Shown here: positions 1 through 64,000 of the stretch, one piece after another
How the letters are laid out: every line of letters starts with the position of its first letter
How positions within the stretch are numbered: position 1 is the stretch's first letter
DNA from: Phycisphaeraceae bacterium
Lineage (GTDB): Bacteria > Planctomycetota > Phycisphaerae > Phycisphaerales > UBA1924
NCBI GenBank assembly: GCA_021297895.1
Contig: JAJTHN010000001.1
Coordinates: 1-64,000, forward strand
Direction of reading: 5' to 3'
DNA length: 64,000 nt
Notes under the pieces: generated by a model
Seen by the model: the letters and a program-made list of their open reading frames with translations, nothing else
Database searches by the model: none
Told to the model about the DNA's origin: nothing
Made by a program: the position numbers and the translations under genes

Positions 1-163
1 CGGCGATTCTCAGGTCCGCCTGATCGCCACCCCGAGCCCCTCGACCGCATCCCGCAGCTCCCGCCCGGAAACGCCGCTGCTCACAGCCCGCCCTTGAATC
101 GCCCGCAGGGATCGGCGTTGTGGGTTGTTCAGATGCTCCAAATGATCAAATGGCCAAATCAGA

Positions 164-218
164 AAGATCCTCCCCCGTTTCCAACGGGGGAGGTGCCGAG
201 TCCTCGAGGCGGAGGGGG
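164..218. repeat. REP-like palindromic element, copy 1
   Basis: A hairpin of CCTCCCCC, nine bases, then GGGGGAGG is followed by GTGCCGAGTC, CTCGAGG and CGGAGGGGG. The same arrangement recurs at 54510-54566 with few differences outside the loop. The form resembles bacterial REP elements, but no RAYT-type transposase is visible here. It lies in non-coding sequence upstream of the first gene. Confidence 0.6.
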
Positions 219-254
219 TCTTGGGGGAGCGCGTTGAACCCCACGGCGAATCCC

Positions 255-375
255 AACCCGCGAACAAGGCCCCATCCCCGTGGTGATCGAACCCCCAAAC
301 AAGAATGCACCGGTTCGTCGCCACCCCCCAAGCTCGCCGAGTCGGTGGCACGTCTCGGCGTGCAACCGGTGACAC
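255..375 (+). repeat. Interspersed repeat, copy A
   Basis: First of four decaying copies of a repeat of about 150 bp. Shared blocks are CCCGTGNTGATCGAAC, AAGAATGCACCGG, TCGTCGCCACCCCCC and GGTGGCACGTC. The other copies lie near 845-1030, 2227-2360 and 2723-2765. This copy ends about 30 nt before the start of a small membrane-anchored protein. Positions 1-163 hold nothing recognisable apart from a short open frame too weak to call. Confidence 0.65.
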
Positions 376-403
376 GCCCCCGATTCCATAGGAGGACTAT
401 GAT

Positions 404-811
404 TTGACCACAATGAGGTATGCTCGAATTCTTGGCATGTCGTCGGTGGTGCTCGCAATCATTCTGACGTATGCGGTCATTGAGGCGCGAAGCTACTTGC
501 TGGCACAAAGAGTGGACTCCGCCGGCATGGCGCCAGATGCAACCGCAGAGTCGGAAGCACGCGGTAACGCGATTGTACTGGCGCTCGCGGCACACTTCAG
601 AGCCAAAGGATCGTATCCCTTGCAGTTGGCCGACTTGGTTCCAGATTATATTCCTGCATTGTTGCCGCCCGTTGCCGGAACCAGGACGTGGCGGTATGTC
701 GTCAACGGTCAGCGAGATCAGTACCAATTGTCGTTCGGAGACGGCGAGTTTCATTATCCTGCGCACTTTATTAGGTCAAACAGCTCGGACGGCTGGTATA
801 GGGACTATTGA
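404..811 (+). CDS. Small membrane-anchored hypothetical protein (pseudopilin-like C-terminal region)
   Basis: A 135-residue protein with one hydrophobic segment near residues 11-28 and a periplasmic remainder. Residues about 50-85 read as an alternating helix, then KGSYPLQLADLVPDYIP. That resembles the part of GspG-like pseudopilins and their relatives where a glycine-tyrosine-proline turn leads into a short leucine-rich stretch. No FTLIE prepilin peptidase site is present, so it is not a canonical pilin. TTG at 404 is chosen because AGGAGG at 390-395 sits 8 nt upstream. The nearby ATG at 399 is too close to that site and opens a two-codon frame. Function is unknown. A repeat copy lies immediately upstream. 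Confidence 0.6.
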   Translation: MTTMRYARILGMSSVVLAIILTYAVIEARSYLLAQRVDSAGMAPDATAESEARGNAIVLALAAHFRAKGSYPLQLADLVPDYIPALLPPVAGTRTWRYVVNGQRDQYQLSFGDGEFHYPAHFIRSNSSDGWYRDY

Positions 812-844
812 TTCGTGGGTGTGATGGGAGCCCTTCACCGGTAC

Positions 845-1030
845 AGCACGAGAGACTCCACGGGCTTTTGGGCGGTGGCGAGAAGTCGGTGCCGCTGGAC
901 CCGCGATCAAGGAACCGTCCCCGTGTTGATCGAACCCCCAGGCAAGAATGCACCGGATCGTCGCCACCCCCCAAGCCCGCCGAACCGGTGGCACGTCAAG
1001 GAGGCCAACCGGTGCCACGCCCCCAGTGAG
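845..1030 (+). repeat. Interspersed repeat, copy B
   Basis: The longest copy of the family. It contains GACTCCACGGGCTTT, TCGGTGCCGCTGGACCCGCG, CCCCGTGTTGATCGAACC, AAGAATGCACCGGATCG and GCCGAACCGGTGGCACGTC. The trailing part (1000-1065) carries further short GGTGCCACGCC/GGCACCGGTGGG inverted motifs. It occupies most of the gap between two orphan genes. Confidence 0.65.
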
Positions 1031-1213
1031 CACCCGAGTGGGGCTTGGCACCGGTGGGCGTGGCGCCGCTTGCCATATTGATTCAAACCGCGCACACACC
1101 CACCCGAGCATCATCTCGCGTCGCCCTGACACATCCTATACTCTCGTTGCAAGTCTGCACCGCGAAGAACCCATCTTCGCACCGAACGCTCGCGTCACAG
1201 AGGGGGCCTTCTC

Positions 1214-2200
1214 ATGCGATGGTCAAAGAAGCGGCTTGTCATTCTCACGGCCGTGCTCTGTCTGGTCGCCGGCGTCGCCATCGTGGCGTTCGTGCTCATC
1301 ACTCGTCCATCGCCCGAAGAGCAGGCCGTCGAGCCGCTGATGAGCCTCGTCGCCACCACAGCGGCCACGCCCGACAAGCCCAGGCTCCTCGACAATTGGA
1401 GCATCTGGGAGGGCGGCATCACCATCCGTCGTCACCCGGATGCCCCGGATCGCTACCTGATCCGCGGCGGGTTCCGCGACGACGATGGGCCATGGAAGAT
1501 CGCGTACAAACGGGCGGATGCAGCCCGGGCAGCCGCATGGGAATCCGGAACACCGTTCGACGAGTCGGCCTTCGACCCGTACAAGCGAGAGTTCGAGACC
1601 GAGCAGTACCGGCGGAGCCCCGTCGTGGACGTTGACATCGCCAACGGCACGCTCACCTATTCCAGCAACGAGGTGTGGGATCGCGCCGAGGTGCTGCGAC
1701 CCAAGGAGCATGAGCCGGAGCGAACCACACGCAAACCGGGCTTCCGCAACACGATGAAAGAAGATGACGTTCCACGAGTCGGCGGCGGCATCATCCGGCC
1801 CTTTGACTGGACGAGCGATTGGAGCGTGTCGGCGTTCGGAACATTCGGCTTTCCCAACGTCGAGGGGGGTGCTGAGCTCGCGGTGCTCACGCAGGCTCTC
1901 GCGGGGATGTTTGGTGGTCGCCAACGTGGCCACTCACTGATGGGCACCGGGCATCTCTACGTGCAGTTCTTCGACAACGTCACCCACCAGCGCCTCGGCG
2001 AGGTCGTCAGGGCGCAGTGGATCATGCCGATGGTGGATCCGGTCAATTGGGGCTACATCCTGACGCCGGATGAGCGATATCTGCTCATCGTCTCTGACGA
2101 ACAGAGCTATCGACCTCCGAACGACCGTACGCCAGTGGTCTATACAACCAAAGTCAGCGTCATCGCGGTGCCCCCGGTACCGCCTCTCGCTGCACCATAG
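1214..2200 (+). CDS. Membrane-anchored hypothetical protein
   Basis: A 328-residue protein with a basic start (MRWSKKR) and one strong membrane segment at about residues 8-29. A mainly hydrophilic, tryptophan- and proline-containing domain of about 290 residues follows, presumably outside the cytoplasm. No catalytic motif, repeat or known fold is recognisable. A purine-rich ribosome site (GAGGGGG) lies about 7 nt before ATG. TATACT at 1137-1142 is a possible -10 element, giving a leader of about 65 nt, but no good -35 accompanies it. The gene is flanked on both sides by copies of the interspersed repeat. Orphan status is inferred from the absence of recognisable features, not from a search. 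Confidence 0.7.
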   Translation: MRWSKKRLVILTAVLCLVAGVAIVAFVLITRPSPEEQAVEPLMSLVATTAATPDKPRLLDNWSIWEGGITIRRHPDAPDRYLIRGGFRDDDGPWKIAYKRADAARAAAWESGTPFDESAFDPYKREFETEQYRRSPVVDVDIANGTLTYSSNEVWDRAEVLRPKEHEPERTTRKPGFRNTMKEDDVPRVGGGIIRPFDWTSDWSVSAFGTFGFPNVEGGAELAVLTQALAGMFGGRQRGHSLMGTGHLYVQFFDNVTHQRLGEVVRAQWIMPMVDPVNWGYILTPDERYLLIVSDEQSYRPPNDRTPVVYTTKVSVIAVPPVPPLAAP

Positions 2201-2226
2201 CGACGACCCTACTCGGGAACGTATCC

Positions 2227-2360
2227 CCGATCCCTTGCCAACGACTACACAGGCTTTGGCGTGGAGTCGGTGCGGCCGGACCCGCGGACAAGGAACCGAG
2301 CCCGTGTTGACCGAACGACCAAGCAAGCGGGCACCGGATCGTCGCCACCCCCCGAGTTCA
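2227..2360 (+). repeat. Interspersed repeat, copy C
   Basis: Contains CCCCGATCCCTTGCCAACGA, GAGTCGGTGC, GGACCCGCGGACAAGGAACC, CCCGTGTTGACCGAAC, GCACCGGATCGTCGCCACC and CCCCGAG. It joins block types seen separately in copies B and D, which shows that they derive from one longer unit. It ends about 30 nt before the next small gene. Confidence 0.65.
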
Positions 2361-2394
2361 TAGAGATGCCTCCCTGTGCAAACTGGAGCTTGTG

Positions 2395-2706
2395 ATGCGG
2401 CGTCTCTTCTATGGGGCACTCCTGCGTTGTTTGGCATCCGTGTGCTGGGTCGGCATTGCGCTCTGCCTGCTCGACGCACAGTTTCTGTGGACCGCGCTGT
2501 ACCCGCTGTGGTCGCTCGCATGCTTCGCCGGCGTTTGGCTGGCGGTTCGTTGGGCTGTTGGCTGGATGCCGGGATCGGCTCCGCGTGCCCGATGTGCTCT
2601 TGACGCCGCATGCGGCTGGGTCGCTGTGCTCATCGGTGGAGTGTGGATGCTTCTCACACTCGCGTATATCACCTTTGGTCTCCTCATGTACTCCGGAGTG
2701 TTGTGA
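2395..2706 (+). CDS. Small polytopic membrane hypothetical protein
   Basis: About 103 residues, nearly all hydrophobic, with three to four predicted membrane helices (about residues 8-28, 30-50, 75-95) and tryptophan-rich interfaces. ATG at 2395 is preferred because GGAG (2385-2388) is 6 nt upstream. GTG at 2392 directly precedes it and is the alternative. No family is recognised. Like its two upstream neighbours it stands alone after a copy of the interspersed repeat. It could be a small transporter-like or immunity-like membrane protein, but nothing in the sequence decides this. Confidence 0.55.
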   Translation: MRRLFYGALLRCLASVCWVGIALCLLDAQFLWTALYPLWSLACFAGVWLAVRWAVGWMPGSAPRARCALDAACGWVAVLIGGVWMLLTLAYITFGLLMYSGVL

Positions 2707-2722
2707 TGACTCCGGGCCCGTG

Positions 2723-2765
2723 GCCCCGATCCCTTGCCACCGACTCCACGGGCATCGGCGGGCAG
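2723..2765 (+). repeat. Interspersed repeat, partial copy D
   Basis: CCCCGATCCCTTGCCACCGA followed by CTCCACGGGCATCGGCGG matches the first part of copy C and part of copy B. The rest of the gap up to 3056 holds no recognisable gene, only GC-rich sequence with scattered direct repeats. Confidence 0.5.
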
Positions 2766-3056
2766 TCAGCACTGCCGGACCATCGAGCACAACACCCCGA
2801 GCCTGCGCCGATCGGTCGCGCGACCACGGATGGATCCCCTGTCCCCGATCACGCCTGACGAATCCGCAGTCGGTTCCATGAAGATCCGGCTCTTCGCGAA
2901 GCCTCAGAGCCGGCGTCCGGACCCGGCGCCGCGGCGGAACCGGAGCACGCATCGGCATGAAGAATCGGCACGGAGCGTCGATCTACTCAAGCCCCCGCTC
3001 CCCCTCTCCATTCGACCACTCGACCAGTCGACCACTTTTCAACGTGGCCGTACCCC

Positions 3057-3539
3057 TCACTCCCCGTGCTTGGGCAGGTCCGCCTCGCCCAGCAGCCGGA
3101 ACTCCTTCCGCCGAAGGATCTGCGCCGCCAGCGTGATGTCATCGACCGCCAGCGCCACCGCCGGCGACCCGCCCGACCAGCCCATGAGCGTGTGCGCAAA
3201 GCGGATGTTCAATTCCGCGCTGAGCAGGAACTGGCACATGCGGCTGAGCGTGTGACCCTGATCCAGGCACACCACCAGGATCTCGCTCTCCATGAACGGC
3301 AGGCCCTGCTCGTGCAGAATCTGCCGCGCGACCTCCGCGTTGCTCGAGACGATCCGCACCACGGCGTGGTCGCTGGCCTCGTGCACGCTCAGCGCGCAGA
3401 TCCGCACCATGCGGTCGTCAAAGCCCTTGACCAGTTCCAGCATCTTGCCGACGCGGTTGGCCAGAAAGATCGAGAACTGCGTCACGTTCACCGGCGAGTA
3501 TCCGCGCTGCGTCTCGATGGGCGTTGCTGATTGACTCAT
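3057..3539 (-). CDS. Tandem ACT-domain protein
   Basis: A 160-residue protein with two successive ACT-like modules, roughly residues 12-75 and 85-150. The first has the pattern TQFSIFLANRVGKMLELV, typical of ACT domains that begin with a strand and then a helix. The second contains EILVVCLDQGHTLSRMCQFL and a following beta-alpha unit. ACT domains bind amino acids and regulate metabolic enzymes. Free-standing pairs like this are usually regulators or small-molecule sensors. ATG at 3539 is chosen because the in-frame upstream extension is arginine- and glycine-rich and looks non-coding. It lies convergent with the upstream orphan genes, with no enzyme partner in view. Which ligand it senses cannot be told. 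Confidence 0.75.
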   Translation of the reverse strand: MSQSATPIETQRGYSPVNVTQFSIFLANRVGKMLELVKGFDDRMVRICALSVHEASDHAVVRIVSSNAEVARQILHEQGLPFMESEILVVCLDQGHTLSRMCQFLLSAELNIRFAHTLMGWSGGSPAVALAVDDITLAAQILRRKEFRLLGEADLPKHGE

Positions 3540-3865
3540 GACCGCTGAACACCCTCTGAGCGTGCCTTCCCGCCGCCGACGGCCCACCCGTCTGCGTCCT
3601 GTCCCGCCCCCCCGACCCCCCCGCCGCCCCGCGTGCGACGCCGAGTCTAGCACATCGCCTCACCCATCGCGCGCCGATCGGTCCCGCCGCAGCCTCCGCC
3701 CCCGCCCCCCCGTCCCCCGCCCGCGAAGACGCGGGACCTCACCCTGTGGGAACCAGGGAAGGATCTTCCCGAACGAAGCCGCAAGAGCACTCCGCCGCTT
3801 GCCCTCCCGCCACCTCCCCCGCCACCTACCACTCCCCCACCTCCCCCGTGCCCCCAACAAAAAAA

Positions 3866-3889
3866 CTCCCGGGCGCGTTCGCCCGGGAG
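3866..3889 (-). terminator. Intrinsic terminator of the isc operon
   Basis: Stem CTCCCGGGCG with CGCCCGGGAG and a four-base loop. Read on the minus strand it is followed by a run of T residues (plus-strand A run at 3859-3865). It ends the iscS-iscU-iscA transcript. The stretch 3540-3865 contains only pyrimidine-rich CCCCC/CCTCC sequence and no recognisable gene. Confidence 0.85.
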
Positions 3890-3921
3890 CCTTGGAGGAG
3901 TTCAACAAATTCGGCCGCCAA

Positions 3922-4299
3922 TCAGGCCGAGAAGCTCGACCCGCAGCCGCACGAGCTCGTCGCGTTGGGGTTCTGGAACACGAAGCCGCGGCCCATGATC
4001 TCATCGCGGAAGTCGACCGTCGTGCCGTTGAGGTACAGCAGGCTCTTGGGATCCACGATCACCTTGATCCCGTGCTGCTCGAAGACCTCATCAAAGTCCT
4101 TCTGGGCCTCGGTCAGGTCCAGCAGATACGAAAAGCCCGAGCAGCCGCCGCCCTTGACCCCGACGCGCAGACGGATCTTGTCCGCGTCGAGCTCCTGCTG
4201 CTTGATGATGTTCTGGATCTCCCGCGCCGCCGCGGCGGACAGAATCACGCCCTGCTGGGCCGGGGCGTCGGTGGGCTGGGTCTGGGTCGTCGTGGCCAT
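3922..4299 (-). CDS. iscA: A-type iron-sulfur carrier (IscA/ErpA family)
   Basis: A 125-residue carrier that receives Fe-S clusters from the IscU scaffold and passes them to apoproteins in the cytoplasm. The three conserved cysteines of the family are present: C53 in GGGCSGF, and C117 and C119 in the C-terminal SCGCG motif. The core from about residue 18 to the end is typical, and the first 17 residues are a variable Thr/Gln/Pro lead. ATG at 4299 is preferred because GGAG is 6 nt upstream. The GTG four codons earlier overlaps that ribosome site. It is the last gene of the isc operon and is followed by a strong terminator. The choice between the names iscA, erpA and sufA cannot be settled from sequence alone. 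Confidence 0.9.
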   Translation of the reverse strand: MATTTQTQPTDAPAQQGVILSAAAAREIQNIIKQQELDADKIRLRVGVKGGGCSGFSYLLDLTEAQKDFDEVFEQHGIKVIVDPKSLLYLNGTTVDFRDEIMGRGFVFQNPNATSSCGCGSSFSA

Positions 4300-4383
4300 G
4301 AAATGCTCCACAGAAAAAGTGACTGTCGGTTCACATCCCGGTCCGCCCCGCGGCCTCCCGCCGGACGTCCCTCCTTCAACTCT

Positions 4384-4405
4384 ACGTCGGCAAACCCGCC
4401 GACGT
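4384..4405 (-). other. Hairpin between iscU and iscA
   Basis: A perfect eight-base inverted repeat ACGTCGGC / GCCGACGT with a six-base loop lies in the 190-nt gap between iscU and iscA. No T run follows, so it is more likely an mRNA processing or stability element than a terminator. Confidence 0.4.
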
Positions 4406-4491
4406 TCATCCGCACCCGCCCGCGCGGCGCGTCCGAAAAAGCGTCGCCCGGCCCCGCCGTCGCGCCCGGCCCGTCCGGCCAGCCCGGCCTC

Positions 4492-4989
4492 TCAGTGCGC
4501 CGCGGCCTTGGCCCCGCCCGTGCTCTGGGCGTGCGCGGGGGTGTGCGCGGGGGTGTGCGCGTGGTCATCGGCATGGTCGCCGATCGGCGCGATCCCGTTC
4601 TTGGCGCAGTAGTCGGCCAGCGCCGCCTTGATCGCGTCCTCGGCCAGAACCGAGCAGTGGATCTTCACCGGCGGCAGGCTCAACTCCTGCACGATCTCCG
4701 TGTTGCGCAGCGCGTTGGCCTCCTCAAGGCTCCGCCCCTTGAGCCACTCGGTGGCCAGGGATGAACTGGCGATCGCCGAGCCGCAGCCGAAAGTCTTGAA
4801 CTTCGCATCCTCGATCTTGCCGGTCTTCTCGTCGACCTTGATGCACAACTGCATCACGTCGCCGCACTCGGGCGCGCCAACCAGCCCGACGCCGATCCGC
4901 TTGTCGGCTTTCATCTGGTCCTGCGACCCGAAGTTGCCGACGTTGCGCGGGTTCTCGTAGTGGTCGATGATCTTCGGTCCGTAAGCCAT
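4492..4989 (-). CDS. iscU: Fe-S cluster scaffold IscU
   Basis: A 165-residue scaffold on which IscS-derived sulfur and iron are assembled into 2Fe-2S clusters. The three ligand cysteines are visible: C42 in PECGDVM, C69 in FGCGSAIASSS and C112 in KIHCSV, with D44 and H111 also conserved. The opening MAYGPKIIDHYENPRNVG is the canonical start of the family. The C-terminus is extended by a histidine- and alanine-rich tail (DHADDHAHTPAHTPAHAQ) encoded by 12-base tandem repeats. It is absent from usual IscU and might bind metal. ATG at 4989 has GGAG about 8 nt upstream. It is downstream of iscS, from which it is separated by a decayed insertion. Confidence 0.93.
   Translation of the reverse strand: MAYGPKIIDHYENPRNVGNFGSQDQMKADKRIGVGLVGAPECGDVMQLCIKVDEKTGKIEDAKFKTFGCGSAIASSSLATEWLKGRSLEEANALRNTEIVQELSLPPVKIHCSVLAEDAIKAALADYCAKNGIAPIGDHADDHAHTPAHTPAHAQSTGGAKAAAH
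4531..4564. repeat. 12-base tandem repeat in the iscU tail
   Basis: The unit GTGCGCGGGGGT is repeated nearly three times in the 3' end of iscU and encodes the H-T-P-A repeats of the tail on the minus strand. Slippage here would change tail length without shifting frame. Confidence 0.7.
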
Positions 4990-5000
4990 GGGAAGTCTCC

Positions 5001-5028
5001 AAAGTTCAAAGTTCAAAGTTCAAAGTTC
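5001..5028. repeat. Heptamer repeat (AAAGTTC), left flank of relic
   Basis: Four copies of AAAGTTC. The inverted form (TTTGAACTTTGAACTTT) occurs at about 5223-5240 on the other side of the decayed coding relic. From general knowledge, GAACTTT heptamer runs often accompany four-helix-bundle (S23) genes inserted in bacterial genomes. Confidence 0.7.
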
Positions 5029-5031
5029 AAA

Positions 5032-5209
5032 TCAGCCAGCAACCGTCACCCGTGCGCGTGTCCTGCTCAACATGCTCACGAGGATCTTCCGCAATTCCTC
5101 GATCTCCGACACCAGCGGCCCGAGCCGCCGTGCGCTGATCCACGTACCCCGGGGCTTCTCTTTCTCCGACGACCAGAGTCCTCGATCCAAACTGTGATCC
5201 GTTCTTCAC
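5032..5209 (-). pseudogene. Relic of a four-helix-bundle (S23/IVS-type) protein gene
   Basis: Read on the minus strand, one frame gives WISARRLGPLVSEIEELR followed by KILVSMLSRTRARV and a stop at 5032-5034. That is the shape of the last helix of four-helix-bundle proteins of the 23S rRNA intervening-sequence type. Upstream, in a different frame, SEERITVWIEDSG resembles the preceding helix with its W-[LI]-E core. The two parts need a frameshift to join, and the first half of the usual protein of about 120 residues is missing. The relic lies between iscS and iscU and is bracketed by inverted heptamer repeats. The identification rests on pattern recall. A profile search of the two frames would decide it. 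Confidence 0.5.
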
Positions 5210-5241
5210 TTGAACTTTTCCCAATTTGAACTTTGAACTTT
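5210..5241. repeat. Heptamer repeat, right flank of relic
   Basis: TTGAACTTTTCCC and then AATTTGAACTTTGAACTTTC, the inverted counterpart of the left heptamer run. It lies 20 nt downstream of the iscS stop codon. Confidence 0.65.
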
Positions 5242-5261
5242 CTGATCGCCGTCCCCGGCGA

Positions 5262-6500
5262 TCAGTGGTGCGCCCATTCCACTTTGCTCAGGTCGATCCC
5301 TTCCTTGTGCATGTCGTACAGCGGGCTCATCATCCGCAGCTTGCTCACCGCCTTGACGATCTCCTCGATCGCGTAGTCGATCTGCTCCTCGGTCGTCCAC
5401 TTGCCGAGGCTCAGACGCAGCGAGCTGTGCGCAAGCTCATCGCCGACGCCCAGGCCCTTGAGCACGTAGCTCGGCTCCAGGCTCGCGCTCGTGCACGCGC
5501 TGCCGCTGGAGCAGGCGATGTTCTTGACCGCCATCATCAGGCCCTCGCCCTCGACAAAGCCGAAACTGATGTTCGTGATGTGCGGCAGCCGCTTCTCGCG
5601 ATGGCCGTTGATCGCGCTCGAATCGATCCGGCTCACCAGCGCATCCTCCAGCCGCTTGCGCAGCTTGCCCAGACGCGCCGCGTCCTGCTCCATCTCCGCC
5701 ATCGCCACCTCGCACGCCATGCCGAAGCCCACGATGCCCGCGACGTTGAGCGTGCCCGAGCGGAAGCCGCGCTCCTGGCCGCCGCCGTCCTGCAGCGACT
5801 GCAGCCGCACACGCGGGCGGTGGCGACGAACGTACAGCGCGCCGACGCCCTTGGGCCCGTAGATCTTGTGCCCCGACCAGCTCATCAGGTCGATGTTGTC
5901 CGCGTCAACGTTCGTCGGCATCTTGCCGACCCACTGCGTCGCGTCGGTGTGCAGCAGCACGCCACGCTCCTTGCACAGCGCGCCGATCTGGCGGATCTCG
6001 TTGATCGTCCCGATCTCGTTGTTGGCCCACATCAGCGTCACCAGAATCGTGTCCGGACGCATCGCGGCCTTGACCATCTCCGCCGTGATCACCCCGTCCA
6101 CCGGCGGCTCCAGGAAGGTCACATCGAACCCCTCCTTCTGCAGACGCTTGCACGGGTCCAGAACCGCCTTGTGCTCGATGATGCACGTGATGATGTGCCC
6201 GCGGCTCTTGCTCCCGGCCGGCGCCTTCTCGTACATGTACGCCGCGCCCTTGATCGCCAGGTTGTTGCTCTCCGTACTGCCGCTGGTGAAGATCACTTCC
6301 TTCTCGCTGGCGCCGATCAGCTTCGCCGCCTGCTCACGCGCCCAATCCACACCCTCCTCCGCCTCCCACCCGAACTTGTGGTTCCGCGAGCCGCTGTTGC
6401 CGAACCGCTCCGTGAAGTACGGCAGCATCGACTCAACAACCCTCGGATCGCACGGCGTGGTCGCGGCATGGTCCATGTAGACGGGCAACTTCAGGGCCAT
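5262..6500 (-). CDS. iscS: Cysteine desulfurase IscS
   Basis: A 412-residue PLP enzyme that removes sulfur from cysteine and delivers it as persulfide to IscU. Visible landmarks are the N-terminal YMDHAATTPCDP, the TSGSTESNN phosphate-binding stretch, the SGHKIYGPKG motif with the Schiff-base lysine, and the catalytic cysteine loop ACSSGSACTSAS near residue 330. Length and order fit group I (IscS/NifS) desulfurases. ATG at 6500 has GGAG 5 nt upstream. It is the first gene of an iscS-iscU-iscA operon. An inverted repeat at 6608-6630 in the upstream region could be an operator. No iscR or Fe-S chaperone genes follow, so this is a minimal isc set. Confidence 0.93.
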   Translation of the reverse strand: MALKLPVYMDHAATTPCDPRVVESMLPYFTERFGNSGSRNHKFGWEAEEGVDWAREQAAKLIGASEKEVIFTSGSTESNNLAIKGAAYMYEKAPAGSKSRGHIITCIIEHKAVLDPCKRLQKEGFDVTFLEPPVDGVITAEMVKAAMRPDTILVTLMWANNEIGTINEIRQIGALCKERGVLLHTDATQWVGKMPTNVDADNIDLMSWSGHKIYGPKGVGALYVRRHRPRVRLQSLQDGGGQERGFRSGTLNVAGIVGFGMACEVAMAEMEQDAARLGKLRKRLEDALVSRIDSSAINGHREKRLPHITNISFGFVEGEGLMMAVKNIACSSGSACTSASLEPSYVLKGLGVGDELAHSSLRLSLGKWTTEEQIDYAIEEIVKAVSKLRMMSPLYDMHKEGIDLSKVEWAHH

Positions 6501-6607
6501 CGGTATCTCCAGTCGTTCGGGGCCTTGTTCACACACCCCGCCCCGCTCGCTCACGCAGTCGGGGGGGACGTCTTGATCGTTTTGAACGGGTCTCCACCGA
6601 CCCGACC

Positions 6608-6630
6608 GTCTAGTTTAGACACGCTCTAGA
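6608..6630. promoter_or_regulatory. Palindrome upstream of the isc operon
   Basis: GTCTA-GTT-TAGAC (6608-6620) is a perfect 5+3+5 palindrome. TCTAG (6609-6613) also pairs with CTAGA (6626-6630). It lies about 110 nt upstream of iscS. On the minus strand TAAACT within it could serve as a -10, so a repressor bound here would block the promoter. No regulator is assigned. Confidence 0.4.
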
Positions 6631-6749
6631 TCAGCGGTGGCGGCAGGATGAGAATTCTGCACCCCAACCCAAACATCACCCAATCACCCGATCCCGCGCC
6701 CGCACCCGCACCCCTGCATCCATCTCTTCACTCACCCCATTGCCCGGCC

Positions 6750-7901
6750 TCATCCCCCCGTCGTCGGCGTCTTGGGCTCGAACTCCAGCGCAAAGCACTG
6801 CGAGGTCCCCACCAGCGGGTGCTCCTGCTGGCACCGGAACCCGACCATCTCGTCCGCCGTCCAGCCCACCGTCCCGAAAAGGTCCGTCAGCAACTCCGGG
6901 TGCCGATCCCACACCGGCGTCGCGGCCAGTCCCAGCCCCTCGCCGAGCAACTCCAGCCTCGTGTTGCTCGCGACGCGGTTGGTCCAGTCCCGTCCGCGCC
7001 CCAGCCCGATCGCCGCGGTCGTCACGTACAGCCCGAGCGACGGCAGGCCGACCTGCGCCAGCGAGCGGTGCACCCACACATCCATCACACTCCGACGCGT
7101 CGGCGTGACCACCTGCGACCAGACCTCCAGATGTGGCGGATTGTCCAGCGTCGGGTGCGGCATGCTGTCGGGCGTGTGCGCCGCCACGACCACGTCGATC
7201 GCTCGCCCCTGGCTCGTGCACTGCTGATCGATCGTCAGCACCTGCATCAGCCCCGAAGTCCGCGCCGTGACCTGCGGCAGCGGCTGCGAACAGTACTTGC
7301 TCATAAGCGTCCCCGGCGTCTTGCCGAGTTGGCGCTCACCATCGAGCGTGCGCATGGCCGCGTCCAGCAGCATGTCGCGATCGCCGCCCCACGAAACAAC
7401 CATCGGCATCGCGCCCTGCCGAGCGCGATAGCCAAACACGCCGCGCACCGCCGTGGACTGCAGCCGCGCCGGGTTTTCCGGATTGGGCCGATACGCAAAG
7501 ACCGTCACCGTGCAGTCCGACGCGTGACCGAACGCCTGCGCGTTGGCCAGAAACGCCCGCTCCCGCGCATCGATGAGCGACGCGGCATCGCTCGCGCCCC
7601 CCACCGCAAAGCCGCCGCCCGCGGCCCCACCGGCCGAGCCGCCCGCGAGCACGCTCGCTCCGAGCCGACGCGCCAGCCCCGACTGACTCACCCCCAGCCG
7701 ACGCAGCAGACCCTGAAACTGATCGGTCGCCGCCTCAACGCTCGAAACCACGCCGGCATCCAACCCCGCACGCGCCAGCCCGCCAACCACCGCCCGAAGC
7801 CCCTCTACGCCCGGACATCTCAGCAACACCTCGCGGTCGACTCCGCGATGCGTCGCCGCGGCGATCACACGCTGACACAACGTCTTGTCCACGCCCAGCA
7901 T
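6750..7901 (-). CDS. Hypothetical protein
   Basis: A 383-residue protein of no recognised family. The first 90 residues are helical and rich in alanine, leucine and arginine. A glycine/alanine-rich linker (about 88-105) follows, then a mixed domain with several cysteines (such as MSKYCSQ, DQQCTSQG, GFRCQQEH and TSQCFALEF) and many beta-strand-like stretches. No signal peptide or membrane helix is evident. ATG at 7901 is preferred over GTG at 7910, and neither has a clear ribosome site. The 5' end abuts a coding sequence on the opposite strand that lacks its own start, so the start region may be a rearrangement junction. Confidence 0.55.
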   Translation of the reverse strand: MLGVDKTLCQRVIAAATHRGVDREVLLRCPGVEGLRAVVGGLARAGLDAGVVSSVEAATDQFQGLLRRLGVSQSGLARRLGASVLAGGSAGGAAGGGFAVGGASDAASLIDARERAFLANAQAFGHASDCTVTVFAYRPNPENPARLQSTAVRGVFGYRARQGAMPMVVSWGGDRDMLLDAAMRTLDGERQLGKTPGTLMSKYCSQPLPQVTARTSGLMQVLTIDQQCTSQGRAIDVVVAAHTPDSMPHPTLDNPPHLEVWSQVVTPTRRSVMDVWVHRSLAQVGLPSLGLYVTTAAIGLGRGRDWTNRVASNTRLELLGEGLGLAATPVWDRHPELLTDLFGTVGWTADEMVGFRCQQEHPLVGTSQCFALEFEPKTPTTGG

Positions 7902-7921
7902 CCGATGCACGTGCGCCGGAC

Positions 7922-8971
7922 TTCCCGGGAACGGTCGGGCACGCGTTCCTGGCCCGCGATGGTCAGGCCATCGACCTCGAACCCAACACCGACGCGGCCA
8001 GCACGGCCCGCGACATCAACGACTTCGGCCTCATCGTCGGCGACGGCGGCGGCGGGAACAACGTCGCCGCGCTGGTCTGGAGTGTCGACGGAAATGGGCA
8101 GGTCTCACGCTTTGTCCTGAACTTTCCGGGCGTGCCGGGCTTCGGGCGTCAGGCCAACGGCGTGAACAACTCGAGCGTCATCGTCGGCGGCGGCTGGATG
8201 AGCGAGCCCTCGTGGGCCTATGCCGCGTGGGTGCTGCACGGTCCGAACGAGCCATTCATCATCCTGCCCACGCTGGGCGGGCGCGATGCCAACGCCGAGA
8301 AGATCAACGACGCCGGCGCGATCGTCGGCGATGCGCAGGCGGCGCAGGGCTTCAGCCGAGCCGCGATCTGGACCCCCATCCCGGGCACCACGCCCACGCG
8401 ATACACCGTCAGCGACATTCCGCTCTTCGATGCGCCGTACGACAGCGGCGAGGCCCGCGACATCAACAGCATGGGCATGATCGTCGGTGCCGATCTCGCC
8501 ATCGCCACCAACGGTGTCGGCCCCAAGCCCTGGGTGTACTTCAACGGCCAGAAGCGGGCACTGGAGGACCTTGTGTCTCCTGAGGTTCGCGCCGAGTGGA
8601 CCTTCTGGTGGGCCATGGGCATCAACGACGCCGGCCAGATCACCGGCATCGCCGTGCGGAACAACGGCGATCCGAACGACCCCATCGGCAACCCCGGCGA
8701 CACGCGCGCGTTCATCCTGACCCCCGCGCCGACGGACTGCGGGCCGGCCGACATCACCAACACCGACGGCGACCTGCCCGGCACGCCCGACGGCGCGATC
8801 GACAACGGCGACTTCGCCGCGTTCTTCGCCAGCACGGAGGATCCCATCCACACCGTCGCCGATCTGGCCAACACCGACGGCGAACTCGGGCCTGATGGCG
8901 TGGTCGACAACGGCGACTTCAGCGTGTTCTTCGGCTACTTCTTCGTCGGCTGCGGCAACATCCCGTCCTGA
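7922..8971 (+). pseudogene. 5'-truncated HAF-repeat surface protein with dockerin-like C-terminus
   Basis: The open frame contains repeated extracellular HAF-type units (GHAFLARDGQAIDL; INDAGAIVGDA; ARDINSMGMIVG; INDAGQITGIAV). They end in two N-T-D-G...DNGDF repeats between a cysteine (PTDCGPAD) and a terminal GC (FFVGCGN), the layout of GC-type dockerin-anchored proteins. The frame has no plausible start codon or signal peptide. It begins in the middle of a HAF unit at about 7922, exactly where the opposite-strand gene begins. An internal GTG at 8132 would remove further units. I read this as a gene that lost its 5' end by deletion or inversion, or as an assembly join. A strong terminator follows the stop codon. 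Confidence 0.6.
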
Positions 8972-9012
8972 GCCACCCCGCAACGACCGGCACCATCCTG
9001 CGCTTCTTCTCT

Positions 9013-9048
9013 CGCCGCGGGCGTCGATGATCTCCGACGCCCGCGGCG
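9013..9048 (+). terminator. Intrinsic terminator after the HAF-repeat gene
   Basis: A perfect 14-base stem CGCCGCGGGCGTCG / CGACGCCCGCGGCG with an eight-base loop, followed by TTCATTTGT. It closes the plus-strand transcript. Confidence 0.75.
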
Positions 9049-9070
9049 TTCATTTGTACACGCAAAAACA

Positions 9071-9099
9071 CACCGACCCGCGCTCGGCGCGGGTCGGTG
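9071..9099 (-). terminator. Intrinsic terminator of the PEP-CTERM gene
   Basis: A perfect 12-base stem CACCGACCCGCG / CGCGGGTCGGTG. On the minus strand it is followed by TGTTTTTGCG. It ends the gene at 9132-9932. Confidence 0.85.
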
Positions 9100-9131
9100 A
9101 GATCGAATCGAATCGATGCGAATCGAGAAAC

Positions 9132-9932
9132 TCAGCGGCGGCGGCGACCGGCGACCAGCGCGCCCAGGCCGAGCATCGCGGCAGCGCCCGGGGTGGGGAC
9201 AACGAAGGTCAGGTCATCGATGGCCAGGCCATCGTCCTGACCGGACTGGTCCTGCGCGTTCCACTGCAGAACGAGGCTGGTGCCGGGGGCCCAGTTCAGG
9301 CCGGTGATGGTGCCGGTGACCAGCGTTCGGTTGCCCGCGGCGTTGCCGTCGATGCCGGTGTTAGCCGCGGCGGTGGCGTTGGGCGCGACGAAGTTCAGGC
9401 TGGTGGCGGCGGTCAGGCCGGTCGAGGCCAGGCCCGAGCCGATGCCGTAGAAGAACGCCAGGGTGTTGGGCGAGGGAACATCGCCGCGGCGCCACTGCTC
9501 GCCAAAGTACGAGAGCGTGAAGAACGTGATGGTCTCGCTCGTGTCGTTGCGAAGGACCAGACCGAAGGCGTTGATCTGGTTGCTGGTGGCCAGCGCGCCC
9601 AGAGCGCGGTCGGACGAGCCCGCGGCGCCGAACGACACCACGCCGCGGCCGTTGGAGCCGGAAAGGCTGCCGTCCTGAGCGCGGAACTCGGTGTTGCTCG
9701 AGGAGCCGCCGAAGTTCGCGCCCTGCCAGCCGGCAACGCCGGTGGCGGCGGTGAAGCCCGAGCTCAGCGCGTGCCCGCCCCGGCCGGTGACGGTCACGGT
9801 GCTGCTGCCGCTGCCGGTGGTGGCGGGCAGGCCGTCGAAGTTCTGGGTGATGGTGCCGCCGGTGAAAGACAACTGGGCGTTGGCGGCGGCGGTGAGGCCG
9901 ACCACGGCAAGCAGGGCGATCGCGGACTTCAT
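9132..9932 (-). CDS. PEP-CTERM sorting-domain secreted protein
   Basis: A 266-residue exported protein. A signal peptide (residues 1-19, cleavage after ANA) leads into a low-complexity Ser/Gly/Thr-rich beta domain. It ends in the sorting tail VVPTPGAAAMLGLG, a short hydrophobic helix and RRRR. PEP-CTERM tails direct proteins to an exosortase-dependent surface route. Residues 120-250 (ETITFFTLSYFGEQW; SLVLQWNAQDQSGQDDGLAIDD) resemble a jelly-roll fold common in such proteins. GGAG lies about 8 nt before ATG. It stands alone, with its own terminator downstream and another terminator 230 nt upstream. Its cargo function is unknown. Confidence 0.85.
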   Translation of the reverse strand: MKSAIALLAVVGLTAAANAQLSFTGGTITQNFDGLPATTGSGSSTVTVTGRGGHALSSGFTAATGVAGWQGANFGGSSSNTEFRAQDGSLSGSNGRGVVSFGAAGSSDRALGALATSNQINAFGLVLRNDTSETITFFTLSYFGEQWRRGDVPSPNTLAFFYGIGSGLASTGLTAATSLNFVAPNATAAANTGIDGNAAGNRTLVTGTITGLNWAPGTSLVLQWNAQDQSGQDDGLAIDDLTFVVPTPGAAAMLGLGALVAGRRRR

Positions 9933-10160
9933 GCTCTCTCTCCAAAGTTCGAGTGTTCAGAACTCGCCGAGCCCGTCGAGGCTCGGCACACGCCGCGGAC
10001 CGGCAATCGATCCACCGATCGTCGCGACGAAAGAGCGTAACGACGAACACGCAGCACTTCTGTTCAGATCGCGTAAAGATTCGGCCTTGGAGGCCCCATT
10101 TTCGCGGGCATTGACGCGTCATCGCACGCGTGCGACCCACGCGGAGCCGGAGCAAAAACA

Positions 10161-10189
10161 CATCGGCCCCGCGCGAGGCGGGGCCGATG
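10161..10189 (-). terminator. Intrinsic terminator of the double-thioredoxin gene
   Basis: Stem CATCGGCCCCGC / GCGGGGCCGATG with a five-base loop, followed on the minus strand by TGTTTTTGC. The rest of 9933-10219 is a 5' region for the PEP-CTERM gene with no recognisable gene. Confidence 0.85.
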
Positions 10190-10219
10190 GAAGCGATGAA
10201 TCTCGTGGGTGCGGGCCGA

Positions 10220-11497
10220 TCACCCGCCGCGGGCGCGGATGTAGATCTGCTCGGCGCTGCGACGCGCCTTGACGCCCGGATCAACGTTGACGATCTGATC
10301 GATCACGCGCTGGAAGTCGGGCTGGGCCGGGTGGCCCTGCCAGCGGACGGTGCCATCAGTGCTGATGATGAACACGTGCGGGATCGCGTTGACGCCGAGC
10401 TGCTTGAGGATCTTCTCGTCGTTGTCGTAGACCTCAAAGAGCTCGCTCGGGTTCTCGGTGAGGTACCGCTGAACCGTCAGCCGCTGCTCGCGAAGGCCCG
10501 AGAGATGCACAACCGCGACATCCTCGCGCAGGCGGCGCTGGATCGCCTCGAGCGTCGGCTGGGCGGCCTTGCACGGTCCGCACCAGGTCGCCCACGGCAC
10601 GAGCACGACGACGCGCCCGGCCCAGACCGGCTGAGGCGTCAGCCACGTCTCGGTCTTGCCGAACTCCACCGGGAACCGCGAGCCCTGGATGTTGCCCGCG
10701 CCCTGGACGTTGTCTTCGATGTTCTTCTTGGGCCAGACGGCCTTCTCGTACTCCGAAACGTCCGGAGCAGCGAACGGCACGTTGAGCACCTCGGTCTTCT
10801 TGACCTGCGTGGTGTGAACCTCGGCCAGATCGCGCGTGCGCCCGGCGTTGGTCCGCTCATCACGCAGCTTCGTCAGCCACGCCTCGGGGGCCTTGCTCGC
10901 CACCTCGGGGGTCTCTGCGACGAGCTTCTCGATGGCCGCGCTCAGCGAGTCGGTCTCGATGTCGGCGTAACGCAGGTTGCCCGCACGGTCGACGACGTAG
11001 ATGTCCGGCGTCTGATCGATCTGCATCGACGCGCGGAACTTCCCGTCCTTGTCCTGCGCCGCCAGCACCTTGATGCCGTTGTCGGCGACAAACTTCTTGC
11101 CCATCTCCTCCCAGCGGCGGCCGTCGTGCACGGCGATGACCACAAGGCCGTCCTTGCCGTGCTCGTTCTGCATCGCGTTCAGTCGCGAGACGAGCTGCGT
11201 CGAGGCATTGATCCAACCGGCCCAGGTCGTGATGACCACGACCTTGCCCTTGAGCTCGTCGGCCGTCGGCGCGGCGCCGTTGACCCAGTCGCTCAGGTTC
11301 GACAGGCTGGATGCGTCAAAGGCCTTGTGCTCCATCCGGTTCAGCCGAACGCGGGCCTCTCCCGCGCCCTCGCGCCGGATCTCCGGATCAGCAAAGCGAG
11401 CAAAATCGTTTTCAAACTTCGTCTGCGCCTGAGCCGAGCAGGCCACGCCCGCAAGGATCGAAAGCGCCGCGATGCCGATGCCAACGTGCCGATTCAT
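10220..11497 (-). CDS. Secreted protein with two thioredoxin-like domains (TlpA-like)
   Basis: A 425-residue exported protein with a signal peptide (residues 1-24). The first thioredoxin-like domain (about 85-195) has the strand VVVITTWAGWINAS in place of the active site, so both catalytic cysteines are missing. The second (about 300-410) has the intact motif ATWCGPC, then a cis-proline stretch (AIPHVFIIS), and should be redox active. TlpA/ResA-like proteins act as disulfide reductases, for example in cytochrome c maturation. The ribosome site AGGAG lies about 8 nt before ATG. No partner gene is adjacent. A binding role for the degenerate domain is inference. Confidence 0.82.
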   Translation of the reverse strand: MNRHVGIGIAALSILAGVACSAQAQTKFENDFARFADPEIRREGAGEARVRLNRMEHKAFDASSLSNLSDWVNGAAPTADELKGKVVVITTWAGWINASTQLVSRLNAMQNEHGKDGLVVIAVHDGRRWEEMGKKFVADNGIKVLAAQDKDGKFRASMQIDQTPDIYVVDRAGNLRYADIETDSLSAAIEKLVAETPEVASKAPEAWLTKLRDERTNAGRTRDLAEVHTTQVKKTEVLNVPFAAPDVSEYEKAVWPKKNIEDNVQGAGNIQGSRFPVEFGKTETWLTPQPVWAGRVVVLVPWATWCGPCKAAQPTLEAIQRRLREDVAVVHLSGLREQRLTVQRYLTENPSELFEVYDNDEKILKQLGVNAIPHVFIISTDGTVRWQGHPAQPDFQRVIDQIVNVDPGVKARRSAEQIYIRARGG

Positions 11498-11834
11498 TAG
11501 AGAATCTCCTGAGGTTCACCCGCTCCCACAGCCCGATTGGACGCTCCGAGGCCGCTCGGGGTTCCCGAGAAGTGTACATCGTCCGGTGGCCGTGGTTTCG
11601 CCAGATCGCGGCCGATGGATCCGAGATCCCCCAACTTCGACCACTCCCGCCCGGATATCCGTTCACCTCTGCTTCACGGCATGCAGCCCGCCACTTTTAC
11701 CCCCGTCGGCACTATCATCCCCCGAACACCCGCCGATCGGCTCGGCGGGCCGAGGAGCAGCCATCCGCCCCGACGCCCCGACGCCCCGGCGCTCGGTCGG
11801 CGGCGTGCGGCCATTTTTGGAAGGACCAGCGGCG

Positions 11835-14800
11835 ATGACCGAGCCCAAGACCGCACGCACGGGCACACCCACCGGCGCCCGCGCGGCCGACGCCCCGGTC
11901 AATGCCGAGTCCGCGCCCGCGGGCGCCGATCCATCCGCTCGGGCGATTCTGGACGACCTCTCCCGCTCGCCCGCCGCGCAGCGCCTTGCTCAGGCCGTCG
12001 AGGCAAGCACGCGCGTGGTCGTTCGCCACGGCACAGGCGGCTCGGCCTGCGGCGTCACGGCGGGCTCGCTGCTGAGCGGCGCGCTGAGCGAGCGGCTCCG
12101 CCGCCCCGTGCTGCTCATCGTCGCCCACGTCGACGATGCCGATGAGGCCCACGCGGAACTCGAGAGCATGGGCGTCGCCGTGCGGCTGCTGCCGGCGCTG
12201 GAGGCGCTCCCCGGTGAGAGCAGCGCGAGCGTGGATCTCCTGGCCGCGAGGCTCGGCGTGCTCGAGGGCCTGAGCGACTGGGCCGAGGCCGCGATGAGCA
12301 CGCCAAGCGTGCTCATCGCGCCGATCCACGCGCTGATGCAGAGCGTGCCCGATCGCGCGACGCTGGCGCGCGCGCTGCTGACGCTCAGAGTCGGCCAAGA
12401 CCACGCACCGGGCGACATCGTCCGATGGCTCGACACCGCCGGCTACCGCAGGACCGATGCCGTCGGCGAGCCGGGGGACTTTGCCATCCGCGGCGGGATT
12501 CTCGACATCTTCCCCCCGGGCGAGCCCTCGGGCGCTGGGGAAGTCGACGGCCTGCGCATCAGCACCGGCGGCGTGCCCGTGCGGCTGGACTTCTTCGGCG
12601 ACACGATCGAACGCATGAGCGAGGTCGACCCCGACACCATGGGCGCCGACCGCGCGATCGACGCGGTGCGTCTGGTCGTTGCGAGCGTCGAGAGCCTGCG
12701 GAGCGAGGCCCACCACGCGAACTTCCTGGACCTTCTGCCGCGCGATGCGGCTGGCCGACCGCTGTTCGTCGGCGTGCTGGCGGAGGTGATGGAACTGACC
12801 GAGCAGGCGCGCGGGTACTTCGAACGCGTGACCGATCCGCGCGGGATCTTCGGCCCGCCAGCGGTCTTCGCCGCGGCACGCAAGGCCACCTCGTGCCTGA
12901 TCGAGTGCACCGCCATCGGCCAGTACGCCAGCGGCGAGCGCGAAGCGGTGCTCGACTGGCCGACCCAGGCCGCGCCGGCCATGCCCGAGGATGCCAGCCA
13001 GGCCATCGCCGAACTGGTCCGCATGGCCCGAGGCGGGCTCGATGAAGGCCAGTCGCAGGGCATGGATGTGCTGGTCGTCTGCGAGAACGCCGGCGAGCAG
13101 CATCGGCTCGGCGAGTTGCTCCGAGAGAACGCCGGTACCGACGCGGCGGCGATGGTCGGTTCCTGCGTCGCGCATCTGCATCAGGGCGTGATCTGGACCG
13201 GCGAAAGTCGGCCGCGGCTGATCATCGGCTATGCCGAGTTGCTGGGCCGCGTTGCGCCACGACGACGCGTGCGCACGAGCGGACGCCTGCGCGCCGGCCG
13301 CGCGATGGACACGTTCCTTGACCTTCAGGTCGGCGACTACGTCGTCCATACCGAGCACGGCATCGCGCGCTTCACCGGACTCAAACTCCTCAGGCCCGGC
13401 GAGGGCCCAAAGAGCGTGGAGGACCGCCTGCCGGGCGCACCGCCGGGCGCGGGCCTGGGCGATCGCAAGGGCAAGAAGGGCTCGCCCGCGCGTGCCGCCG
13501 CGGCGTCGCCATCGCCGGCCAGGCCCGCCACCGAGCCGGAAATGATGGAGTTCCTCACGCTGGAGTTCGACGCGGGCGCCAAGCTCCACGTCCCGGCGAT
13601 GAACGTCGACCAGGTGCAGAAGTACGTCGGGTCGTTCAGCGGCAGGCCGAAACTCAGCACGCTCGGCGGCCAGGGTTGGAAGAAGCAGAAGGAGCGCGTC
13701 AGCGAGTCGGTCCGCGACCTCGCGGCGGAGTTGCTCCGCGTGCGCGCTGCGCGCGAGAGCATGCCCGGCATCCGCTACCCGGATGACACCCCCTGGCAAA
13801 GGCAGTTCGAGGACGAGTTCCCGTACGACGAGACCGAAGACCAGCTCGCCGCCCTGAGCGAGATCAAGCGCGACATGCAGGCCACGCGCCCGATGGACCG
13901 CCTGCTCTGCGGCGATGTCGGCTACGGCAAGACGGAACTGGCGATCCGCGCGGTGTTCAAGGCGATCGAGGTCGGCAAACAGGCCGCGGTGCTCGTGCCG
14001 ACGACCGTGCTGGCCGAGCAGCACGAGCGGACCTTCGCGGCGCGGATGCGCGACTACCCCTTCCGCGTCGCGAGCCTCTCGCGATTCAAGACCACCCGCG
14101 AGATCAACCAGGTGCTCGAGGATGTCCGCGAAGGCCGCGTGGATGTGGTCATCGGCACGCACCGCCTGCTGTCCAAGGACGTCGGCTTCAAGGATCTTGG
14201 CCTGGTCATCATCGATGAGGAGCAGCGCTTCGGCGTCGAGCACAAGGAGCGATTGCTCTCGCTCCGCATGATCGTCGATGTGCTGACCCTCAGCGCCACG
14301 CCCATCCCGCGAACGCTGCACATGTCGATGCTGGGCCTTCGCGATATCTCCAGCCTCGCCACCGCCCCATCGGATCGACGCGCGGTGGTCACCGATGTCG
14401 CGCCGTACAACGAGATGCGTATCCGCCAGGCCATCGCCCGCGAACTGGCGCGAGACGGCCAGGTCTTCTTCGTTCACAACCGCATCCACAACATCCTGTC
14501 CGTCGCCGACGACATCCGCCGCATGGCCCCCGATGCCCGCATCGACATCGGCCACGGCCAGATGGCCGACGGCGAACTCGAGCAGGTCATGCTCAGATTC
14601 ATGCGCCGCCAGACCGACATCCTCGTCAGCACGACCATCATCGAGTCGGGCATCGACATCCCCAGCGCCAACACCATCTTTATCAATGATGCCGATCGCT
14701 TCGGCCTGGCCGAACTTCACCAGTTGCGCGGGCGCGTCGGCCGCGGCAAGCACCGCGGGTACTGCTACCTGCTGCTGCCGGCCGACCGCCCGATGAAGGA

Positions 14801-15476
14801 GAACGCCCAGAAACGCCTCAAGGCCATCGAGCAGTACTCCATGCTCGGCGCGGGCTTCAAGATCGCCATGCGCGATCTGGAGATCCGCGGCGCGGGCAAC
14901 ATCCTCGGCCCCGAGCAGAGCGGCCACATCGCCGCCGTCGGCTACGACATGTACTGCCAGTTGCTCGACAAGGCGGTGCGCCAACTGCGCAACGAGGTGA
15001 CCGCCGCGCCGAGCGAAACAACGGTCGACATCGGGATCTTCGGCACGATTCCACGCTCGTACATCCCCGCGGACATCCGCCGGCTCGAGGCGTACCGGCG
15101 CGTCGCGCTGGCATCGACGCGAGCGGAGCTGGACAAGGTTCAGGCCGACCTGCTCGCCGCGTACGGCCCGCTCCCGCCGGGGCTGGATCGCCTGATCCAG
15201 CTCGCCGAGGTCCGCATCGGCGCCCGCCACCTGGGCATCCGCTCGGTCACCGTGCGCGATCGCAAGGACGTCGTCCTGCGCACGACTGATCCGAGTGCTG
15301 TTGTGCGCGCCTTTCACGGCGTGCAGGGCACGGTCACCGCCCTGCCGATCCGCACGCCGGGCGAAGTGCCCGAGGTCTACTTCCGCCCCCCACCTCAGAG
15401 CCTCGAACCCCCGACACTGCTGGCCATTCTGCGTAAGCGCGTCGGACAGGCGGCGGCCGGGGCGGGGCGGGTCTGA
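11835..15476 (+). CDS. mfd: Transcription-repair coupling factor Mfd
   Basis: A 1213-residue DNA translocase that removes stalled RNA polymerase and recruits UvrA. Domains run in the usual order: UvrB-like N-terminal part, an RNA-polymerase-interacting CarD-like domain (FLDLQVGDYVVHTEHGIARF), helicase lobes with Walker A GDVGYGKTE, DEEQ box IIDEEQRFG, SATPIPRTL and the QLRGRVGRG motif, then a TRCF C-terminal domain. Within the interaction domain there is an Ala/Pro/Lys-rich insertion (GDRKGKKGSPARAAAA and following) not usual in the family. ATG at 11835 follows GGAAGG by about 10 nt. The in-frame extension upstream is arginine- and proline-rich and looks non-coding. Confidence 0.96.
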   Translation: MTEPKTARTGTPTGARAADAPVNAESAPAGADPSARAILDDLSRSPAAQRLAQAVEASTRVVVRHGTGGSACGVTAGSLLSGALSERLRRPVLLIVAHVDDADEAHAELESMGVAVRLLPALEALPGESSASVDLLAARLGVLEGLSDWAEAAMSTPSVLIAPIHALMQSVPDRATLARALLTLRVGQDHAPGDIVRWLDTAGYRRTDAVGEPGDFAIRGGILDIFPPGEPSGAGEVDGLRISTGGVPVRLDFFGDTIERMSEVDPDTMGADRAIDAVRLVVASVESLRSEAHHANFLDLLPRDAAGRPLFVGVLAEVMELTEQARGYFERVTDPRGIFGPPAVFAAARKATSCLIECTAIGQYASGEREAVLDWPTQAAPAMPEDASQAIAELVRMARGGLDEGQSQGMDVLVVCENAGEQHRLGELLRENAGTDAAAMVGSCVAHLHQGVIWTGESRPRLIIGYAELLGRVAPRRRVRTSGRLRAGRAMDTFLDLQVGDYVVHTEHGIARFTGLKLLRPGEGPKSVEDRLPGAPPGAGLGDRKGKKGSPARAAAASPSPARPATEPEMMEFLTLEFDAGAKLHVPAMNVDQVQKYVGSFSGRPKLSTLGGQGWKKQKERVSESVRDLAAELLRVRAARESMPGIRYPDDTPWQRQFEDEFPYDETEDQLAALSEIKRDMQATRPMDRLLCGDVGYGKTELAIRAVFKAIEVGKQAAVLVPTTVLAEQHERTFAARMRDYPFRVASLSRFKTTREINQVLEDVREGRVDVVIGTHRLLSKDVGFKDLGLVIIDEEQRFGVEHKERLLSLRMIVDVLTLSATPIPRTLHMSMLGLRDISSLATAPSDRRAVVTDVAPYNEMRIRQAIARELARDGQVFFVHNRIHNILSVADDIRRMAPDARIDIGHGQMADGELEQVMLRFMRRQTDILVSTTIIESGIDIPSANTIFINDADRFGLAELHQLRGRVGRGKHRGYCYLLLPADRPMKENAQKRLKAIEQYSMLGAGFKIAMRDLEIRGAGNILGPEQSGHIAAVGYDMYCQLLDKAVRQLRNEVTAAPSETTVDIGIFGTIPRSYIPADIRRLEAYRRVALASTRAELDKVQADLLAAYGPLPPGLDRLIQLAEVRIGARHLGIRSVTVRDRKDVVLRTTDPSAVVRAFHGVQGTVTALPIRTPGEVPEVYFRPPPQSLEPPTLLAILRKRVGQAAAGAGRV

Positions 15477-15725
15477 GGTGGGGTCGGCCGGGTTGGCTGA
15501 GGGAGGGCCGGGCCGGGAATCGACGCGCTTCGTGAAACCACGGTGGGGCCTCTCCCTATACTCCTCGTCCTCGGTTTCGGGCCACGCGATGCTGACATCC
15601 GCGCTGCCGAATCCGGCGAACGCACCGGGCGTTCGCGACTGGACGCGGCTTGTCTCGGGCTCCCACATGAGCCGGACAACACCCACCACACCCCTCTCCC
15701 CCCACCCGTTTCGAAAGGCTCCTGC

Positions 15726-17453
15726 ATGAATCGTCTCTCTCGTCTGTGCGCTCCGGCTCTGTCGCTGCTGGTGCTGGCCGGCTCCGCGAGCGCCATGCCC
15801 GCGATCGCCGATCGGCTGCCCACGGACATCAGCGCCGCGATCATCATCCCGAGCATCGACGGGCTCGAGAAGGACGTCCGCTCGCTCGCCTCGCTCATGG
15901 GCCTGCCCGCCGAGGCCGTCAACATCGACCAGCTCCTCTCCATGGCCGGCATCGAGGGTGCCGTCAGCAAGCAGGGCCCCATCGCTGTGTTCTTCGGCCT
16001 GCCCAAGGACGGCGTTGAGGATCAGGGCACACTCCTGTTCCCCGTCACCAACTTCGACACCCTCGTCAAGGGCCTCGGCGGTGAAGTGAAGGACGGCGTC
16101 GCCTCCGCGAACGTTCAGGGCACCGATGTCTTCATCAAGCAGCTCGACGGCGGCATGGCCGTCATGGGGGCAGACGCCGAGTTCATCAAGGCCTTCAAGG
16201 GCGAAGCCGGCAAGAACGCCGCGCACGCCAAGACCATCGGCCCCGTCGGCGTGAAGCTCGCCGAGTCCAGCGACCTCATCGCCATCATCAACGTCGCCCC
16301 GATGCGCGCCGAACTCAAGGACGGCTTCGCCGACGGCCTGGACATGGCCCTCATGCAAGCCCCGCTCCCCGAGCCGCCCGATACCGCGCAGATCAAGTTC
16401 CTCGCCGACTCCTTCATCGATCAGACCCGCGCCATGGTCTTCGGCCTGCGGCTCGATGAGATGGGCGTGTCGCTCGACATGGTCACGGCCTTCGAGGAAG
16501 GCTCGCGCATGGCCGCGATCGCCGCCAAGCCCGGCCGCGCTCACGAACTGACCGGCAAGCTCCCCAACGATCGCTTCGTCGCCAGTTTCGCGCTCGATCT
16601 GGCCAACCCCGAACTGCTCAAGTTCCTCCGCGACATGCCCAAGCCCGCCGGGGCCGAGCAGGCGAGCATGATCAGCCGCACGCTGGACACCTACGCCAAG
16701 ATGTCCGGAGTCTCTTTCCTCGCCGCCCGCAATCCCGCCGGCATCACAGCCGGCGTTCTGGCCCGCGGCGTGGTCTACCACGAAACCAAGGACCCGAACG
16801 CCCTCGCCGACGACTACAAGGCCACCATCGATCAACTCAAGACCGACAAGGTCGCCGACGGCTTCTACGACCGCGAGAAGGGCCCCGCCGAGGTCAACGG
16901 CAAGAAGGCCGACGCCTGGTCCATGCGCCTGCTGCCCAACCCCGATGCGCCCGAAATGGCCCAGGCCATGGTCTACATCTACGGCCTCGCCGGCGGACCC
17001 AACGGCTACTCCGTCCGCGGCGAGAACTTCCTCGTCCAGACCTACGCCAAGAGCACCGAGCAGCTCAACGCCGCCGTCAAGGCCGCCAACGGCGAGAACG
17101 GCCTGACCACCGACACCTTCGTCAAGCAGGTCGGCGAGCAGCTCGCGCCCGGCCGCGCCGCGGAGATCTTCATCAGCACCAAGACCGTCATCGACTCCGT
17201 CCTGCCGCTGGCCGGCGCGTTCCTCGGCGGCGTGCAGGTCGACCTGCCCGAGCAACTGCCCCCGGTCGCGCTGGGCATCTCCACCGACGCCGGCGCCGCC
17301 CGCAGCACCGTGTACATTCCCAACTCCGTCATCAAGGCCTTCGCCGACATCGCCAAGGCCGTTCAGGCCGCGCAGGCCGGCGGCGGTGAAGAGCCCCCTG
17401 CCGATGAGCCCGCCAAGAAGGGCGGCGGCGAGAAGAAGCGCCCCGGCTTCTGA
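15726..17453 (+). CDS. Secreted hypothetical protein
   Basis: A 575-residue exported protein with a signal peptide ending SASA at about residue 22. The mature part has repeated units of the kind VFFGLPKDG / LLFPVTNFDTLVKGLGGE, a pattern seen in planctomycete secreted proteins where a strand-rich VPV.D...L module recurs. It ends in a glutamate/lysine-rich tail (EEPPADEPAKKGGGEKK). No catalytic motif is visible. GAAAGG lies about 7 nt before ATG. TATACT at 15557-15562 is a possible -10 without a good -35. It probably acts in the periplasm. Function unknown. Confidence 0.75.
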   Translation: MNRLSRLCAPALSLLVLAGSASAMPAIADRLPTDISAAIIIPSIDGLEKDVRSLASLMGLPAEAVNIDQLLSMAGIEGAVSKQGPIAVFFGLPKDGVEDQGTLLFPVTNFDTLVKGLGGEVKDGVASANVQGTDVFIKQLDGGMAVMGADAEFIKAFKGEAGKNAAHAKTIGPVGVKLAESSDLIAIINVAPMRAELKDGFADGLDMALMQAPLPEPPDTAQIKFLADSFIDQTRAMVFGLRLDEMGVSLDMVTAFEEGSRMAAIAAKPGRAHELTGKLPNDRFVASFALDLANPELLKFLRDMPKPAGAEQASMISRTLDTYAKMSGVSFLAARNPAGITAGVLARGVVYHETKDPNALADDYKATIDQLKTDKVADGFYDREKGPAEVNGKKADAWSMRLLPNPDAPEMAQAMVYIYGLAGGPNGYSVRGENFLVQTYAKSTEQLNAAVKAANGENGLTTDTFVKQVGEQLAPGRAAEIFISTKTVIDSVLPLAGAFLGGVQVDLPEQLPPVALGISTDAGAARSTVYIPNSVIKAFADIAKAVQAAQAGGGEEPPADEPAKKGGGEKKRPGF

Positions 17454-17561
17454 CTTTTCCGCCCAGAACGCCCGGTTTGGGCCTTCACTCTCATCCACCC
17501 ACATAGGGGGATTCCGAGTGCCCCCTTTTCGGGCTTTTCGGGATCGTGAGAGGTTGGGGGC

Positions 17562-17589
17562 TTGACAAAGATCGGACCGGCGTTAGACT
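17562..17589 (+). promoter_or_regulatory. Sigma-70-type promoter of a short transcript
   Basis: TTGACA (17562-17567), a 16-base spacer and TAGACT (17584-17589). This is the best -35/-10 pair in the window. Predicted start is at about 17596-17597. Confidence 0.7.
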
Positions 17590-17596
17590 CTGTGTA

Positions 17597-17662
17597 TCAA
17601 CTCAGCACCCCCCCCCTGAGGCCTCGCTGGCGTTTCGCCGCGGGGCCTCTTTGTTTTTGTTC
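17597..17662 (+). ncRNA. Short transcript ending in a strong terminator (sRNA or folP leader)
   Basis: From the predicted start, the RNA runs through a C9-10 tract to a hairpin (17618-17649: GAGGCCTCGC paired with the complementary GCGGGGCCTC, plus a short upper stem) followed by TTTGTTTTTGTT. CTCAG at 17601-17605 can pair with CTGAG at 17616-17620, which would compete with the base of the terminator, so attenuation is possible. The next gene, folP, starts about 120 nt further on. Either this is a free small RNA or a leader controlling folP. No known riboswitch is recognised. Confidence 0.5.
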
Positions 17663-17781
17663 GTGTTTTTGGCCGCAAAACGCGGGCACGCGGAGCGTCG
17701 TCTCGCTCGCGAGCCCCTGCCGAGCTGCCGCGGTTCACGTCTCTCGCGCCGCCGTTGCCCGGGCCATCGGTCACCGGCCTG

Positions 17782-18753
17782 ATGCTCGCCAACGATGTGA
17801 ACGTGACCACCGCCCAACTGCCCCGATCGAGCCATGCCGTCTGGGCCTTGCGCCCCGGCCTTACCTGGACGCTCGAGAGCCCCAGAATCATGGGCATTCT
17901 CAACGTGACGCCGGACAGTTTCTCCGACGGCGGCACCATCCGCGACCCGCGGCACGCCGCGGAGCTGGCCGTCGCGATGCTCCGCGACGGCGCCGACGCG
18001 ATCGATGTCGGCGGCGAATCGACCCGGCCCGGGGCGCAGCGCATCGGTGAATCGGAGCAGGTCGCCCGCGTCGTGCCCGTCATCCGCGCGATCCGCGAAC
18101 AGTCCTCCGCGCCGATCACCATCGACACCACCCGCGCCGCCGTTGCCCTCGCCGCGATCGAGGCGGGCGCCGACGCGATCAACGATGTCTCCGGCGGGAC
18201 GGAAGATTCCGAAATGCTCGCGCTCGCCGCGCGGCTCTCCCGCGGCATCATCCTGATGCACCGGCTGACCGACCCGACGCGCGACAGCTTCAGCGATCGC
18301 TACGGCACACCGGGCCAGCAGCCCCCACCCGCTTACGCCGACGTCGTGCTCGATGTCGCCGAGCATCTCTCGCGCCTGGCCGTCAACGCGATCAACGCCG
18401 GTGTGCGACACGAGGCCATCGTGCTCGATCCGGGTCTGGGCTTCGGCAAGACCGTCGAGCAGAACCTCGCGCTGATCCGCGGCACCGCAACCATCGCGCA
18501 TCTGGGCTTCCCCATCCTCAGCGGCCTGAGCCGCAAGAGTTTCGTCGGCCGCATCAGCGCACCACCGACAGACCCGCAAGCCCAAGACGCACCCGCCCCC
18601 ACTCTGCCCACGCACGAGCGCCTCCCCGGCACACTCGCGCTGAGCCTCGCCCACGTCGCCGCAGGCGCACGCATCCTCCGCGTGCACGATGTGCGTCCGC
18701 ACGTGCAGGCGCTGCGTGCCGCGGCGGCGCTCCGGAACGGCCACGAAGCTTGA
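17782..18753 (+). CDS. folP: Dihydropteroate synthase
   Basis: A 323-residue TIM-barrel enzyme that condenses p-aminobenzoate with dihydropterin pyrophosphate in folate synthesis. Signature stretches are IMGILNVTPDSFSDGG near the N-terminus, DVGGESTRPGA, INDVSGG, and LDPGLGFGKT followed by LSGLSRKSFVG. Helix and loop order fits the family. A Pro/Ala-rich insertion (PPTDPQAQDAPAPTLPT) separates the last lysine loop from the end. The start is uncertain: ATG at 17782 is taken, TTG at 17755 is possible, and neither has a good ribosome site. A short terminated transcript lies just upstream and could control expression. Confidence 0.93.
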   Translation: MLANDVNVTTAQLPRSSHAVWALRPGLTWTLESPRIMGILNVTPDSFSDGGTIRDPRHAAELAVAMLRDGADAIDVGGESTRPGAQRIGESEQVARVVPVIRAIREQSSAPITIDTTRAAVALAAIEAGADAINDVSGGTEDSEMLALAARLSRGIILMHRLTDPTRDSFSDRYGTPGQQPPPAYADVVLDVAEHLSRLAVNAINAGVRHEAIVLDPGLGFGKTVEQNLALIRGTATIAHLGFPILSGLSRKSFVGRISAPPTDPQAQDAPAPTLPTHERLPGTLALSLAHVAAGARILRVHDVRPHVQALRAAAALRNGHEA

Positions 18754-18781
18754 GCCGATCGCGCGCTGCCTTCGATCCGTG

Positions 18782-20155
18782 CTAGCCGAGCCCCGCCATG
18801 CGCAGCAGCGTCGCCGGACGCTCGCCCTCGCCGGTGCGTGCGCTGAGCAGCGCGGCCTGCGCCATCGCAAGAACCTCCGGATACCGCACGATCGGCGTGC
18901 CGCCCAGTGCCGCGGCACCGAGGTCCATCACGCGCTGAACCTGCTCGACGATCACGCTGGCGCCGGGCGACGGCGTGTCGCTCTGATCAATCGCGGGCTT
19001 GCGCAGCGTGCTGGTCCGTCTCGCGCCCGCGCGGCGCGACTCATCGATCTTCCGCCCGCGCGCATCGGTCCACTCAAAGCCGTCGTTGAACACGCGGATG
19101 CGTCCGCCCGGGCCGATGATCGTCAGCAAGTGCTCGAAGCGCCCCGCGCGGTCGGAGCACACCACCGCCGCGGCTCGCCCGCCGGCGAAACGCAGATTCG
19201 CCGTCAGATCGCCGTGCAGGCCGCCGAGGTGCTCGCCCGGCAGCGGATGAAGGCCGCGATCGTGCACGCCGATGTACGCCGCGTCGATCGTCTCCGGCTG
19301 GCCGAGCAGCGCGTGAACGATGTCCATCGCGTCAAAGACGCGCGCCCCGAGCGCGCCCTCGGCCGGGGTTGCCAGGCACTGCACCGCGAGCGTGCGCACC
19401 GGGCCGAAACTCTCCATCAGCGTCAGCACCTGCCCCAGCGCCGGCGAAAGCCGGCACAGGCCCAGCGGCATCGACCACCCCGCGATCGCCGGGTCGCTCG
19501 CGGCGGTATCGCCGATCGACCCGAGCCCCTCCGGCCCGGCCACCACCGCCGCGCCCTGCCCCGCGTCGCGCTCTCCCAGGCTCAGCAGCGACGCCGGCAA
19601 CGGATCGAGCGAGAGCAGCCGCACGCCGCGCGTTGTGCAATCCGCCGCGGCGTCGGCGTCGCTGTCGCGCGTCGCGGGGATGATTCCAAAGTCGCCCGTG
19701 TGCATGAGCAGCACCGCGTCGGGGCGTTCCTCGCCGCTCAGACCGCCGAGCATCGACAACGCCGATCGCAGGTCATCGCCCAGCGCCCGCGCGCCGAGCT
19801 TCTCGGCGAACTGCGCGGTGCTCGGCGTCTCGCCCTCGCTCCCGCCGACACCCGCCGACACCCCGCCCGAAGCGCCATCTCCTCCCGCCGATCCCGATGC
19901 ACTCGCGGCACCGACCTCCGCCGGCCCGCCGATGCCCATGATCCGCCACGCACCGATCGCCGCGCACTGCCGAAGGAGCATCTGCTGCTCACGCCGCAGC
20001 CACACGCAGACACGCGGGCCGGGCGCGATCGCAATCGCGTCGCCGCCCGCGGCCAAGGCATCGGGCTTGCCGGCGCGTGCCGCCGCGCCCCGCGGCCCGC
20101 TGCCGCGTGTGCTGCTGCGCGGGTTGGTGCTGCGTGGGGTCGACATGGCCTTCAT
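18782..20155 (-). CDS. Gfo/Idh/MocA-like protein (probable oxidoreductase relative)
   Basis: A 457-residue protein. The C-terminal half (about residues 230-400) has features of the Gfo/Idh/MocA C-terminal domain: FDAMDIVHALLGQPETI, strands such as DLTANLRFAGGRAA and LLTIIGPGGRIRVFND, and a following EW substrate-side strand. The N-terminal Rossmann part is not clear: there is no GxGxxG, and a Gly/Ser/Ala-rich stretch interrupts residues 75-105. It may be a divergent sensor or non-catalytic relative. ATG at 20155 is used because further extension would run antisense into RNase P RNA. It is convergent with folP, 28 nt away. Substrate unknown. Confidence 0.5.
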   Translation of the reverse strand: MKAMSTPRSTNPRSSTRGSGPRGAAARAGKPDALAAGGDAIAIAPGPRVCVWLRREQQMLLRQCAAIGAWRIMGIGGPAEVGAASASGSAGGDGASGGVSAGVGGSEGETPSTAQFAEKLGARALGDDLRSALSMLGGLSGEERPDAVLLMHTGDFGIIPATRDSDADAAADCTTRGVRLLSLDPLPASLLSLGERDAGQGAAVVAGPEGLGSIGDTAASDPAIAGWSMPLGLCRLSPALGQVLTLMESFGPVRTLAVQCLATPAEGALGARVFDAMDIVHALLGQPETIDAAYIGVHDRGLHPLPGEHLGGLHGDLTANLRFAGGRAAAVVCSDRAGRFEHLLTIIGPGGRIRVFNDGFEWTDARGRKIDESRRAGARRTSTLRKPAIDQSDTPSPGASVIVEQVQRVMDLGAAALGGTPIVRYPEVLAMAQAALLSARTGEGERPATLLRMAGLG

Positions 20156-20203
20156 CAGCTCGGGGGAAGCACGATGGGCGTAGGATAACACTTGACAAGT
20201 CAA

Positions 20204-20633
20204 GACGGCGTGGCAACGCGATCGCCGGCGGCGCAAGCCGTCCGGAGGAAAGTCCGAGCACGACAGGACACGACGGTGGGTAACGCCCACCCGCCCCGCG
20301 GATCGAGGGGCGAGAGACAGTGCCACAGAGAACAGACCGCCGATGGCCCGGTGCAAACCGGGATCAGGTAAGGGTGAAACGGCGGGGTAAGAGCCCACCG
20401 CCGCGTTGGCAACACCGCGGGCACGGCAAACCTCGTCGCGTGCAAGGTCACGCAGCAACCGCGACGGCCGGGAAACCGGCCGCCGACCGCTCGTCCGGCG
20501 GGAATGGTTGCGGGTGGACCGCTCCAGCCGAGGGGTGACTCTCGGCGCAGAGAAATGATCGTGCGGCCCGGTCCGTCCGCCATGTGCGGATACCACCGGG
20601 CCCGACAGAACTCGGCTTACCGCCCACGCCCGA
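20204..20633 (+). ncRNA. rnpB: RNase P RNA (bacterial type A)
   Basis: The catalytic RNA that matures tRNA 5' ends. Diagnostic conserved blocks are GGAGGAAAGTCCGAGC (about 20233-20248), AGAGAACAGACCGCC, AAGGGTGAAACGGCGGGGTA, AGAAATGATCGTGC and CAGAACTCGGCTTAC (20606-20620). Helix P1 pairs GGCGTGG at 20207-20213 with CCACGCC at 20624-20630, which sets the ends. TAGGAT at 20181-20186 may be the -10 element. A textbook terminator follows. Long open frames antisense to it are not genes. Confidence 0.97.
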
Positions 20634-20640
20634 TCCACAG

Positions 20641-20680
20641 CGCAGGCCCGTGCAAACCGCACGGGCCTGCGGCCATTTTT
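20641..20680 (+). terminator. Intrinsic terminator of rnpB
   Basis: Stem CGCAGGCCCGTGC / GCACGGGCCTGCG with loop AAACC, followed by GCCATTTTT. It ends the RNase P RNA transcript. Confidence 0.9.
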
Positions 20681-20720
20681 GGACCGGCTCGGAACCTCAT
20701 TCGATCTGGATCAGGGATCC

Positions 20721-21080
20721 TCAGTGCGATCTGGCGATGCCGAATCGCACCGCGAAGTACGCGCCGATGTCCTTCTCGCCGACGAAGAACACGCGTCCGT
20801 TCTCCGCGCGCCTTGCGGACGCGGGCAGGTCCGGCCGCGATGCCTCGTTCGCACCGAGAACCAGCACCGGGCAGGACTGGTTGGCCTCGCCGATCTCCGC
20901 GATGACCGCGGGCCGGGGGCGGGGAAAGTCGACATACCTGACTGCGATCTCGTGGCGCAGCCTCGGATACGTGGCCAGCAAGCCCTCGAGCGCGATGCAG
21001 TGCGGGCAGTAGAAAATTCCCGGGCCGAAGGCCGCGTCGTCGAAGTCCGGGCGGAGGAGGAACAGCGTGGTCGTGGTCAT
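20721..21080 (-). CDS. DUF3088 family protein
   Basis: A 119-residue protein with a thioredoxin-like layout. It starts MTTTTLFLLRPDFDD, followed by GPGIFYCPHCIALEGLL, where a CPHC motif occupies the active-site position, and later QSCPVLVL. This opening pattern is typical of DUF3088, a family without assigned function. ATG at 21080 is supported by TACGCT exactly 6 nt upstream on the minus strand and no Shine-Dalgarno, which suggests a leaderless mRNA. It is convergent with rnpB and divergently placed relative to nothing obvious. A thiol redox role is inferred only from the CPHC motif. Confidence 0.75.
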   Translation of the reverse strand: MTTTTLFLLRPDFDDAAFGPGIFYCPHCIALEGLLATYPRLRHEIAVRYVDFPRPRPAVIAEIGEANQSCPVLVLGANEASRPDLPASARRAENGRVFFVGEKDIGAYFAVRFGIARSH

Positions 21081-21086
21081 GCGCCG

Positions 21087-21092
21087 AGCGTA
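21087..21092 (-). promoter_or_regulatory. -10 element of a leaderless promoter (DUF3088 gene)
   Basis: TACGCT ends 6 nt before ATG at 21080. TTGCGA lies 18 nt further upstream. Transcription would start at the A of ATG. Confidence 0.55.
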
Positions 21093-21121
21093 GCGAATCG
21101 GGCCGCGCGCTCGCAAAGAAA

Positions 21122-21149
21122 AAGGCCCCCGGCATGTGCCGAGGGCCTT
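21122..21149 (-). terminator. Intrinsic terminator of the S1-repeat gene
   Basis: On the minus strand AAGGCCCTCGGCA pairs with TGCCGGGGGCCTT and is followed by TTTC. It lies between the stop codon at 21181 and the DUF3088 start. Confidence 0.85.
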
Positions 21150-21180
21150 GAGTGATGTTCCGAGAGAAGCGGTCGACGCT

Positions 21181-22929
21181 TTACTTCTGACCGAGCGTCA
21201 GGCCGAAGGGGTTCTCGTTCTTGGGCAGCTTCTTGCTGAAACCACCCTTGAGGTTCTTGTTGCGGAAGGCCTCGCGCTGGCGACGCAGCGCGGGCGTCTC
21301 CTTGGACAGTTCCTCCAGACGCGCCTGCATCATCGCGTTCTTCTGCGCTTCCTTCTCGGCCTTGAACGCCTCGCGCGAGCCCGGACGCGGCGGCTCCTTG
21401 GGCAGTTCGGCCTCCAGCGCCTTCATCGACAGGCTCACGCGACGGGTCTGCGGGTCGATCTTCAGCACGCGGCAGGTCACGACCTGATCCTGCTTGAGCA
21501 CGTCCTCGGGCTTGTTGATCCGCTTGCGGCTGATCTCGCTGATGTGCAGCAGACCATCCACGCCCGGCGACAACTCGACGAACGCGCCGAACTCGGTCAT
21601 CCGCACGATCTTGCCCGTGACGTCCGCGCCCTCGGTGATGTCGTTGGTCGCCGTCATGAACGGATCGGCCGACAACTGCTTCATGCCAAGGCTGATGCGG
21701 TTGTTCTCCAGATCCATCTTCAGGATCTGAACGCGAACCTTCTCGCCTTCCTTCACATACTTGGCGACGTTCTTCTCGCTGGGCACGACGCGGTCGTACG
21801 TCATGTCGCTGATGTGGCACAGGCCGTCCAGACCGCCAAGGTCGATGAACGCGCCGAACGGCATGATCTTCCGCACCGTGCCGTCGAGCGTCTGGCCCTC
21901 GGCCAGCGTCGCCTTGAGCTTCTCGGCCTTCTCCTTGCGCTCCTGACCCAGCAGGTCGCGCCGGCTCAGCACGATGTTGCCCAGCCCGCGACGATCAAGC
22001 TGCGTCACCTGGCACGGGAACTTCTCGCCGATGAACACGCTCAGGTCCGCGATCCGATCCAGGCTCACCTGGCTCGCCGGCATGAAGGCCCGGTGACCGG
22101 CGACCTCGAGCTCCAGACCGCCCTTGTTCACACCCGTCACCCGCGCCTCGACGATCTGCCCGATCTGCAGCAGCTCCCACGCCGCCTTCTGAACCGCGCC
22201 GGGGCGCGAGCAGATGAACAGGCTCTCCTCGCTGGAGAACTTGTCGACGACCACCTCGATCTCGCCGCCCGGCGTGGGCAGGGTGTCGCCTTCCTTGTAC
22301 TGGATCCGCGGCAGAACGCCCAGTTCCTTCGGCCCGAACTCGATGAAGATGTCGCTCGGACCGACGGACACGACCTTGCCCGTGCGATGCTCGCGCCCGC
22401 TCTCGACCTTGCGCGGACCACGCAGGTGGGCCGTCTGCTTGCCGCCCAGCGGGACCACATCGTGGTTCACCGGCGCGGGGCGCGCCTTGCCCTTGCCCTT
22501 CTCGGGCGTGCTCTTGGCCACGTCGTCCATCATGTCGGCGATCTCTTTGGCCGTCTCGCTGTCGATCGCGCCGCCCTCATCACGCACCGAGCGGAGCGTG
22601 CTGTGGGTGTCCGGCGCCTTGGGGCCGGCCTCGCTGCCAGCGCCGGGGCGCGGGCCGCGATTGCGGTCGCCACCGCCGAAGGGGCCGCGACGCCCGCCGG
22701 GCGACTCCGAACCCTCACTGCCGATGACCTGCGCTCGCGCGATCGCCGGAAGACCCTTACGCGGATCGCTCGCCGGCTTGGCCGGCGCCGCGGGCGCGGC
22801 ATTGGCGGGGGCAGCCTCCGCACCGCCGGCCGGGGCCTGCGTCGCTTCGGGGCTGGTGGACGGGGTGCTGGACGACGGGGAGTTCGATTCCATGGACCTG
22901 CTCGACTTGACCGACAACGTCTCCGCCAC
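21181..22929 (-). CDS. S1 RNA-binding-domain protein (RpsA-like)
   Basis: A 582-residue protein with four S1 modules, roughly residues 180-245, 255-325, 340-415 and 425-500. The last two are the most canonical (PFGAFIDLGGLDGLCHISDM; EFGAFVELSPGVDGLLHISE). It probably binds mRNA on the ribosome or acts in RNA metabolism. The first 160 residues are Ser/Pro/Ala/Gly-rich and disordered, unlike E. coli RpsA, which has six S1 domains and no such extension. The start is uncertain: GTG at 22929, or ATG at 22893 with a weak AGCAGG ribosome site. It is monocistronic with a clear terminator. Whether it is the true ribosomal S1 or a paralogue cannot be settled here. Confidence 0.85.
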   Translation of the reverse strand: MAETLSVKSSRSMESNSPSSSTPSTSPEATQAPAGGAEAAPANAAPAAPAKPASDPRKGLPAIARAQVIGSEGSESPGGRRGPFGGGDRNRGPRPGAGSEAGPKAPDTHSTLRSVRDEGGAIDSETAKEIADMMDDVAKSTPEKGKGKARPAPVNHDVVPLGGKQTAHLRGPRKVESGREHRTGKVVSVGPSDIFIEFGPKELGVLPRIQYKEGDTLPTPGGEIEVVVDKFSSEESLFICSRPGAVQKAAWELLQIGQIVEARVTGVNKGGLELEVAGHRAFMPASQVSLDRIADLSVFIGEKFPCQVTQLDRRGLGNIVLSRRDLLGQERKEKAEKLKATLAEGQTLDGTVRKIMPFGAFIDLGGLDGLCHISDMTYDRVVPSEKNVAKYVKEGEKVRVQILKMDLENNRISLGMKQLSADPFMTATNDITEGADVTGKIVRMTEFGAFVELSPGVDGLLHISEISRKRINKPEDVLKQDQVVTCRVLKIDPQTRRVSLSMKALEAELPKEPPRPGSREAFKAEKEAQKNAMMQARLEELSKETPALRRQREAFRNKNLKGGFSKKLPKNENPFGLTLGQK

Positions 22930-23097
22930 GGCAAGTTTCGCATCTGCGAACCCGCCTGGATCCCCTCAGCCGACTTTCGGCGTGGCGCTTCGTGGGATCA
23001 ATCGTGAACCGCAAGTGTACCGGCATCGGACGCTGGAACCACCCAAACGCCCCTCTCCGACCCCCGTTTGACTCAAGTTCAACCCCCGCCGCCCCGC

Positions 23098-23958
23098 TTA
23101 CCGGCGACTTTGACCCGTCGGACGGGAGTCCCGGATCGCACGCCAGTTCTCCGCCGGCTTGCCGTCGGCATACTCCCACACCACCACCCTCAGCCGACGA
23201 ACCCCCCACGCTCGCGCCTGCTCGTGCGTCGGGAACAGCACATCCAGCCGATTTCCCTTGATCGCACCGCCCACATCCAGCACCGGCACGATCTCGCCGC
23301 GGTCATAGCCCGGGATCGAGATCTTGGTGCCAAGGGGCAGCACGCGGCGGTCCGCGGCCACCAGCCGATAGCCATTGGTCGTCACATGGTGCAGCGACGC
23401 CGTGATCCCGTCGGCCGAGTCGCCGCAGGACCGCTCATCCGGCGAGTACGCCGTGACCGTCATCATCATCGTCCGCGCCGGACGCATCGGCCGCCCGTTG
23501 AAGAACCGAATGCTCGTGTCCAGGATCGCACCCTTGGGCAGCCAGTCGTCCTGTGCGATCGGGGCAACTTCATCGACGATCGGACCAGATTCGGGCTCGA
23601 TCGCCTCCACCTCGCCCATCATCGGATCAGCGATCGGCAGCGGGGCATCGATCGTCAGGTTCGACGGATCGAACAACCCATCCTCACCTTCCGACCCGAC
23701 ATTCTGACCCAACTCCGTCAGCACCATGGCCGTCGGCGGCGGCGTGCTGCGGCTGAGTTCCTTCACCACGATCGCCGACAGCGACACCACCGCCAGCATC
23801 GCCACCACACCCAGCCCCTTGGCCATCAGCGACACCGGCCAGCCCCGCGCCGGACGCGCTGTGATCACCGACCAGACCGACACCTTCGGTTCCACGCGCG
23901 CAAAGGCCGGTACCGGGCGCGCGTCGCTGTACGGCGTGCTGTTTCGTGTTTCGATCAT
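23098..23958 (-). CDS. 3D-domain protein, membrane-anchored
   Basis: A 286-residue protein with one membrane helix at about residues 45-65 and a C-terminal 3D domain (about 165-275). That domain shows TAYSPDERSCGDSADG, VAADRRVLPLGTKISIPGY, and VLDVGGAIKGNRLDVLF, which carries the conserved aspartates of the MltA/3D fold. 3D domains are found in lytic transglycosylases and resuscitation factors, so a role in peptidoglycan cleavage or remodelling in the periplasm is likely. ATG at 23958 follows a weak GAG-rich site; an in-frame upstream extension looks non-coding. No peptidoglycan-binding LysM is visible, so anchoring is by the membrane helix. Confidence 0.82.
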   Translation of the reverse strand: MIETRNSTPYSDARPVPAFARVEPKVSVWSVITARPARGWPVSLMAKGLGVVAMLAVVSLSAIVVKELSRSTPPPTAMVLTELGQNVGSEGEDGLFDPSNLTIDAPLPIADPMMGEVEAIEPESGPIVDEVAPIAQDDWLPKGAILDTSIRFFNGRPMRPARTMMMTVTAYSPDERSCGDSADGITASLHHVTTNGYRLVAADRRVLPLGTKISIPGYDRGEIVPVLDVGGAIKGNRLDVLFPTHEQARAWGVRRLRVVVWEYADGKPAENWRAIRDSRPTGQSRR

Positions 23959-24456
23959 GTGGTCTGCTCGTCGGCGATTCACTCGCACCAAATGTCTGCG
24001 TGCGTCCTGCACACCTCGAGAGCGGGACAACCTGTCGGCTCACGTCTTCGACTGCTCAACGCTCGCGGATGCGATCAAAACCCAAACCGATCCGCACGCG
24101 GCGATGGACACTCTACACCTCTCGCGCCGCCAAGGCGAGAAGGGCAAACCCCTCACGATGAGGGTTTACCCTCACGCCTCCCGCCCGCCACTCGCGGCCA
24201 TCCGCATGCTCAAGATGCCATCCGCATCGCCCGTGGCAAGCGCCGAGACTCCTGCATGCACTTCGCATCGACCGCTTGTATCAGTTCAACGATCTGAACC
24301 GCTTGTGAGGCCACCGAATCCTCTCGTCCGGTGAACCCATGGTCCGTATACGCTCCCGCCACGAGCACGGCACGGATCGAATCTGCGCATCCGCCGACGC
24401 CGAAAGCGGTCCGGAAACCACCCTCGGCCTGAGGGGCACCCAAGGAGTCGACGACC
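23959..24456. other. Long intergenic region with an inverted repeat
   Basis: About 500 nt between divergent genes. It holds an imperfect inverted repeat AAACCCCTCA / TGAGGGTTT at 24145-24164 without a T run, and an in-phase purine-rich ribosome site at its end. No gene or clear promoter hexamers were found. It presumably carries the promoter of the lipoprotein operon that follows. Confidence 0.4.
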
Positions 24457-25107
24457 ATGCGCATCACCACCTCTTCCATTCTCTCCGCCGCGCTCGCCGG
24501 GACGCTGGGCCTCATGTCCGGCTGCCAGTCCCAGCCGCCGATGGGCGACACCGGCGGCGTGATCGACGCCCGTGAGCGCACGCGGCTGGATGCCCGCTCG
24601 CCCGAGGCCGACGTAACCACCCTCCTGGCGTTCAGCGACAAGGTCGCGCAGGGTCTCGCCGATCGCATCCTGACCGAGCCGCGGATCGCCGAGGCCAACG
24701 CCTCCGGCAAGCGCGTGGTCCTGGAGTTCGGCGGGCTGAACAACCGCACGACGACGCCCCGAAGCGACTTTGAGGCCATTCAGCGCCGCGTCTTCATCGG
24801 GCTGGTCAACAACAACCAGCTCCGCCAGCGATTCCTCGTCGTCGAGAGCGGCTCGACGATGGACGCCGAGGCCGACCGCCTCAGCGGCAGCCGCTCGCCC
24901 GACCTCCTCGACGAGAGCCGCGGCACCGCACGCACCCCCACTCGCCGATACGACCCCGAGTTCGTCTACGTCATCCGCGGGAACTTCGACGAGATCAAGC
25001 GCGGCGGGAACATCCAGAGCAACTACATCTTCGACATGACCGTCACCCACCTGGCCTCGCGCGAGATCGTCTTCGCCGAGCAGTTCGAGTTCAAGCAACT
25101 CCGCTGA
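24457..25107 (+). CDS. LpoB-like outer-membrane lipoprotein
   Basis: A 216-residue lipoprotein. The signal peptide ends in LMSGC with lipidated cysteine 23. The domain from about residue 50 (FSDKVAQGLADRILTEP, then KRVVLEFGGLNNRTTT, IQRRVFIGLVNNNQLRQRF) has the LpoB layout. In enterobacteria, LpoB activates penicillin-binding protein 1B from the outer membrane. Here that role is inferred by family. AAGGAG lies 8 nt before ATG. It heads a collinear cluster with a second lipoprotein, a COG3014-like protein and a YcfL-like protein, a grouping known from proteobacteria. Confidence 0.75.
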   Translation: MRITTSSILSAALAGTLGLMSGCQSQPPMGDTGGVIDARERTRLDARSPEADVTTLLAFSDKVAQGLADRILTEPRIAEANASGKRVVLEFGGLNNRTTTPRSDFEAIQRRVFIGLVNNNQLRQRFLVVESGSTMDAEADRLSGSRSPDLLDESRGTARTPTRRYDPEFVYVIRGNFDEIKRGGNIQSNYIFDMTVTHLASREIVFAEQFEFKQLR

Positions 25108-25142
25108 GCCGCCATGCCCGGCGTCGGCATCGGACCACGGCG

Positions 25143-25805
25143 ATGACGCACCCACCCCAACCCCACGCCCGAACCCCGATCAACCCCGCCGCGCGTTCAC
25201 GCGTCACGCGCCGGCACGCGGCACTCTGGGCCGTCATGCTCGCCGCGTGCTCGGCGGTGGCCGCGTGCGCCCCGACCGCCGGCACCACGCGCCTGGGCGG
25301 CGCCGACATCGCCATCGACGGCCCGCGGCTGCGACAGACCCTCGCCGATGCGCCGTACTTCGCCGACCGCCCCATCCGCCCGCGCACACCGTCGCCGACC
25401 GCCGACGAGATGGTCATCGTCGCCCGCGAACTGGAGAACCGCAGCAACGACCGCCTCAGCGCCAGCGACCGCTGGGCGCCCGTCGCCCTGCTCATCAACG
25501 ACTCCGGCGTGCGCGCGTTCCTGAACGATCGCGGCGTGCGCGTGATGCTGCCGCCGGAAGACGTCGCGCAGGTCCGCGCACTGGGCATCGATGTGCCCGA
25601 AGCGCCCAGCATGGCCCCGACGCACACGCTCACCGGCGTGGTCCGCACCATCACGCGTCAGGCCGCGCTGGTCTCCAGCGTGGCCGATGCACGCAAAGAC
25701 GTCACGCTCGTCGAGTGGACGCTCACCGACGTGCGTACCCGCGAGGTCGTCTGGTCCGGCCGCACGGAGTTCGCCCGCGTCGCCCGCGGCGTCGTCGCCG
25801 ACTGA
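25143..25805 (+). CDS. Second LpoB-like or related lipoprotein
   Basis: A 220-residue lipoprotein with an unusually long n-region (about 27 residues) before the hydrophobic stretch and a lipobox ending VAAC (cysteine 42). The mature domain (DEMVIVARELENRSNDRLS, later VALLINDSGVRAFLNDRG, ending VVWSGRTEFARVARG) parallels the preceding LpoB-like protein in strand-helix order and in its final strand ending with a basic/aromatic motif. It is probably a diverged paralogue. It lies 35 nt after the first gene and 8 nt before the next, so the three are one transcript. No Shine-Dalgarno is visible, consistent with coupling. Confidence 0.6.
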   Translation: MTHPPQPHARTPINPAARSRVTRRHAALWAVMLAACSAVAACAPTAGTTRLGGADIAIDGPRLRQTLADAPYFADRPIRPRTPSPTADEMVIVARELENRSNDRLSASDRWAPVALLINDSGVRAFLNDRGVRVMLPPEDVAQVRALGIDVPEAPSMAPTHTLTGVVRTITRQAALVSSVADARKDVTLVEWTLTDVRTREVVWSGRTEFARVARGVVAD

Positions 25806-25813
25806 ACCTCCCG

Positions 25814-27622
25814 ATGCCCGCGCCCACGCCAATCCCGGCACGCCCGAGCACCCGACGCGCACGCGTCGCGCTCGCCCGCCTGGGAACCCTCGGTACGCTC
25901 GCTCTGCTTCTGGCCGGCTGCGCCCCGTACGAGCGCGATCAGCAACTCATCGATCTCGTTCGCAGGGGCGAACTGGGCGAGGCACGCATGCAGGCCGTCG
26001 AACGCTCCAGCCCCAACACCGGCGACCGCGACTACCTGCTTGACCGATACAAGATCGTCGCGCTCTCACTGGCCGACGGCGTGCCCGAGTCCTCTCGTAC
26101 GCAGCGCGAGCGCCTCTACGACCTGCTCCGCACGCAGGGGCTGAACAAGGACAACACCGTCGGGTCGTTCATCCTGGGTGAGGGCAACGCGCGGATCTGG
26201 AAGGGCGAGCCCTTCGAGCAGGCCATGGCCTACTGCCTCATCGGCGCCGGCGACGGCATCCGCGGCGACTGGGGCAACGTCCGCGCCGCGGCGAACAACT
26301 CGCTCTTTCTCCTGCGCGACTTCAGCGGCAGCCTCAACGGCCGCTCATCATCCAGCGACTCCCTGGCCGGGCAGGAAGCGGTCCGCAGACGAGTGATCGA
26401 CGCCGCGAGCGATGACGCCGCATCGACCGGCGGCGACGCCCAGCCCTTCGCGTACACGCCCATCGCCAGCGACTTCGAGCTGGGCTACGTCCTCAAGGCA
26501 CTGGCCAACCGCGCGATGAAGGACACGGGCGAACTCGATGAGACCCTCGCCACGCTCGAGAAGGTCGCCCCGCGCCTCGGCGACTTTGCGCAGACCATCC
26601 GCACGGGCGACTTCAACTGCGCGCTGATCGTCGACGCAGGCTTCGCCCCCACAAAGGTCCGCACCGGCCCCGGCGGCGCGATCGCCGCGTGGGACGCCGC
26701 CTTCGGTTCAACGCCCGATGATGCCCCGCTCATCGTCCAAGCCTTCGCCGGCGATTGGCAGGATCGCTGGACGTTTCCGGTGATCACCGACACCGTGCGC
26801 CTCGCACGCGACCTTCGCTGGAACAACCTCGAAGACCTCCGCTTGGCCAAGAACGCCCTCGGCGATGTCGCCATCGTCGGCGGTGCGGTCATGGCCGGCG
26901 CCAGTGATGACCGCAGCGTCCAACTCGCGGGTCTCGGTCTCGTCCTGGCGGGGCTGGCGATGAAGTCCACCAGCGGAGCCGACACGCGGCACTGCGAACT
27001 GCTCCCGCAGCGCACCTACGTCGCGCTCCTCCGCCTGCCCGCGAGCGATGAGGCCATCGGCGGCACCGCCAGCACCCCGGTGCGCCTGCGCGTGCAGATC
27101 GCCAACCGTCCCGAGACCGCACTGCTCCTGCCCGCCGTGCCCCGCCCGCGCAGCGGCAACATCGACCTGCACTACATCCGCCTGCCCGAAACCGGCCAGC
27201 CCTGGCAGACCGCCGACACCGTGCGCTACGCAAACGACGCCGCGGCCACCTCCGCTGCCGCCACGAACCCCGCCGACGACCTCACGCCGTGGATCCTCGG
27301 CGGGCGCTGCGTCCGCACGCCCACCGACGCATCCGTCGCACGCATGCACGCGGCGGGAATCCTCACGAGCCTCAGCCCCCGCGACCTGCAAGACCTCTAT
27401 CGCGAAGAGGGCATCCGCATCGTCGGCCTCGATGACGCCGGCGAGTTCGGCATGCACATCCTCGAAGGCGGCACGTGGCTCTTCACCCCCGCGCCCGGTT
27501 CGACCGGCTTCGTCCGCCTGTTCTCGCAGGATCACGGCCCATACACCCCGCGCTCGGCTCGCGTTCGGGCCATCGCCGAAGAACTCGCACGCTCAAGAGC
27601 CTCATCCGATCGCCGCGACTGA
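25814..27622 (+). CDS. COG3014-like lipoprotein
   Basis: A 602-residue lipoprotein (lipobox LLLAGC, cysteine at about 36). The N-terminal 200 residues are helical and TPR-like (LIDLVRRGELGEARMQAVE; WKGEPFEQAMAYCLIGAG). The G-E-P-F-E-[QR]-A-M stretch is what I associate with COG3014 proteins. The middle part has a glycine/alanine-rich amphipathic patch (LGDVAIVGGAVMAGAS), and the C-terminus is a beta-rich region ending VRLFSQDHGPYTPRSAR. ATG at 25814 begins 8 nt after the previous stop. In proteobacteria COG3014 genes sit beside ycfL and lpoB homologues, as here, which supports a joint envelope function. The biochemical role is unknown. Confidence 0.65.
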   Translation: MPAPTPIPARPSTRRARVALARLGTLGTLALLLAGCAPYERDQQLIDLVRRGELGEARMQAVERSSPNTGDRDYLLDRYKIVALSLADGVPESSRTQRERLYDLLRTQGLNKDNTVGSFILGEGNARIWKGEPFEQAMAYCLIGAGDGIRGDWGNVRAAANNSLFLLRDFSGSLNGRSSSSDSLAGQEAVRRRVIDAASDDAASTGGDAQPFAYTPIASDFELGYVLKALANRAMKDTGELDETLATLEKVAPRLGDFAQTIRTGDFNCALIVDAGFAPTKVRTGPGGAIAAWDAAFGSTPDDAPLIVQAFAGDWQDRWTFPVITDTVRLARDLRWNNLEDLRLAKNALGDVAIVGGAVMAGASDDRSVQLAGLGLVLAGLAMKSTSGADTRHCELLPQRTYVALLRLPASDEAIGGTASTPVRLRVQIANRPETALLLPAVPRPRSGNIDLHYIRLPETGQPWQTADTVRYANDAAATSAAATNPADDLTPWILGGRCVRTPTDASVARMHAAGILTSLSPRDLQDLYREEGIRIVGLDDAGEFGMHILEGGTWLFTPAPGSTGFVRLFSQDHGPYTPRSARVRAIAEELARSRASSDRRD

Positions 27623-27775
27623 ACGAAGTGCATGATCGGAGCGCACGGGCAACGGACAGCCGAAGGGCCGAGCCGCCAACAGCACACGAACAGCTCAGCA
27701 AGCACACGCACACCACGCCAGTCCGTACCGCCTTCCACCCACCGAAGCCTCCGTCCAGCAAACACAGGAACACCC

Positions 27776-28195
27776 ATGACCACCCGCACGATCCTTGGTA
27801 CTTCGCTCTTTTGCCTCGCCTTCGCGCTCGCCGGCTGCGACACCGTCAAGGCCCCCGACTCGCCGCGTGCGGACACGATCGCGTCGGGTAGTTACCCGAA
27901 CGTTGTCGCCGAGTCCGGCCTCGGTCAGTTCATGGGCGTTGATGTGCCGCAGGTCATCGTCGATCAGCCGACCGACACGCGGCCGCTGCGCGTGCAGGTG
28001 CCCGTTCGCTCGCTCTCGGATTCGCCGTTCGCCGTGCAGTATCAGTGGACGTGGCTCGACCGCGACGGCCGGTTCATCCGCACCAGCGGATGGATGGACG
28101 CGATGATGGAGCCCCGCCAGCAGGTGCTCATGACCGGCAACGCCCTTGACGGCAAGGCCGAGCGCTGGCGGCTGGAAATCCGCTCGGCCCGCTGA
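27776..28195 (+). CDS. YcfL-like lipoprotein (DUF1425)
   Basis: A 139-residue lipoprotein. The lipobox is LAGC with cysteine about 21. The mature domain has the YcfL pattern of a beta-sandwich: VQVPVRSLSDSPFAVQYQWTWLDRDG, then SGWMDAMMEPRQQVLMTG and a final WRLEIRSA strand, in which W-x-D-x-x-G and the later small-residue loop are characteristic. In enterobacteria ycfL lies next to lpoB. ACAGGAA lies about 6 nt before ATG. It sits 150 nt downstream of the COG3014-like gene in the same direction. Confidence 0.75.
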   Translation: MTTRTILGTSLFCLAFALAGCDTVKAPDSPRADTIASGSYPNVVAESGLGQFMGVDVPQVIVDQPTDTRPLRVQVPVRSLSDSPFAVQYQWTWLDRDGRFIRTSGWMDAMMEPRQQVLMTGNALDGKAERWRLEIRSAR

Positions 28196-28281
28196 ACCGC
28201 ACGCACCAAAGTCCCCCCCACGCCCCGCCCCGCACCCGCACCGCTCGCGTCGAGCCGCACACGCCGACGCCGGAGTCCGCC

Positions 28282-30243
28282 ATGAACACGCGCACCACTC
28301 GTCCTGCCGCGATCCTGCTCTTTGCCGTCGGCCTCGCACTGCCCGCCGCCACGGCGCTTGCGCTGCAGCCGGGCCGACTCGCAGACCCGCCCCGCGACAC
28401 CGCGCCCGAGCAGGTTGAGGCCTTCTACACGCCCGACCTGGCCCGCTGGGCCGAAGCGTACAAGGCCGCCGATGAGCCGCGGATGCTCGTGATCGTCGGG
28501 CGCAGCGCGCTCTCATCGCTGGATCAGGATCTCGGCCGCCTGCGCTTCGCCACCGATACCGACGCGTTCGCGACGCTGCTGCGTCTGTCGCTGGAAGAAG
28601 TCCTCAACACGCCCGAGGCCGAGGCCGACTTCGTCGACGCGCAGGCCGCGCGCGCCGCGCAGACACGGCTGAGCGAGATTCTCGCAAAGTCCCGCGAGCG
28701 CGATGCGATCGACCTGCTCGGCTCGACCCTGGGCGCAGAGGTCGTGCTCGTCGTCCGCCTTGTCGGCGAGAACGCCGACGGATCGCCCGATCGCGTCACC
28801 TTCGAAGCCATCAGCACCACCCGCGGCACACGCCTGGCGACCTTCGGCTTTGACTGGAAGCTCTCCGCCTCGCCCGTCGACGTCAAGCAGTACGCGCGCG
28901 CCATCGCACGCAAGTTCATCGACGACTTCGCCCAGCGCTACGCCGGCCAGGGCCAGCGGTTCACGCTCCGCCTGCTGGGCACCAGCGACATCGAAACCCT
29001 CGAGCAGGCCCGCACGCTCCTCCGCCGCGTTCCCGGTGTCGTCCGCGTTCGCGCCGGCTCGATCGTCGGCAGCACCGATCAGCGCACGGGCCAGAACGAG
29101 CAGTCGAGCGAACTCATCGTCACGTTCCAGGACGACGCGCTGAGCCTCAGCAACGCCGCCGTCGGCGTGCTGAGCCAACTCCAGCGCGTCAGCGTCGAAC
29201 CGCGCGAGATCGTCGGCAACACCGTGACGCTCCGAGTCACACCCGGCGCGAGCCTGCGCACCGCCGCGCGGGCCCCGGACGCCTGCGCCGAGATCATCCT
29301 CACCGAAACGCCCGCGGGCCGACAGGAGCGCGCCGCACTCAGCGCCGGCTACGCCCGCGCCGGCAGCCCGACGATCGCCGTGCTCGTCAACCGCGCCGCC
29401 GACCGAGACCCCCGCACCGCCACCGCCACAAGCCCGCTCACCGGCGAGAACATCATCATCGTCAACGCAGCAGGCGGCGACGCAACCAGCGTGACCATCC
29501 CCGGCGACGCAACCGCCGCCACAGACCCCCGCGACACGCGCGACGTCCGCGCCTTCGAACTCATCGCCTCCGGCATGGAGACCGCCGTGCTCCAGCGTCT
29601 GGGCGTGCGCCTGCTCAATCTGGCGACCGTCGACGCCGACACCGCCCGCGCTCGCGTGCTGGCCGCCGCGGGCCAGAAGCCCGGCGAGGCCCTGGCCGCG
29701 GATGTCGGCCGGTTCTCCGCGCTGGTCCGCAGCAGCGATGTGGCCAAGATCGCGATCTACGCCACCGGCACCATCACGCGTGACGGCACCGACCGCGATG
29801 TGACCTTCAGCTTCAAGGCCGTGCGCGTCGACGACGCCCGCGTGCTGGCCACCGCCCGCGTCAGCGCCGCCCTGCCCACCGGCGAGTTCGACGCCACCAT
29901 CGATCGCCTAGCCACCGAAGCCGTCGCCCAGATCGCCTGCGACCTTCAGCGCGCCTGGGCCGCGAGCGAGTCCCCCACGCTCGAACTGGCACTGCTCAAC
30001 GCCACCCCCGAGAAAGCCGCGGCACTGACCGAGGCCCTTCGCGCTGCGGGCATCATCCGCCCCGTCGGCGAAGTCGAACCCCCCAGCGCCGACGGCGCCA
30101 CGCCCGCCAAACTCCGCGCCGCGTTCGCCGGCGACCTGCTCTCGCTGCTGACCGAACTCCGCCGCGTGCAGAACGATGTCCGCTTCAGCCTCAATGTCCG
30201 CGAAGCGACCCCGAACCGCGTGGTGGTGGACCTGGCCCCGTAA
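28282..30243 (+). CDS. Periplasmic hypothetical protein of the lipoprotein cluster
   Basis: A 653-residue exported protein with a signal peptide (residues 1-28, ending ALA). Internal stretches such as DLLGSTLGAEVVLVVRLVG and LATEAVAQIACDLQRAW resemble units of CsgG/LpoB-like nucleotide-unrelated alpha-beta folds. The region 230-310 and the C-terminal region (LTEALRAAGIIRPVGEV; LTELRRVQNDVRFSLN) look like repeated small alpha-beta modules. It probably consists of several LpoB-like and secretin-like mixed modules, but I cannot assign a family. GGAG lies 6 nt before ATG. It is the last gene of the lipoprotein operon, so it may be its effector or scaffold. Confidence 0.6.
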   Translation: MNTRTTRPAAILLFAVGLALPAATALALQPGRLADPPRDTAPEQVEAFYTPDLARWAEAYKAADEPRMLVIVGRSALSSLDQDLGRLRFATDTDAFATLLRLSLEEVLNTPEAEADFVDAQAARAAQTRLSEILAKSRERDAIDLLGSTLGAEVVLVVRLVGENADGSPDRVTFEAISTTRGTRLATFGFDWKLSASPVDVKQYARAIARKFIDDFAQRYAGQGQRFTLRLLGTSDIETLEQARTLLRRVPGVVRVRAGSIVGSTDQRTGQNEQSSELIVTFQDDALSLSNAAVGVLSQLQRVSVEPREIVGNTVTLRVTPGASLRTAARAPDACAEIILTETPAGRQERAALSAGYARAGSPTIAVLVNRAADRDPRTATATSPLTGENIIIVNAAGGDATSVTIPGDATAATDPRDTRDVRAFELIASGMETAVLQRLGVRLLNLATVDADTARARVLAAAGQKPGEALAADVGRFSALVRSSDVAKIAIYATGTITRDGTDRDVTFSFKAVRVDDARVLATARVSAALPTGEFDATIDRLATEAVAQIACDLQRAWAASESPTLELALLNATPEKAAALTEALRAAGIIRPVGEVEPPSADGATPAKLRAAFAGDLLSLLTELRRVQNDVRFSLNVREATPNRVVVDLAP

Positions 30244-30303
30244 GCCGCCGCGGCTCGCGCCATCAGGTCCCCCGATACCGATCGTGAAGACCGGCGCCAA
30301 CCC

Positions 30304-30348
30304 TTGACCTGCAACATCGTTGCGGCTATCTTCTGCAACGATGTTGCA
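30304..30348 (+). promoter_or_regulatory. Promoter with two palindromic operators flanking the -10
   Basis: TTGACC (30304-30309), a 17-base spacer and TATCTT (30327-30332). Operator 1, TGCAACATCGTTGCG (30310-30324), fills the spacer. Operator 2, TGCAACGATGTTGCA (30334-30348), covers the start point. Each is a TGCAAC-N3-GTTGC(A) palindrome and together they form one large inverted repeat. The ATG at 30341 lies in the centre of operator 2, so the mRNA should be almost leaderless. The form suits a dimeric Fur-family (Zur-like) repressor; that assignment is inference. Confidence 0.75.
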
Positions 30349-31210
30349 CATGGCGGACATGCCGTCCCCCCTCCCCCGCGAGCGCCGAGCACGGCGCGGG
30401 GCCTTCACGCTCATCGAACTGCTCGTCGTCATCGCCATCATCTCCCTGCTGGTCGCCGTTCTGCTCCCCGCCCTGGCCGGGGCACGAAAGGCCGCGCGGC
30501 AGACCAAGTGCCTGACCCAGCTCCGCCAACTCGCCGTTGCGCAGGAGATCTACGCCAACGACAACCGCGACTACTTCGTCGATGCGGGCCTGGCACACGG
30601 CGGCGTCGGCAATCCGCGCCAATCCTGGCCCTTCCTCCTCCGCGAATACGCCGGCGGCAGCCTCATCCTCCGCTCGCCGGGGGACTCCTCGCCCTTCTGG
30701 CCCGCCAGCGAGGGCGGCCGGAGCACGCTCCTGGGCTTCGATGCCTTCGTCGCGGCGTTCGACGCGAGCCCCGCCACCCCTCCCACCGCCGCGGCACTGG
30801 CCCGGTTCACCAGTTACGGCCTCAACAACTACCTCACGCGCTCAAAGGCCCCGCCCGCCGAACTGATGAAGCGCTCGCGATACGACCGCCGCCAGTACAT
30901 CACCAGCCCGAGCACCACCGCGCACTGGCTCATGATGACCCGCGGCGACGATGGCTCGTCCTACGCCCGCTCCGATCACGTCCACATCGAGAGCTGGGAA
31001 GACCTCGGCCAGGGAAACGCGCCCGAGACCGCCGCGAAGGAATCGCAGATCAACGCCTGGGGCGGCAATTCCGCCTCGTGGACCGGCATCGCGAACTACG
31101 CCTTCGTCGACGGCCACGCCGCGAGCAAGCGCTTCGACGAGGTCTACCGCTCGTTTGACACCAACCTCTTCGACCCCGACGCATCGCACACCCTGGGGAA
31201 CACACGATGA
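30341..31210 (+). CDS. Type II pseudopilin-like protein (DUF1559-like)
   Basis: A 289-residue protein with a basic leader followed by a prepilin peptidase site ([13 protein letters not shown]) and a long hydrophobic helix ending near residue 45. Such proteins are processed by prepilin peptidase and assembled into or near a pseudopilus of a type II-like system. The globular part includes a late [10 protein letters not shown] stretch typical of DUF1559-like planctomycete pseudopilins. In-frame ATGs occur at residues 1, 4 and 7. The first is taken because the promoter geometry places the start there. Its stop overlaps the next ATG (ATGA), so it is translationally coupled to the secreted protein downstream. 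Confidence 0.8.
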
Positions 31211-32172
31211 GCACGACCACCAGTCATCGCCTCCGGCGCCGCGCTCCGCTCGCCGCGACCCTCGCCCAAAGCCTCGCCCTGAGCCTCTCGGCGCTCGCCA
31301 CCGCCCCCGCCGCCGCGGGCACCTACACCGTTCACGAGGGCGACATCCTTCTGACCGTCGCCGACGGCCGGATCGTCACCGGCGCAGTGGACAGCACGCT
31401 CTCGCCCCCCGCACCGACGTTCCCCGTGCGGATCTTCCCCGTCGCGCTCTCGTCAACCAGCGCCGGTGCGACCGATCCCGGCTATGACTGCGAGCCCTTC
31501 ACCTTCGCGCCCGGAACCACCACCGGCTTCAACACTCTTTGGCAACTGCGGAAGTGGAACGGCAGCACGCTCGAGCCCATCAACTCCCCGGTGCTGCGCA
31601 TCCGGCTCGGCGCGTTCCAGCGGTACTCGGGCGTTGATGACACGCCCGTCGCGGGGTTCAGCCTCTCAGTCGGAAGCGACGGCACCTATCACCGCCACTT
31701 CGCCATGCAGCTCTTCGCCGACCGCTCCGCCACGGCGCTCAACACCGCCGCGAACGCCGGCGTGTACGCGATGAAGATGGAACTCTGGAACTCGTCCAGC
31801 ACCGTCGCCCCGAGCGAGCCGTACTTCCTCGTGCTGAGCCTCAACGCATCCGCGCAGGACCGCGACGCCGCCATCGAGTACATCTCCAGCACATACCTCG
31901 GCGCCGCTCCGACCGGCTGCTCCCCCGCCGATATCGCCAACACCGACGGCGAGTCGCTCCCCGCGGGCGGGCCGGACAACACGATCGATAACGGCGACTT
32001 CACCGCCTTTTTCTCGGCCTTCTTCCTCCCCGACACCGACCCCGCCCGTCTGGTCGCCGACATCGCCAACACCGACGGCGACACCGCCCTGACCGGCGCC
32101 GGTCCCGACGGCACCGTCGATAACGGCGACTTCACCGCATTCTTTGCTTCGTTCTTTGCCGGCTGTCCGTAA
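31207..32172 (+). CDS. Secreted protein with H-x-H motif and GC-type dockerin-like tail
   Basis: A 321-residue exported protein with a signal peptide (to about residue 37). The main domain begins [18 protein letters not shown]. It continues with [27 protein letters not shown] and [13 protein letters not shown], then a final [17 protein letters not shown]. The same order of motifs is seen in the next gene, so the two are paralogues. The histidine pair in YHRH is a candidate metal site. The C-terminus has two N-T-D-G...DNGDF repeats between SPAD preceded by cysteine and a terminal AGC, as in GC-type dockerin-anchored proteins. It is coupled to the pseudopilin gene by ATGA overlap. Confidence 0.8.
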
Positions 32173-32230
32173 GGCCCGCCGGGCCTGCGCCGGTTCGTTT
32201 GGATTGGTCTCGAATTCAGGAGTAGATGAG

Positions 32231-33019
32231 ATGATCTCGAAGAGTTCTGTGCTGTCTCTGCGCGTTCTGGCCGTCGCCGGCATCGCCGGTCTGGCCACCA
32301 CCTCCTCCGCCCTGGCCGGCGGCGGCGATGTCGGCTTCTGGCTCGATGGCAGCCAGATCACCACGCGCACCTACGACCATGACAACCTGACCATGCTCGG
32401 CGCCTCGCGCGTCTTCCTGGGCGATCTGTCGTACTTCGCCGCGACCGGCACCGACCCCGAGTCGATCTTCGGCGATGAGCCGGGCTGGGGCGCTCTGGGC
32501 GCAAACTTCACCACCACCGCCACGCTGAACATCAACGTCCGATCCAGCCTCAAGTTCTTCGACGGATCGGGATGGAACGGCACCTCCTTCAACGCCCCCA
32601 CGTTCGCCGCGACCTCCACGCGCCTGCGCATCGCCGACGACCTGGGCGCGTTCGACATCACCACCCCCGCCAGCGACCCGATCGATCCCTCCGCCGTCGA
32701 CCCCGCGCGAACGTTCTCGCTCGACCTGGTCGGCGGACAGAACTATCACAAGCACATCCCCTACTTCCTCGAGGACTCCGCCGGCGGCCCGCTCTCTGGA
32801 ATCGCCGAGGGCTTCTACCTGCTGGAGTTCGACATCAGCGCCAGCAACCTTTCGCGCTCGCTGCCGTTCTGGATCGTCTTCAAGTACGGCGAGTCCTTCA
32901 GCGAGGAGCAGCACGAGGCGATCGAGGAATGGGTTGAGGAGAACATCGTCCCCACCCCCGCATCCGCCGGCCTGATCGCGCTCGGCGGCCTGCTCGCCTC
33001 GCGCCGCCGTCGCGCCTGA
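32231..33019 (+). CDS. PEP-CTERM protein paralogous to the preceding gene
   Basis: A 262-residue exported protein with a signal peptide ending SALA at about residue 28. The same domain plan as the preceding protein is visible: VGFWLDGSQITT, then YDHDNLTM, SRVFLGDL, WNGTSFNAP, GGQNYHKHIPYFLED, SLPFWIVFKYG and an acidic terminal helix. Here the tail is a PEP-CTERM (IVPTPASAGLIALGG, then RRRR) instead of dockerin repeats. AGGAG lies 8 nt before ATG. Cyanobacterial PEP-CTERM proteins repressed by Zur share the H-x-H and late P-F-x-x-V-F pattern as I recall them, which supports a zinc-linked role. That link is inference. Confidence 0.8.
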   Translation: MISKSSVLSLRVLAVAGIAGLATTSSALAGGGDVGFWLDGSQITTRTYDHDNLTMLGASRVFLGDLSYFAATGTDPESIFGDEPGWGALGANFTTTATLNINVRSSLKFFDGSGWNGTSFNAPTFAATSTRLRIADDLGAFDITTPASDPIDPSAVDPARTFSLDLVGGQNYHKHIPYFLEDSAGGPLSGIAEGFYLLEFDISASNLSRSLPFWIVFKYGESFSEEQHEAIEEWVEENIVPTPASAGLIALGGLLASRRRRA

Positions 33020-33060
33020 GACGACGCTCCCGCACGCGTTCAGCCACATGTCGACGCGAC

Positions 33061-33095
33061 GCCGGCGCAGCCTTCGTGCTGCGCCGGCGTTTTTA
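33061..33095 (+). terminator. Intrinsic terminator of the secreted-protein operon
   Basis: Stem GCCGGCGCAG / CTGCGCCGGC with an eight-base loop, followed by GTTTTTAC. It overlaps the stop codon of the convergent peroxiredoxin gene. Confidence 0.85.
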
Positions 33096-33581
33096 CTTCT
33101 TGTCCGCTCCGCTCAGCGACCGCACAACCTCCAGCGCCGTCTTGATGTGCCCGCCGATGTTGATCTGCGAGTTGAACACGTGCCGCAGCACGCCGTCCGG
33201 CCCGATGACGTACGTCACGCGCCCGGGAAACAGCCACAACGTCTTGGGCACACCGAGCAGGCTCCGCAGCGACCCGTCCGCATCGCTGATCAGCGTGAAC
33301 GGCAGGCGATGCTTGCCCGCGAAGCCCTGGTGGCTCGCGTCGCTATCGCTCGATACGCCCACCACCGTTGCGCCCGCGGCCGTGAAGTCCTCGTACGAAT
33401 CGCGGAACGCGCACGACTGCGCCGTGCAGCCCGGCGTGAAGTCCTTCGGATAAAAAAACAGCACAACGCACGCACCGCACTTCTCGCTCAGTCGGAAGCG
33501 GCCGCCCTGCGAGTCGCGCCGCTCAAAGTCGGGGACCGCATCGCCCACGCGCACATCTCCGGAACGTTCAGTTGCACTCAT
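33093..33581 (-). CDS. bcp: Thioredoxin-dependent peroxiredoxin (Bcp/PrxQ)
   Basis: A 162-residue peroxidase that reduces hydroperoxides using thioredoxin. The active-site motif DFTPGCTAQSC carries peroxidatic C52 and the second cysteine C57, spaced as in E. coli Bcp. YPKDFTPGC, VVGVSSDSDASH and RVTYVIGPDGVLR follow in family order. Two extra cysteines (C35, C38) occur in KCGACVVL. ATG at 33581 overlaps the stop codon of the upstream DUF4126 gene by ATGA, so the pair is coupled. It has a paralogue-free context. A role in stress defence is established for the family. Confidence 0.93.
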   Translation of the reverse strand: MSATERSGDVRVGDAVPDFERRDSQGGRFRLSEKCGACVVLFFYPKDFTPGCTAQSCAFRDSYEDFTAAGATVVGVSSDSDASHQGFAGKHRLPFTLISDADGSLRSLLGVPKTLWLFPGRVTYVIGPDGVLRHVFNSQINIGGHIKTALEVVRSLSGADKK

Positions 33582-34243
33582 GCGCACAGCGTATGGGCCG
33601 GCCGCACAGCGCACCTCGCCGCGGCATCGCTTCCTCGCACCGCCGCACCCGCCGCATCCCGTGCACTCCCCGTGCCCCCCGTCCGCCCCGCTCGCCCGCC
33701 GCGTCTGACCACCCACCGAACCACCAGCACCGCGACCACCACCAGCACCGCCAGCGCCAGCACCGGCAGCAGAATCGCCACCACACTCAGCAGCACCGCG
33801 CCGACGCTCTGAACCGCGTTGATCGCGGGATTGGCAACGCCGCCGGTGGTGATGGTGCTCAGCCCGCGCGTCGCGACCGCCGCCAGTTGAACACCGCTGG
33901 CCACACCGCCGCCGACGATCGCCGCGCCGAGCCACTGCACGATCGGATGCCCCACATCGAACGTCGCCGCCGCGGCCACCGTCCCCGCCGCCGCCGAAAG
34001 CGGCGTGGCCAGCACATCCAGCGCATGGTCAACCCACGGCAGGAAGTACGCCCCGATCTCGCTCAAGCACAAAGCGCTCAGCACCGCCAGCGCGGGCCAA
34101 TCCCCCAGCCACGCCAACTCCCCCGTCGGCGTCACCCATCCCATGTTCGCCGCAAGACTCAGCGCCAGCAGCGGAACGAATACCCGCAGCCCCGCGGCCG
34201 CCGCCAGCGAAAGCCCAAGCGCCATCGACAGTGCCCAGTCCAT
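33578..34243 (-). CDS. DUF4126 family membrane protein
   Basis: A 221-residue membrane protein with five to six helices. It opens MDWALSMALGLSLAAAAGLRVFVPLL, the pattern of DUF4126, and contains FLPWVDHALDVLATPLSAAAGT, where the conserved W-[VI]-D motif lies. A glycine-rich repeat (IVGGGVASGVQLAAVATRG) suggests a two-fold internal symmetry. The C-terminal 30 residues are Arg/Gly/Ala-rich and cytoplasmic. The family has no assigned biochemical function. It is translationally coupled to the bcp gene downstream. Confidence 0.8.
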   Translation of the reverse strand: MDWALSMALGLSLAAAAGLRVFVPLLALSLAANMGWVTPTGELAWLGDWPALAVLSALCLSEIGAYFLPWVDHALDVLATPLSAAAGTVAAAATFDVGHPIVQWLGAAIVGGGVASGVQLAAVATRGLSTITTGGVANPAINAVQSVGAVLLSVVAILLPVLALAVLVVVAVLVVRWVVRRGGRAGRTGGTGSARDAAGAAVRGSDAAARCAVRPAHTLCA

Positions 34244-34341
34244 GCCAAGGTCATTGGCAACCCGGCCCGCCAGATTTCACCCGACACAAACGCCCAAGCA
34301 CCCCGAAACCACCGCCCCCGCTTGGGCAACAATGCAGCATC

Positions 34342-34920
34342 ATGGTCCTCTCGGCTCTGGCCATCATGATCTTCGCGGTGTTCCTGGGTCTGGTCATGGC
34401 CCTGCTCACACTCCCGGGCGTGTGGCTCATGCTGCTCGTCGCCGCGCTCCTGCAGTGGTGGTCCATCGCCGGCACAACCCCGCCCGCGATCGACGCCACA
34501 CTCGCCGCGGTGAACGCGACCGCGGCGGTCCCTCCCGGGCCGCTCTTCTCCTGGTGGACCCTTGGCCTCTGCTTCGCACTGGCCATCGTGGGCGAGGTTC
34601 TCGAAGCGCTCGCCTCCGCCGCCACCACCCGCACCGCCGGCGGCAGCAAGACCAGCGCCGCGCTCTCGGTCGTCGGCGGCCTCGTCGGCGCGATCGTCGG
34701 CACCGCGTTCGTCCCGCCCATCGGCACCCTTGTCGGCGGCATCATCGGCGCCGGCGCGGGTGCTGTTCTCGGCGAGAAGGCCATCAAGAAGAAAGACTGG
34801 GACGCCTCACTCAAGGCCGGCGCCGGTGCCGCGGTGGGCAGAATCCTCGCCACCGTCATCAAGGTCGTCATCGCCATCACCGTGGGCCTGTCGCTCATCA
34901 TCGCCATCATCGTCGCGTGA
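34342..34920 (+). CDS. DUF456 family membrane protein
   Basis: A 192-residue membrane protein. It starts MVLSALAIMIFAVFLGLV and contains LTLPGVWLMLL, CFALAIVGEVLEALASA and the glycine-rich GGLVGAIVGTAFVPPIGTLVGGIIGAGAGA, the DUF456 signature. It ends with a membrane helix (VIAITVGLSLIIAIIVA). The family is of unknown function and probably forms a small channel-like or structural membrane unit. ATG at 34342 is chosen because the in-frame extension upstream is proline-rich and non-coding. No Shine-Dalgarno is visible; AACAAT at 34328-34333 could be a -10, but the spacing of 8 nt is loose. It is divergent from DUF4126. Confidence 0.78.
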   Translation: MVLSALAIMIFAVFLGLVMALLTLPGVWLMLLVAALLQWWSIAGTTPPAIDATLAAVNATAAVPPGPLFSWWTLGLCFALAIVGEVLEALASAATTRTAGGSKTSAALSVVGGLVGAIVGTAFVPPIGTLVGGIIGAGAGAVLGEKAIKKKDWDASLKAGAGAAVGRILATVIKVVIAITVGLSLIIAIIVA

Positions 34921-35013
34921 GCCGGCGCCGTTCTCGCCCGCTCCGCAAGCCCGGCCCAGACACCAATCAAAAACCAAACAAACGATTGTTGGCCTCACAC
35001 CCGCCGCGTCCGC

Positions 35014-35019
35014 TAGGCT
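35014..35019 (+). promoter_or_regulatory. -10 element of a leaderless promoter (M20 hydrolase)
   Basis: TAGGCT ends 6 nt before ATG at 35026. No Shine-Dalgarno is present. TTGGCC lies 19 nt upstream. Confidence 0.5.
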
Positions 35020-35025
35020 CTGTTC

Positions 35026-36228
35026 ATGAGCCTGCGCGACGCCATCGCCACCCATCTGCCCGATCTCCGCGCGATCCGCCACGACCTGCACGCTCACCCC
35101 GAACTTGCGTACAACGAGCACCGCACCTGCGCCCTGATCGCCGCGGAACTCGCCCGGCTCAACATCGCTCACATCTCGCACCTGGCCCCCGGCCCGAACT
35201 CAACCCGCGGCACCGGCGTCGTCGCGCATCTCCCCGCCACCGCCTCCACCGCCCCGGGCACCCGAGCCGTCGGCCTCCGCGCCGACATCGACGCACTGCC
35301 CATTCTCGAACGTACCGGCGCGCCCTACGCCTCCACCACTCCCGGCCTGATGCACGCCTGCGGCCACGACGGGCACACCACCATGCTCCTCGGTGCCGCC
35401 CGCATCCTCCGCGACATGCCGCGCCCCAAGCCCATCACCCTGGTCTTCCAACCCGCCGAGGAAGGCGGAGGCGGAGCCGATCGTCTGTGCTCTCTTGGCC
35501 TGATGGAAGGCAAAGTCCTCGGCCCGCCCATCGAACGCATGTACGGCCTGCACGCCTGGCCCGATCTGCCGCTGGGCACCATCGGCACGCGCGCCGGCCC
35601 GCTGCTGGCCAGCACCGATGAGTTTGAGGTCGATCTCGTCGGCCGCCAGGCCCACGCCGCGTATCCGCACGAAAGCCACGACCCCATCGTCGCCATGGCC
35701 GCGTGCATCTCCGCGCTGCAGACCGTCGTCTCGCGCACGGTCGCCCCGACCGATGCCGCGGTCGTCAGCGTCTGCCAGGTCCGCGGCGGCACCGCCATCA
35801 ACGTCATCCCCGAGCGCGTGTTCTTCCAGGGCACGCTCCGCACCCTCCGCGCCGCCACCCGCGCCGCATGCCGCGAGCGCATCATCGACACCATCAGCGG
35901 CATCGCCAGCGCGCACCGATGCACCGCCGAGGTCCGCTGGCACGAGGGCTACCCCGTCACCGTCAACGACGAAACGCTCACGCGCGAGTTTCTCGACCGC
36001 GCACGCTCAACGCTCGGCCCCGAGCGCGTGGTCGAAGTCCCATCTCCGACCCTCGGCGGCGAGGACTTCGCCTATTACGCCCAACGAGCGCCGAGCGTGT
36101 TCTTCTTCCTGGGCCTCCGCCCGCCGACGAGCACCACGTACCCCACGCTCCACCAGCCCGACTTTGACTTCAACGACGACGCGATGGCCACGGGCGTGGA
36201 GATGCTCTGCACCGCCGCGCTGGCGTGA
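35026..36228 (+). CDS. M20-family amidohydrolase
   Basis: A 400-residue zinc- or cobalt-dependent hydrolase that removes acyl groups from N-acyl amino acids or similar amides in the cytoplasm. Motifs in order are LRADIDALPI, MHACGHDGHTTMLLGAA (metal-binding), FQPAEEGGGGADRL (catalytic glutamate and metal ligand), YGLHAWPDLPLGT and a dimerisation domain from about residue 195, then GGEDFAYY near the C-terminus. Length and order fit amidohydrolases of the hippurate or N-acyl-L-amino-acid type. ATG follows a TAGGCT -10 by 6 nt, which supports a leaderless start. It is convergent with kdsA. Confidence 0.92.
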   Translation: MSLRDAIATHLPDLRAIRHDLHAHPELAYNEHRTCALIAAELARLNIAHISHLAPGPNSTRGTGVVAHLPATASTAPGTRAVGLRADIDALPILERTGAPYASTTPGLMHACGHDGHTTMLLGAARILRDMPRPKPITLVFQPAEEGGGGADRLCSLGLMEGKVLGPPIERMYGLHAWPDLPLGTIGTRAGPLLASTDEFEVDLVGRQAHAAYPHESHDPIVAMAACISALQTVVSRTVAPTDAAVVSVCQVRGGTAINVIPERVFFQGTLRTLRAATRAACRERIIDTISGIASAHRCTAEVRWHEGYPVTVNDETLTREFLDRARSTLGPERVVEVPSPTLGGEDFAYYAQRAPSVFFFLGLRPPTSTTYPTLHQPDFDFNDDAMATGVEMLCTAALA

Positions 36229-36240
36229 GGCGTCACTCGA

Positions 36241-37101
36241 TCAGCGGCACGCGGCCAGCCTGGCCAGGCTCGTCAGCAGCGCGGGCATGTCGTCGAGCTT
36301 CTGCATCGTGCTCGCGTCGCTCAGCGCCTTGCTCGGCTCGGGGTGACACTCGATGAACACGCTGTGAACCCCCGCCGCGACCGCCGCGCGGGCCAGCAGC
36401 GGGGCCCGCTCGGGGCGACCGCCTGTCTGCTCGCCCGCGCCGCCCGTCGGCCCTGGCATCTGCGTGCTGTGCGTGCCGTCGAAGCACACCGGCACGCAGT
36501 CGCCCCCGCCGGCGTTGAACGCGGACAGTTCCATCATGTCGCCGATACCGATGAAGTCGTTGACGAGACGGCCGTAGCCGAAGAACGTCCCGCGCTCGGT
36601 GAGCATCACGTTCGTGCAGCCGGCCTCGCCGAGTTTCTTGATCACGCCCTTCATCTCCGCCGGCGACATGAACTGGCCCTTCTTGACGTTCACGGCGCGC
36701 CCGTGCTCCGCGGCCGCCCGCCCGGCCGCGATCAGCAGATCCGTCTGCCTGCACAGGAACGCCGGGATCTGCAGAACATCGACGACCTTCGCCGCGGGCA
36801 GCGCCTGAGCGGGCTCGTGAATGTCCGTGGTCGACGGCACGCCCAGTTCCCGCGCGATGCTGCCGATCCACTCCAGCCCGCGCTCCAGCCCCGGCCCGCG
36901 CGCCGAGTGAATGCTCGAACGGTTGGCTTTATCGAACGACGCCTTGAACACGTACGACAACCCGAGCCCCGCGCACGCGTCGCGCACCCTCGTGCCGATC
37001 ATCAATCCCAGTTGGTGCGACTCCAGCACGCACGGCCCGGCGATGATGCACAGCGGATGCCCCGCCCCGATGCCGACTTTCCCGATGCGACAGATTGCCA
37101 T
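36241..37101 (-). CDS. kdsA: 3-deoxy-8-phosphooctulonate synthase (KdsA)
   Basis: A 286-residue enzyme condensing phosphoenolpyruvate with arabinose 5-phosphate to KDO 8-phosphate, a precursor of lipopolysaccharide. Diagnostic motifs are IIAGPCVLES at the N-terminus, FKASFDKANRSS, PSTTDIHEPAQA, LQIPAFLCRQTDLL, VNVKKGQFMSP, TERGTFFGYGRLVND, FDGTHSTQMPG and the C-terminal FIECHPEPSKALSD. It implies an outer membrane with KDO. TAGTCT lies 6 nt before ATG on the minus strand, with no Shine-Dalgarno, so the mRNA is probably leaderless. It lies convergent to the M20 gene with 12 nt between. Confidence 0.95.
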   Translation of the reverse strand: MAICRIGKVGIGAGHPLCIIAGPCVLESHQLGLMIGTRVRDACAGLGLSYVFKASFDKANRSSIHSARGPGLERGLEWIGSIARELGVPSTTDIHEPAQALPAAKVVDVLQIPAFLCRQTDLLIAAGRAAAEHGRAVNVKKGQFMSPAEMKGVIKKLGEAGCTNVMLTERGTFFGYGRLVNDFIGIGDMMELSAFNAGGGDCVPVCFDGTHSTQMPGPTGGAGEQTGGRPERAPLLARAAVAAGVHSVFIECHPEPSKALSDASTMQKLDDMPALLTSLARLAACR

Positions 37102-37107
37102 GGGCCA

Positions 37108-37113
37108 AGACTA
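37108..37113 (-). promoter_or_regulatory. -10 element of a leaderless promoter (kdsA)
   Basis: TAGTCT ends 6 nt before ATG at 37101 on the minus strand; the six-base gap is TGGCCC. No -35 is obvious. Confidence 0.5.
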
Positions 37114-37178
37114 TGACCGGCCTCGGGGGTGCGGCGCGGCATAACTCGCGCCGCACAAGCCGAAGCCGGAACGAAAAA

Positions 37179-37202
37179 CGCCCCGGCATCGGTGCCGGGG
37201 CG
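37179..37202 (-). terminator. Intrinsic terminator of the sugar dehydrogenase-like gene
   Basis: Perfect ten-base stem CGCCCCGGCA / TGCCGGGGCG with loop of four, followed on the minus strand by TTTTTCG. It separates this gene from kdsA downstream. Confidence 0.88.
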
Positions 37203-37242
37203 CTCTGGAAAATCAATACGAACTTCGGACGCCGCGGCCCGC

Positions 37243-39003
37243 TCAGTTGCCGAAGAACCCGGCGAAGAACGCGCTGAAGTCGCCGTTGTCGACCGCGCCG
37301 TCCGGCCCGCCGGTGCACGACAGGGACGTCTCGCCGTCGGTGTTGGCGATATCGGCAAACGCCGAGACCGCCGGGTCCGTGGAGAAGAACGCCTCGAAGA
37401 ACAGCGTGAAGTCGCCGTTGTCGATCACGCCGTCGGGGTTGCCGACGCCGTCGGTATTGGCGATGTCCACCGGGATGAACGCCGGCGCACCGGCCTGAGG
37501 AACGATCTGGCGAACAAAGCCGTTGAGCGACACGACGAGCATCTCGCCCGAGGCTGTCTCGGCGAACGAGGCGATCTGCGAGATCGCGCTGTTCGGCCCC
37601 GTCCACTGTCCGGTGTGGCGGCGAAGATCCGTCGCGCGCCCGCCGATGATGCGGACAGACCAGATGTTGTTGTTGACGAAGTCTGCGAAGAAGTACCGCC
37701 CACGGTACGCCGGGATCGCGCAGCCGCGATAGACGATGCCGCCGGTGATCGACTGACCGCCGAAGTTGCCCGAGCGCGGGTACACAAAGATCGGCTCGCG
37801 GTACGTGCTGGCCGCCACCGTCGGATCGCCCGCCAGCGAGCCCTGCGCCGCCGCGTCGTTCGCGAACGCGGGCGTCCGCACGAAGCCCTCGCGTCCGCGC
37901 CAGCCGAAGTTCCAGCCCGCGCCGCGCGTCGGCGACGGCGCGAAGTTCACTTCCTCCCACGCGTTCTGGCCGACATCACCGATGATCAGGTCGCCCGTCT
38001 GGCGATCGAACGAAGAACGCCACGGGTTCCGCAGGCCGTACGCGTAGATCTCCGGCCGGATCGAAACGCCAAGCTGCGTCTGCCCGATGAACGGGTTGCT
38101 CGCCGGCACGGTGTAGCCCGTCGCGCCCGACACATCGATGCGCAGGATCTTGCCGAGCCACGAGCCGGGGTTCTGATTGCTGCGCAGCTCGAGCGCATCG
38201 TTGTTCGGGTCGTTGCCCGAGCCGCCGTCGCCCGTGAAGATGTACAAAAGCCCATCCGGCCCGAACGTGATGTACCCGCCGTTGTGATTCTGGAAAGGCT
38301 GAGCGAACGTGATGAGCCGCTCCTCCCGGGGCAGCACGCCGGTCGTCGGCGCGCCCGCGGGCGTCTCATGAAGCGCGCGGTTGGGGTTGGTCGGATCGGT
38401 GAACATGCGCGCCACCACCGTGCTGCCGTTGCTCTGCCACGGACTCGCCTGTGATCCCGAGCCGCCGAACCAGTCGCGCCATGTCGTGTAGTACACATAG
38501 AACCGGCGGCTGGTCGCGTAATCCGGCGGGAACGCCATGCCCAGCAGCCCCTGCTCGCTGTTGCGCGCGGCCCACTGCGGCGTCGCTCCGGCGGTCAGCC
38601 GCACCAGGCTCGACGTGCTCGCGGAGTTCGGAACAAGCCGATGAAACGCGACATCCGCCGACAGCGGCGAGCCGGTGCCGACCTGCGCGTTGACGTTCAG
38701 CGTCGAAATGTTGAAGAACGATGTGCCCAGCAGCACGCCGTTCTCGATCACGCGCACGTTGCCATCGCGCTGAACAACCAACAGCCGCTGCGGCTCGCCC
38801 GGCGGAGAGACCGCGAACAGCGCATCGCCCAGCCCCGACGCCGTCGTCGTGTAGTTCGCATAATCAGGGTTGAAGCCGTTGGCCAAAAAGTCCGATGTCG
38901 CCCCAAGCGGCGTCGCGGGCGGCAACTGCATGTTCTGCGCGCCGGCCACGCCGGCGCTGCAGGCGACAAACGCGATCAAACGACTCATGAATCGGCTCTG
39001 CAT
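37243..39003 (-). CDS. PQQ-type sugar dehydrogenase-like secreted protein with dockerin-like tail
   Basis: A 586-residue exported protein (signal peptide to about residue 22, ending VAGA). A six-bladed beta-propeller of the glucose/sorbosone dehydrogenase family fills about residues 45-480: EQGLLGMAFPPDY, NHNGGYITFGPDGLLYIFTGDGG, YGLRNPWRSSFDRQTGDL, DVGQNAWEEVNF and GGIVYRG. Histidine N-H-N-G-G is in the place of the catalytic histidine. The C-terminus has two DIANTDG...DNGDF repeats ending FFGN without the cysteines of GC-type versions. ATG at 39003 has CAGGAG 7 nt upstream. It is likely to oxidise sugars outside the cell. Confidence 0.87.
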   Translation of the reverse strand: MQSRFMSRLIAFVACSAGVAGAQNMQLPPATPLGATSDFLANGFNPDYANYTTTASGLGDALFAVSPPGEPQRLLVVQRDGNVRVIENGVLLGTSFFNISTLNVNAQVGTGSPLSADVAFHRLVPNSASTSSLVRLTAGATPQWAARNSEQGLLGMAFPPDYATSRRFYVYYTTWRDWFGGSGSQASPWQSNGSTVVARMFTDPTNPNRALHETPAGAPTTGVLPREERLITFAQPFQNHNGGYITFGPDGLLYIFTGDGGSGNDPNNDALELRSNQNPGSWLGKILRIDVSGATGYTVPASNPFIGQTQLGVSIRPEIYAYGLRNPWRSSFDRQTGDLIIGDVGQNAWEEVNFAPSPTRGAGWNFGWRGREGFVRTPAFANDAAAQGSLAGDPTVAASTYREPIFVYPRSGNFGGQSITGGIVYRGCAIPAYRGRYFFADFVNNNIWSVRIIGGRATDLRRHTGQWTGPNSAISQIASFAETASGEMLVVSLNGFVRQIVPQAGAPAFIPVDIANTDGVGNPDGVIDNGDFTLFFEAFFSTDPAVSAFADIANTDGETSLSCTGGPDGAVDNGDFSAFFAGFFGN

Positions 39004-39317
39004 GCGTGAACTCCTGGATCTCTCGCGGACACAATGGGCGACGGCCGGCCTTGGCACCGGGACCAACTGCCCGTTGCTGCCGGTGCCGCCGATGCCGAGC
39101 GATCCGCCCGCCGCACCCGGCCGCGAGACCGCGCCGGCGCATCAGCAGAAACAGATCTTCGGAATCGGTTCGATTCGGCCCGGGCCTCCGCTCGGTTGCC
39201 TACTCAGGAGAAAAGTGTAGCGTTCACCCGACATCGCGGGTCGCCCATAGCCCTCGCAGACCGCCCATTTTCACAACCCCGCTCGCGACTCCGCCCGCTC
39301 TGACCAACCCGGCACGC
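39004..39317 (-). promoter_or_regulatory. Candidate promoter and long leader of the sugar dehydrogenase-like gene
   Basis: TACACT on the minus strand (plus 39214-39219) could be the -10 and gives a 5' leader of about 200 nt before 39003. The leader has several inverted GC stretches, but no known riboswitch class was recognised. No gene was found in this stretch. Confidence 0.4.
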
Positions 39318-41486
39318 TCAAGGCTGATTCTGGAGTTTGGGCTCCGGCCGGGTCGATCGCCGCGCTCGCTCCCGCGCCAGCTCCTCCTCCACCGCCCGCG
39401 CCTCCTCGACCTTCCCCCTCGCCCTCAACACCGCCGCGTGCGCCGTCCGCACATCGCGATCCCGCGGCCGCCTCTCCAGCACCGGCCCGAGCATCTCCGC
39501 CGCCCGCTCCGCCTCGCCCCGCGAAACCAGCAGCAGCGCAGCATCCGCCCGCAGCCCGGGCGACAAGGGCCGACGCGAAAGGCCCGACTCGATGATCTCC
39601 CACGCGCGCCCGCCATCGCCCAGCGCCGCGTGCATCCCCGCCGCGCCACGCAGCGTCGCCACATCCCCGGGCTGCACCGCGATCGCCCGCTCGTACATCT
39701 GCCGCGCCTCCGCGGCACGCCCCGCCGCCACCAGCCGCCGCGTCGCAAACTGCCTCACGCCCTCGAGCGAAGGAAACGCATCGACCGCCTGAGCCAGCAT
39801 CGCATCGACATCCGCCGCCGCGACCCCGCGCAGCTCCATCACACGCGCCAGGTCCAGCACAAGGTCATCCCGCGGCCGCGCGTTGATCGCCCGCCGGAGC
39901 TGCCCCTCGGCCATCGCCAGATCTCCCGCGACACACGCCAGCCACGCCATGCGCACGCGCTGCGTGAACGTCGTCGCGAACCCCACTCCGCCCTCGCCCA
40001 TGCTCCCGGCGAGCCTGAGCGACGCGATCGCACGCTCGGCTTGCTCCTTGACCGCGGGCTCCGGCACATACCCCGGAGCGAGCACGCGCTCGCGCGGAAC
40101 CTCCATCGTGTTCTCGATGAACGCGCCGTGCGACTCGGCCAGACTCATCGTCAGCCCCTGCGCCGTCAGCACCGCCACCCCCGCCGCGACGCACAGGAAC
40201 ACGACCCCCGCGCCCGTCAGTCTGCCATTCAACTTCAGCTGCCGGAACGGCGCACGCACATTCGCATCACGCAGCGTGCGCCAGGCCTTGAACAGCACAA
40301 AGGTCCCGCACGCGGCCAGCCCGACCGCCATCAGCAGCGGCACCATGTCGTACAAGCCGCGGAAGGCCACGAGCATCACCATGAAGCACGCCGCCGCCGC
40401 GAACTCCTCGCGCCACGTCAGGTCGTACCGCCGCGCACGCTTGCCCGCCGACTCACTCGCCCTGTTCCCCGCGCGCGGCTTGGTCATCACCGCCGGCGCA
40501 CCGAGCCCGACATACAGCGCGTCATTCGGGCACGCGCTGACACAGTCCAGGCACTTCATGCACCCGGGATCCACCACGCTGCCGTAGTCCCGGACCTCCT
40601 CGCTGACCCGCACGTTGCTCGTGCACACCGCCGTGCAGTGCCCGCACTGGTTGCACGCCTCGGTCACGCGGATACGCACCGGCGCCAGGCGATCCGCCGG
40701 CGCGAAGAAACCGCCATACGGGCACCCATAGGTGCAGAACCCCTTGGCCCCGAGAAAGTACACGCACGCGAACCCGCACACAAAGAGGAACGGCACGGCC
40801 ACATACCACGGCGGGAACGTCGCCCAGAAGTCGCTGACGACAAACGCGCTGTTGAACCCGCGCAGCGGATGCACCTCACCCAGCAGCGCACGCCACGTGC
40901 CGTCGAGCGTGTAGTGCGTCACCCCGTCGATCACCTCGGCGACACCCACCACCGGCGCGATCACCTCGCGACGGACCGTCGGCCACACGAACATGTACAA
41001 CGCAAGCCCCAGCGGCACCCAGAGCAACAGCCGCGAGCGGAAAGGCTTGGGATGCAGCCCCACTCGGTGCATCAGGTGCGCGCACAGGTCCTGCAGCGCC
41101 ACGACGTGACACGCCCAGCCGCAGAAGAAACGCCCCATGATCAGCGTGCTGATGATCGCCAGCACGAAGATCACAAACCCCGCGTTCACGCGCCCGTGCT
41201 CGAGCGTCAGCATCGCCTCGCTCGGCTCGATCGGGCTGATCGTCTCGCGCACGCCGTCGCTCATGCCCGAGACAATCCACTGCGCAACATGCAGCCCGAT
41301 CAGCACGTGCACCAGCACCAGCACCGCCGCACGCCACACGCCCATGCGGCTCCGCGGCCTGGCCCGAGCGCCCCTGCCGGCACCACCCGCCCCCGCATCC
41401 GAATCTCCCAGCACCGTCAGCGGAATCGTCACGCCGGACCCCTTGGGCCCGCAGTTCCCAACCGCTCTCGTGTCGCTTGCGCTCAC
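39318..41486 (-). CDS. Membrane polyferredoxin fused to a TPR domain
   Basis: A 722-residue protein. The first half is a NapH/NosR/CcoG-like membrane module: helices with CGWACHVVALQD and CTYGCPYGGFF cytoplasmic motifs, then two 4Fe-4S ferredoxin motifs (CNQCGHCTAVC; CMKCLDCVSACP) at about residues 275-325. After two to three more membrane helices, the C-terminal 270 residues form about six TPR-like helical repeats (AEARQMYERAIAVQPGDVATL and similar). The first half moves electrons across or near the membrane. Fusion with TPRs is unusual and suggests docking of a partner. GTG at 41486 starts one nt after the stop of the MauE-like gene, so the two are coupled. Confidence 0.8.
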   Translation of the reverse strand: MSASDTRAVGNCGPKGSGVTIPLTVLGDSDAGAGGAGRGARARPRSRMGVWRAAVLVLVHVLIGLHVAQWIVSGMSDGVRETISPIEPSEAMLTLEHGRVNAGFVIFVLAIISTLIMGRFFCGWACHVVALQDLCAHLMHRVGLHPKPFRSRLLLWVPLGLALYMFVWPTVRREVIAPVVGVAEVIDGVTHYTLDGTWRALLGEVHPLRGFNSAFVVSDFWATFPPWYVAVPFLFVCGFACVYFLGAKGFCTYGCPYGGFFAPADRLAPVRIRVTEACNQCGHCTAVCTSNVRVSEEVRDYGSVVDPGCMKCLDCVSACPNDALYVGLGAPAVMTKPRAGNRASESAGKRARRYDLTWREEFAAAACFMVMLVAFRGLYDMVPLLMAVGLAACGTFVLFKAWRTLRDANVRAPFRQLKLNGRLTGAGVVFLCVAAGVAVLTAQGLTMSLAESHGAFIENTMEVPRERVLAPGYVPEPAVKEQAERAIASLRLAGSMGEGGVGFATTFTQRVRMAWLACVAGDLAMAEGQLRRAINARPRDDLVLDLARVMELRGVAAADVDAMLAQAVDAFPSLEGVRQFATRRLVAAGRAAEARQMYERAIAVQPGDVATLRGAAGMHAALGDGGRAWEIIESGLSRRPLSPGLRADAALLLVSRGEAERAAEMLGPVLERRPRDRDVRTAHAAVLRARGKVEEARAVEEELARERARRSTRPEPKLQNQP

Positions 41487-41487
41487 G

Positions 41488-42405
41488 CTAGTACGCCTGC
41501 TCCACGCTCCGGATGATCCCCGCGCGAACCTGAATCACGATCGGCACCCTCGCCACCACATCGCTCCCCGCCGTCGCGAACATCCGAACGCACTCCGGGC
41601 ACTCCACGCTCTCGCCCGCGGGCTCGTTCTGCCCCGGAGGCGGCACCAGATCCACCGCGACAATCCGCCTCCCGCTGATCGTCGAAAACCGCTCGCGGAA
41701 GAGCGTGTGGCAGTGCGGGCACGTCCGCCGGTACAGCACCCACGTCTGATCATCCTCCGGGAAACTCCGCGGCGAATACGCCTGTCCCGCCGCGTCCATC
41801 GGCATGAACCGCGCGAGCTGCGTTCTCGAAAACTCGCGCCCGACCCACGACGCCGGCTCGAGCACCAGCCACGAACTGTGATCGCGGAACAGCCGCGCCG
41901 CCCCGAAATGAAACCCGCCGAAGACCCCCGCGATCAGCACCATCGACACCGCCGTCAGCGCGTACATCCGCGCGGGCGTCACCGCCTGCACGCCGCGCCG
42001 TCGCGGCAGCAGCAGCACGCCCGCCAGCAACGCCCCGTCGATCAGCATCATCACCCACGTCGGCAGCACCACCGCGCCCAGACACCCGCACGTCGTGCTC
42101 CCCGATGCCCACTGCGTCGTCAGCACCACCAGGAATACCGACAGCACGGCGATCGCCAGCGCCCGCGCCAGCCCGCGATGCAGCGCGATCGTCGCGGCCA
42201 GCACCAGCTCCGCCGCGATCACCATCAGGAAGAGCGCGGACTGATCGAACGGCAAGCGCGAAAACACGGCGGGCAACTCGTCGGGCCGCCCCGTGAAGAA
42301 CTTCAGCAGCGCCCCGCCGGCGAGCCAGAGCGGTACTCCAAATCGAACGAGCCGGTCCCCGGCCAAAGGGCGGGGGACCGGCTCGCTGGTGGTCGGCGAA
42401 CTCAT
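41488..42405 (-). CDS. MauE/DoxX-like membrane protein with thioredoxin-like C-terminus
   Basis: A 305-residue protein. Four to five membrane helices at about residues 20-150 include the TTCGCLGAVVLPTW stretch typical of MauE-like redox proteins. A soluble C-terminal domain has YRRTCPHCHTLF, a CxxC site, and a second cysteine pair (VECPEC). MauE-like proteins help disulfide chemistry for methylamine dehydrogenase or for other exported cysteine-rich proteins. ATG at 42405 is preferred because TAACAT lies 7 nt upstream and no Shine-Dalgarno is visible; ATG at 42414 is the alternative. It is coupled to the polyferredoxin, so the pair may pass electrons to the thiol site. Confidence 0.75.
   Translation of the reverse strand: MSSPTTSEPVPRPLAGDRLVRFGVPLWLAGGALLKFFTGRPDELPAVFSRLPFDQSALFLMVIAAELVLAATIALHRGLARALAIAVLSVFLVVLTTQWASGSTTCGCLGAVVLPTWVMMLIDGALLAGVLLLPRRRGVQAVTPARMYALTAVSMVLIAGVFGGFHFGAARLFRDHSSWLVLEPASWVGREFSRTQLARFMPMDAAGQAYSPRSFPEDDQTWVLYRRTCPHCHTLFRERFSTISGRRIVAVDLVPPPGQNEPAGESVECPECVRMFATAGSDVVARVPIVIQVRAGIIRSVEQAY
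42349..42384. repeat. Perfect 12-base inverted repeat in the MauE-like gene start
   Basis: GAGCCGGTCCCC (42349-42360) and GGGGACCGGCTC (42373-42384) with a 12-base loop lie within the first 20 codons. A structured 5' end of a leaderless mRNA could affect translation. Confidence 0.6.
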
Positions 42406-42412
42406 GATGAAC

Positions 42413-42418
42413 ATGTTA
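42413..42418 (-). promoter_or_regulatory. -10 element of a leaderless promoter (MauE-like gene)
   Basis: TAACAT ends 7 nt before ATG at 42405 on the minus strand. No Shine-Dalgarno is visible. Confidence 0.45.
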
Positions 42419-42462
42419 GCCGGGCACGCCCCGTGGCGCAAACCGCCCGGCCCTGAGGTGCC

Positions 42463-44277
42463 TTAGTTGCCGAAGAACGCCCCGAAGAACGTGGCGAAGT
42501 CGCCGTTGTCAACCGTGCCGTCGCCGACAAGGTTGCACCGCAGCGCGGGGTTGCTGCTCCACTGCAGAACACCGTCGGTGTCGGCGATGTCGGCCCTGGA
42601 ACGCAGCGGATCGGACGCATCGGCGAAGAACGCCGCGAAGAACAGCGAGAAGTCACCGTTGTCCACCGTGCCGTCCCCGCCGGGCTCGCCGTCGGTGTTG
42701 GCGATGTCCGCCGGGTTGCGCGGAGCCTGGAGGTTCGGCAGGGTCATCGCCGTCAGCGTGCCCGAGCGGCGCGGCGAGATCGTCAGCGACGCATCGCAAC
42801 GCGGCGGCAGGTCGCACGTAAACCAGAACGTGTACATCGTGCCCCAACGGATCGTGTTCGGCAGCGTGCCCGGCGTCGGGCTCGGCGGAGCAAACGCCAG
42901 CACGCCCTTGCTCAGGTCGTAGTTGCTCGTCCACGCCGTGTTCGCCGTGAACTGAGCCTGCGGGTTGGACAGCGTGAAGCCGTGATACCCCGGAGCCGAC
43001 TGCCGCGGCTGCCAGAACCCGATGTTCGAGATGTTCGCGAACGACGGCACCGGAATCTCCAGGCGGTTGATCTCGCGATCGATATCCACGTTGTACACGT
43101 TGTACTCGTACCGCCACTGGCCGGGCGCGACCTGCACCACGCGGCTGGCGCCGTAGGCAAAGCCCTCGGTCACGGGCGTCGAGGTCGTCTGGCGATCACC
43201 CCAGCTCAGCATCGCCGGACCGAAGGTGTGCGGGCCGTCCTGCGTGAACGAAGAGGAGGTCACGCCCGAAGGCGTCGTCGTCGACGTGATCGAGTGATTG
43301 TGACGCCGATACGCGATGTTGTTCAGCTTGTAGTTGTCGCTGTTGACCGAGTAGTACGACTCCATGTAGACCTTGCTCGCGCCGACAAACTCCGACACGC
43401 GAGCCTGCAGCAGCTTCCACGCCTGGCCCGTGCCCGCGTTCGTGTACGACCTCGCACCGTCGCCCTGACCAGTCGGCGAGTCCGTGTTCGTCGCGTAGTT
43501 CATGTTGTCCAGCCACGAGCCGGTCACCGACCAACCCGGGTTGTTCCAGGTGCCGCGGGAATTGATCTCCGTCCGCGGCCCGAGCCACTGACGATCCGCG
43601 TTCAGGCCCGCGCCGTACGTGTCCGAGCAGCCGGCGCCGAGTTCATCGTCGCTGGGCGTGAACGAGCACGACCCGTTGCCGCAGGCCGGCTGACCGTTCG
43701 CGCCAGCGACCGCGCTCTGGGGGGCCTCTGCCGCGGACCAGCCGTGCTTGACCCACGAAGCCGCCAGCTGCTCAAGCCGGCCCTCGCTGTTGAGGCGATA
43801 GAGATTCGCCACGATGTACGGGTGACGAGCGCCCCACGCCGCCGGAGGCTCGCCATCACCGCCGACCGCGCCGTCCCATGCCGCGAACCACTGCGCCGTC
43901 ACGTTCCCGACCGGATACGTCACGGCGCTCGGCGACATCACATACTGATCCTCAAGCGGGATCGGCCCGCCGCCCGGCGACATCGACCAATATCCGGAGT
44001 TGTTGGGCTGAACGTTGCAGCTCGTCGTGCTGAGCGTCATCGCGATCGAGTCGCTCGGCAGCGACGCGGAGTTCGCCGCGGAGTTGTACACGTTGATCGA
44101 CCGACCGCCACCCGTTCCCGCCGCCACGGCGGACACCGAAACGTCAATACCCGGCAGATTCGGCCACGGCGCCGCGAACGGCCCCGAAACCTGTGCGGTC
44201 GTCATCGTCATGACGCCCACAGTCATCAGACCCGCGGTCGCCAGCAGAAAAACGGCAGTCGGCAGTCGATTCTTCAC
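42463..44277 (-). CDS. Secreted hypothetical protein with dockerin-like tail
   Basis: A 604-residue exported protein. The signal peptide (about residues 1-29, LPTAVFLLATAGLMTVGVMT) ends near TAQ. The mature part is a Ser/Asn/Trp-rich beta-structured region with four cysteines (such as ACGNGSCSF, GAGCSDTYG) and no catalytic motif. It ends in two repeats of the DIA[ND]TDG...VDNGDF type, the second split by an insertion, with a terminal FFGAFFGN. GTG at 44277 is chosen because GGAG is about 8 nt upstream; a longer in-frame extension would overlap the tryptophan dioxygenase region and is not credible. It lies about 58 nt upstream of the MauE-like gene in the same direction. Confidence 0.78.
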   Translation of the reverse strand: MKNRLPTAVFLLATAGLMTVGVMTMTTAQVSGPFAAPWPNLPGIDVSVSAVAAGTGGGRSINVYNSAANSASLPSDSIAMTLSTTSCNVQPNNSGYWSMSPGGGPIPLEDQYVMSPSAVTYPVGNVTAQWFAAWDGAVGGDGEPPAAWGARHPYIVANLYRLNSEGRLEQLAASWVKHGWSAAEAPQSAVAGANGQPACGNGSCSFTPSDDELGAGCSDTYGAGLNADRQWLGPRTEINSRGTWNNPGWSVTGSWLDNMNYATNTDSPTGQGDGARSYTNAGTGQAWKLLQARVSEFVGASKVYMESYYSVNSDNYKLNNIAYRRHNHSITSTTTPSGVTSSSFTQDGPHTFGPAMLSWGDRQTTSTPVTEGFAYGASRVVQVAPGQWRYEYNVYNVDIDREINRLEIPVPSFANISNIGFWQPRQSAPGYHGFTLSNPQAQFTANTAWTSNYDLSKGVLAFAPPSPTPGTLPNTIRWGTMYTFWFTCDLPPRCDASLTISPRRSGTLTAMTLPNLQAPRNPADIANTDGEPGGDGTVDNGDFSLFFAAFFADASDPLRSRADIADTDGVLQWSSNPALRCNLVGDGTVDNGDFATFFGAFFGN

Positions 44278-44432
44278 GAGCAGTTCTCCCAATCGAGGTG
44301 CAAAGGTGGCAAAAGAAATTACACCAACTTCATCCGCTCGGCACGCGAATCCGCGCCCAAACTTCCCAAACTTCCAGATGGACCACGCCGAGCCCGAAGA
44401 TTGACCGCTTCGGGGCATGGTACTTCTGCTTA

Positions 44433-45356
44433 TCAGCCTAAAACCGCCGTCCCCAGGTGGTCGCGAACGGACCAGAGATCTGGGAACAGCCGTGACGCCA
44501 CGGTTGATTGAAGATACTTCGCCCCGGACGACCCACCTGTTCCAGTCATTCCGCCGATCATCCGTTCCACCATCTTCACATGGTGGAATCGCCACAAACT
44601 CACCCGCTCATCCAACTCCACGAGGTTCTCGCACAGCCGGAACAACTCATACCCCTGATCCCGACGCGCGTACACGCTCACCAGCAGCCGCACCATCCGC
44701 TCGTCGCCCTCGTACGCCTCGCGAACGTTGCGCTCCAGCAGATCCCGCGGCACCGCAACCCCCAGCCGCGACAACATCCGCATGAAGTGGTCGTACACCG
44801 CCGGCATATCCAGGTACCGCTGCATGATCGACTGCGCAGACTGATCATCACCCACCAGCGCGATCATGCGCGCGTTCTTCCGCCCGCACAGAAACTCCAC
44901 CAGCCGGAACTGCACCGACTGGAACCCGCTCGCCGGTCGAAGGTGATCGCGGAACTGCGCGAACTCAACACTGAACATCGTCTCGAGCACCGGGATCTGC
45001 TCGATGAGCAGATGCTGAATCGCGTGCACGCGCTGAAGAAGCTGCGCCGCCCGCGAAGGATTGTCGCGATCCAGCCAGCCGCAGACCGCGTGCAGTTCGT
45101 GCAGCATCTGCTTGAACCACAGTTCGTACACCTGGTGGCTGATGATGAACAGCAACTCATCGTGATGCACCGGGCTCGATGCCTCGACCTGCAGCGAGAG
45201 CAACTCGGGCACCTTCAGGTACGAGCCGTACGTGAGTTTACCCTTGCCCACGCCCTGACTCGGGCTGCCGTCGGCCGCCCGCGGTCCGCCCGCTCCACTG
45301 GCCGATCGATCGGCGTGTCCGGCGGAGGGGTCGCTGGGGTGCATCGGGCAGGGCAT
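44433..45356 (-). CDS. kynA: Tryptophan 2,3-dioxygenase
   Basis: A 307-residue haem enzyme opening the indole ring of tryptophan in the kynurenine pathway. Motifs are LTYGSYLKVPELLSLQ, HDELLFIISHQVYELWFKQ (substrate and haem-side), LRPASGFQS, and the C-terminal WRFHHVKMVERMIGGMTGTG with the proximal histidine region, then GGSSGAKYL. ATG at 45356 is supported by TAGCAT 7 nt upstream on the minus strand without a Shine-Dalgarno. The first 35 residues are a variable Ser/Gly-rich lead. It is divergent from psuG. No other kynurenine pathway genes are in view, so its downstream route is open. Confidence 0.95.
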   Translation of the reverse strand: MPCPMHPSDPSAGHADRSASGAGGPRAADGSPSQGVGKGKLTYGSYLKVPELLSLQVEASSPVHHDELLFIISHQVYELWFKQMLHELHAVCGWLDRDNPSRAAQLLQRVHAIQHLLIEQIPVLETMFSVEFAQFRDHLRPASGFQSVQFRLVEFLCGRKNARMIALVGDDQSAQSIMQRYLDMPAVYDHFMRMLSRLGVAVPRDLLERNVREAYEGDERMVRLLVSVYARRDQGYELFRLCENLVELDERVSLWRFHHVKMVERMIGGMTGTGGSSGAKYLQSTVASRLFPDLWSVRDHLGTAVLG

Positions 45357-45363
45357 GGACCGA

Positions 45364-45369
45364 ATGCTA
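45364..45369 (-). promoter_or_regulatory. -10 element of a leaderless promoter (kynA)
   Basis: TAGCAT ends 7 nt before ATG at 45356 on the minus strand. It lies back to back with the psuG promoter 90 nt away. Confidence 0.5.
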
Positions 45370-45452
45370 CCACACGACCGCCCGCGCGTTGCGTTCCCGG
45401 CCCACACACTTCCCCGCACCCGCTCCGGCACGACGCCGCCCGTCCGCGCGCT

Positions 45453-45458
45453 TACGCT
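45453..45458 (+). promoter_or_regulatory. -10 element of a leaderless promoter (psuG)
   Basis: TACGCT ends 5 nt before ATG at 45464. No Shine-Dalgarno is visible. Confidence 0.5.
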
Positions 45459-45463
45459 CGGGC

Positions 45464-46498
45464 ATGTCCAAAGCCCCGAGCACCAAAGCCGCGTCCGCGT
45501 CCGTCGGCACCGCGCAGACCTCGGCCACATCGTCGGCCAAGGCCGCGCCTCACGCCGCCCGCCCCGGCCGGCCGCCGCGCGTCGCCATGGAAACCACGCT
45601 CCTGCTGCACGGGGTTCCCCGCAAAGATGCGCCCGCACTGGCCGATGCGCTCGAGGCCGTCGTCCGCGAGGGCGGCGCGATCCCGTGCCTATCCGGCGTG
45701 GTGCACGGTGTGGCCACCAGCGAACTCTCCGCCGCGCAACTCCGCACCCTGCTTGACGCCCCGCCCGCGAGCGTGCCGAAACTCAACTCCTCCACACTGG
45801 GCCTGGCCATCCATCGCAAGGGCCACGGCGCGACCACCGTCTCGGCCACCATGGAACTCGCCGCCGCAGCGGGCATCCGCGTCTTCGCCACCGGCGGCCT
45901 CGGCGGTGTTCACCGCGGCATGGCCGAGCACCTGGACATCTCCGCCGATCTCGGCGCCCTCGCCCGCTTCCCCGTCGCCGTCGTCGCCAGCGGATGCAAG
46001 AGCATCCTCGACGTGCCCGCCACGCGCGAACTGCTCGAAACCCTCGGCGTGCCCGTCATCGGTTGGCAGACCGATCGCTTCCCCGCCTTCTACCAGCGCG
46101 ACGGCGGCGTCGGCCTCGACGGCCGATTCGACGACATCACCGAACTCGCTTCCTACATCCGCGGCGAGATCTCCCGCACCGGCCGCGGCATCGTCGTCTG
46201 CAACGCCATCCCCGCCGACGCCGAACTCAAGGGCTCCGACTGGGAACGCTGGCTCGAAGAGGCTCAAGCCGAAATCGTCCGCTCCGGCGTCAGCGGCCGC
46301 GACATCACCCCGATGCTCCTGGCCGCGGTCCACCGCCTGAGCGAAGGCGCCACACTCCGCGCCAACATCGCCCTGATCAAGAGCAACGTCCAACTGGCCA
46401 CCAAGCTCGCCGTCGCCATGTCCTCGATGCGCGGCACGCCCTCGCCACGCGCCACCGCCACAACAACCACCACCGCGCCCTCCGGAGCCGCACGATGA
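45464..46498 (+). CDS. psuG: Pseudouridine-5'-phosphate glycosidase
   Basis: A 344-residue manganese-dependent enzyme that cleaves pseudouridine 5'-phosphate into uracil and ribose 5-phosphate. Motifs are METTLLLHGVPR, LSGVVHGVATSEL, SSTLGLAIHRKGHGATTVS, FATGGLGGVHRG, ISADLGAL and VASGCKSILD, then VPVIGWQTDRFPAFY. An Ala/Ser/Thr-rich lead of about 45 residues precedes the enzyme domain. No psuK kinase is adjacent. ATG at 45464 follows TACGCT by 5 nt, consistent with leaderless start. The stop overlaps the start of a small membrane protein. It fits with deoC in a nucleoside salvage context. Confidence 0.93.
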   Translation: MSKAPSTKAASASVGTAQTSATSSAKAAPHAARPGRPPRVAMETTLLLHGVPRKDAPALADALEAVVREGGAIPCLSGVVHGVATSELSAAQLRTLLDAPPASVPKLNSSTLGLAIHRKGHGATTVSATMELAAAAGIRVFATGGLGGVHRGMAEHLDISADLGALARFPVAVVASGCKSILDVPATRELLETLGVPVIGWQTDRFPAFYQRDGGVGLDGRFDDITELASYIRGEISRTGRGIVVCNAIPADAELKGSDWERWLEEAQAEIVRSGVSGRDITPMLLAAVHRLSEGATLRANIALIKSNVQLATKLAVAMSSMRGTPSPRATATTTTTAPSGAAR

Positions 46499-46746
46499 GC
46501 AGCACCCATGACCCTCAGCCCCAGAGCGTGTTCGTGAGGATGCTCCCACTGATTCTGGGAATCATGGCCTATGTGCTCGCTCGCGCGGGACTGGGCGTTG
46601 CGCTGCCAGAGATCTTCGGCTTCGAACCCACGCCCGACGCCGCGCCTTGGTGGGCGTACGGCGTGCGCACCATCGGCGCGTTGCTCGTCGCTATCGCCGT
46701 CATGCTCCTGTCGGCAAAGATGCTCGGGCTGCGCATCCGCCGCTGA
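46495..46746 (+). CDS. Small membrane protein downstream of psuG
   Basis: An 83-residue protein with two membrane helices (LPLILGIMAYVLARAGLGVAL and IGALLVAIAVMLLSAKML) and a basic end (RIRR). ATG overlaps the psuG stop as ATGA, so it is translationally coupled. The family is not recognised. It may be a subunit or regulator associated with a neighbouring function, but nothing shows this. Confidence 0.6.
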   Translation: MSSTHDPQPQSVFVRMLPLILGIMAYVLARAGLGVALPEIFGFEPTPDAAPWWAYGVRTIGALLVAIAVMLLSAKMLGLRIRR

Positions 46747-46775
46747 CGGAGCCCCCGGCCTCACGCCGCTCCCGC

Positions 46776-47654
46776 TTACGCCCCCACCGGGTGCCAGACC
46801 GTCTTGAACTCCACAAACGGCTCGACCCACGATGGCGCGTGGCACGCGATCGCGTCGGCATGATCGATCTTCGGGCGGATCTTCACCCGCTTGAGGTTCT
46901 CCGCCACGCCCGTGCCGATCGCCTTGCCCAACTCTTCGCCCACGGCCCCCGCGTGAATGCCGTCGACATCGCGATGCGCAGCCAGCACGGGCACAAGTTC
47001 ATCCAGCGCGCCGGTGAGAACGTTCGCCGCCCCCGCGGGCAGATCGCTCGTGGCCATCACCTCGCCCAGCACGCTGGCGACCGCCGGGTTGCCCTGCGTG
47101 ACGATCACCACGCAGTTGCCGACACACATCGCCGGCGCAAACAGCGACACCATGCCCAGCAGCGACGGCTCGCCGCGACCCGGCACCACGCCGATCACGC
47201 CCGTCGGCTCGGGCGTTGAGATGTTCCAGTACGGCCCCGCGACCGGATTCTGGCTCCCGAGCACCTGCGCGATCTTGTCGCTCCAGCCCGCGAACGCGAC
47301 CAGCCGGTCGACCGCCAGTTCCACCTCGCGCTGCGGCGCAAGCCCGCTCGCGCCGGCCCCTCCGGCCACGCTCTCCAGCAGCCCCGCGACCTCCGCCCGC
47401 TTGCCCTCGAGCATCTCGGCCATGCGGTAGAGAATCTGCCCGCGGTTGTACGCCGTCGCCCCGCTCCAGCCGGGCAGGGCCTTGCGCGCCGCCACGACCG
47501 CCTCGCGCAGGTCCTTGCGGCTGGCGTTGCACGAATGCCCGAGCACCCGCCCATCGAGGCCGACAATCGGCTCGCTCCGCCCGCTCTCTGTCCGCGGGAA
47601 CGCACCACCGATGAACAGCTTGTACGTCTTGAGAACATCCAGCCGATCGCTCAT
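46776..47654 (-). CDS. Short aldehyde dehydrogenase family protein lacking the catalytic half
   Basis: A 292-residue protein matching the N-terminal two thirds of aldehyde dehydrogenases: LFIGGAFPRTESGRS, then REAVVAARKALPGWS, YNRGQILYRMAEML, PEPTGVIGVVPGR and FAPAMCVGNCVVIV. It stops at about the point where a full enzyme would continue to the catalytic cysteine, and no EL-G-G-K-S or catalytic C is present. It therefore cannot be an ordinary dehydrogenase. It may bind NAD or serve as a partner of the full-length enzyme at 48740-50347. AAGGAG lies about 9 nt before ATG. A deoC gene in the same region recalls deoC-ALDH-ALDH clusters of actinobacteria. Confidence 0.72.
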   Translation of the reverse strand: MSDRLDVLKTYKLFIGGAFPRTESGRSEPIVGLDGRVLGHSCNASRKDLREAVVAARKALPGWSGATAYNRGQILYRMAEMLEGKRAEVAGLLESVAGGAGASGLAPQREVELAVDRLVAFAGWSDKIAQVLGSQNPVAGPYWNISTPEPTGVIGVVPGRGEPSLLGMVSLFAPAMCVGNCVVIVTQGNPAVASVLGEVMATSDLPAGAANVLTGALDELVPVLAAHRDVDGIHAGAVGEELGKAIGTGVAENLKRVKIRPKIDHADAIACHAPSWVEPFVEFKTVWHPVGA

Positions 47655-47666
47655 GGGCGAAACTCC

Positions 47667-47694
47667 TTGCGAGGTGCGGACGTTCCATTATACT
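47667..47694 (+). promoter_or_regulatory. Promoter for the phosphatase-cytochrome gene
   Basis: TTGCGA (47667-47672), 16-base spacer, TATACT (47689-47694), then 7 nt to ATG at 47702. Transcript would start at or next to ATG. Confidence 0.55.
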
Positions 47695-47701
47695 GACCCG
47701 C

Positions 47702-48733
47702 ATGATGCTCACCCGCAGAACACAAACCGCCGCGTTCACCCTCATCGCCCTCGCGGCCCTCGCCACCATGGGCTCGCTCATCGGCTGCACCCCAGCGCCG
47801 CAGCGGCCCGCGCCCGCCATCACCGCGCCATCCGCCGCCCCGGCGACCGCGCAAGCAGTCGCGTCCGCCGCCGCGCCCACAACCCCCACCGCCGACCGCG
47901 TGCGCGACTATCCCGGCCTGCAGAACGTCGCCGCCTTCGCCCCCGGGGTCTTCAACGGCTCGATGCCCGAAGGAACCCAGGGCCTCGACTCGCTCGCCGC
48001 GCTCGGCGTCCGCACCATCATCTCCGTCGACGGCGCTCGCCCCGAAGTCGACGCCGCCTCCGCCCGCGGCATGCGCTACATCCACCTGCCCATGACCTAC
48101 TCCGGCGTCAGCGAAGAGCGCTCGCTCCAGATCGCCCGCGCCATCCGCGATCTGCCCCGGCCCATCTACATCCACTGCCATCACGGCAAGCACCGCTCCC
48201 CCGCCGTAGCCGCCGCCGCCCTCATCTGCCTGGGCACCATGACCCCCGAGCAGGGCCGGGCCATGCTCAAACTCTCCGGCACATCGCCCAGTTACCCCGG
48301 CCTGTACCGCAGCGTCGAAACCGAACGCCCGCGCTCCACAACCGAAATCAACAGCGCCGACGCGACCTTCCCCCCCATCGCGCAGGTCTCCTCGTTCGTC
48401 GGCGGCATGGTCGACATCGACCACGCCTACGACCACCTCAAGATCATCGCCGCGAACAACTGGACCACCCCCGCCTCGCACCCGGACCTGGTCGCCGCGG
48501 CCGAAGCCGGGCGGATGGTCGAAACGCTCCGCGCCATTACCTCCCGCACCGACTCGCACCCGCGTCACGCCGACATGCTCGCGATGCTGCACGACAACAT
48601 CGACGCGGCCAGCAAACTCGAAGACCTCATCGTCCGCAAGGCCCCGCCCGCCGACCTCACCGCCGCCATGAGCCTCATCAGCGCCTCGTGCAAGGACTGC
48701 CACAAGGTCTACCGCGATCGCTCCGCATGGTGA
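47702..48733 (+). CDS. Lipoprotein fusing a tyrosine-phosphatase-like domain with a cytochrome c' type haem site
   Basis: A 343-residue lipoprotein (lipobox ending IGC, cysteine 29) followed by an Ala/Pro/Thr-rich linker. The first domain (about 65-205) has the layout of dual-specificity phosphatases: GVRTIISVDGARPEVDAA, then the loop IHCHHGKHRSPAVAAA with a Cx5R signature. The second domain (about 230-343) is helical and ends SASCKDCHKVYR, a CxxCH haem-binding site at the C-terminus as in class II cytochromes c'. I know no common protein with this pairing. It suggests haem- or redox-linked control of a periplasmic phosphatase or an anchored gas sensor. It lies between the two aldehyde dehydrogenases on the opposite strand. 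Confidence 0.78.
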   Translation: MMLTRRTQTAAFTLIALAALATMGSLIGCTPAPQRPAPAITAPSAAPATAQAVASAAAPTTPTADRVRDYPGLQNVAAFAPGVFNGSMPEGTQGLDSLAALGVRTIISVDGARPEVDAASARGMRYIHLPMTYSGVSEERSLQIARAIRDLPRPIYIHCHHGKHRSPAVAAAALICLGTMTPEQGRAMLKLSGTSPSYPGLYRSVETERPRSTTEINSADATFPPIAQVSSFVGGMVDIDHAYDHLKIIAANNWTTPASHPDLVAAAEAGRMVETLRAITSRTDSHPRHADMLAMLHDNIDAASKLEDLIVRKAPPADLTAAMSLISASCKDCHKVYRDRSAW

Positions 48734-48739
48734 GCCCGC

Positions 48740-50347
48740 TCAAGCGTCCACATTCACGTACGGCTTGAGCCCGTGCAGGCCGCCCTCGCGGCCGAAGCCG
48801 CTCTCCTTGTACCCGCCGAACGGGCTCGCCGCATCGAAGCGGTTGTACGTGTTCAGCCACAGCACGCCCGCCTCGAGTTTGCGTGCGATGTGCAGCACCT
48901 TGCTGCCCTTGTCCGTCCACACGCCCGCCGCGAGCCCGTACGGCGTGTTGTTCGCCCGCAGCAGCGCCTCCTCCGGCGTGCGGAAGGTCATCACCGTCAG
49001 CACCGGCCCGAAGATCTCATCGCGCGCGATCGTGTGCGCGGGCTGCACGCCCGTGAACACGCACGGCTTGCAGAAGTACCCCCGGCTCGGCAGCGCACCG
49101 GCGCCGCCCTCGAACAACTCCGCCCCCTCGTCCTTGCCGACGCCGATGTAGTGGCGGATCTTCTCCAGCTGCGCCCGCGAGTTGATCGCGCCAAGGTCGG
49201 TGTTCTTGTCCATCGGGTCGCCCACGCGCAGGCTCTTGAGCCGCAGCCGGAGCTTCCGCACGACCTCGTCCACCACGCCCTCCTGCACCAGCAGCCGCGA
49301 GCCCGCGCAGCAGACGTGACCCTGGTTGAAGAAGATCCCCTCGACGATCCCCTCGACCGCCTGATCGATGCTCGCATCATCAAAGATGATGTTGGCGCTC
49401 TTGCCGCCGAGTTCCAGCGTCAGCCGCTTGCCCGTGCCGGCCACCGCCATCGCGATGCGCTTGCCGACCTCCGTGCTGCCCGTGAACGCGACCTTGTCCA
49501 CGCCCGGGTGGTTCACCACCGCCGCGCCCGTCGCCCCCGCGCCGGTGACGATGTTCACCACGCCCGCGGGCAGGCCCACCACGTGGAAAATCTCCGCCAG
49601 CCGCAGCGGCGTCAGCGGCGGTGTCTCCGCCGGCTTGAGCACCACCGTGTTCCCCGCCGCCAGCGCCGGAGCGATCTTCCACGCGGCCATGAGCAGCGGA
49701 AAGTTCCACGGAATCACCTGACCGCACACGCCCACCGCCCGGGGCTCTCGCACGCCGGGGAACGCATACGCCAGTTTGTCCGCCCACCCCGCGTAGTAAA
49801 AGAAGTGGTGCGCCGCCAGCGGCACATCCACATCCCGCGACTCGCGGATCGGCTTGCCGCCGTCGAGCGTCTCCAGCACCGCCAGTTCGCGCGCACGCTC
49901 CTGAATCCTCCGCGCGATGCGATACAGGTACTTGCCACGCTCGGCCCCCGGCAGCGCCTGCCACGCCCCCAGCGCCGCGCGGGCCGCGCCAACCGCCGCA
50001 TCCACGTCCGCCGAAGTTCCATCGGCCACGCGCGACAGAACGGCCTCCGTCGCCGGGTTGATCGTCTCGAACGTTCCGCCCCCTGCCGACTCGACAAACC
50101 GGCCGTTGATGTAGTGGCCGTACCGCTCGGCGATCGCGACCTTGACGGTCTCCGGCGCCGGGGCGTAATCCCACCCGCGTCCGGCGGCGCTCGCGGCAGG
50201 AGTCACCGCCGCGACGTGCTGCTTGGCGTGCCCGCTGGCATGACCGTTGGCATGACCGTTGGCATGCGCGGTCTTCGCCGGCCCGCGGGCCGTCTTCTCG
50301 GAGCGGGTGTTCGTCGAACGCGCGGCTGGTGCTTTGGCCTTGGCCAT
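48740..50347 (-). CDS. NAD(P)-dependent aldehyde dehydrogenase
   Basis: A 535-residue aldehyde dehydrogenase. Domain landmarks are INPATEAVLSRVADG, VIPWNFPLLMAAWKIAPALAAGNT, VAFTGSTEVGK, the ELGGKSANIIF motif with the general base glutamate, the catalytic cysteine region GIFFNQGHVCCAGSRL, and the EIFGPVLTVMTF loop. The first 55 residues are a Ser/Lys/Ala-rich lead with His-Ala-Asn-Gly repeats, unusual for this family. The start at 50347 follows TACACT by 6 nt without a Shine-Dalgarno. With deoC (acetaldehyde producer) upstream in the same direction it may oxidise acetaldehyde from deoxyribose degradation. Confidence 0.93.
   Translation of the reverse strand: MAKAKAPAARSTNTRSEKTARGPAKTAHANGHANGHASGHAKQHVAAVTPAASAAGRGWDYAPAPETVKVAIAERYGHYINGRFVESAGGGTFETINPATEAVLSRVADGTSADVDAAVGAARAALGAWQALPGAERGKYLYRIARRIQERARELAVLETLDGGKPIRESRDVDVPLAAHHFFYYAGWADKLAYAFPGVREPRAVGVCGQVIPWNFPLLMAAWKIAPALAAGNTVVLKPAETPPLTPLRLAEIFHVVGLPAGVVNIVTGAGATGAAVVNHPGVDKVAFTGSTEVGKRIAMAVAGTGKRLTLELGGKSANIIFDDASIDQAVEGIVEGIFFNQGHVCCAGSRLLVQEGVVDEVVRKLRLRLKSLRVGDPMDKNTDLGAINSRAQLEKIRHYIGVGKDEGAELFEGGAGALPSRGYFCKPCVFTGVQPAHTIARDEIFGPVLTVMTFRTPEEALLRANNTPYGLAAGVWTDKGSKVLHIARKLEAGVLWLNTYNRFDAASPFGGYKESGFGREGGLHGLKPYVNVDA
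50223..50268. repeat. 12-base tandem repeat in the aldehyde dehydrogenase lead
   Basis: TTGGCATGACCG-type units repeated about three to four times. On the minus strand they encode H-A-N-G / H-A-S-G, a histidine-rich low-complexity lead. Confidence 0.65.
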
Positions 50348-50353
50348 ATCGCA

Positions 50354-50359
50354 AGTGTA
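50354..50359 (-). promoter_or_regulatory. -10 element of a leaderless promoter (aldehyde dehydrogenase)
   Basis: TACACT ends 6 nt before ATG at 50347 on the minus strand (gap TGCGAT). No Shine-Dalgarno. Confidence 0.5.
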
Positions 50360-50423
50360 CCAGCCCGGACCTGCACCCGAACCTGCGCCCGCGCCTGCGC
50401 CGGCACCCGGCGCGCATCCAGCG

Positions 50424-51269
50424 TTACCGCTTCGTCGCCGCCGGACGCGTGATGAACGTCACCGAAACCGTCGACGACACCTCGACCGTCCCCGGCACGT
50501 ACGCGTCATCGCCCTGGCCCGGCCCGTCCTGCGACTCGTTGGCCACCTGCGACATCCGGTTGCCCCAGCCGCCGAACTCGGCCACATCCGTGTTGGCCAC
50601 TTCAACGCCGACGATCTGCAGCCCAAGCGCCTCGGCCATCACGCTCGCCTTGCGCTTGGCCGCGCCCGCGGCCATCTTGATCGCCTCCTCGCGCGCACCG
50701 ATCGCCTCCCTGATCCCGAACGCGACGCGGTCGACACGGTTCGCACCCGCCTTCAGCCCCGTATCGATGATCCTCGCCGCGGCCTTCAGGTCCGTCGTCC
50801 GCACGCTCAGCGTGATCGCCGAGCGATACCCCACGATCTTCGCCGCCTCATCGCCGCTGTTGCGTTGCTCGTACCGCGGCGACAAGTCCGCCGAGCCGGT
50901 CTGAAACTTCGCGCCCTCAAGCCCCATCATCCTCAGCGCCCGAACAACCGCGTCCATCCGCTCCGTCGCCTCGTTCTGCGTCTGCCCGGCCGTCGCCCCG
51001 AGCACCTCCACCCCGAGCACCACATCAAGATGGTCCGGCGTTCGCTGCACCCGCGCCAGCCCCGTCGACGTGATCTTGCCCTGCACATCCTCCGCTCCCG
51101 GCGGCAACTTCCCTGCCTGCGCAGCCTCACGCCCCGATGCCGTCTGCTGCGCCATCGCGCCGGTCACCGCCGGCCAGGAAACCATCATCAAGCCGCACGC
51201 GGCGAGCACCGCCGCCGTCGGGCCGAATCGCCGAACAACTCTCGCCGCGGATGTCATTGCATCGTTCAT
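50424..51269 (-). CDS. SIMPL-domain secreted protein (DUF541)
   Basis: A 281-residue exported protein with a signal peptide (about residues 1-40, ending AMA). The mature domain matches the SIMPL/DUF541 pattern: ITSTGLARVQRTPDHLDVVLGVE, then ERMDAVVRALRMMGLEGAKFQT, IVGYRSAITLSVRTTDL and a late EEAIKMAAGAAKRKASVMAEALG segment that precedes the C-terminal strand. The family is periplasmic, with members linked to signalling and stress, but without a settled biochemical role. A GGAG lies 8 nt before ATG. It lies between deoC and the aldehyde dehydrogenase in the same direction. Confidence 0.85.
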   Translation of the reverse strand: MNDAMTSAARVVRRFGPTAAVLAACGLMMVSWPAVTGAMAQQTASGREAAQAGKLPPGAEDVQGKITSTGLARVQRTPDHLDVVLGVEVLGATAGQTQNEATERMDAVVRALRMMGLEGAKFQTGSADLSPRYEQRNSGDEAAKIVGYRSAITLSVRTTDLKAAARIIDTGLKAGANRVDRVAFGIREAIGAREEAIKMAAGAAKRKASVMAEALGLQIVGVEVANTDVAEFGGWGNRMSQVANESQDGPGQGDDAYVPGTVEVSSTVSVTFITRPAATKR

Positions 51270-51443
51270 TGCATATCTCCAGAGATTGAAACGGCGACTC
51301 TTCGCCGCGGATCACGCCCCGGCAGACACCGGACACGACCCGCCTCGACTTCGCCCTCCGCCCCCCTCCAGATGCACCGCCCCGCCCGCTCCGTCACAAC
51401 CCGCTTGATCGCCGCGACCGCCGAGGCCACCGAACCGCTCCCC

Positions 51444-52379
51444 TCACGCCTCCGCCGTGTCGTACCGCGATGAGTACCGCCCCTTGCTCAGCCACAGCAC
51501 CTGCCGGCACACATCGTTCACCAGCGCGCTGGCGCCGAATCGGAACCACTCCGGCGTCAGCCACGCATCGCCATCATCGATCACGCCCATCGTTTCCTTG
51601 ACCATCACCAGGTAGTGTAGCGCCTGCTTGGCCGTGCGGATGCCGCCCGCCGGCTTCATGCCGATCTTCCGCCCCGTCGCCAGCGCGTAATCACGGATCG
51701 CCTCGAGCATCACCAGCGTCACCGGCATCGTCGCCGCGGGCTCGACCTTGCCCGTGCTGGTCTTGATGAACCCGTGGTCCGCGCGCGTGTCGTGGAGCAC
51801 CTCGATCGCCAGATCGCTCACGCGCCGAACATTGTCCAGCGTCTCCAGTTCGCCCGTCTCGAGGATCACCTTCAGGTGCGCTCGCCCGCAGGCCTCGACC
51901 GTCGCGGCGATTTCCTCCCGCACCTTCTTCTCATTGCCCGCCAGGAACTCGCCCCGGCTGATGACCATGTCCACCTCATCCGCCCCGGCCTCCACCGCCC
52001 GGCGAACATCCTCCAGCCGCACCTTCAGCGGATACTGCCCGCTCGGAAAGCCCGTCGCCACGCTGGCAACATTCACGCCCTTGCCCCGCGCGCCGAACCG
52101 GTCCAACTCCTTCCGCGCCGCCCCGACCATGGTCGGATACACGCACACCGCCGCCACCGCCGGAAGCGTCTCCAGCCCCGCCGTGCCGTCTCCCGGATTC
52201 ACGGCCTTCCTGCACAGCGACCGGACCTTCTCCGGCGTGTCCTTGCCCTCCAGCGTCGTCAGATCGATCATCGACAGCGCCAGCTCCAGCCCCGCTCGCT
52301 TGGCCGAAGCCTTGATCGACCGCTTGGTAAAGCTCGCCGCCCGCTGCTCGGCCATCACTTTGTCAACCGTGTGCGCCAT
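51444..52379 (-). CDS. deoC: Deoxyribose-phosphate aldolase
   Basis: A 311-residue class I aldolase splitting 2-deoxyribose 5-phosphate into acetaldehyde and glyceraldehyde 3-phosphate. Core motifs are SMIDLTTLEGKDT, AVCVYPTMV, VASVATGFPSGQ, EAGADEVDMVISRGEFLAG, LKVILETGEL, HGFIKTSTGK with the Schiff-base lysine, and IGMKPAGGIRTAKQA. TACCCT lies 5 nt before ATG on the minus strand. The in-frame extension upstream is Gly/Arg-rich and non-coding. It heads a run with the SIMPL protein and an aldehyde dehydrogenase; acetaldehyde from its reaction is the likely substrate of the latter. Confidence 0.95.
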   Translation of the reverse strand: MAHTVDKVMAEQRAASFTKRSIKASAKRAGLELALSMIDLTTLEGKDTPEKVRSLCRKAVNPGDGTAGLETLPAVAAVCVYPTMVGAARKELDRFGARGKGVNVASVATGFPSGQYPLKVRLEDVRRAVEAGADEVDMVISRGEFLAGNEKKVREEIAATVEACGRAHLKVILETGELETLDNVRRVSDLAIEVLHDTRADHGFIKTSTGKVEPAATMPVTLVMLEAIRDYALATGRKIGMKPAGGIRTAKQALHYLVMVKETMGVIDDGDAWLTPEWFRFGASALVNDVCRQVLWLSKGRYSSRYDTAEA

Positions 52380-52384
52380 GCCGC

Positions 52385-52390
52385 AGGGTA
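52385..52390 (-). promoter_or_regulatory. -10 element of a leaderless promoter (deoC)
   Basis: TACCCT ends 5 nt before ATG at 52379 on the minus strand. It is divergent from the GNAT promoter 116 nt away. Confidence 0.5.
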
Positions 52391-52505
52391 GGTCGTCACT
52401 CCGCGCCGACTCTTCGCTGGCCGCACGACCAACTCCTCGTTCCACCACAACTTCAACGATCCTCGGCCGCCCCAACGCCTTCCCAACGCCGCACCGCGCG
52501 CCACA

Positions 52506-52511
52506 TACCGT
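52506..52511 (+). promoter_or_regulatory. -10 element of a leaderless promoter (GNAT gene)
   Basis: TACCGT ends 6 nt before ATG at 52518. No Shine-Dalgarno. Confidence 0.5.
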
Positions 52512-52517
52512 CGCCGC

Positions 52518-53204
52518 ATGTCCACCTCTGCGCCCGTCCCCCCCGCGCCCGCAACCCCCGCGCCCGCCACCCCCGCGCTCAACCCCATGCCGGCCCCCGC
52601 GCCGCTCACGCTCGCGCATCCGTCGCTCCGCGCCAGACTCATCCCGCTCGCGCCGGAGCATCACGCCGAGCTCCTCGCCGCGGCACAGGAAGACCCCGCC
52701 ATCTTCCGCTTCATGCCCAATGGCCCGTACCACACGCCCGAGGCGATGCACGCCTTCATCGCCCGCGCGCTGCAGGAACAGGCCGACGCCTCGTCCCTGC
52801 CCTTCGCCGTTGTCGACACCCGCGGCTGCGAGCACTGGCCCGCCAACACCATCGTCGGCAGCACCCGCTACATGGCCATCGACCGCCCCAACCACGCGCT
52901 GGAGATCGGCGCCACCTGGTACCGCGCCCGCGCCCAGCGCACCGCCATCAACACCGCGTGCAAACTCCTCCTGCTCACGCACGCCTTCGAGACGCTCCTG
53001 GCCCGCCGCGTATTCCTCAAGACCGACCTCCGCAACGAGCGCTCCCAGACCGCCATCGCCCGCATCGGCGGCGTGCGCGAGGGCGTTTTCCGCCAGGACC
53101 GCCGCCTGCCCGATGGCACCTGGCGCGACACCGTGTACTTCAGCATCATCGCCCCCGATTGGCCCGCCGTCCGCGCAAACCTGCTGGCCATGCTCGCTCG
53201 CTGA
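52518..53204 (+). CDS. GNAT acetyltransferase (RimJ/RimL type)
   Basis: A 228-residue acetyltransferase. It opens with a Pro/Ala-rich lead of about 30 residues. The GNAT core then shows LRARLIPLAPEHHAEL, FMPNGPYHTPEAM, IVGSTRYMAIDRPN, EIGATWYRARAQRTAINT (acetyl-CoA region), VFLKTDLRNERSQTAIARIGG and VREGVFRQDRR near the C-terminus. This pattern is that of N-terminal-acetyltransferases of ribosomal proteins and related enzymes acting on small molecules. The start is supported by TACCGT 6 nt upstream. It is followed 25 nt later by topoisomerase VI subunit A, so the two may share a transcript. Confidence 0.87.
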   Translation: MSTSAPVPPAPATPAPATPALNPMPAPAPLTLAHPSLRARLIPLAPEHHAELLAAAQEDPAIFRFMPNGPYHTPEAMHAFIARALQEQADASSLPFAVVDTRGCEHWPANTIVGSTRYMAIDRPNHALEIGATWYRARAQRTAINTACKLLLLTHAFETLLARRVFLKTDLRNERSQTAIARIGGVREGVFRQDRRLPDGTWRDTVYFSIIAPDWPAVRANLLAMLAR

Positions 53205-53217
53205 CCCGCCCGGGCGC

Positions 53218-53223
53218 TACCCT
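53218..53223 (+). promoter_or_regulatory. -10 element of a leaderless promoter (topoisomerase VI A)
   Basis: TACCCT ends 6 nt before ATG at 53230 (gap GCGATC). No Shine-Dalgarno. It overlaps the sequence just after the GNAT stop. Confidence 0.5.
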
Positions 53224-53229
53224 GCGATC

Positions 53230-54390
53230 ATGGCCAAGAAGAAGCCCGCCCCGGCACAGAAGAACCCTCCCGCACGCCCCTCCAGCAAGGCCGCTCGTGA
53301 GCGCGATCAGCGCACGCTCGCCAAGCTCGTCGGCCTGGCCGAGAATGTCTCAAAGTCCGCCTTCGCCGGCAAAGAGCCCAAGATCGAAATCCCCACGCGC
53401 ACCAAGAGCAACACCATCTGGAACCGCAAACGCGGCATCCTGGAGATGGGCGACGCCGCCGCGGAGCGCGAACTGTTCAACCTCAACCAGGCCAAGCAGT
53501 TCATGCAGACCATGCTGCACGCCAGCACCATCAAGGACCTCATCGAGGCCGACAAGACCAGCAGCCTCCGCGGCGTGTTCTACAAGGCCAAACACACCGT
53601 CGCCGGCACCAAGGAAAACACCTTCGATACACAGGATGAAAGCGACCCCATCCTCGAAGACCTCGAGGTCTCCATGGGCGCGCTCCGCGAGGAACTCCAC
53701 GTCTTCGCCGAGAACCGCGGCTCCATGGTCGGCAACATCACCCTGGTCGACAAGGGCGACAGCATCGACTGCCGCCGCATGGGCAGCGGCGGCTACGCCA
53801 TCCCCAGCATCGTCGAGCCCGACGTGATCCAGTTCGCCAAGTGCGAGGCCAAGTTCGTCCTGCACGTCGAAAAGGGCACCGTCTGGAACCGCTTCAACGA
53901 AGACCGCTTCTGGGAACGCAACAACTGCATCCTCACCCACGGCGCCGGCCAGCCCCCCCGCGGCGTGCGCCGCCTGCTCCAGCGCTTCAACCAGGAACTC
54001 AAGCTCCCCATCATCTGCGTGCTCGACTGCGACCCGTGGGGACATTACATCTACAGCGTCATCAAGCAGGGCTCCATCAGCCTCGCCTTCGAGTCCTCGC
54101 GCCTGGCCATCCCCGAGGCCCGCTTCCTTGGCATCCGCTCCAAGGACTACACCGAGTGCGACCTGCCCGACGCGGTCAAGATCGACCTGACCGACAACGA
54201 CATCAAGCGCGCGAACGAAATCCGCGCGTACCCCTGGTTCGCCGACAACAAGCAGTGGCAGAAGGAAATCGACCTCCTGCTCCGCAACGGCTTCAAGATG
54301 GAAGTCGAGTCGCTGATCACCAAGGACATCAGTTACGTCACCGAGCAGTACGTGCCCGAACGCCTCGAAGAAGAAGACTGGCTGGACTGA
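53230..54390 (+). CDS. top6A: DNA topoisomerase VI subunit A (Spo11-like)
   Basis: A 386-residue type IIB topoisomerase subunit with a Lys-rich lead of about 30 residues. The 5Y-CAP domain has SSLRGVFYKAKHT, in which Y118 is the likely strand-cleaving tyrosine. The Toprim domain has VLHVEKGTVWNRF (conserved glutamate) and ICVLDCDPWGHYIYSVIKQGS (D-x-D-P-x-G metal site), then a further helix-rich part. In archaea, subunits A and B form one operon and are both needed. No subunit B gene lies on either side here, the neighbours being a GNAT and TolC. Transcript seems leaderless. Confidence 0.93.
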   Translation: MAKKKPAPAQKNPPARPSSKAARERDQRTLAKLVGLAENVSKSAFAGKEPKIEIPTRTKSNTIWNRKRGILEMGDAAAERELFNLNQAKQFMQTMLHASTIKDLIEADKTSSLRGVFYKAKHTVAGTKENTFDTQDESDPILEDLEVSMGALREELHVFAENRGSMVGNITLVDKGDSIDCRRMGSGGYAIPSIVEPDVIQFAKCEAKFVLHVEKGTVWNRFNEDRFWERNNCILTHGAGQPPRGVRRLLQRFNQELKLPIICVLDCDPWGHYIYSVIKQGSISLAFESSRLAIPEARFLGIRSKDYTECDLPDAVKIDLTDNDIKRANEIRAYPWFADNKQWQKEIDLLLRNGFKMEVESLITKDISYVTEQYVPERLEEEDWLD

Positions 54391-54509
54391 TCCCCACGCC
54401 CCCCTCACCCCCCCTCAACCCAGACGCCGGACCTGAGGCGTCCTCGCCGAAGGTCCGGATGGCCAGTCTCGCCCGGACGCCATAGCCCCCACCCAACTCC
54501 ACACATCCC

Positions 54510-54566
54510 AAGATCCTCCCCCATTTCCCAATTGGGGGAGGTGCCGAGTCTTCGAGGCGGAGGGGG
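54510..54566. repeat. REP-like palindromic element, copy 2
   Basis: AAGATCCTCCCCC, then CATTTCCCAATT, GGGGGAGGTGCCGAGTC, TTCGAGG and CGGAGGGGG. It matches the copy at 164-218 except in the loop and a few positions. It occupies the gap between topoisomerase VI A and TolC; the rest of 54391-54659 shows nothing further. Confidence 0.6.
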
Positions 54567-54659
54567 CCTGAGCGCCCGTTCAACGCCCCGACCGGACGAC
54601 GCCGGACATCTCAATCGCGCTTCACATCGCCGCGTTCACTCGCCCGCTTGCCCGCTCGC

Positions 54660-56399
54660 CTATTTGCTCTCGACGCCGCCCATCCCCGGCAACCTCTCCA
54701 GCGTCCCGTCCCTCGAAACACGCAACTGCCCGGTCCGCAGCAGGTAGTCCAGGATCGCCACCTGCAGGTCCGTCCGCGCCCGGTCGCGCGCGTTCCGCGC
54801 CCGGCTCAGCGCCTGGGCCGTTTCGACGATCTGCTGCGCCGTCACCTCATCGCGCTTGAGTTCCTGCTCCTCGGCGCGCCGCTCGGCGATCTGCACGCTC
54901 CGTTCCTGAATCTGCAGACTGAACCGCGCCAGTTCGATGTTCCGCACCGCCGAGCGCGCATCGACCACCACATTGTCGCGCGCCTGGCCGAAGCTCCGCT
55001 CCGCCGCCTGCGCGCCGATCGTCGCGATCCGGAGGTTGTAAGTTTCGACCGTCCGGTCCAGCGGGATCGTCAGCGTCGCGCCCGCCGTGGTGACGTTCGA
55101 GTCCGGGTTGATCAGCGTCGCATCGCCGAGGCTCCGCGAGTCGCTGTTGCCCATCGTCACCGACCCGCTCAGGTTCAGGTCCGGCAGCAGCCCGTTCCGC
55201 GCGTTGCGGACCGCACGCCTGCTGTCCTCGACCTGATCGCGCTGGGTCTGAAGGTCCAGCCGATACTGCAGCGCCAGCACCCCCGCTTCCTCCGGCGTCA
55301 CCTGCGGGTCGGGAATGTTGAACTCCTCCGGCACAAGTTTCACCGCTTGATCCAGCCCCAGCCCCAGCCGCACCTTGAACCGGTCCAGCGACAGAATGTA
55401 CCGCTCTCGCAGGCTCGCCAGCGTCGCCGTTCGAGAGAGCACTTCGTTCGATGCGATGTTCTTCTCGAACTCCGCCAACCGCCCCGCGGCGACCAGCGCC
55501 GCCGTCCGCTGCTCCGTCCGACGCACGAGCTCCAGCGCCTCGGTCTCGTTGGCGATCTCCTGCTGCGTCTGCACCAGGTTGAAGTACTCCTGCGAAATGT
55601 CCACCAGGAACGACCGCCGGAAGTCCTCGAACGCCCGGGCCGCGTACACCAGATCGCGCTCGGTCTGGATCAGGTTCTCGCGTGCGATGTCCCCCGCACC
55701 GCGCAGCAGCGGGATCGTGCCGCTGAGGATCAACTGCGAGGTCTGAACGTAACTGTCCGTCGCCGCGCCGCGCAACTGGTCCGTCAGCCCGAACAGATAC
55801 GTCGCCGCCAACTGCCCGCCGAACGGCAGCCGCTGCGTCACGCCCACGCTGTTGACCACATTCAGCGCCGTCGGCGTCGGCAATTCGCTCCCGTACGTCT
55901 GCGTCACCGTCGCGGCGACCTGCGCCGCCAACTGCGGGTTCCACAGGTGACGCTCGCTGAGCACCCTGATCGCCGCGATGAAGTACGCCTCCTCGCGCGT
56001 GAGCAACTCGCGGCTGGTCCGCTGCGCCTGCCGCAACGCCCCCTGCAGGTTCAACTCCATCGCCCCCTGACCCTCCTCAGAGAACGACTTGAGCCGCTCA
56101 TCAATGTCCCGCTTCTCATCCGCGGCGTCGTACTTCAACTCCCCCGCCTGGGGGTTCAGCGTGCCCGGCGTCCCGCGACGGTACGCCGGATCATCAACAT
56201 TCCCAGCCCCACCCCAAACGCGGGATGGAGAAGTCGATGCCCCCAACAGGCCCGATCGCTCCCGGATCAGCGCATCCGTCCGCTGGTCCACATCTTCCAA
56301 GCCGCGCACACACCCGCCCGCACCCAGCCAAAGCCCCATGGCGGAGACTCCAACCGCCCGGATCGGGTGAAATTGTCCCCGCTTGTTCGGATTTCGCAC
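54660..56399 (-). CDS. TolC-family outer-membrane efflux lipoprotein
   Basis: A 579-residue lipoprotein channel (lipobox LGAGGC, cysteine about 30) of the outer-membrane efflux family. Two OEP-type repeats are visible, with long coiled-coil helices such as FLVDISQEYFNLVQTQQEIANE and, in the second half, ARSAVRNIELARFSLQIQER and VETAQALSRARNARDRARTDL. A Ser/Gly/Thr-rich lead of about 80 residues precedes the barrel part. GTG at 56399 has AGGAG 8 nt upstream. TACACT (plus 56428-56433, minus strand) would give a start about 21 nt before it. It is divergent from the GH35 gene. No inner-membrane pump genes are adjacent. Confidence 0.87.
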   Translation of the reverse strand: MRNPNKRGQFHPIRAVGVSAMGLWLGAGGCVRGLEDVDQRTDALIRERSGLLGASTSPSRVWGGAGNVDDPAYRRGTPGTLNPQAGELKYDAADEKRDIDERLKSFSEEGQGAMELNLQGALRQAQRTSRELLTREEAYFIAAIRVLSERHLWNPQLAAQVAATVTQTYGSELPTPTALNVVNSVGVTQRLPFGGQLAATYLFGLTDQLRGAATDSYVQTSQLILSGTIPLLRGAGDIARENLIQTERDLVYAARAFEDFRRSFLVDISQEYFNLVQTQQEIANETEALELVRRTEQRTAALVAAGRLAEFEKNIASNEVLSRTATLASLRERYILSLDRFKVRLGLGLDQAVKLVPEEFNIPDPQVTPEEAGVLALQYRLDLQTQRDQVEDSRRAVRNARNGLLPDLNLSGSVTMGNSDSRSLGDATLINPDSNVTTAGATLTIPLDRTVETYNLRIATIGAQAAERSFGQARDNVVVDARSAVRNIELARFSLQIQERSVQIAERRAEEQELKRDEVTAQQIVETAQALSRARNARDRARTDLQVAILDYLLRTGQLRVSRDGTLERLPGMGGVESK

Positions 56400-56594
56400 G
56401 GATATTGCTCCTGTCGCGCTTGGTGCGAGTGTAGCGGGATCCGCGCCCGGCGTTGCTTACCGGCCCTCGTTTACCTATCGTTCATCCGTTGAGGCCGCAC
56501 ATCGTGGCCCCGACCGCTCCTGCGGAGTCGCGGCGTTCGGTTTGTGTCAAGTTTTCGCCGCCCTGCATCCCCCAAAACCGGGAGCCCACCAACC

Positions 56595-59500
56595 ATGGCG
56601 GCGATCACCTACGACGGTCAAAGCTTCATGATCGACGGCCGGCGCATCTGGCTCGTCTCTGGCACCGTCCACATGGCCCGCACTCCGCGCGAGCAGTGGG
56701 CGGACCTGATCAACACCTGCAAACTCTCGGGCCTGAACGCCATCACCATTCCGGTGGTCTGGGCGCGCCACGAGCCGCGGCCGGGGCAGTTCGACTTTAC
56801 CGGCGACAACGACCTGAAGTACTTTGTCGAGCTCGTCGGCCAGGCCGGCATGTACGCCATCCTCCGCATGGGCCCGTACATCGGCGGCGGCTACGACATG
56901 GGCGGCCTGCCCCCGTGGCTGCTCACTCTCAAGGACGCCGCGCTCCGCACGGCCAACACCGCGTTCCTCGAGGCCACCAGCCGCTTCTTCACCGCCCTGA
57001 GCAAGCAGCTCCGCGACCTGCAGGCCACCGCCCTGGTCGCCGGGCCGATCGTCCTTGTCCAGAACGAGCAGGGCTGGACCTGCGGCGCGGACGAACTGGC
57101 CGAAGATTATCTTGGCGAACTCGATCGTTACATTCGCGAGGCCGGCTTTGAGGTTCCGATCCTCAACGGCAACGACCTCTGGCAGGGCGTCGAGGGAGAG
57201 ATCGAGTGCTGGAGCGGGAGCACCAACATGCTCTCGAATCTCCGCCAGCTCGCCTCCGTCCGCCCGAGCCAGCCCCGCATCGTCGGCGAGTTCCGCGTCG
57301 GCTCCCCGCAGGTCTGGGGCGAGCCCGTCCGCCAGCCGGAGCTCAACGGCGCATCGATGAGCCCGTCGCAGCTCCAGCGCCGACTGGCCGAGGTCCTCGC
57401 CGCGGGCGCTCAGTTCAATATCGAGCCCATGTTCGGCGGCACGAGCTTCGGCTTCTCCGCCGGCCGCCTGGGCAACGCCCCGGCCCGCTTCCTCTGCACC
57501 AGCCACGACTGCGGCGCGCCGATCGACGCCGCGGGGCGCCCCGGCCCGCTGCGCGAGCCGCTCCGGCGCGTGGCGATGTTCGCCCGCTCGTTCGGGCGCG
57601 TGCTGGCGCACCTGGACCCCAAGCGTCAGCTCGTCACCATGCTCCCGTCCGAGGAAGCCGGCGACAACGCCGACTCCGGCCCCGTCGTCGTGCACGCCGG
57701 CGGCTCGCAGGGCTCGGTCGTCTTCGTCTTCCGCGGCGAGCGCCCTGAGAAGTCCGGCAAGGCCTCGCGCGACACCAACCGCCCCGTCCGCCTGCTGCTG
57801 CCCAACGGCGAGCAGATCCCCGTCTACACCGGCGAAGACCCGGTCTGCTGGGTGCTCGTCGATGTCCGCCTGGCAGGCCGGGCTCAACTGGACTATTGCA
57901 ACCTCTCCGCCTTCGCGCTCGTCGGCAAGGCCTTCGTCGTCGCCGGCCCGCGCAACACGCCGGTGCGCATGAGCATCAACGGCTCGCCGCTGGAGGCCAC
58001 CGTTCCCGCCGACGGCACGCCGGAAATCATCGAGCACGAGTCGATGACGATCGTCATCGTCGCCGACGATGACCTGCCCAGCGTGCAGGTGACCGACGAT
58101 GCGGTGTTCATCAACGCCGACGCCGTCACATCCGCGGGCGAGGCGGTCGTGCACACGGCTGATCAGGAAGTCACGCGCATCGGTGCCGACGGCTTGGTCA
58201 CGACCATGATCCACGAACTGGCCGGCGGCTCATCCAAGCGCAAGCACACCACGCCCCCCGCCGCGGCCAAGCCGCGAAAGCCCATCGCCGTTCACAACGC
58301 CCGCACCGCGGCCGCCGCGGCCAAGGCCCCCGCCGCAGGCTCGGCCGCCAAGCCCGCCAAGGGCAAGTCGCGCCCCGCGCCGGCGCCGATGGTCGAACCC
58401 GCGCCGCCGCCGCCCCCGCCGCCGATGCCCAAGCTGCATCTCCAGCCCCCGCCCCGCTCGCATCAGGCCCCGGCGTTCGATGCCTGGACCTGCGCGCCGC
58501 TGGATGATTACATCGACGGCAGCAGCGCACGCTTCGCCAGCATCTCCGGCCCGACCGACCTCAACCGCCTCGGCGCGGCCTCGGGATACGGCTGGTACCG
58601 CCTGTCCATCCGCCCGCGCTCCGCGGGCCGGACCGATGTCGCATGGCCCGACAGCGCCGACCGTCTGCACCTGTTCCTGGATGCCCACGACGCCGGCGTC
58701 CTGGGTGTCGGCCCCGGCGCGAGCCACGACGCGGCACTGAACCTCAAGAAGAAAGACCAGACCCTCGTCGTGCTCGCCGAGAACTTCGGCCGCTTCGCCG
58801 AGGGTCAGCACCTGGGCGAGCCCAAGGGCGCCTTCGGCCACCTGCTCGAGGTCAAGCCCGCCAAGTTCCACAAGCCCGTGCTCCGCAAGGCCGACCCCGT
58901 CGCCCCGCTCACCGTCCGCTCCCCGCTGATGGAAGTCCACGAGCAGGACCTGACCGACCCGCTCCGCGTCGCGTGGGAATGGAACGGCAAGCGCAAGAAC
59001 CCGCTGCTGGTCCGCATCAACCTGCCGAAGAACTCCACGATCCGCGGCGTGATCCTGCTGAACTCCACGCCGGTCCGCTTCTTCGATGCCGCCGGCCCCG
59101 GCAACATCCTCATGCTCCCCGACGACATGGCCAAGGGGGCCAACGTTCTGGAGCTCGCCATCCTCGGCGACGCGCAGGCCGCGATCACGCAACTGCAGGA
59201 CGCTCTCGAGTTCCTCGACGTGACAAATGTCCTGACCGACGAGGCCGAGTGGGCATTCGCCAAGTGGGAACGCCCCGGCGATGAGGCCTTCCGTCCGCTC
59301 CGCAGCGCCGGCCGCCAGCCCGGCCCGGCGTGGTTCAAGGGAACCTTCAACAGCGGCTCACACCGCGAGCCGCTGCTGCTGCACATGGCCGGCATGACCA
59401 AGGGTCAGGTGTACGTCAACGGCCGCCACATCGGCCGCTACTTCACCGCCGACGCCAAGGGTCACGACGTCGGGCCGCAGATCGACCTGCTTATCCCCGA

Positions 59501-59606
59501 GGCGTTCATCCGCCCCGGCCAGAGCAACGAGGTCGCGATCTTCGACGAGCACGGCCACACCCCGGGCCGCGTCAAGCTGCTGCTCTGCCCCGAGGCCAAG
59601 CGCTGA
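56595..59606 (+). CDS. Glycoside hydrolase family 35 protein (beta-galactosidase-like), without signal peptide
   Basis: A 1003-residue protein. The TIM-barrel opens with TYDGQSFMIDGRRIWLVSGTVHMAR and has TIPVVWARHEPRPGQFDF, MGPYIGGGYDMGGLPPWLL, LVQNEQGW (acid/base glutamate in NEQ) and RIVGEFRVGSPQVWGEP (nucleophile region). A beta-domain follows; a 60-residue Ala/Pro-rich linker lies near 555-620. Then come further beta domains with late WFKGTFNSGSH and GQVYVNGRHIGRYF, the jelly-roll signature of GH35 C-terminal parts. No signal peptide is present, so it is probably cytoplasmic or exported by another route. GGAG lies about 10 nt before ATG. Substrate likely a beta-galactoside. Confidence 0.85.
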   Translation: MAAITYDGQSFMIDGRRIWLVSGTVHMARTPREQWADLINTCKLSGLNAITIPVVWARHEPRPGQFDFTGDNDLKYFVELVGQAGMYAILRMGPYIGGGYDMGGLPPWLLTLKDAALRTANTAFLEATSRFFTALSKQLRDLQATALVAGPIVLVQNEQGWTCGADELAEDYLGELDRYIREAGFEVPILNGNDLWQGVEGEIECWSGSTNMLSNLRQLASVRPSQPRIVGEFRVGSPQVWGEPVRQPELNGASMSPSQLQRRLAEVLAAGAQFNIEPMFGGTSFGFSAGRLGNAPARFLCTSHDCGAPIDAAGRPGPLREPLRRVAMFARSFGRVLAHLDPKRQLVTMLPSEEAGDNADSGPVVVHAGGSQGSVVFVFRGERPEKSGKASRDTNRPVRLLLPNGEQIPVYTGEDPVCWVLVDVRLAGRAQLDYCNLSAFALVGKAFVVAGPRNTPVRMSINGSPLEATVPADGTPEIIEHESMTIVIVADDDLPSVQVTDDAVFINADAVTSAGEAVVHTADQEVTRIGADGLVTTMIHELAGGSSKRKHTTPPAAAKPRKPIAVHNARTAAAAAKAPAAGSAAKPAKGKSRPAPAPMVEPAPPPPPPPMPKLHLQPPPRSHQAPAFDAWTCAPLDDYIDGSSARFASISGPTDLNRLGAASGYGWYRLSIRPRSAGRTDVAWPDSADRLHLFLDAHDAGVLGVGPGASHDAALNLKKKDQTLVVLAENFGRFAEGQHLGEPKGAFGHLLEVKPAKFHKPVLRKADPVAPLTVRSPLMEVHEQDLTDPLRVAWEWNGKRKNPLLVRINLPKNSTIRGVILLNSTPVRFFDAAGPGNILMLPDDMAKGANVLELAILGDAQAAITQLQDALEFLDVTNVLTDEAEWAFAKWERPGDEAFRPLRSAGRQPGPAWFKGTFNSGSHREPLLLHMAGMTKGQVYVNGRHIGRYFTADAKGHDVGPQIDLLIPEAFIRPGQSNEVAIFDEHGHTPGRVKLLLCPEAKR

Positions 59607-59631
59607 GCCGCGGCACGCGAAGGAGTTCGCC

Positions 59632-61596
59632 GTGAGTTCCAACGCCGCCATCGCCCGCCGACTCGCGCTCATGGCCCAGATGCTCGACCTGCTCGGCGAG
59701 GACAGCTTCCGCTCCTCCGCCCACGCCCGCGCCTCTCGCGCGATCGAGGACTGGCCCGCCGATCTGCACGCGATCGTTCGCGAGAACGCCGCGGGCGACA
59801 CCGCCAAGGCGCGGCTGATGGAGATCGACGGCATCGGCGCCAAGATGGCCGACAAGATCATCGAGTTCGTCCGCACGGGCCGGATCGCCGAGGGGGATGA
59901 ACTGGCCGCGCGCGTGCCGCAGGGCCTGCTGGAACTGCTCCGCGTGCCGGGGCTGGGGCCGAAGACCGTCCGGGCGATGTGGACCGAACTGGGCATCGTG
60001 GATGTTGCGTCGCTCAAGGCGAAGATCGCCGACGGCTCGCTGCGTTCGCTGCCGCGCATGGGCCAGAAGGCCGTGGACAAGATCGCCGCGTCGCTGGACC
60101 TACTCGGCGAGGCCGATCGTCGCCTGCACATCGGCCCGGCGAGCGTGATCGCCGAGTCGCTGGTCGGTCTGATGAAGTCGATCCCCGGCGTTGCCGACGC
60201 GGCGTATGCCGGCTCGCTCCGCCGCGGACGCGAGACCGTCGGCGACATCGATGTGCTCGTCGCCACCGGCGACCCCGCCGCCGCCAGGGCCGCGGGCGAG
60301 GCGTTCCGCACGATGCCCGGCGTGACCACCGTGCTGGCCGCGGGCGAGAGCAAGAGCAGCGTCCGCGTCGCGGTGGCGCGCGATGCCCGCTGGGACGACG
60401 GGCAGTCCGCCGACGCCGCGGGCGGCGGGCAGACGGTCCAGGTCGACCTGCGCATCGTGCACCCCGATGCCTTCGGCGCCGCGCTGATGTACTTCACCGG
60501 CAGCAAGGAACACAACGTCGCCATGCGCCAGCGCGCCCTGAGCATGGGCCTGACGCTCAACGAGTACGGCCTGTTTCCCGAGGATTCCGCCAGCACCGAG
60601 CCGCCGCAGTCCCGCGGCGTGCGCCCCATCGCGGCCCGGACCGAGCAGGAGGTCTTCGCCAAGCTCGGCCTGCCATGGATCCCGCCCGAACTGCGCGAGG
60701 GCCAGGGTGATGTCGCATCGCATGTCGCACCGCGGCAGATCGCCGAACTGGTCGACGTCCCCCACATCCGCGCCGAACTCCACGCCCACACCACCGCCAG
60801 CGACGGCGTGCTGAGCATCATCGAACTGGCCACCCGCGCCAAGGCCCGCGGCTTCCACACCATCGCCGTCACCGATCACTCGCGCTCCAGCACCATCGCC
60901 CGCGGCCTCGATTCGGGCCGCCTGCGCGAACACATCAAGGCCATCCATGCCGCGCGGCAGCAGATCGACGGCATCACCATCCTCGCCGGCAGCGAGGTCG
61001 ACATCCTCGCCGACGGCTCGCTGGATTATGACGACGACCTGCTCGCGCAACTGGACATCGTCGTCGCCAGCCCGCACGCGGCACTCTCGCAGGACCCCGC
61101 CACCGCGACGGCAAGGCTGCTCAAAGCAATCCAACATCCCGCCACGCGCATCCTGGGCCACCCCACGGGCCGGCTCGTCCTCCGCCGTCAGGGCCTCGAG
61201 CCCGCGATGGACGAACTCTTCGCCGCCGCGGCGGAGCACGATGTCGCCATGGAGATCAACGCCCACTGGATGCGCCTGGACCTCCGCGACACCCACGCCC
61301 GCCGCGCGCTCGAACTCGGCTGCATGCTCGCGATCAACTGCGACGTCCACTCGCCGGGCGACTACGACAACCTCCGCTTCGGCGTGATGACCGCTCGCCG
61401 CGCCGGCGCACCGGCGGGCCGCGTCGTCAACACCCTCGACCACGACACGCTGCACAAGTGGCTGCGGCGGGAGGTGCGCTTGAGCCCGGGGGCGAGCGAG
61501 GCAGCACGCGGCGGCACGCCGGCCGTCGCACCAAAAACCGCGCCCGCAACTGCCGCCAAGGCCGCCAAGCCTCGCGTGCGGTCAAAGAAGCCCTGA
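59632..61596 (+). CDS. polX: DNA polymerase X family protein with PHP domain
   Basis: A 654-residue family X polymerase with exonuclease-like PHP domain, acting in base-excision repair and gap filling. The N-terminal HhH modules contain EIDGIGAKMADKI and RVPGLGPKTVRAMW. The nucleotidyltransferase core has AGSLRRGRETVGDIDVLV with the catalytic aspartates. The PHP domain has RAELHAHTTASDGV, ITDHSR-type metal residues (AVTDHSRSS), AGSEVDILADG, GHPTGRL and AINCDVHSP. It ends in a Lys/Ala-rich tail. GTG at 59632 has AAGGAG 7 nt upstream. Its last 300 nt are duplicated at 63006-63306. Confidence 0.94.
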   Translation: MSSNAAIARRLALMAQMLDLLGEDSFRSSAHARASRAIEDWPADLHAIVRENAAGDTAKARLMEIDGIGAKMADKIIEFVRTGRIAEGDELAARVPQGLLELLRVPGLGPKTVRAMWTELGIVDVASLKAKIADGSLRSLPRMGQKAVDKIAASLDLLGEADRRLHIGPASVIAESLVGLMKSIPGVADAAYAGSLRRGRETVGDIDVLVATGDPAAARAAGEAFRTMPGVTTVLAAGESKSSVRVAVARDARWDDGQSADAAGGGQTVQVDLRIVHPDAFGAALMYFTGSKEHNVAMRQRALSMGLTLNEYGLFPEDSASTEPPQSRGVRPIAARTEQEVFAKLGLPWIPPELREGQGDVASHVAPRQIAELVDVPHIRAELHAHTTASDGVLSIIELATRAKARGFHTIAVTDHSRSSTIARGLDSGRLREHIKAIHAARQQIDGITILAGSEVDILADGSLDYDDDLLAQLDIVVASPHAALSQDPATATARLLKAIQHPATRILGHPTGRLVLRRQGLEPAMDELFAAAAEHDVAMEINAHWMRLDLRDTHARRALELGCMLAINCDVHSPGDYDNLRFGVMTARRAGAPAGRVVNTLDHDTLHKWLRREVRLSPGASEAARGGTPAVAPKTAPATAAKAAKPRVRSKKP

Positions 61597-61610
61597 GCCG
61601 TAACGCGACA

Positions 61611-62330
61611 TCATTGCAATTCGGCGAGGTCTTCAAGAATCCAAGGCCAGAACGAAATATCGGAGAAGCCGCTACGGTCCGACTCGGTACGCACCAACGC
61701 CTGAGTGCGCTCAATGACCGCCGTCGCCGCTCCTCGGTCACGCGGCCGCTGCTCAAAGAGCTCGATGACTTGTGCGCTGACTTCGAGCACCTCGCGATCG
61801 AACGCCTCTCGCGTCACCGGCACCAGGCACCGCAGCGCCGGCACGGCGGCCGACGGCTTGGGCGGCCGAACCAGGGAAGTCTTGGCCAGAGGGCGAAACT
61901 GCTCGGGAACGAGTTCCTCGTCCTCCGCGTCGCGCGGCCTCGGCGGCTTGCCGCCGAGACCGAAGTGGTCCCGCAGCGTGACCAGCATCAGGCCGCAGAA
62001 GTGGATATCTTCATATCCACCAACAGCCGGGCCAAGTGTGAATTGCTCGAGAAGCACGCTCGCCGCGACGAGATGATGGGGCCGGACATACTCCCGCTTG
62101 TTCATCGCCGAGCACATGTTCAATTGAAGCTGATCCCGAAACTCGAACGTCGCTTCGGTGATCGGTGTCGCAACTCCTGCACGGGCGAGGCCTTCGTTGA
62201 TAAGATCGATCTCAACCGCGATCGGATACATAAACATGTCCGCGACGTGCTCGGGCGTCATCGCCATCACCGCGTTGACGCGAAACGATGTCCAGTCGTG
62301 AATCCCGGGGATGTGCTGCGGTGCGGTCAT
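61611..62330 (-). CDS. Hypothetical protein, duplicated
   Basis: A 239-residue protein of no recognised family. It has a mostly helical character with the histidine- and cysteine-containing stretch IHFCGLMLVTLRDHFGLGG (about residues 115-135), followed by PPRPRDAEDEE, and ends WPWILEDLAELQ. No signal peptide or membrane helix is seen. ATG at 62330 is chosen; an in-frame extension upstream has no support. It is convergent with polX (14 nt apart). A second copy lies at 63321 and beyond. The central part is almost identical in the two copies, but the N-terminal third has diverged, which suggests local gene conversion or uneven selection. Confidence 0.65.
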   Translation of the reverse strand: MTAPQHIPGIHDWTSFRVNAVMAMTPEHVADMFMYPIAVEIDLINEGLARAGVATPITEATFEFRDQLQLNMCSAMNKREYVRPHHLVAASVLLEQFTLGPAVGGYEDIHFCGLMLVTLRDHFGLGGKPPRPRDAEDEELVPEQFRPLAKTSLVRPPKPSAAVPALRCLVPVTREAFDREVLEVSAQVIELFEQRPRDRGAATAVIERTQALVRTESDRSGFSDISFWPWILEDLAELQ

Positions 62331-62590
62331 GTGTCGGTTTTCTCGATCCTTGAGCGATAGACTCTCGACCACCAAACGGCTCGGCACACTGCCAGAGCCC
62401 GAACAGGCAGTGATCACGGAGCGACCACACTGTGGAGGACCCGATGCTCCGCTCGGACTGAAGATAATCGTATCGCCTTGTCCGCTCCCTCTCTCGGCGT
62501 GCGACCAATGGTGGCCGAGCAGCGCGTTCGCGGCTGGTCCCGAGGTGGGGCCGGCGATCGCCGGGAACCTCGGCCGCTCGGAGTTGACCC

Positions 62591-62944
62591 ATGAAGTTCG
62601 CCGTCATCGTGTATGAGAAGCCGTCGGAGATGAGCGCCCGCAGCGACCCGCAGCGTCAGCAGGCCTATTGGGGCTCGTACGGCGCGTACAACCAGGCGCT
62701 GAAGGACTCGGGCGTTGCCGCGGGCGGCACCGCGCTGCAGCCGCCGGACACGGCGACGACGATCCGCCTGCAGGCCGGCAAACTGCACGTGCAGGACGGG
62801 CCGTACGCCGACACCAAGGAGCAGCTCGGCGGGATGTTCCTCATCGATGTGAAGAATCTGGACGAGGCGATCGCCTGGGCCCAGCGCTGCCCCGCCGCGG
62901 CCCACAGCGCGGTGGAGGTCCGCCCGGTGCTGGAGATGGCGTGA
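62591..62944 (+). CDS. YCII-domain (DGPF) protein
   Basis: A 117-residue protein of the YCII-related family: MKFAVIVYEKPSEMSARSD, then VQDGPYADTKEQLGGMFLIDV, where DGPY[AT]D-[TS]-KE is the diagnostic pattern, and AIAWAQRCPAAAHSAVEVRPV. The fold is ferredoxin-like; members often accompany ECF sigma factors and may be small enzymes, but no sigma factor is next to it here. GGAG lies 7 nt before ATG. It lies inside a tandem duplication unit and should recur about 1710 nt later, beyond the window, if the duplication is complete. Confidence 0.87.
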   Translation: MKFAVIVYEKPSEMSARSDPQRQQAYWGSYGAYNQALKDSGVAAGGTALQPPDTATTIRLQAGKLHVQDGPYADTKEQLGGMFLIDVKNLDEAIAWAQRCPAAAHSAVEVRPVLEMA

Positions 62945-63005
62945 GCGATGCCGAGCAACCGCGGCAAGGCCGCGACGGGTTCGACCCGGGCCAGGCGCAT
63001 GATCG

Positions 63006-63306
63006 CGCCCGCCGCGCGCTCGAACTCGGCTGCATGCTCGCGATCAACTGCGATGTGCACTCGCCCGGCGACTACGACAACCTCCGCTTCGGCGTGATGA
63101 CCGCCCGCCGCGCCGGCGCACCGGCGGGCCGCGTCGTCAACACCCTCGACCACGACACGCTGCACAAGTGGCTGCGGCGGGAAGTGCGGCTGAGCCCGGG
63201 GACGGCACCGGCTGCACGCGGCGTCAAGCCGGCCGCCGCGCCGAAACCCGCGCCCGCAACGGCCGCCAAGGCCACCAAGCCGCGCACGCGGTCGAAGAAG
63301 CCCTGA
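63006..63306 (+). pseudogene. Duplicated 3' fragment of polX
   Basis: About 100 codons matching the end of PolX (ALELGCMLAINCDVHSP, HDTLHKWLRREVRLSP, then a diverged Lys/Ala-rich tail). It follows the YCII stop codon by about 60 nt, with no start or catalytic domain, so it is a non-functional by-product of the tandem duplication. The tail has diverged more than the core (TAPAARGVKPAAAPKPAP against ASEAARGGTPAVAPKTAP). Confidence 0.85.
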
Positions 63307-63320
63307 GTCGCAACGCGGCA

Positions 63321-64000
63321 TCATTGCATTTCGGCGAGATCTTCAAGAATCCAAGGCCAGAACTTAACATCGGAGAAGCGGCTCCGCTCCGACTGCGTGC
63401 GCACCAAGGCTCGCGTGCGATCAAGGACCGCAGAAGCCGCTCCACGGTCGCGCGGCCGCTGATCGAAGAGTTCGATGATCTGCGCGCTGACTTCGAGCAC
63501 CTCGCGATCGAACGCCTCTCGAGTCACCGGCACCAGGCACCGCAGCGCCGGCGCGGCGGCCGACGGCTTGGGCGGCCGAACCAGCGAAGTCTTGGCCAGA
63601 GGGCGAAACTGCTCGGGAACAAGTTCCTCGTCCTCCGCGTCGCGCGGCCTCGGCGGCTTGCCGCCGAGGCCGAAGTGGTCCCGCAGCGTGACCAGCATCA
63701 GGCCGCAGAAGTGGATGTGTTCATAGATACTCGCGGGCGGCCCCAACGTGAATGATTCCATGAGTACGCACGCGCTGACCAGATGATGGGGCAGGACATA
63801 CTCCCGCTTGTTCATCGCCGAGCACATCGTGAGTTCAAGGTGATCCCGAAACTCGAAAGTGGTTTTGGTGATCGGATTCGCAATCCTTGCTCCGGAGAGT
63901 CCTTCATTGACAAGATCAAACTCAACCGTCATCGGATACATGAATATGTCCACGACATGCTCGGGCGTCATCGCCAGAACCGCATTGACGCGGAACGATG
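63321..64000 (-). CDS. Hypothetical protein, second copy (5' part beyond window)
   Basis: A partial paralogue of the gene at 61611-62330, at least 226 residues, ending WPWILEDLAEMQ. The visible start MTPEHVVDIFMYP is internal; the frame continues to the window edge as SFRVNAVLAMTPEH, matching the first copy. It shares the IHFCGLMLVTLRDHFGLGG stretch and the conserved block to PKPSAA almost exactly, while residues before about 105 differ (LINEGLARAG against LVNEGLSGAR). Intact in this window, so both copies may be functional. Family unknown. Confidence 0.65.
   Translation of the reverse strand, partial: SFRVNAVLAMTPEHVVDIFMYPMTVEFDLVNEGLSGARIANPITKTTFEFRDHLELTMCSAMNKREYVLPHHLVSACVLMESFTLGPPASIYEHIHFCGLMLVTLRDHFGLGGKPPRPRDAEDEELVPEQFRPLAKTSLVRPPKPSAAAPALRCLVPVTREAFDREVLEVSAQIIELFDQRPRDRGAASAVLDRTRALVRTQSERSRFSDVKFWPWILEDLAEMQ

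Follow-up and report, generated by a model that had tools for sequence, protein, structure and literature searches.

Enzymes of the PTP fold are usually controlled through thiol oxidation. Haem attachment through a CxxCH motif implies export, and cytochromes c' have a distal haem site that contains no ligand residue and binds gases. The protein described here joins a PTP fold to the haem-binding bundle of a class II cytochrome c. Its phosphatase part resembles TpbA, a periplasmic dual-specificity phosphatase (DSP) of Pseudomonas aeruginosa (4r0s), in its PTP/DSP fold and its export, and TpbA together with 2m3v provides the best profile match in the PDB; however, TpbA carries no haem module, has the loop HCKHGNNRT and places its general acid in a column that is unconserved in the family. 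The PFA-DSP/Siw14 inositol-pyrophosphate phosphatases (AtPFA-DSP1, 6byf) share a G-K-H-R loop, the lack of a WPD general acid and the fold (Z about 15.5), but they are eukaryotic and without haem, and the likeness rests on P-loop and fold. Some recognised members of the Cys-based DSP/PTP superfamily lack a general acid, AtPFA-DSP1 among them; its P-loop consists of Cys150, Lys151, Arg152, Lys154, His155, Arg156 and Thr157, its authors propose that His155 acts as base and that the proton comes from the pyrophosphate substrate, and a disulfide may link its Cys92 to the catalytic Cys (PMC9038691). The Blh DUF442 sulfurtransferase domain (PF04273) is a more distant PTP-fold relative by profile, with a shorter active-site loop and a fusion to a dioxygenase rather than to a cytochrome. 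On the haem side, cytochromes c556 and b562 resemble the second part in forming a four-helix bundle with a His near the C-terminus and a helix A Met at an axial position, the axial ligands in cytochrome b562 being Met7 and His102 (PMC7864044). Unlike them, the family described here has its cytochrome fused behind a phosphatase, keeps Trp254 invariant and carries a DHPDL segment downstream of helix A. Cytochromes c' (Cytochrom_C_2, PF01322) share the fold and haem site of this part, which differs from them in placing a Met at the distal position.

The window, the whole stretch of 64,000 nucleotides that was analysed, encodes this protein at 47702..48733 on the + strand, where all features within the gene also lie. 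The ORF runs from an ATG at 47702 to a stop at 48731-48733 and, as full-length homologues also indicate, specifies a 343-aa lipoprotein with a DSP phosphatase module and a class II cytochrome c module. The signal peptide (47702..47788) ends in the lipobox LIGC with a lipidated Cys29, as read off the sequence, in keeping with the exported lipoprotein of the initial annotation; a loose lipobox pattern is present in 49/99 homologues. A proline/alanine-rich stretch follows the lipobox, then the phosphatase module, and finally the C-terminal CKDCHKVYR at residues 330-338. The lipobox and the CxxCH module imply that the protein is exported, as are members of the TpbA family, and the window's genome encodes c-type cytochrome assembly. 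In Pfam, the window protein matches PTP-SAK (PF22784) at 4.7e-6 with 27.2 bits, just above the cut-off of 27, whereas DSPc (3.8e-4) and Cytochrom_C_2 (0.0017, 19.7 bits against a gathering score of 26.5) fall below their cut-offs. In the PDB, a 97-member family profile finds cytochrome c prime at 5e-5 and TpbA at 1.4e-10, and at E<=0.01 individual matches are found for Cytochrom_C_2 in 81/97 members, with E-values as low as 8.4e-8, and for PTP-SAK in 78/97. Because the family profile matches both domains, the doubt left by the modest single-protein scores disappears.

The fusion is a phylum-wide family, carried by about one third of the Planctomycetota genomes sampled. In an even sample of 294 such genomes, 119 matched, about 96 of them across both modules, so that the fusion occurs in other planctomycetes, where the initial annotation had suggested looking for it. 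Among 61 relatives, 33 matched at E<=0.001, about 28 of these being the fused protein. When bacterial and archaeal genomes were scanned with a pattern, 166 related stretches emerged; nearly all of the best 80 carry a Planctomycetota label, and the few with another label are MAGs. Two copies lie on plasmids, in Aquisphaera giovannonii and Planctomyces sp. SH-PL62, and are annotated 'dual specificity protein phosphatase' and 'hypothetical protein', respectively; annotation has no other names than these two for members of this widespread and strictly conserved fusion. An alignment of 99 homologues, one copy of which is fragmentary (L028, G032), keeps Cys159, Arg165 and CxxCH in 98/98 comparable homologues at 32-52% identity, so the motifs are not chance occurrences, and the mutated Cx5R or CxxCH named beforehand as contrary evidence did not occur. 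Invariant apart from truncated rows are Cys159, the loop HHG, Arg165, CxxCH, Met236, Trp254, Asp110 and Tyr133. A fusion of this kind was not reported in the literature searched, which mostly excludes subscription journals, and the fusion protein had no match in a phage-defence library. Long open frames upstream of the module in three homologues (L034, L038, L220) look like low-complexity frame read-through, L022 being the exception.

The phosphatase module (residues 69-219, 47906..48358) is assigned by its PTP-SAK/DSPc and TpbA profile matches and by VIA-align Z values of 15.8 to TpbA, 16.6 to VHZ and 15.6 to Siw14. Its P-loop HCHHGKHRS (residues 158-166, 48173..48199) has the HCx5R(S/T) form of the Cys-based DSP/PTP superfamily, with Cys159 and Arg165 as catalytic residues, and the family retains HCHHG in 98/98, K163 in 93/99, H164 in 98/99 and R165 in 99/99, in agreement with the DSP-type Cx5R loop first noted in it. 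Tyr133 (98/98) precedes position 134 (48098..48103 for the two), where TpbA has its general acid. Of the 99 homologues, 51 have D at this position, 34 have N and 7 have S; the window protein has Ser, and the relatives with split gene pairs have K or S. An Asp/Glu general acid of a WPD-equivalent loop is thus not conserved in the fusion family. The GKHR loop and the unconserved general acid recall the PFA-DSP/Siw14 pyrophosphate phosphatases, although in sequence the family is closer to TpbA than to PFA-DSPs. Asp110 (48029..48031), invariant in 98/98, probably falls in the column of AtPFA-DSP1 Cys92, as judged from an HMM alignment. No second cysteine is strongly conserved among the 99 homologues: the best candidate, position 204, is Cys in 58/99 and is replaced by Ser in the protein studied here, so a thiol switch is not evident. 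Additionally, the conserved motif SGTSPSYPGLY (48275..48307) follows the P-loop and precedes the cytochrome module, with G193, T194, Y198, G200 and L201 kept in 96-99/99.

In a different chemistry, the PTP-fold module would not hydrolyse phosphate. Its cysteine would instead take part in redox or sulfur reactions with an oxyanion, the haem would accept the electrons, and the DUF442 sulfurtransferases would be its distant analogues. The length of the active-site loop reportedly separates rhodaneses from phosphatases, a rule attributed to Bordo and Bork in 2002, and here the loop is Cx5R in 98/98, phosphatase-like rather than the shorter rhodanese-like form of DUF442/Blh, the loop of 3gxg being one residue shorter in the profile alignment. 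The family profile nonetheless matches DUF442 (3gxg, 6.3e-6), 45/97 members match BLH_phosphatase, the general acid is unconserved, a haem is fused, and DUF442 itself has the PTP fold yet is a sulfurtransferase (PMC5823870). With the porin and nucleoside contexts described below indicating phosphate, we regard this chemistry as rather improbable.

The class II cytochrome c four-helix bundle spans residues 228-340 (48383..48721); model residues 169-281 align with cytochrome c' 8h28 at a VIA-align Z of 14.1. The CKDCH haem attachment site (48689..48703), CxxCH in 98/98, supplies His334 as the proximal ligand and belongs to a C-terminal CxxCHxx(Y/F/H)R as in class II cytochromes c (PF01322), which bears out the original assignment of this site. 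On the distal side, Met236 (48407..48409), present in 99/99, is the probable axial ligand. Its register could not be taken from sequence alone, as the b562 alignment set Met7 three residues off and the profile matches missed helix A; instead, a second model starting exactly at M236 was used. The first residue of this model pairs with residue 7 in every listed cytochrome cb562 chain, in the anammox cytochrome Kusta0087/0088 with residue 32, which is mutated (C32G, C32M) in those entries, and with residue 16 or 17 of cytochromes c'. Because Met236 is invariant and takes the distal axial place in the model, the haem is probably His334/Met236-ligated, six-coordinate and electron-transferring rather than a gas-binding c' site, and a low-spin His/Met state as in c556-like cytochromes is predicted. 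This speaks against the gas control suggested at first, in which NO or CO on a five-coordinate c' haem would switch the phosphatase. The class II fold and the best matches, which are cytochromes c', favour such a switch, and an axial ligand does not absolutely exclude gas binding, since the related class II complex Kusta0087/0088 (NaxLS) is reported to bind NO (PMC11897245); given the invariant Met at the distal position, however, a six-coordinate haem is predicted and gas control is very improbable.

The two modules appear to form one rigid unit. An AlphaFold model built on the family alignment (pLDDT 95.6, pTM 0.89) packs them tightly, and a pTM of 0.89 in a two-module chain supports a confident predicted placement of one relative to the other. 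Structurally, model residues 4-160 match VHZ, TpbA, SsoPTP, Siw14 and AtPFA-DSP1 with Z 15-16.6, as expected of a PTP/DSP fold, and residues 169-281 match cytochromes c' with Z 14; whole-model fold lists are filled by the DSP part, so that absence of a family from them does not exclude it. The strongest sign that the modules work together comes from relatives in which they are separate. In three phosphatase-only relatives with an -HR loop, from three bacterial families (L143, L144, L145), a separate exported class II cytochrome gene lies directly downstream; the fourth, L152, has none there. This makes 3/4 -HR relatives against 0/23 relatives with an HCxxGxDRT loop (Fisher p=0.0014). Rooting the tree on the DRT group places all fused proteins in a single clade (support 0.86) inside the -HR clade (0.78). 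Since split pairs occur in three families and the fused clade is nested among them, the pairing of phosphatase and cytochrome looks, from these sequences, functional and older than the fusion.

Tethering for localisation only, with a scavenging phosphatase and an electron carrier sharing an anchor and operon history while remaining uncoupled, is the alternative against which this evidence counts. Neighbours vary between genomes and the coupling is something we infer, both of which suit uncoupled modules, but the split pairs seem to predate the fusion, the predicted packing is tight, a conserved motif joins the modules and the pair is retained across the phylum, so mere tethering is unlikely. 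As separate observations, the HCxxGxDRT relatives (L141, L142, L146-L151, L199-L212, L215) constitute a second planctomycete phosphatase-only DSP family with an Asp inside the P-loop, several lipoprotein-like N-termini and never an adjoining cytochrome in the stretches read, and the split-pair phosphatase at L145:1982-2935 (-) contains a second, degenerate DSP-like domain without a P-loop.

Most homologues have no shared neighbours. A conserved operon was considered and rejected, clustered flanking ORFs being mostly antisense shadow ORFs and first neighbours sharing few families; a cytochrome oxidase link was also discarded, as it is seen on the SH-PL62 plasmid and absent at the other loci. 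No Pfam family turns up more often among the 120 first neighbours than Porin_O_P, that of phosphate-selective porins, in 6 against about 0.05 expected from roughly 1.6-2 copies per genome and an assumed 4,500 or so genes per genome; the family was picked after the counts were seen, and the excess is far beyond what such a choice explains. Porin and fusion genes adjoin each other, in varied orientation, in L014, L058, L072, L085, L096, L110 and L138 (G154); Porin_O_P is without a match in the window's genome. At L022:1-2343 the DSP-cytochrome module is fused, in the same reading frame, to a preceding NupC-type Na+/nucleoside transporter (PF07662, 9e-69), and upp lies just upstream of the gene in L088 and L089. 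In the window, a PsuG-like pseudouridine-5'-phosphate glycosidase (Indigoidine_A; 45389-46498, +) and a deoxyribose-phosphate aldolase DeoC (51444-52427, -) make a nucleoside-salvage neighbourhood possible. Together, the porin, NupC, upp and psuG/deoC contexts suggest that phosphate or nucleotides are scavenged, although only a minority of genomes show them.

One clade offers a different context. In L036, L049 and L053 the gene is adjoined on its downstream flank by a hybrid histidine kinase whose sensor region is YfiN-like, and YfiR-like DUF4154 proteins occur among the second neighbours of the homologue set. The kinase and DUF4154 neighbours recall TpbA-TpbB/YfiR of Pseudomonas. With TpbA as the closest solved relative, this would fit periplasmic protein-tyrosine phosphatase signalling in which the enzyme acts on a membrane sensor and the haem provides the redox input; we give it little credence, given the unconserved TpbA general-acid position, the limitation of the kinase to one clade and the greater frequency of porins as neighbours.

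The reading we prefer, tentatively and as somewhat short of probable, is that an electron-transfer haem couples an envelope-exposed phosphatase, acting on small polyanionic phosphates, to redox state; we infer its catalysis, its class of substrate, the redox behaviour of the haem and the coupling. An exported, lipid-anchored two-module protein would present a catalytically competent N-terminal TpbA/PFA-DSP-type cysteine phosphatase with Cys159 as nucleophile, Arg165, a cationic HHGKHR loop and no conserved Asp general acid. Its substrates would probably be small and highly charged (phosphoanhydrides, nucleotides or polyphosphate), entering via phosphate-selective porins. The C-terminal module would carry a His334/Met236-ligated, c556-like electron-transfer haem rigidly packed against the phosphatase, its redox state set by electron exchange with the respiratory carrier pool and either tuning the phosphatase or keeping the catalytic thiol reduced. 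Redox control of the fused phosphatase, part of the original proposal, is possible. The invariant active sites, rigid model, Met236, split pairs, GKHR loop, porins, NupC/upp and cytochrome assembly argue for the redox-coupled phosphatase, whereas the minority status of the porin and nucleoside links, the few shared neighbours, the missing second Cys and a similarity to PFA-DSPs below that to TpbA weaken it. More doubtful, though conceivable, is the broader proposal of a first PTP-superfamily enzyme with covalent haem, in which respiratory-pool redox gates envelope hydrolysis of pyrophosphate-like compounds or nucleotides phylum-wide and joins phosphate or nucleoside scavenging to respiration. 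If true, covalent haem would represent a different control principle for a PTP-fold enzyme and would link electron transport to planctomycete envelope phosphate metabolism.

The gene had also been placed between two aldehyde dehydrogenases (ALDHs) and tentatively linked to them. Both flanking genes exist, but the first (46776-47654, -) is a half-length ALDH of 292 aa that covers 15-233 of 461 positions of the Pfam Aldedh profile, and the second (48740-50347, -) is full-length. Neither adjoins any other homologue, the half-length gene being located elsewhere in relatives' genomes; the ALDHs are beside the window gene by chance, and the dehydrogenase link is not supported. The half-length ALDH occurs in 27/41 relatives, mostly as full-length matches, which marks it as a short family in its own right and not as a pseudogene left by truncation. 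A SIMPL/DUF541 protein of the oxidative stress defence type is encoded at 50424-51269 (-), with the full-length ALDH on one side and DeoC on the other.
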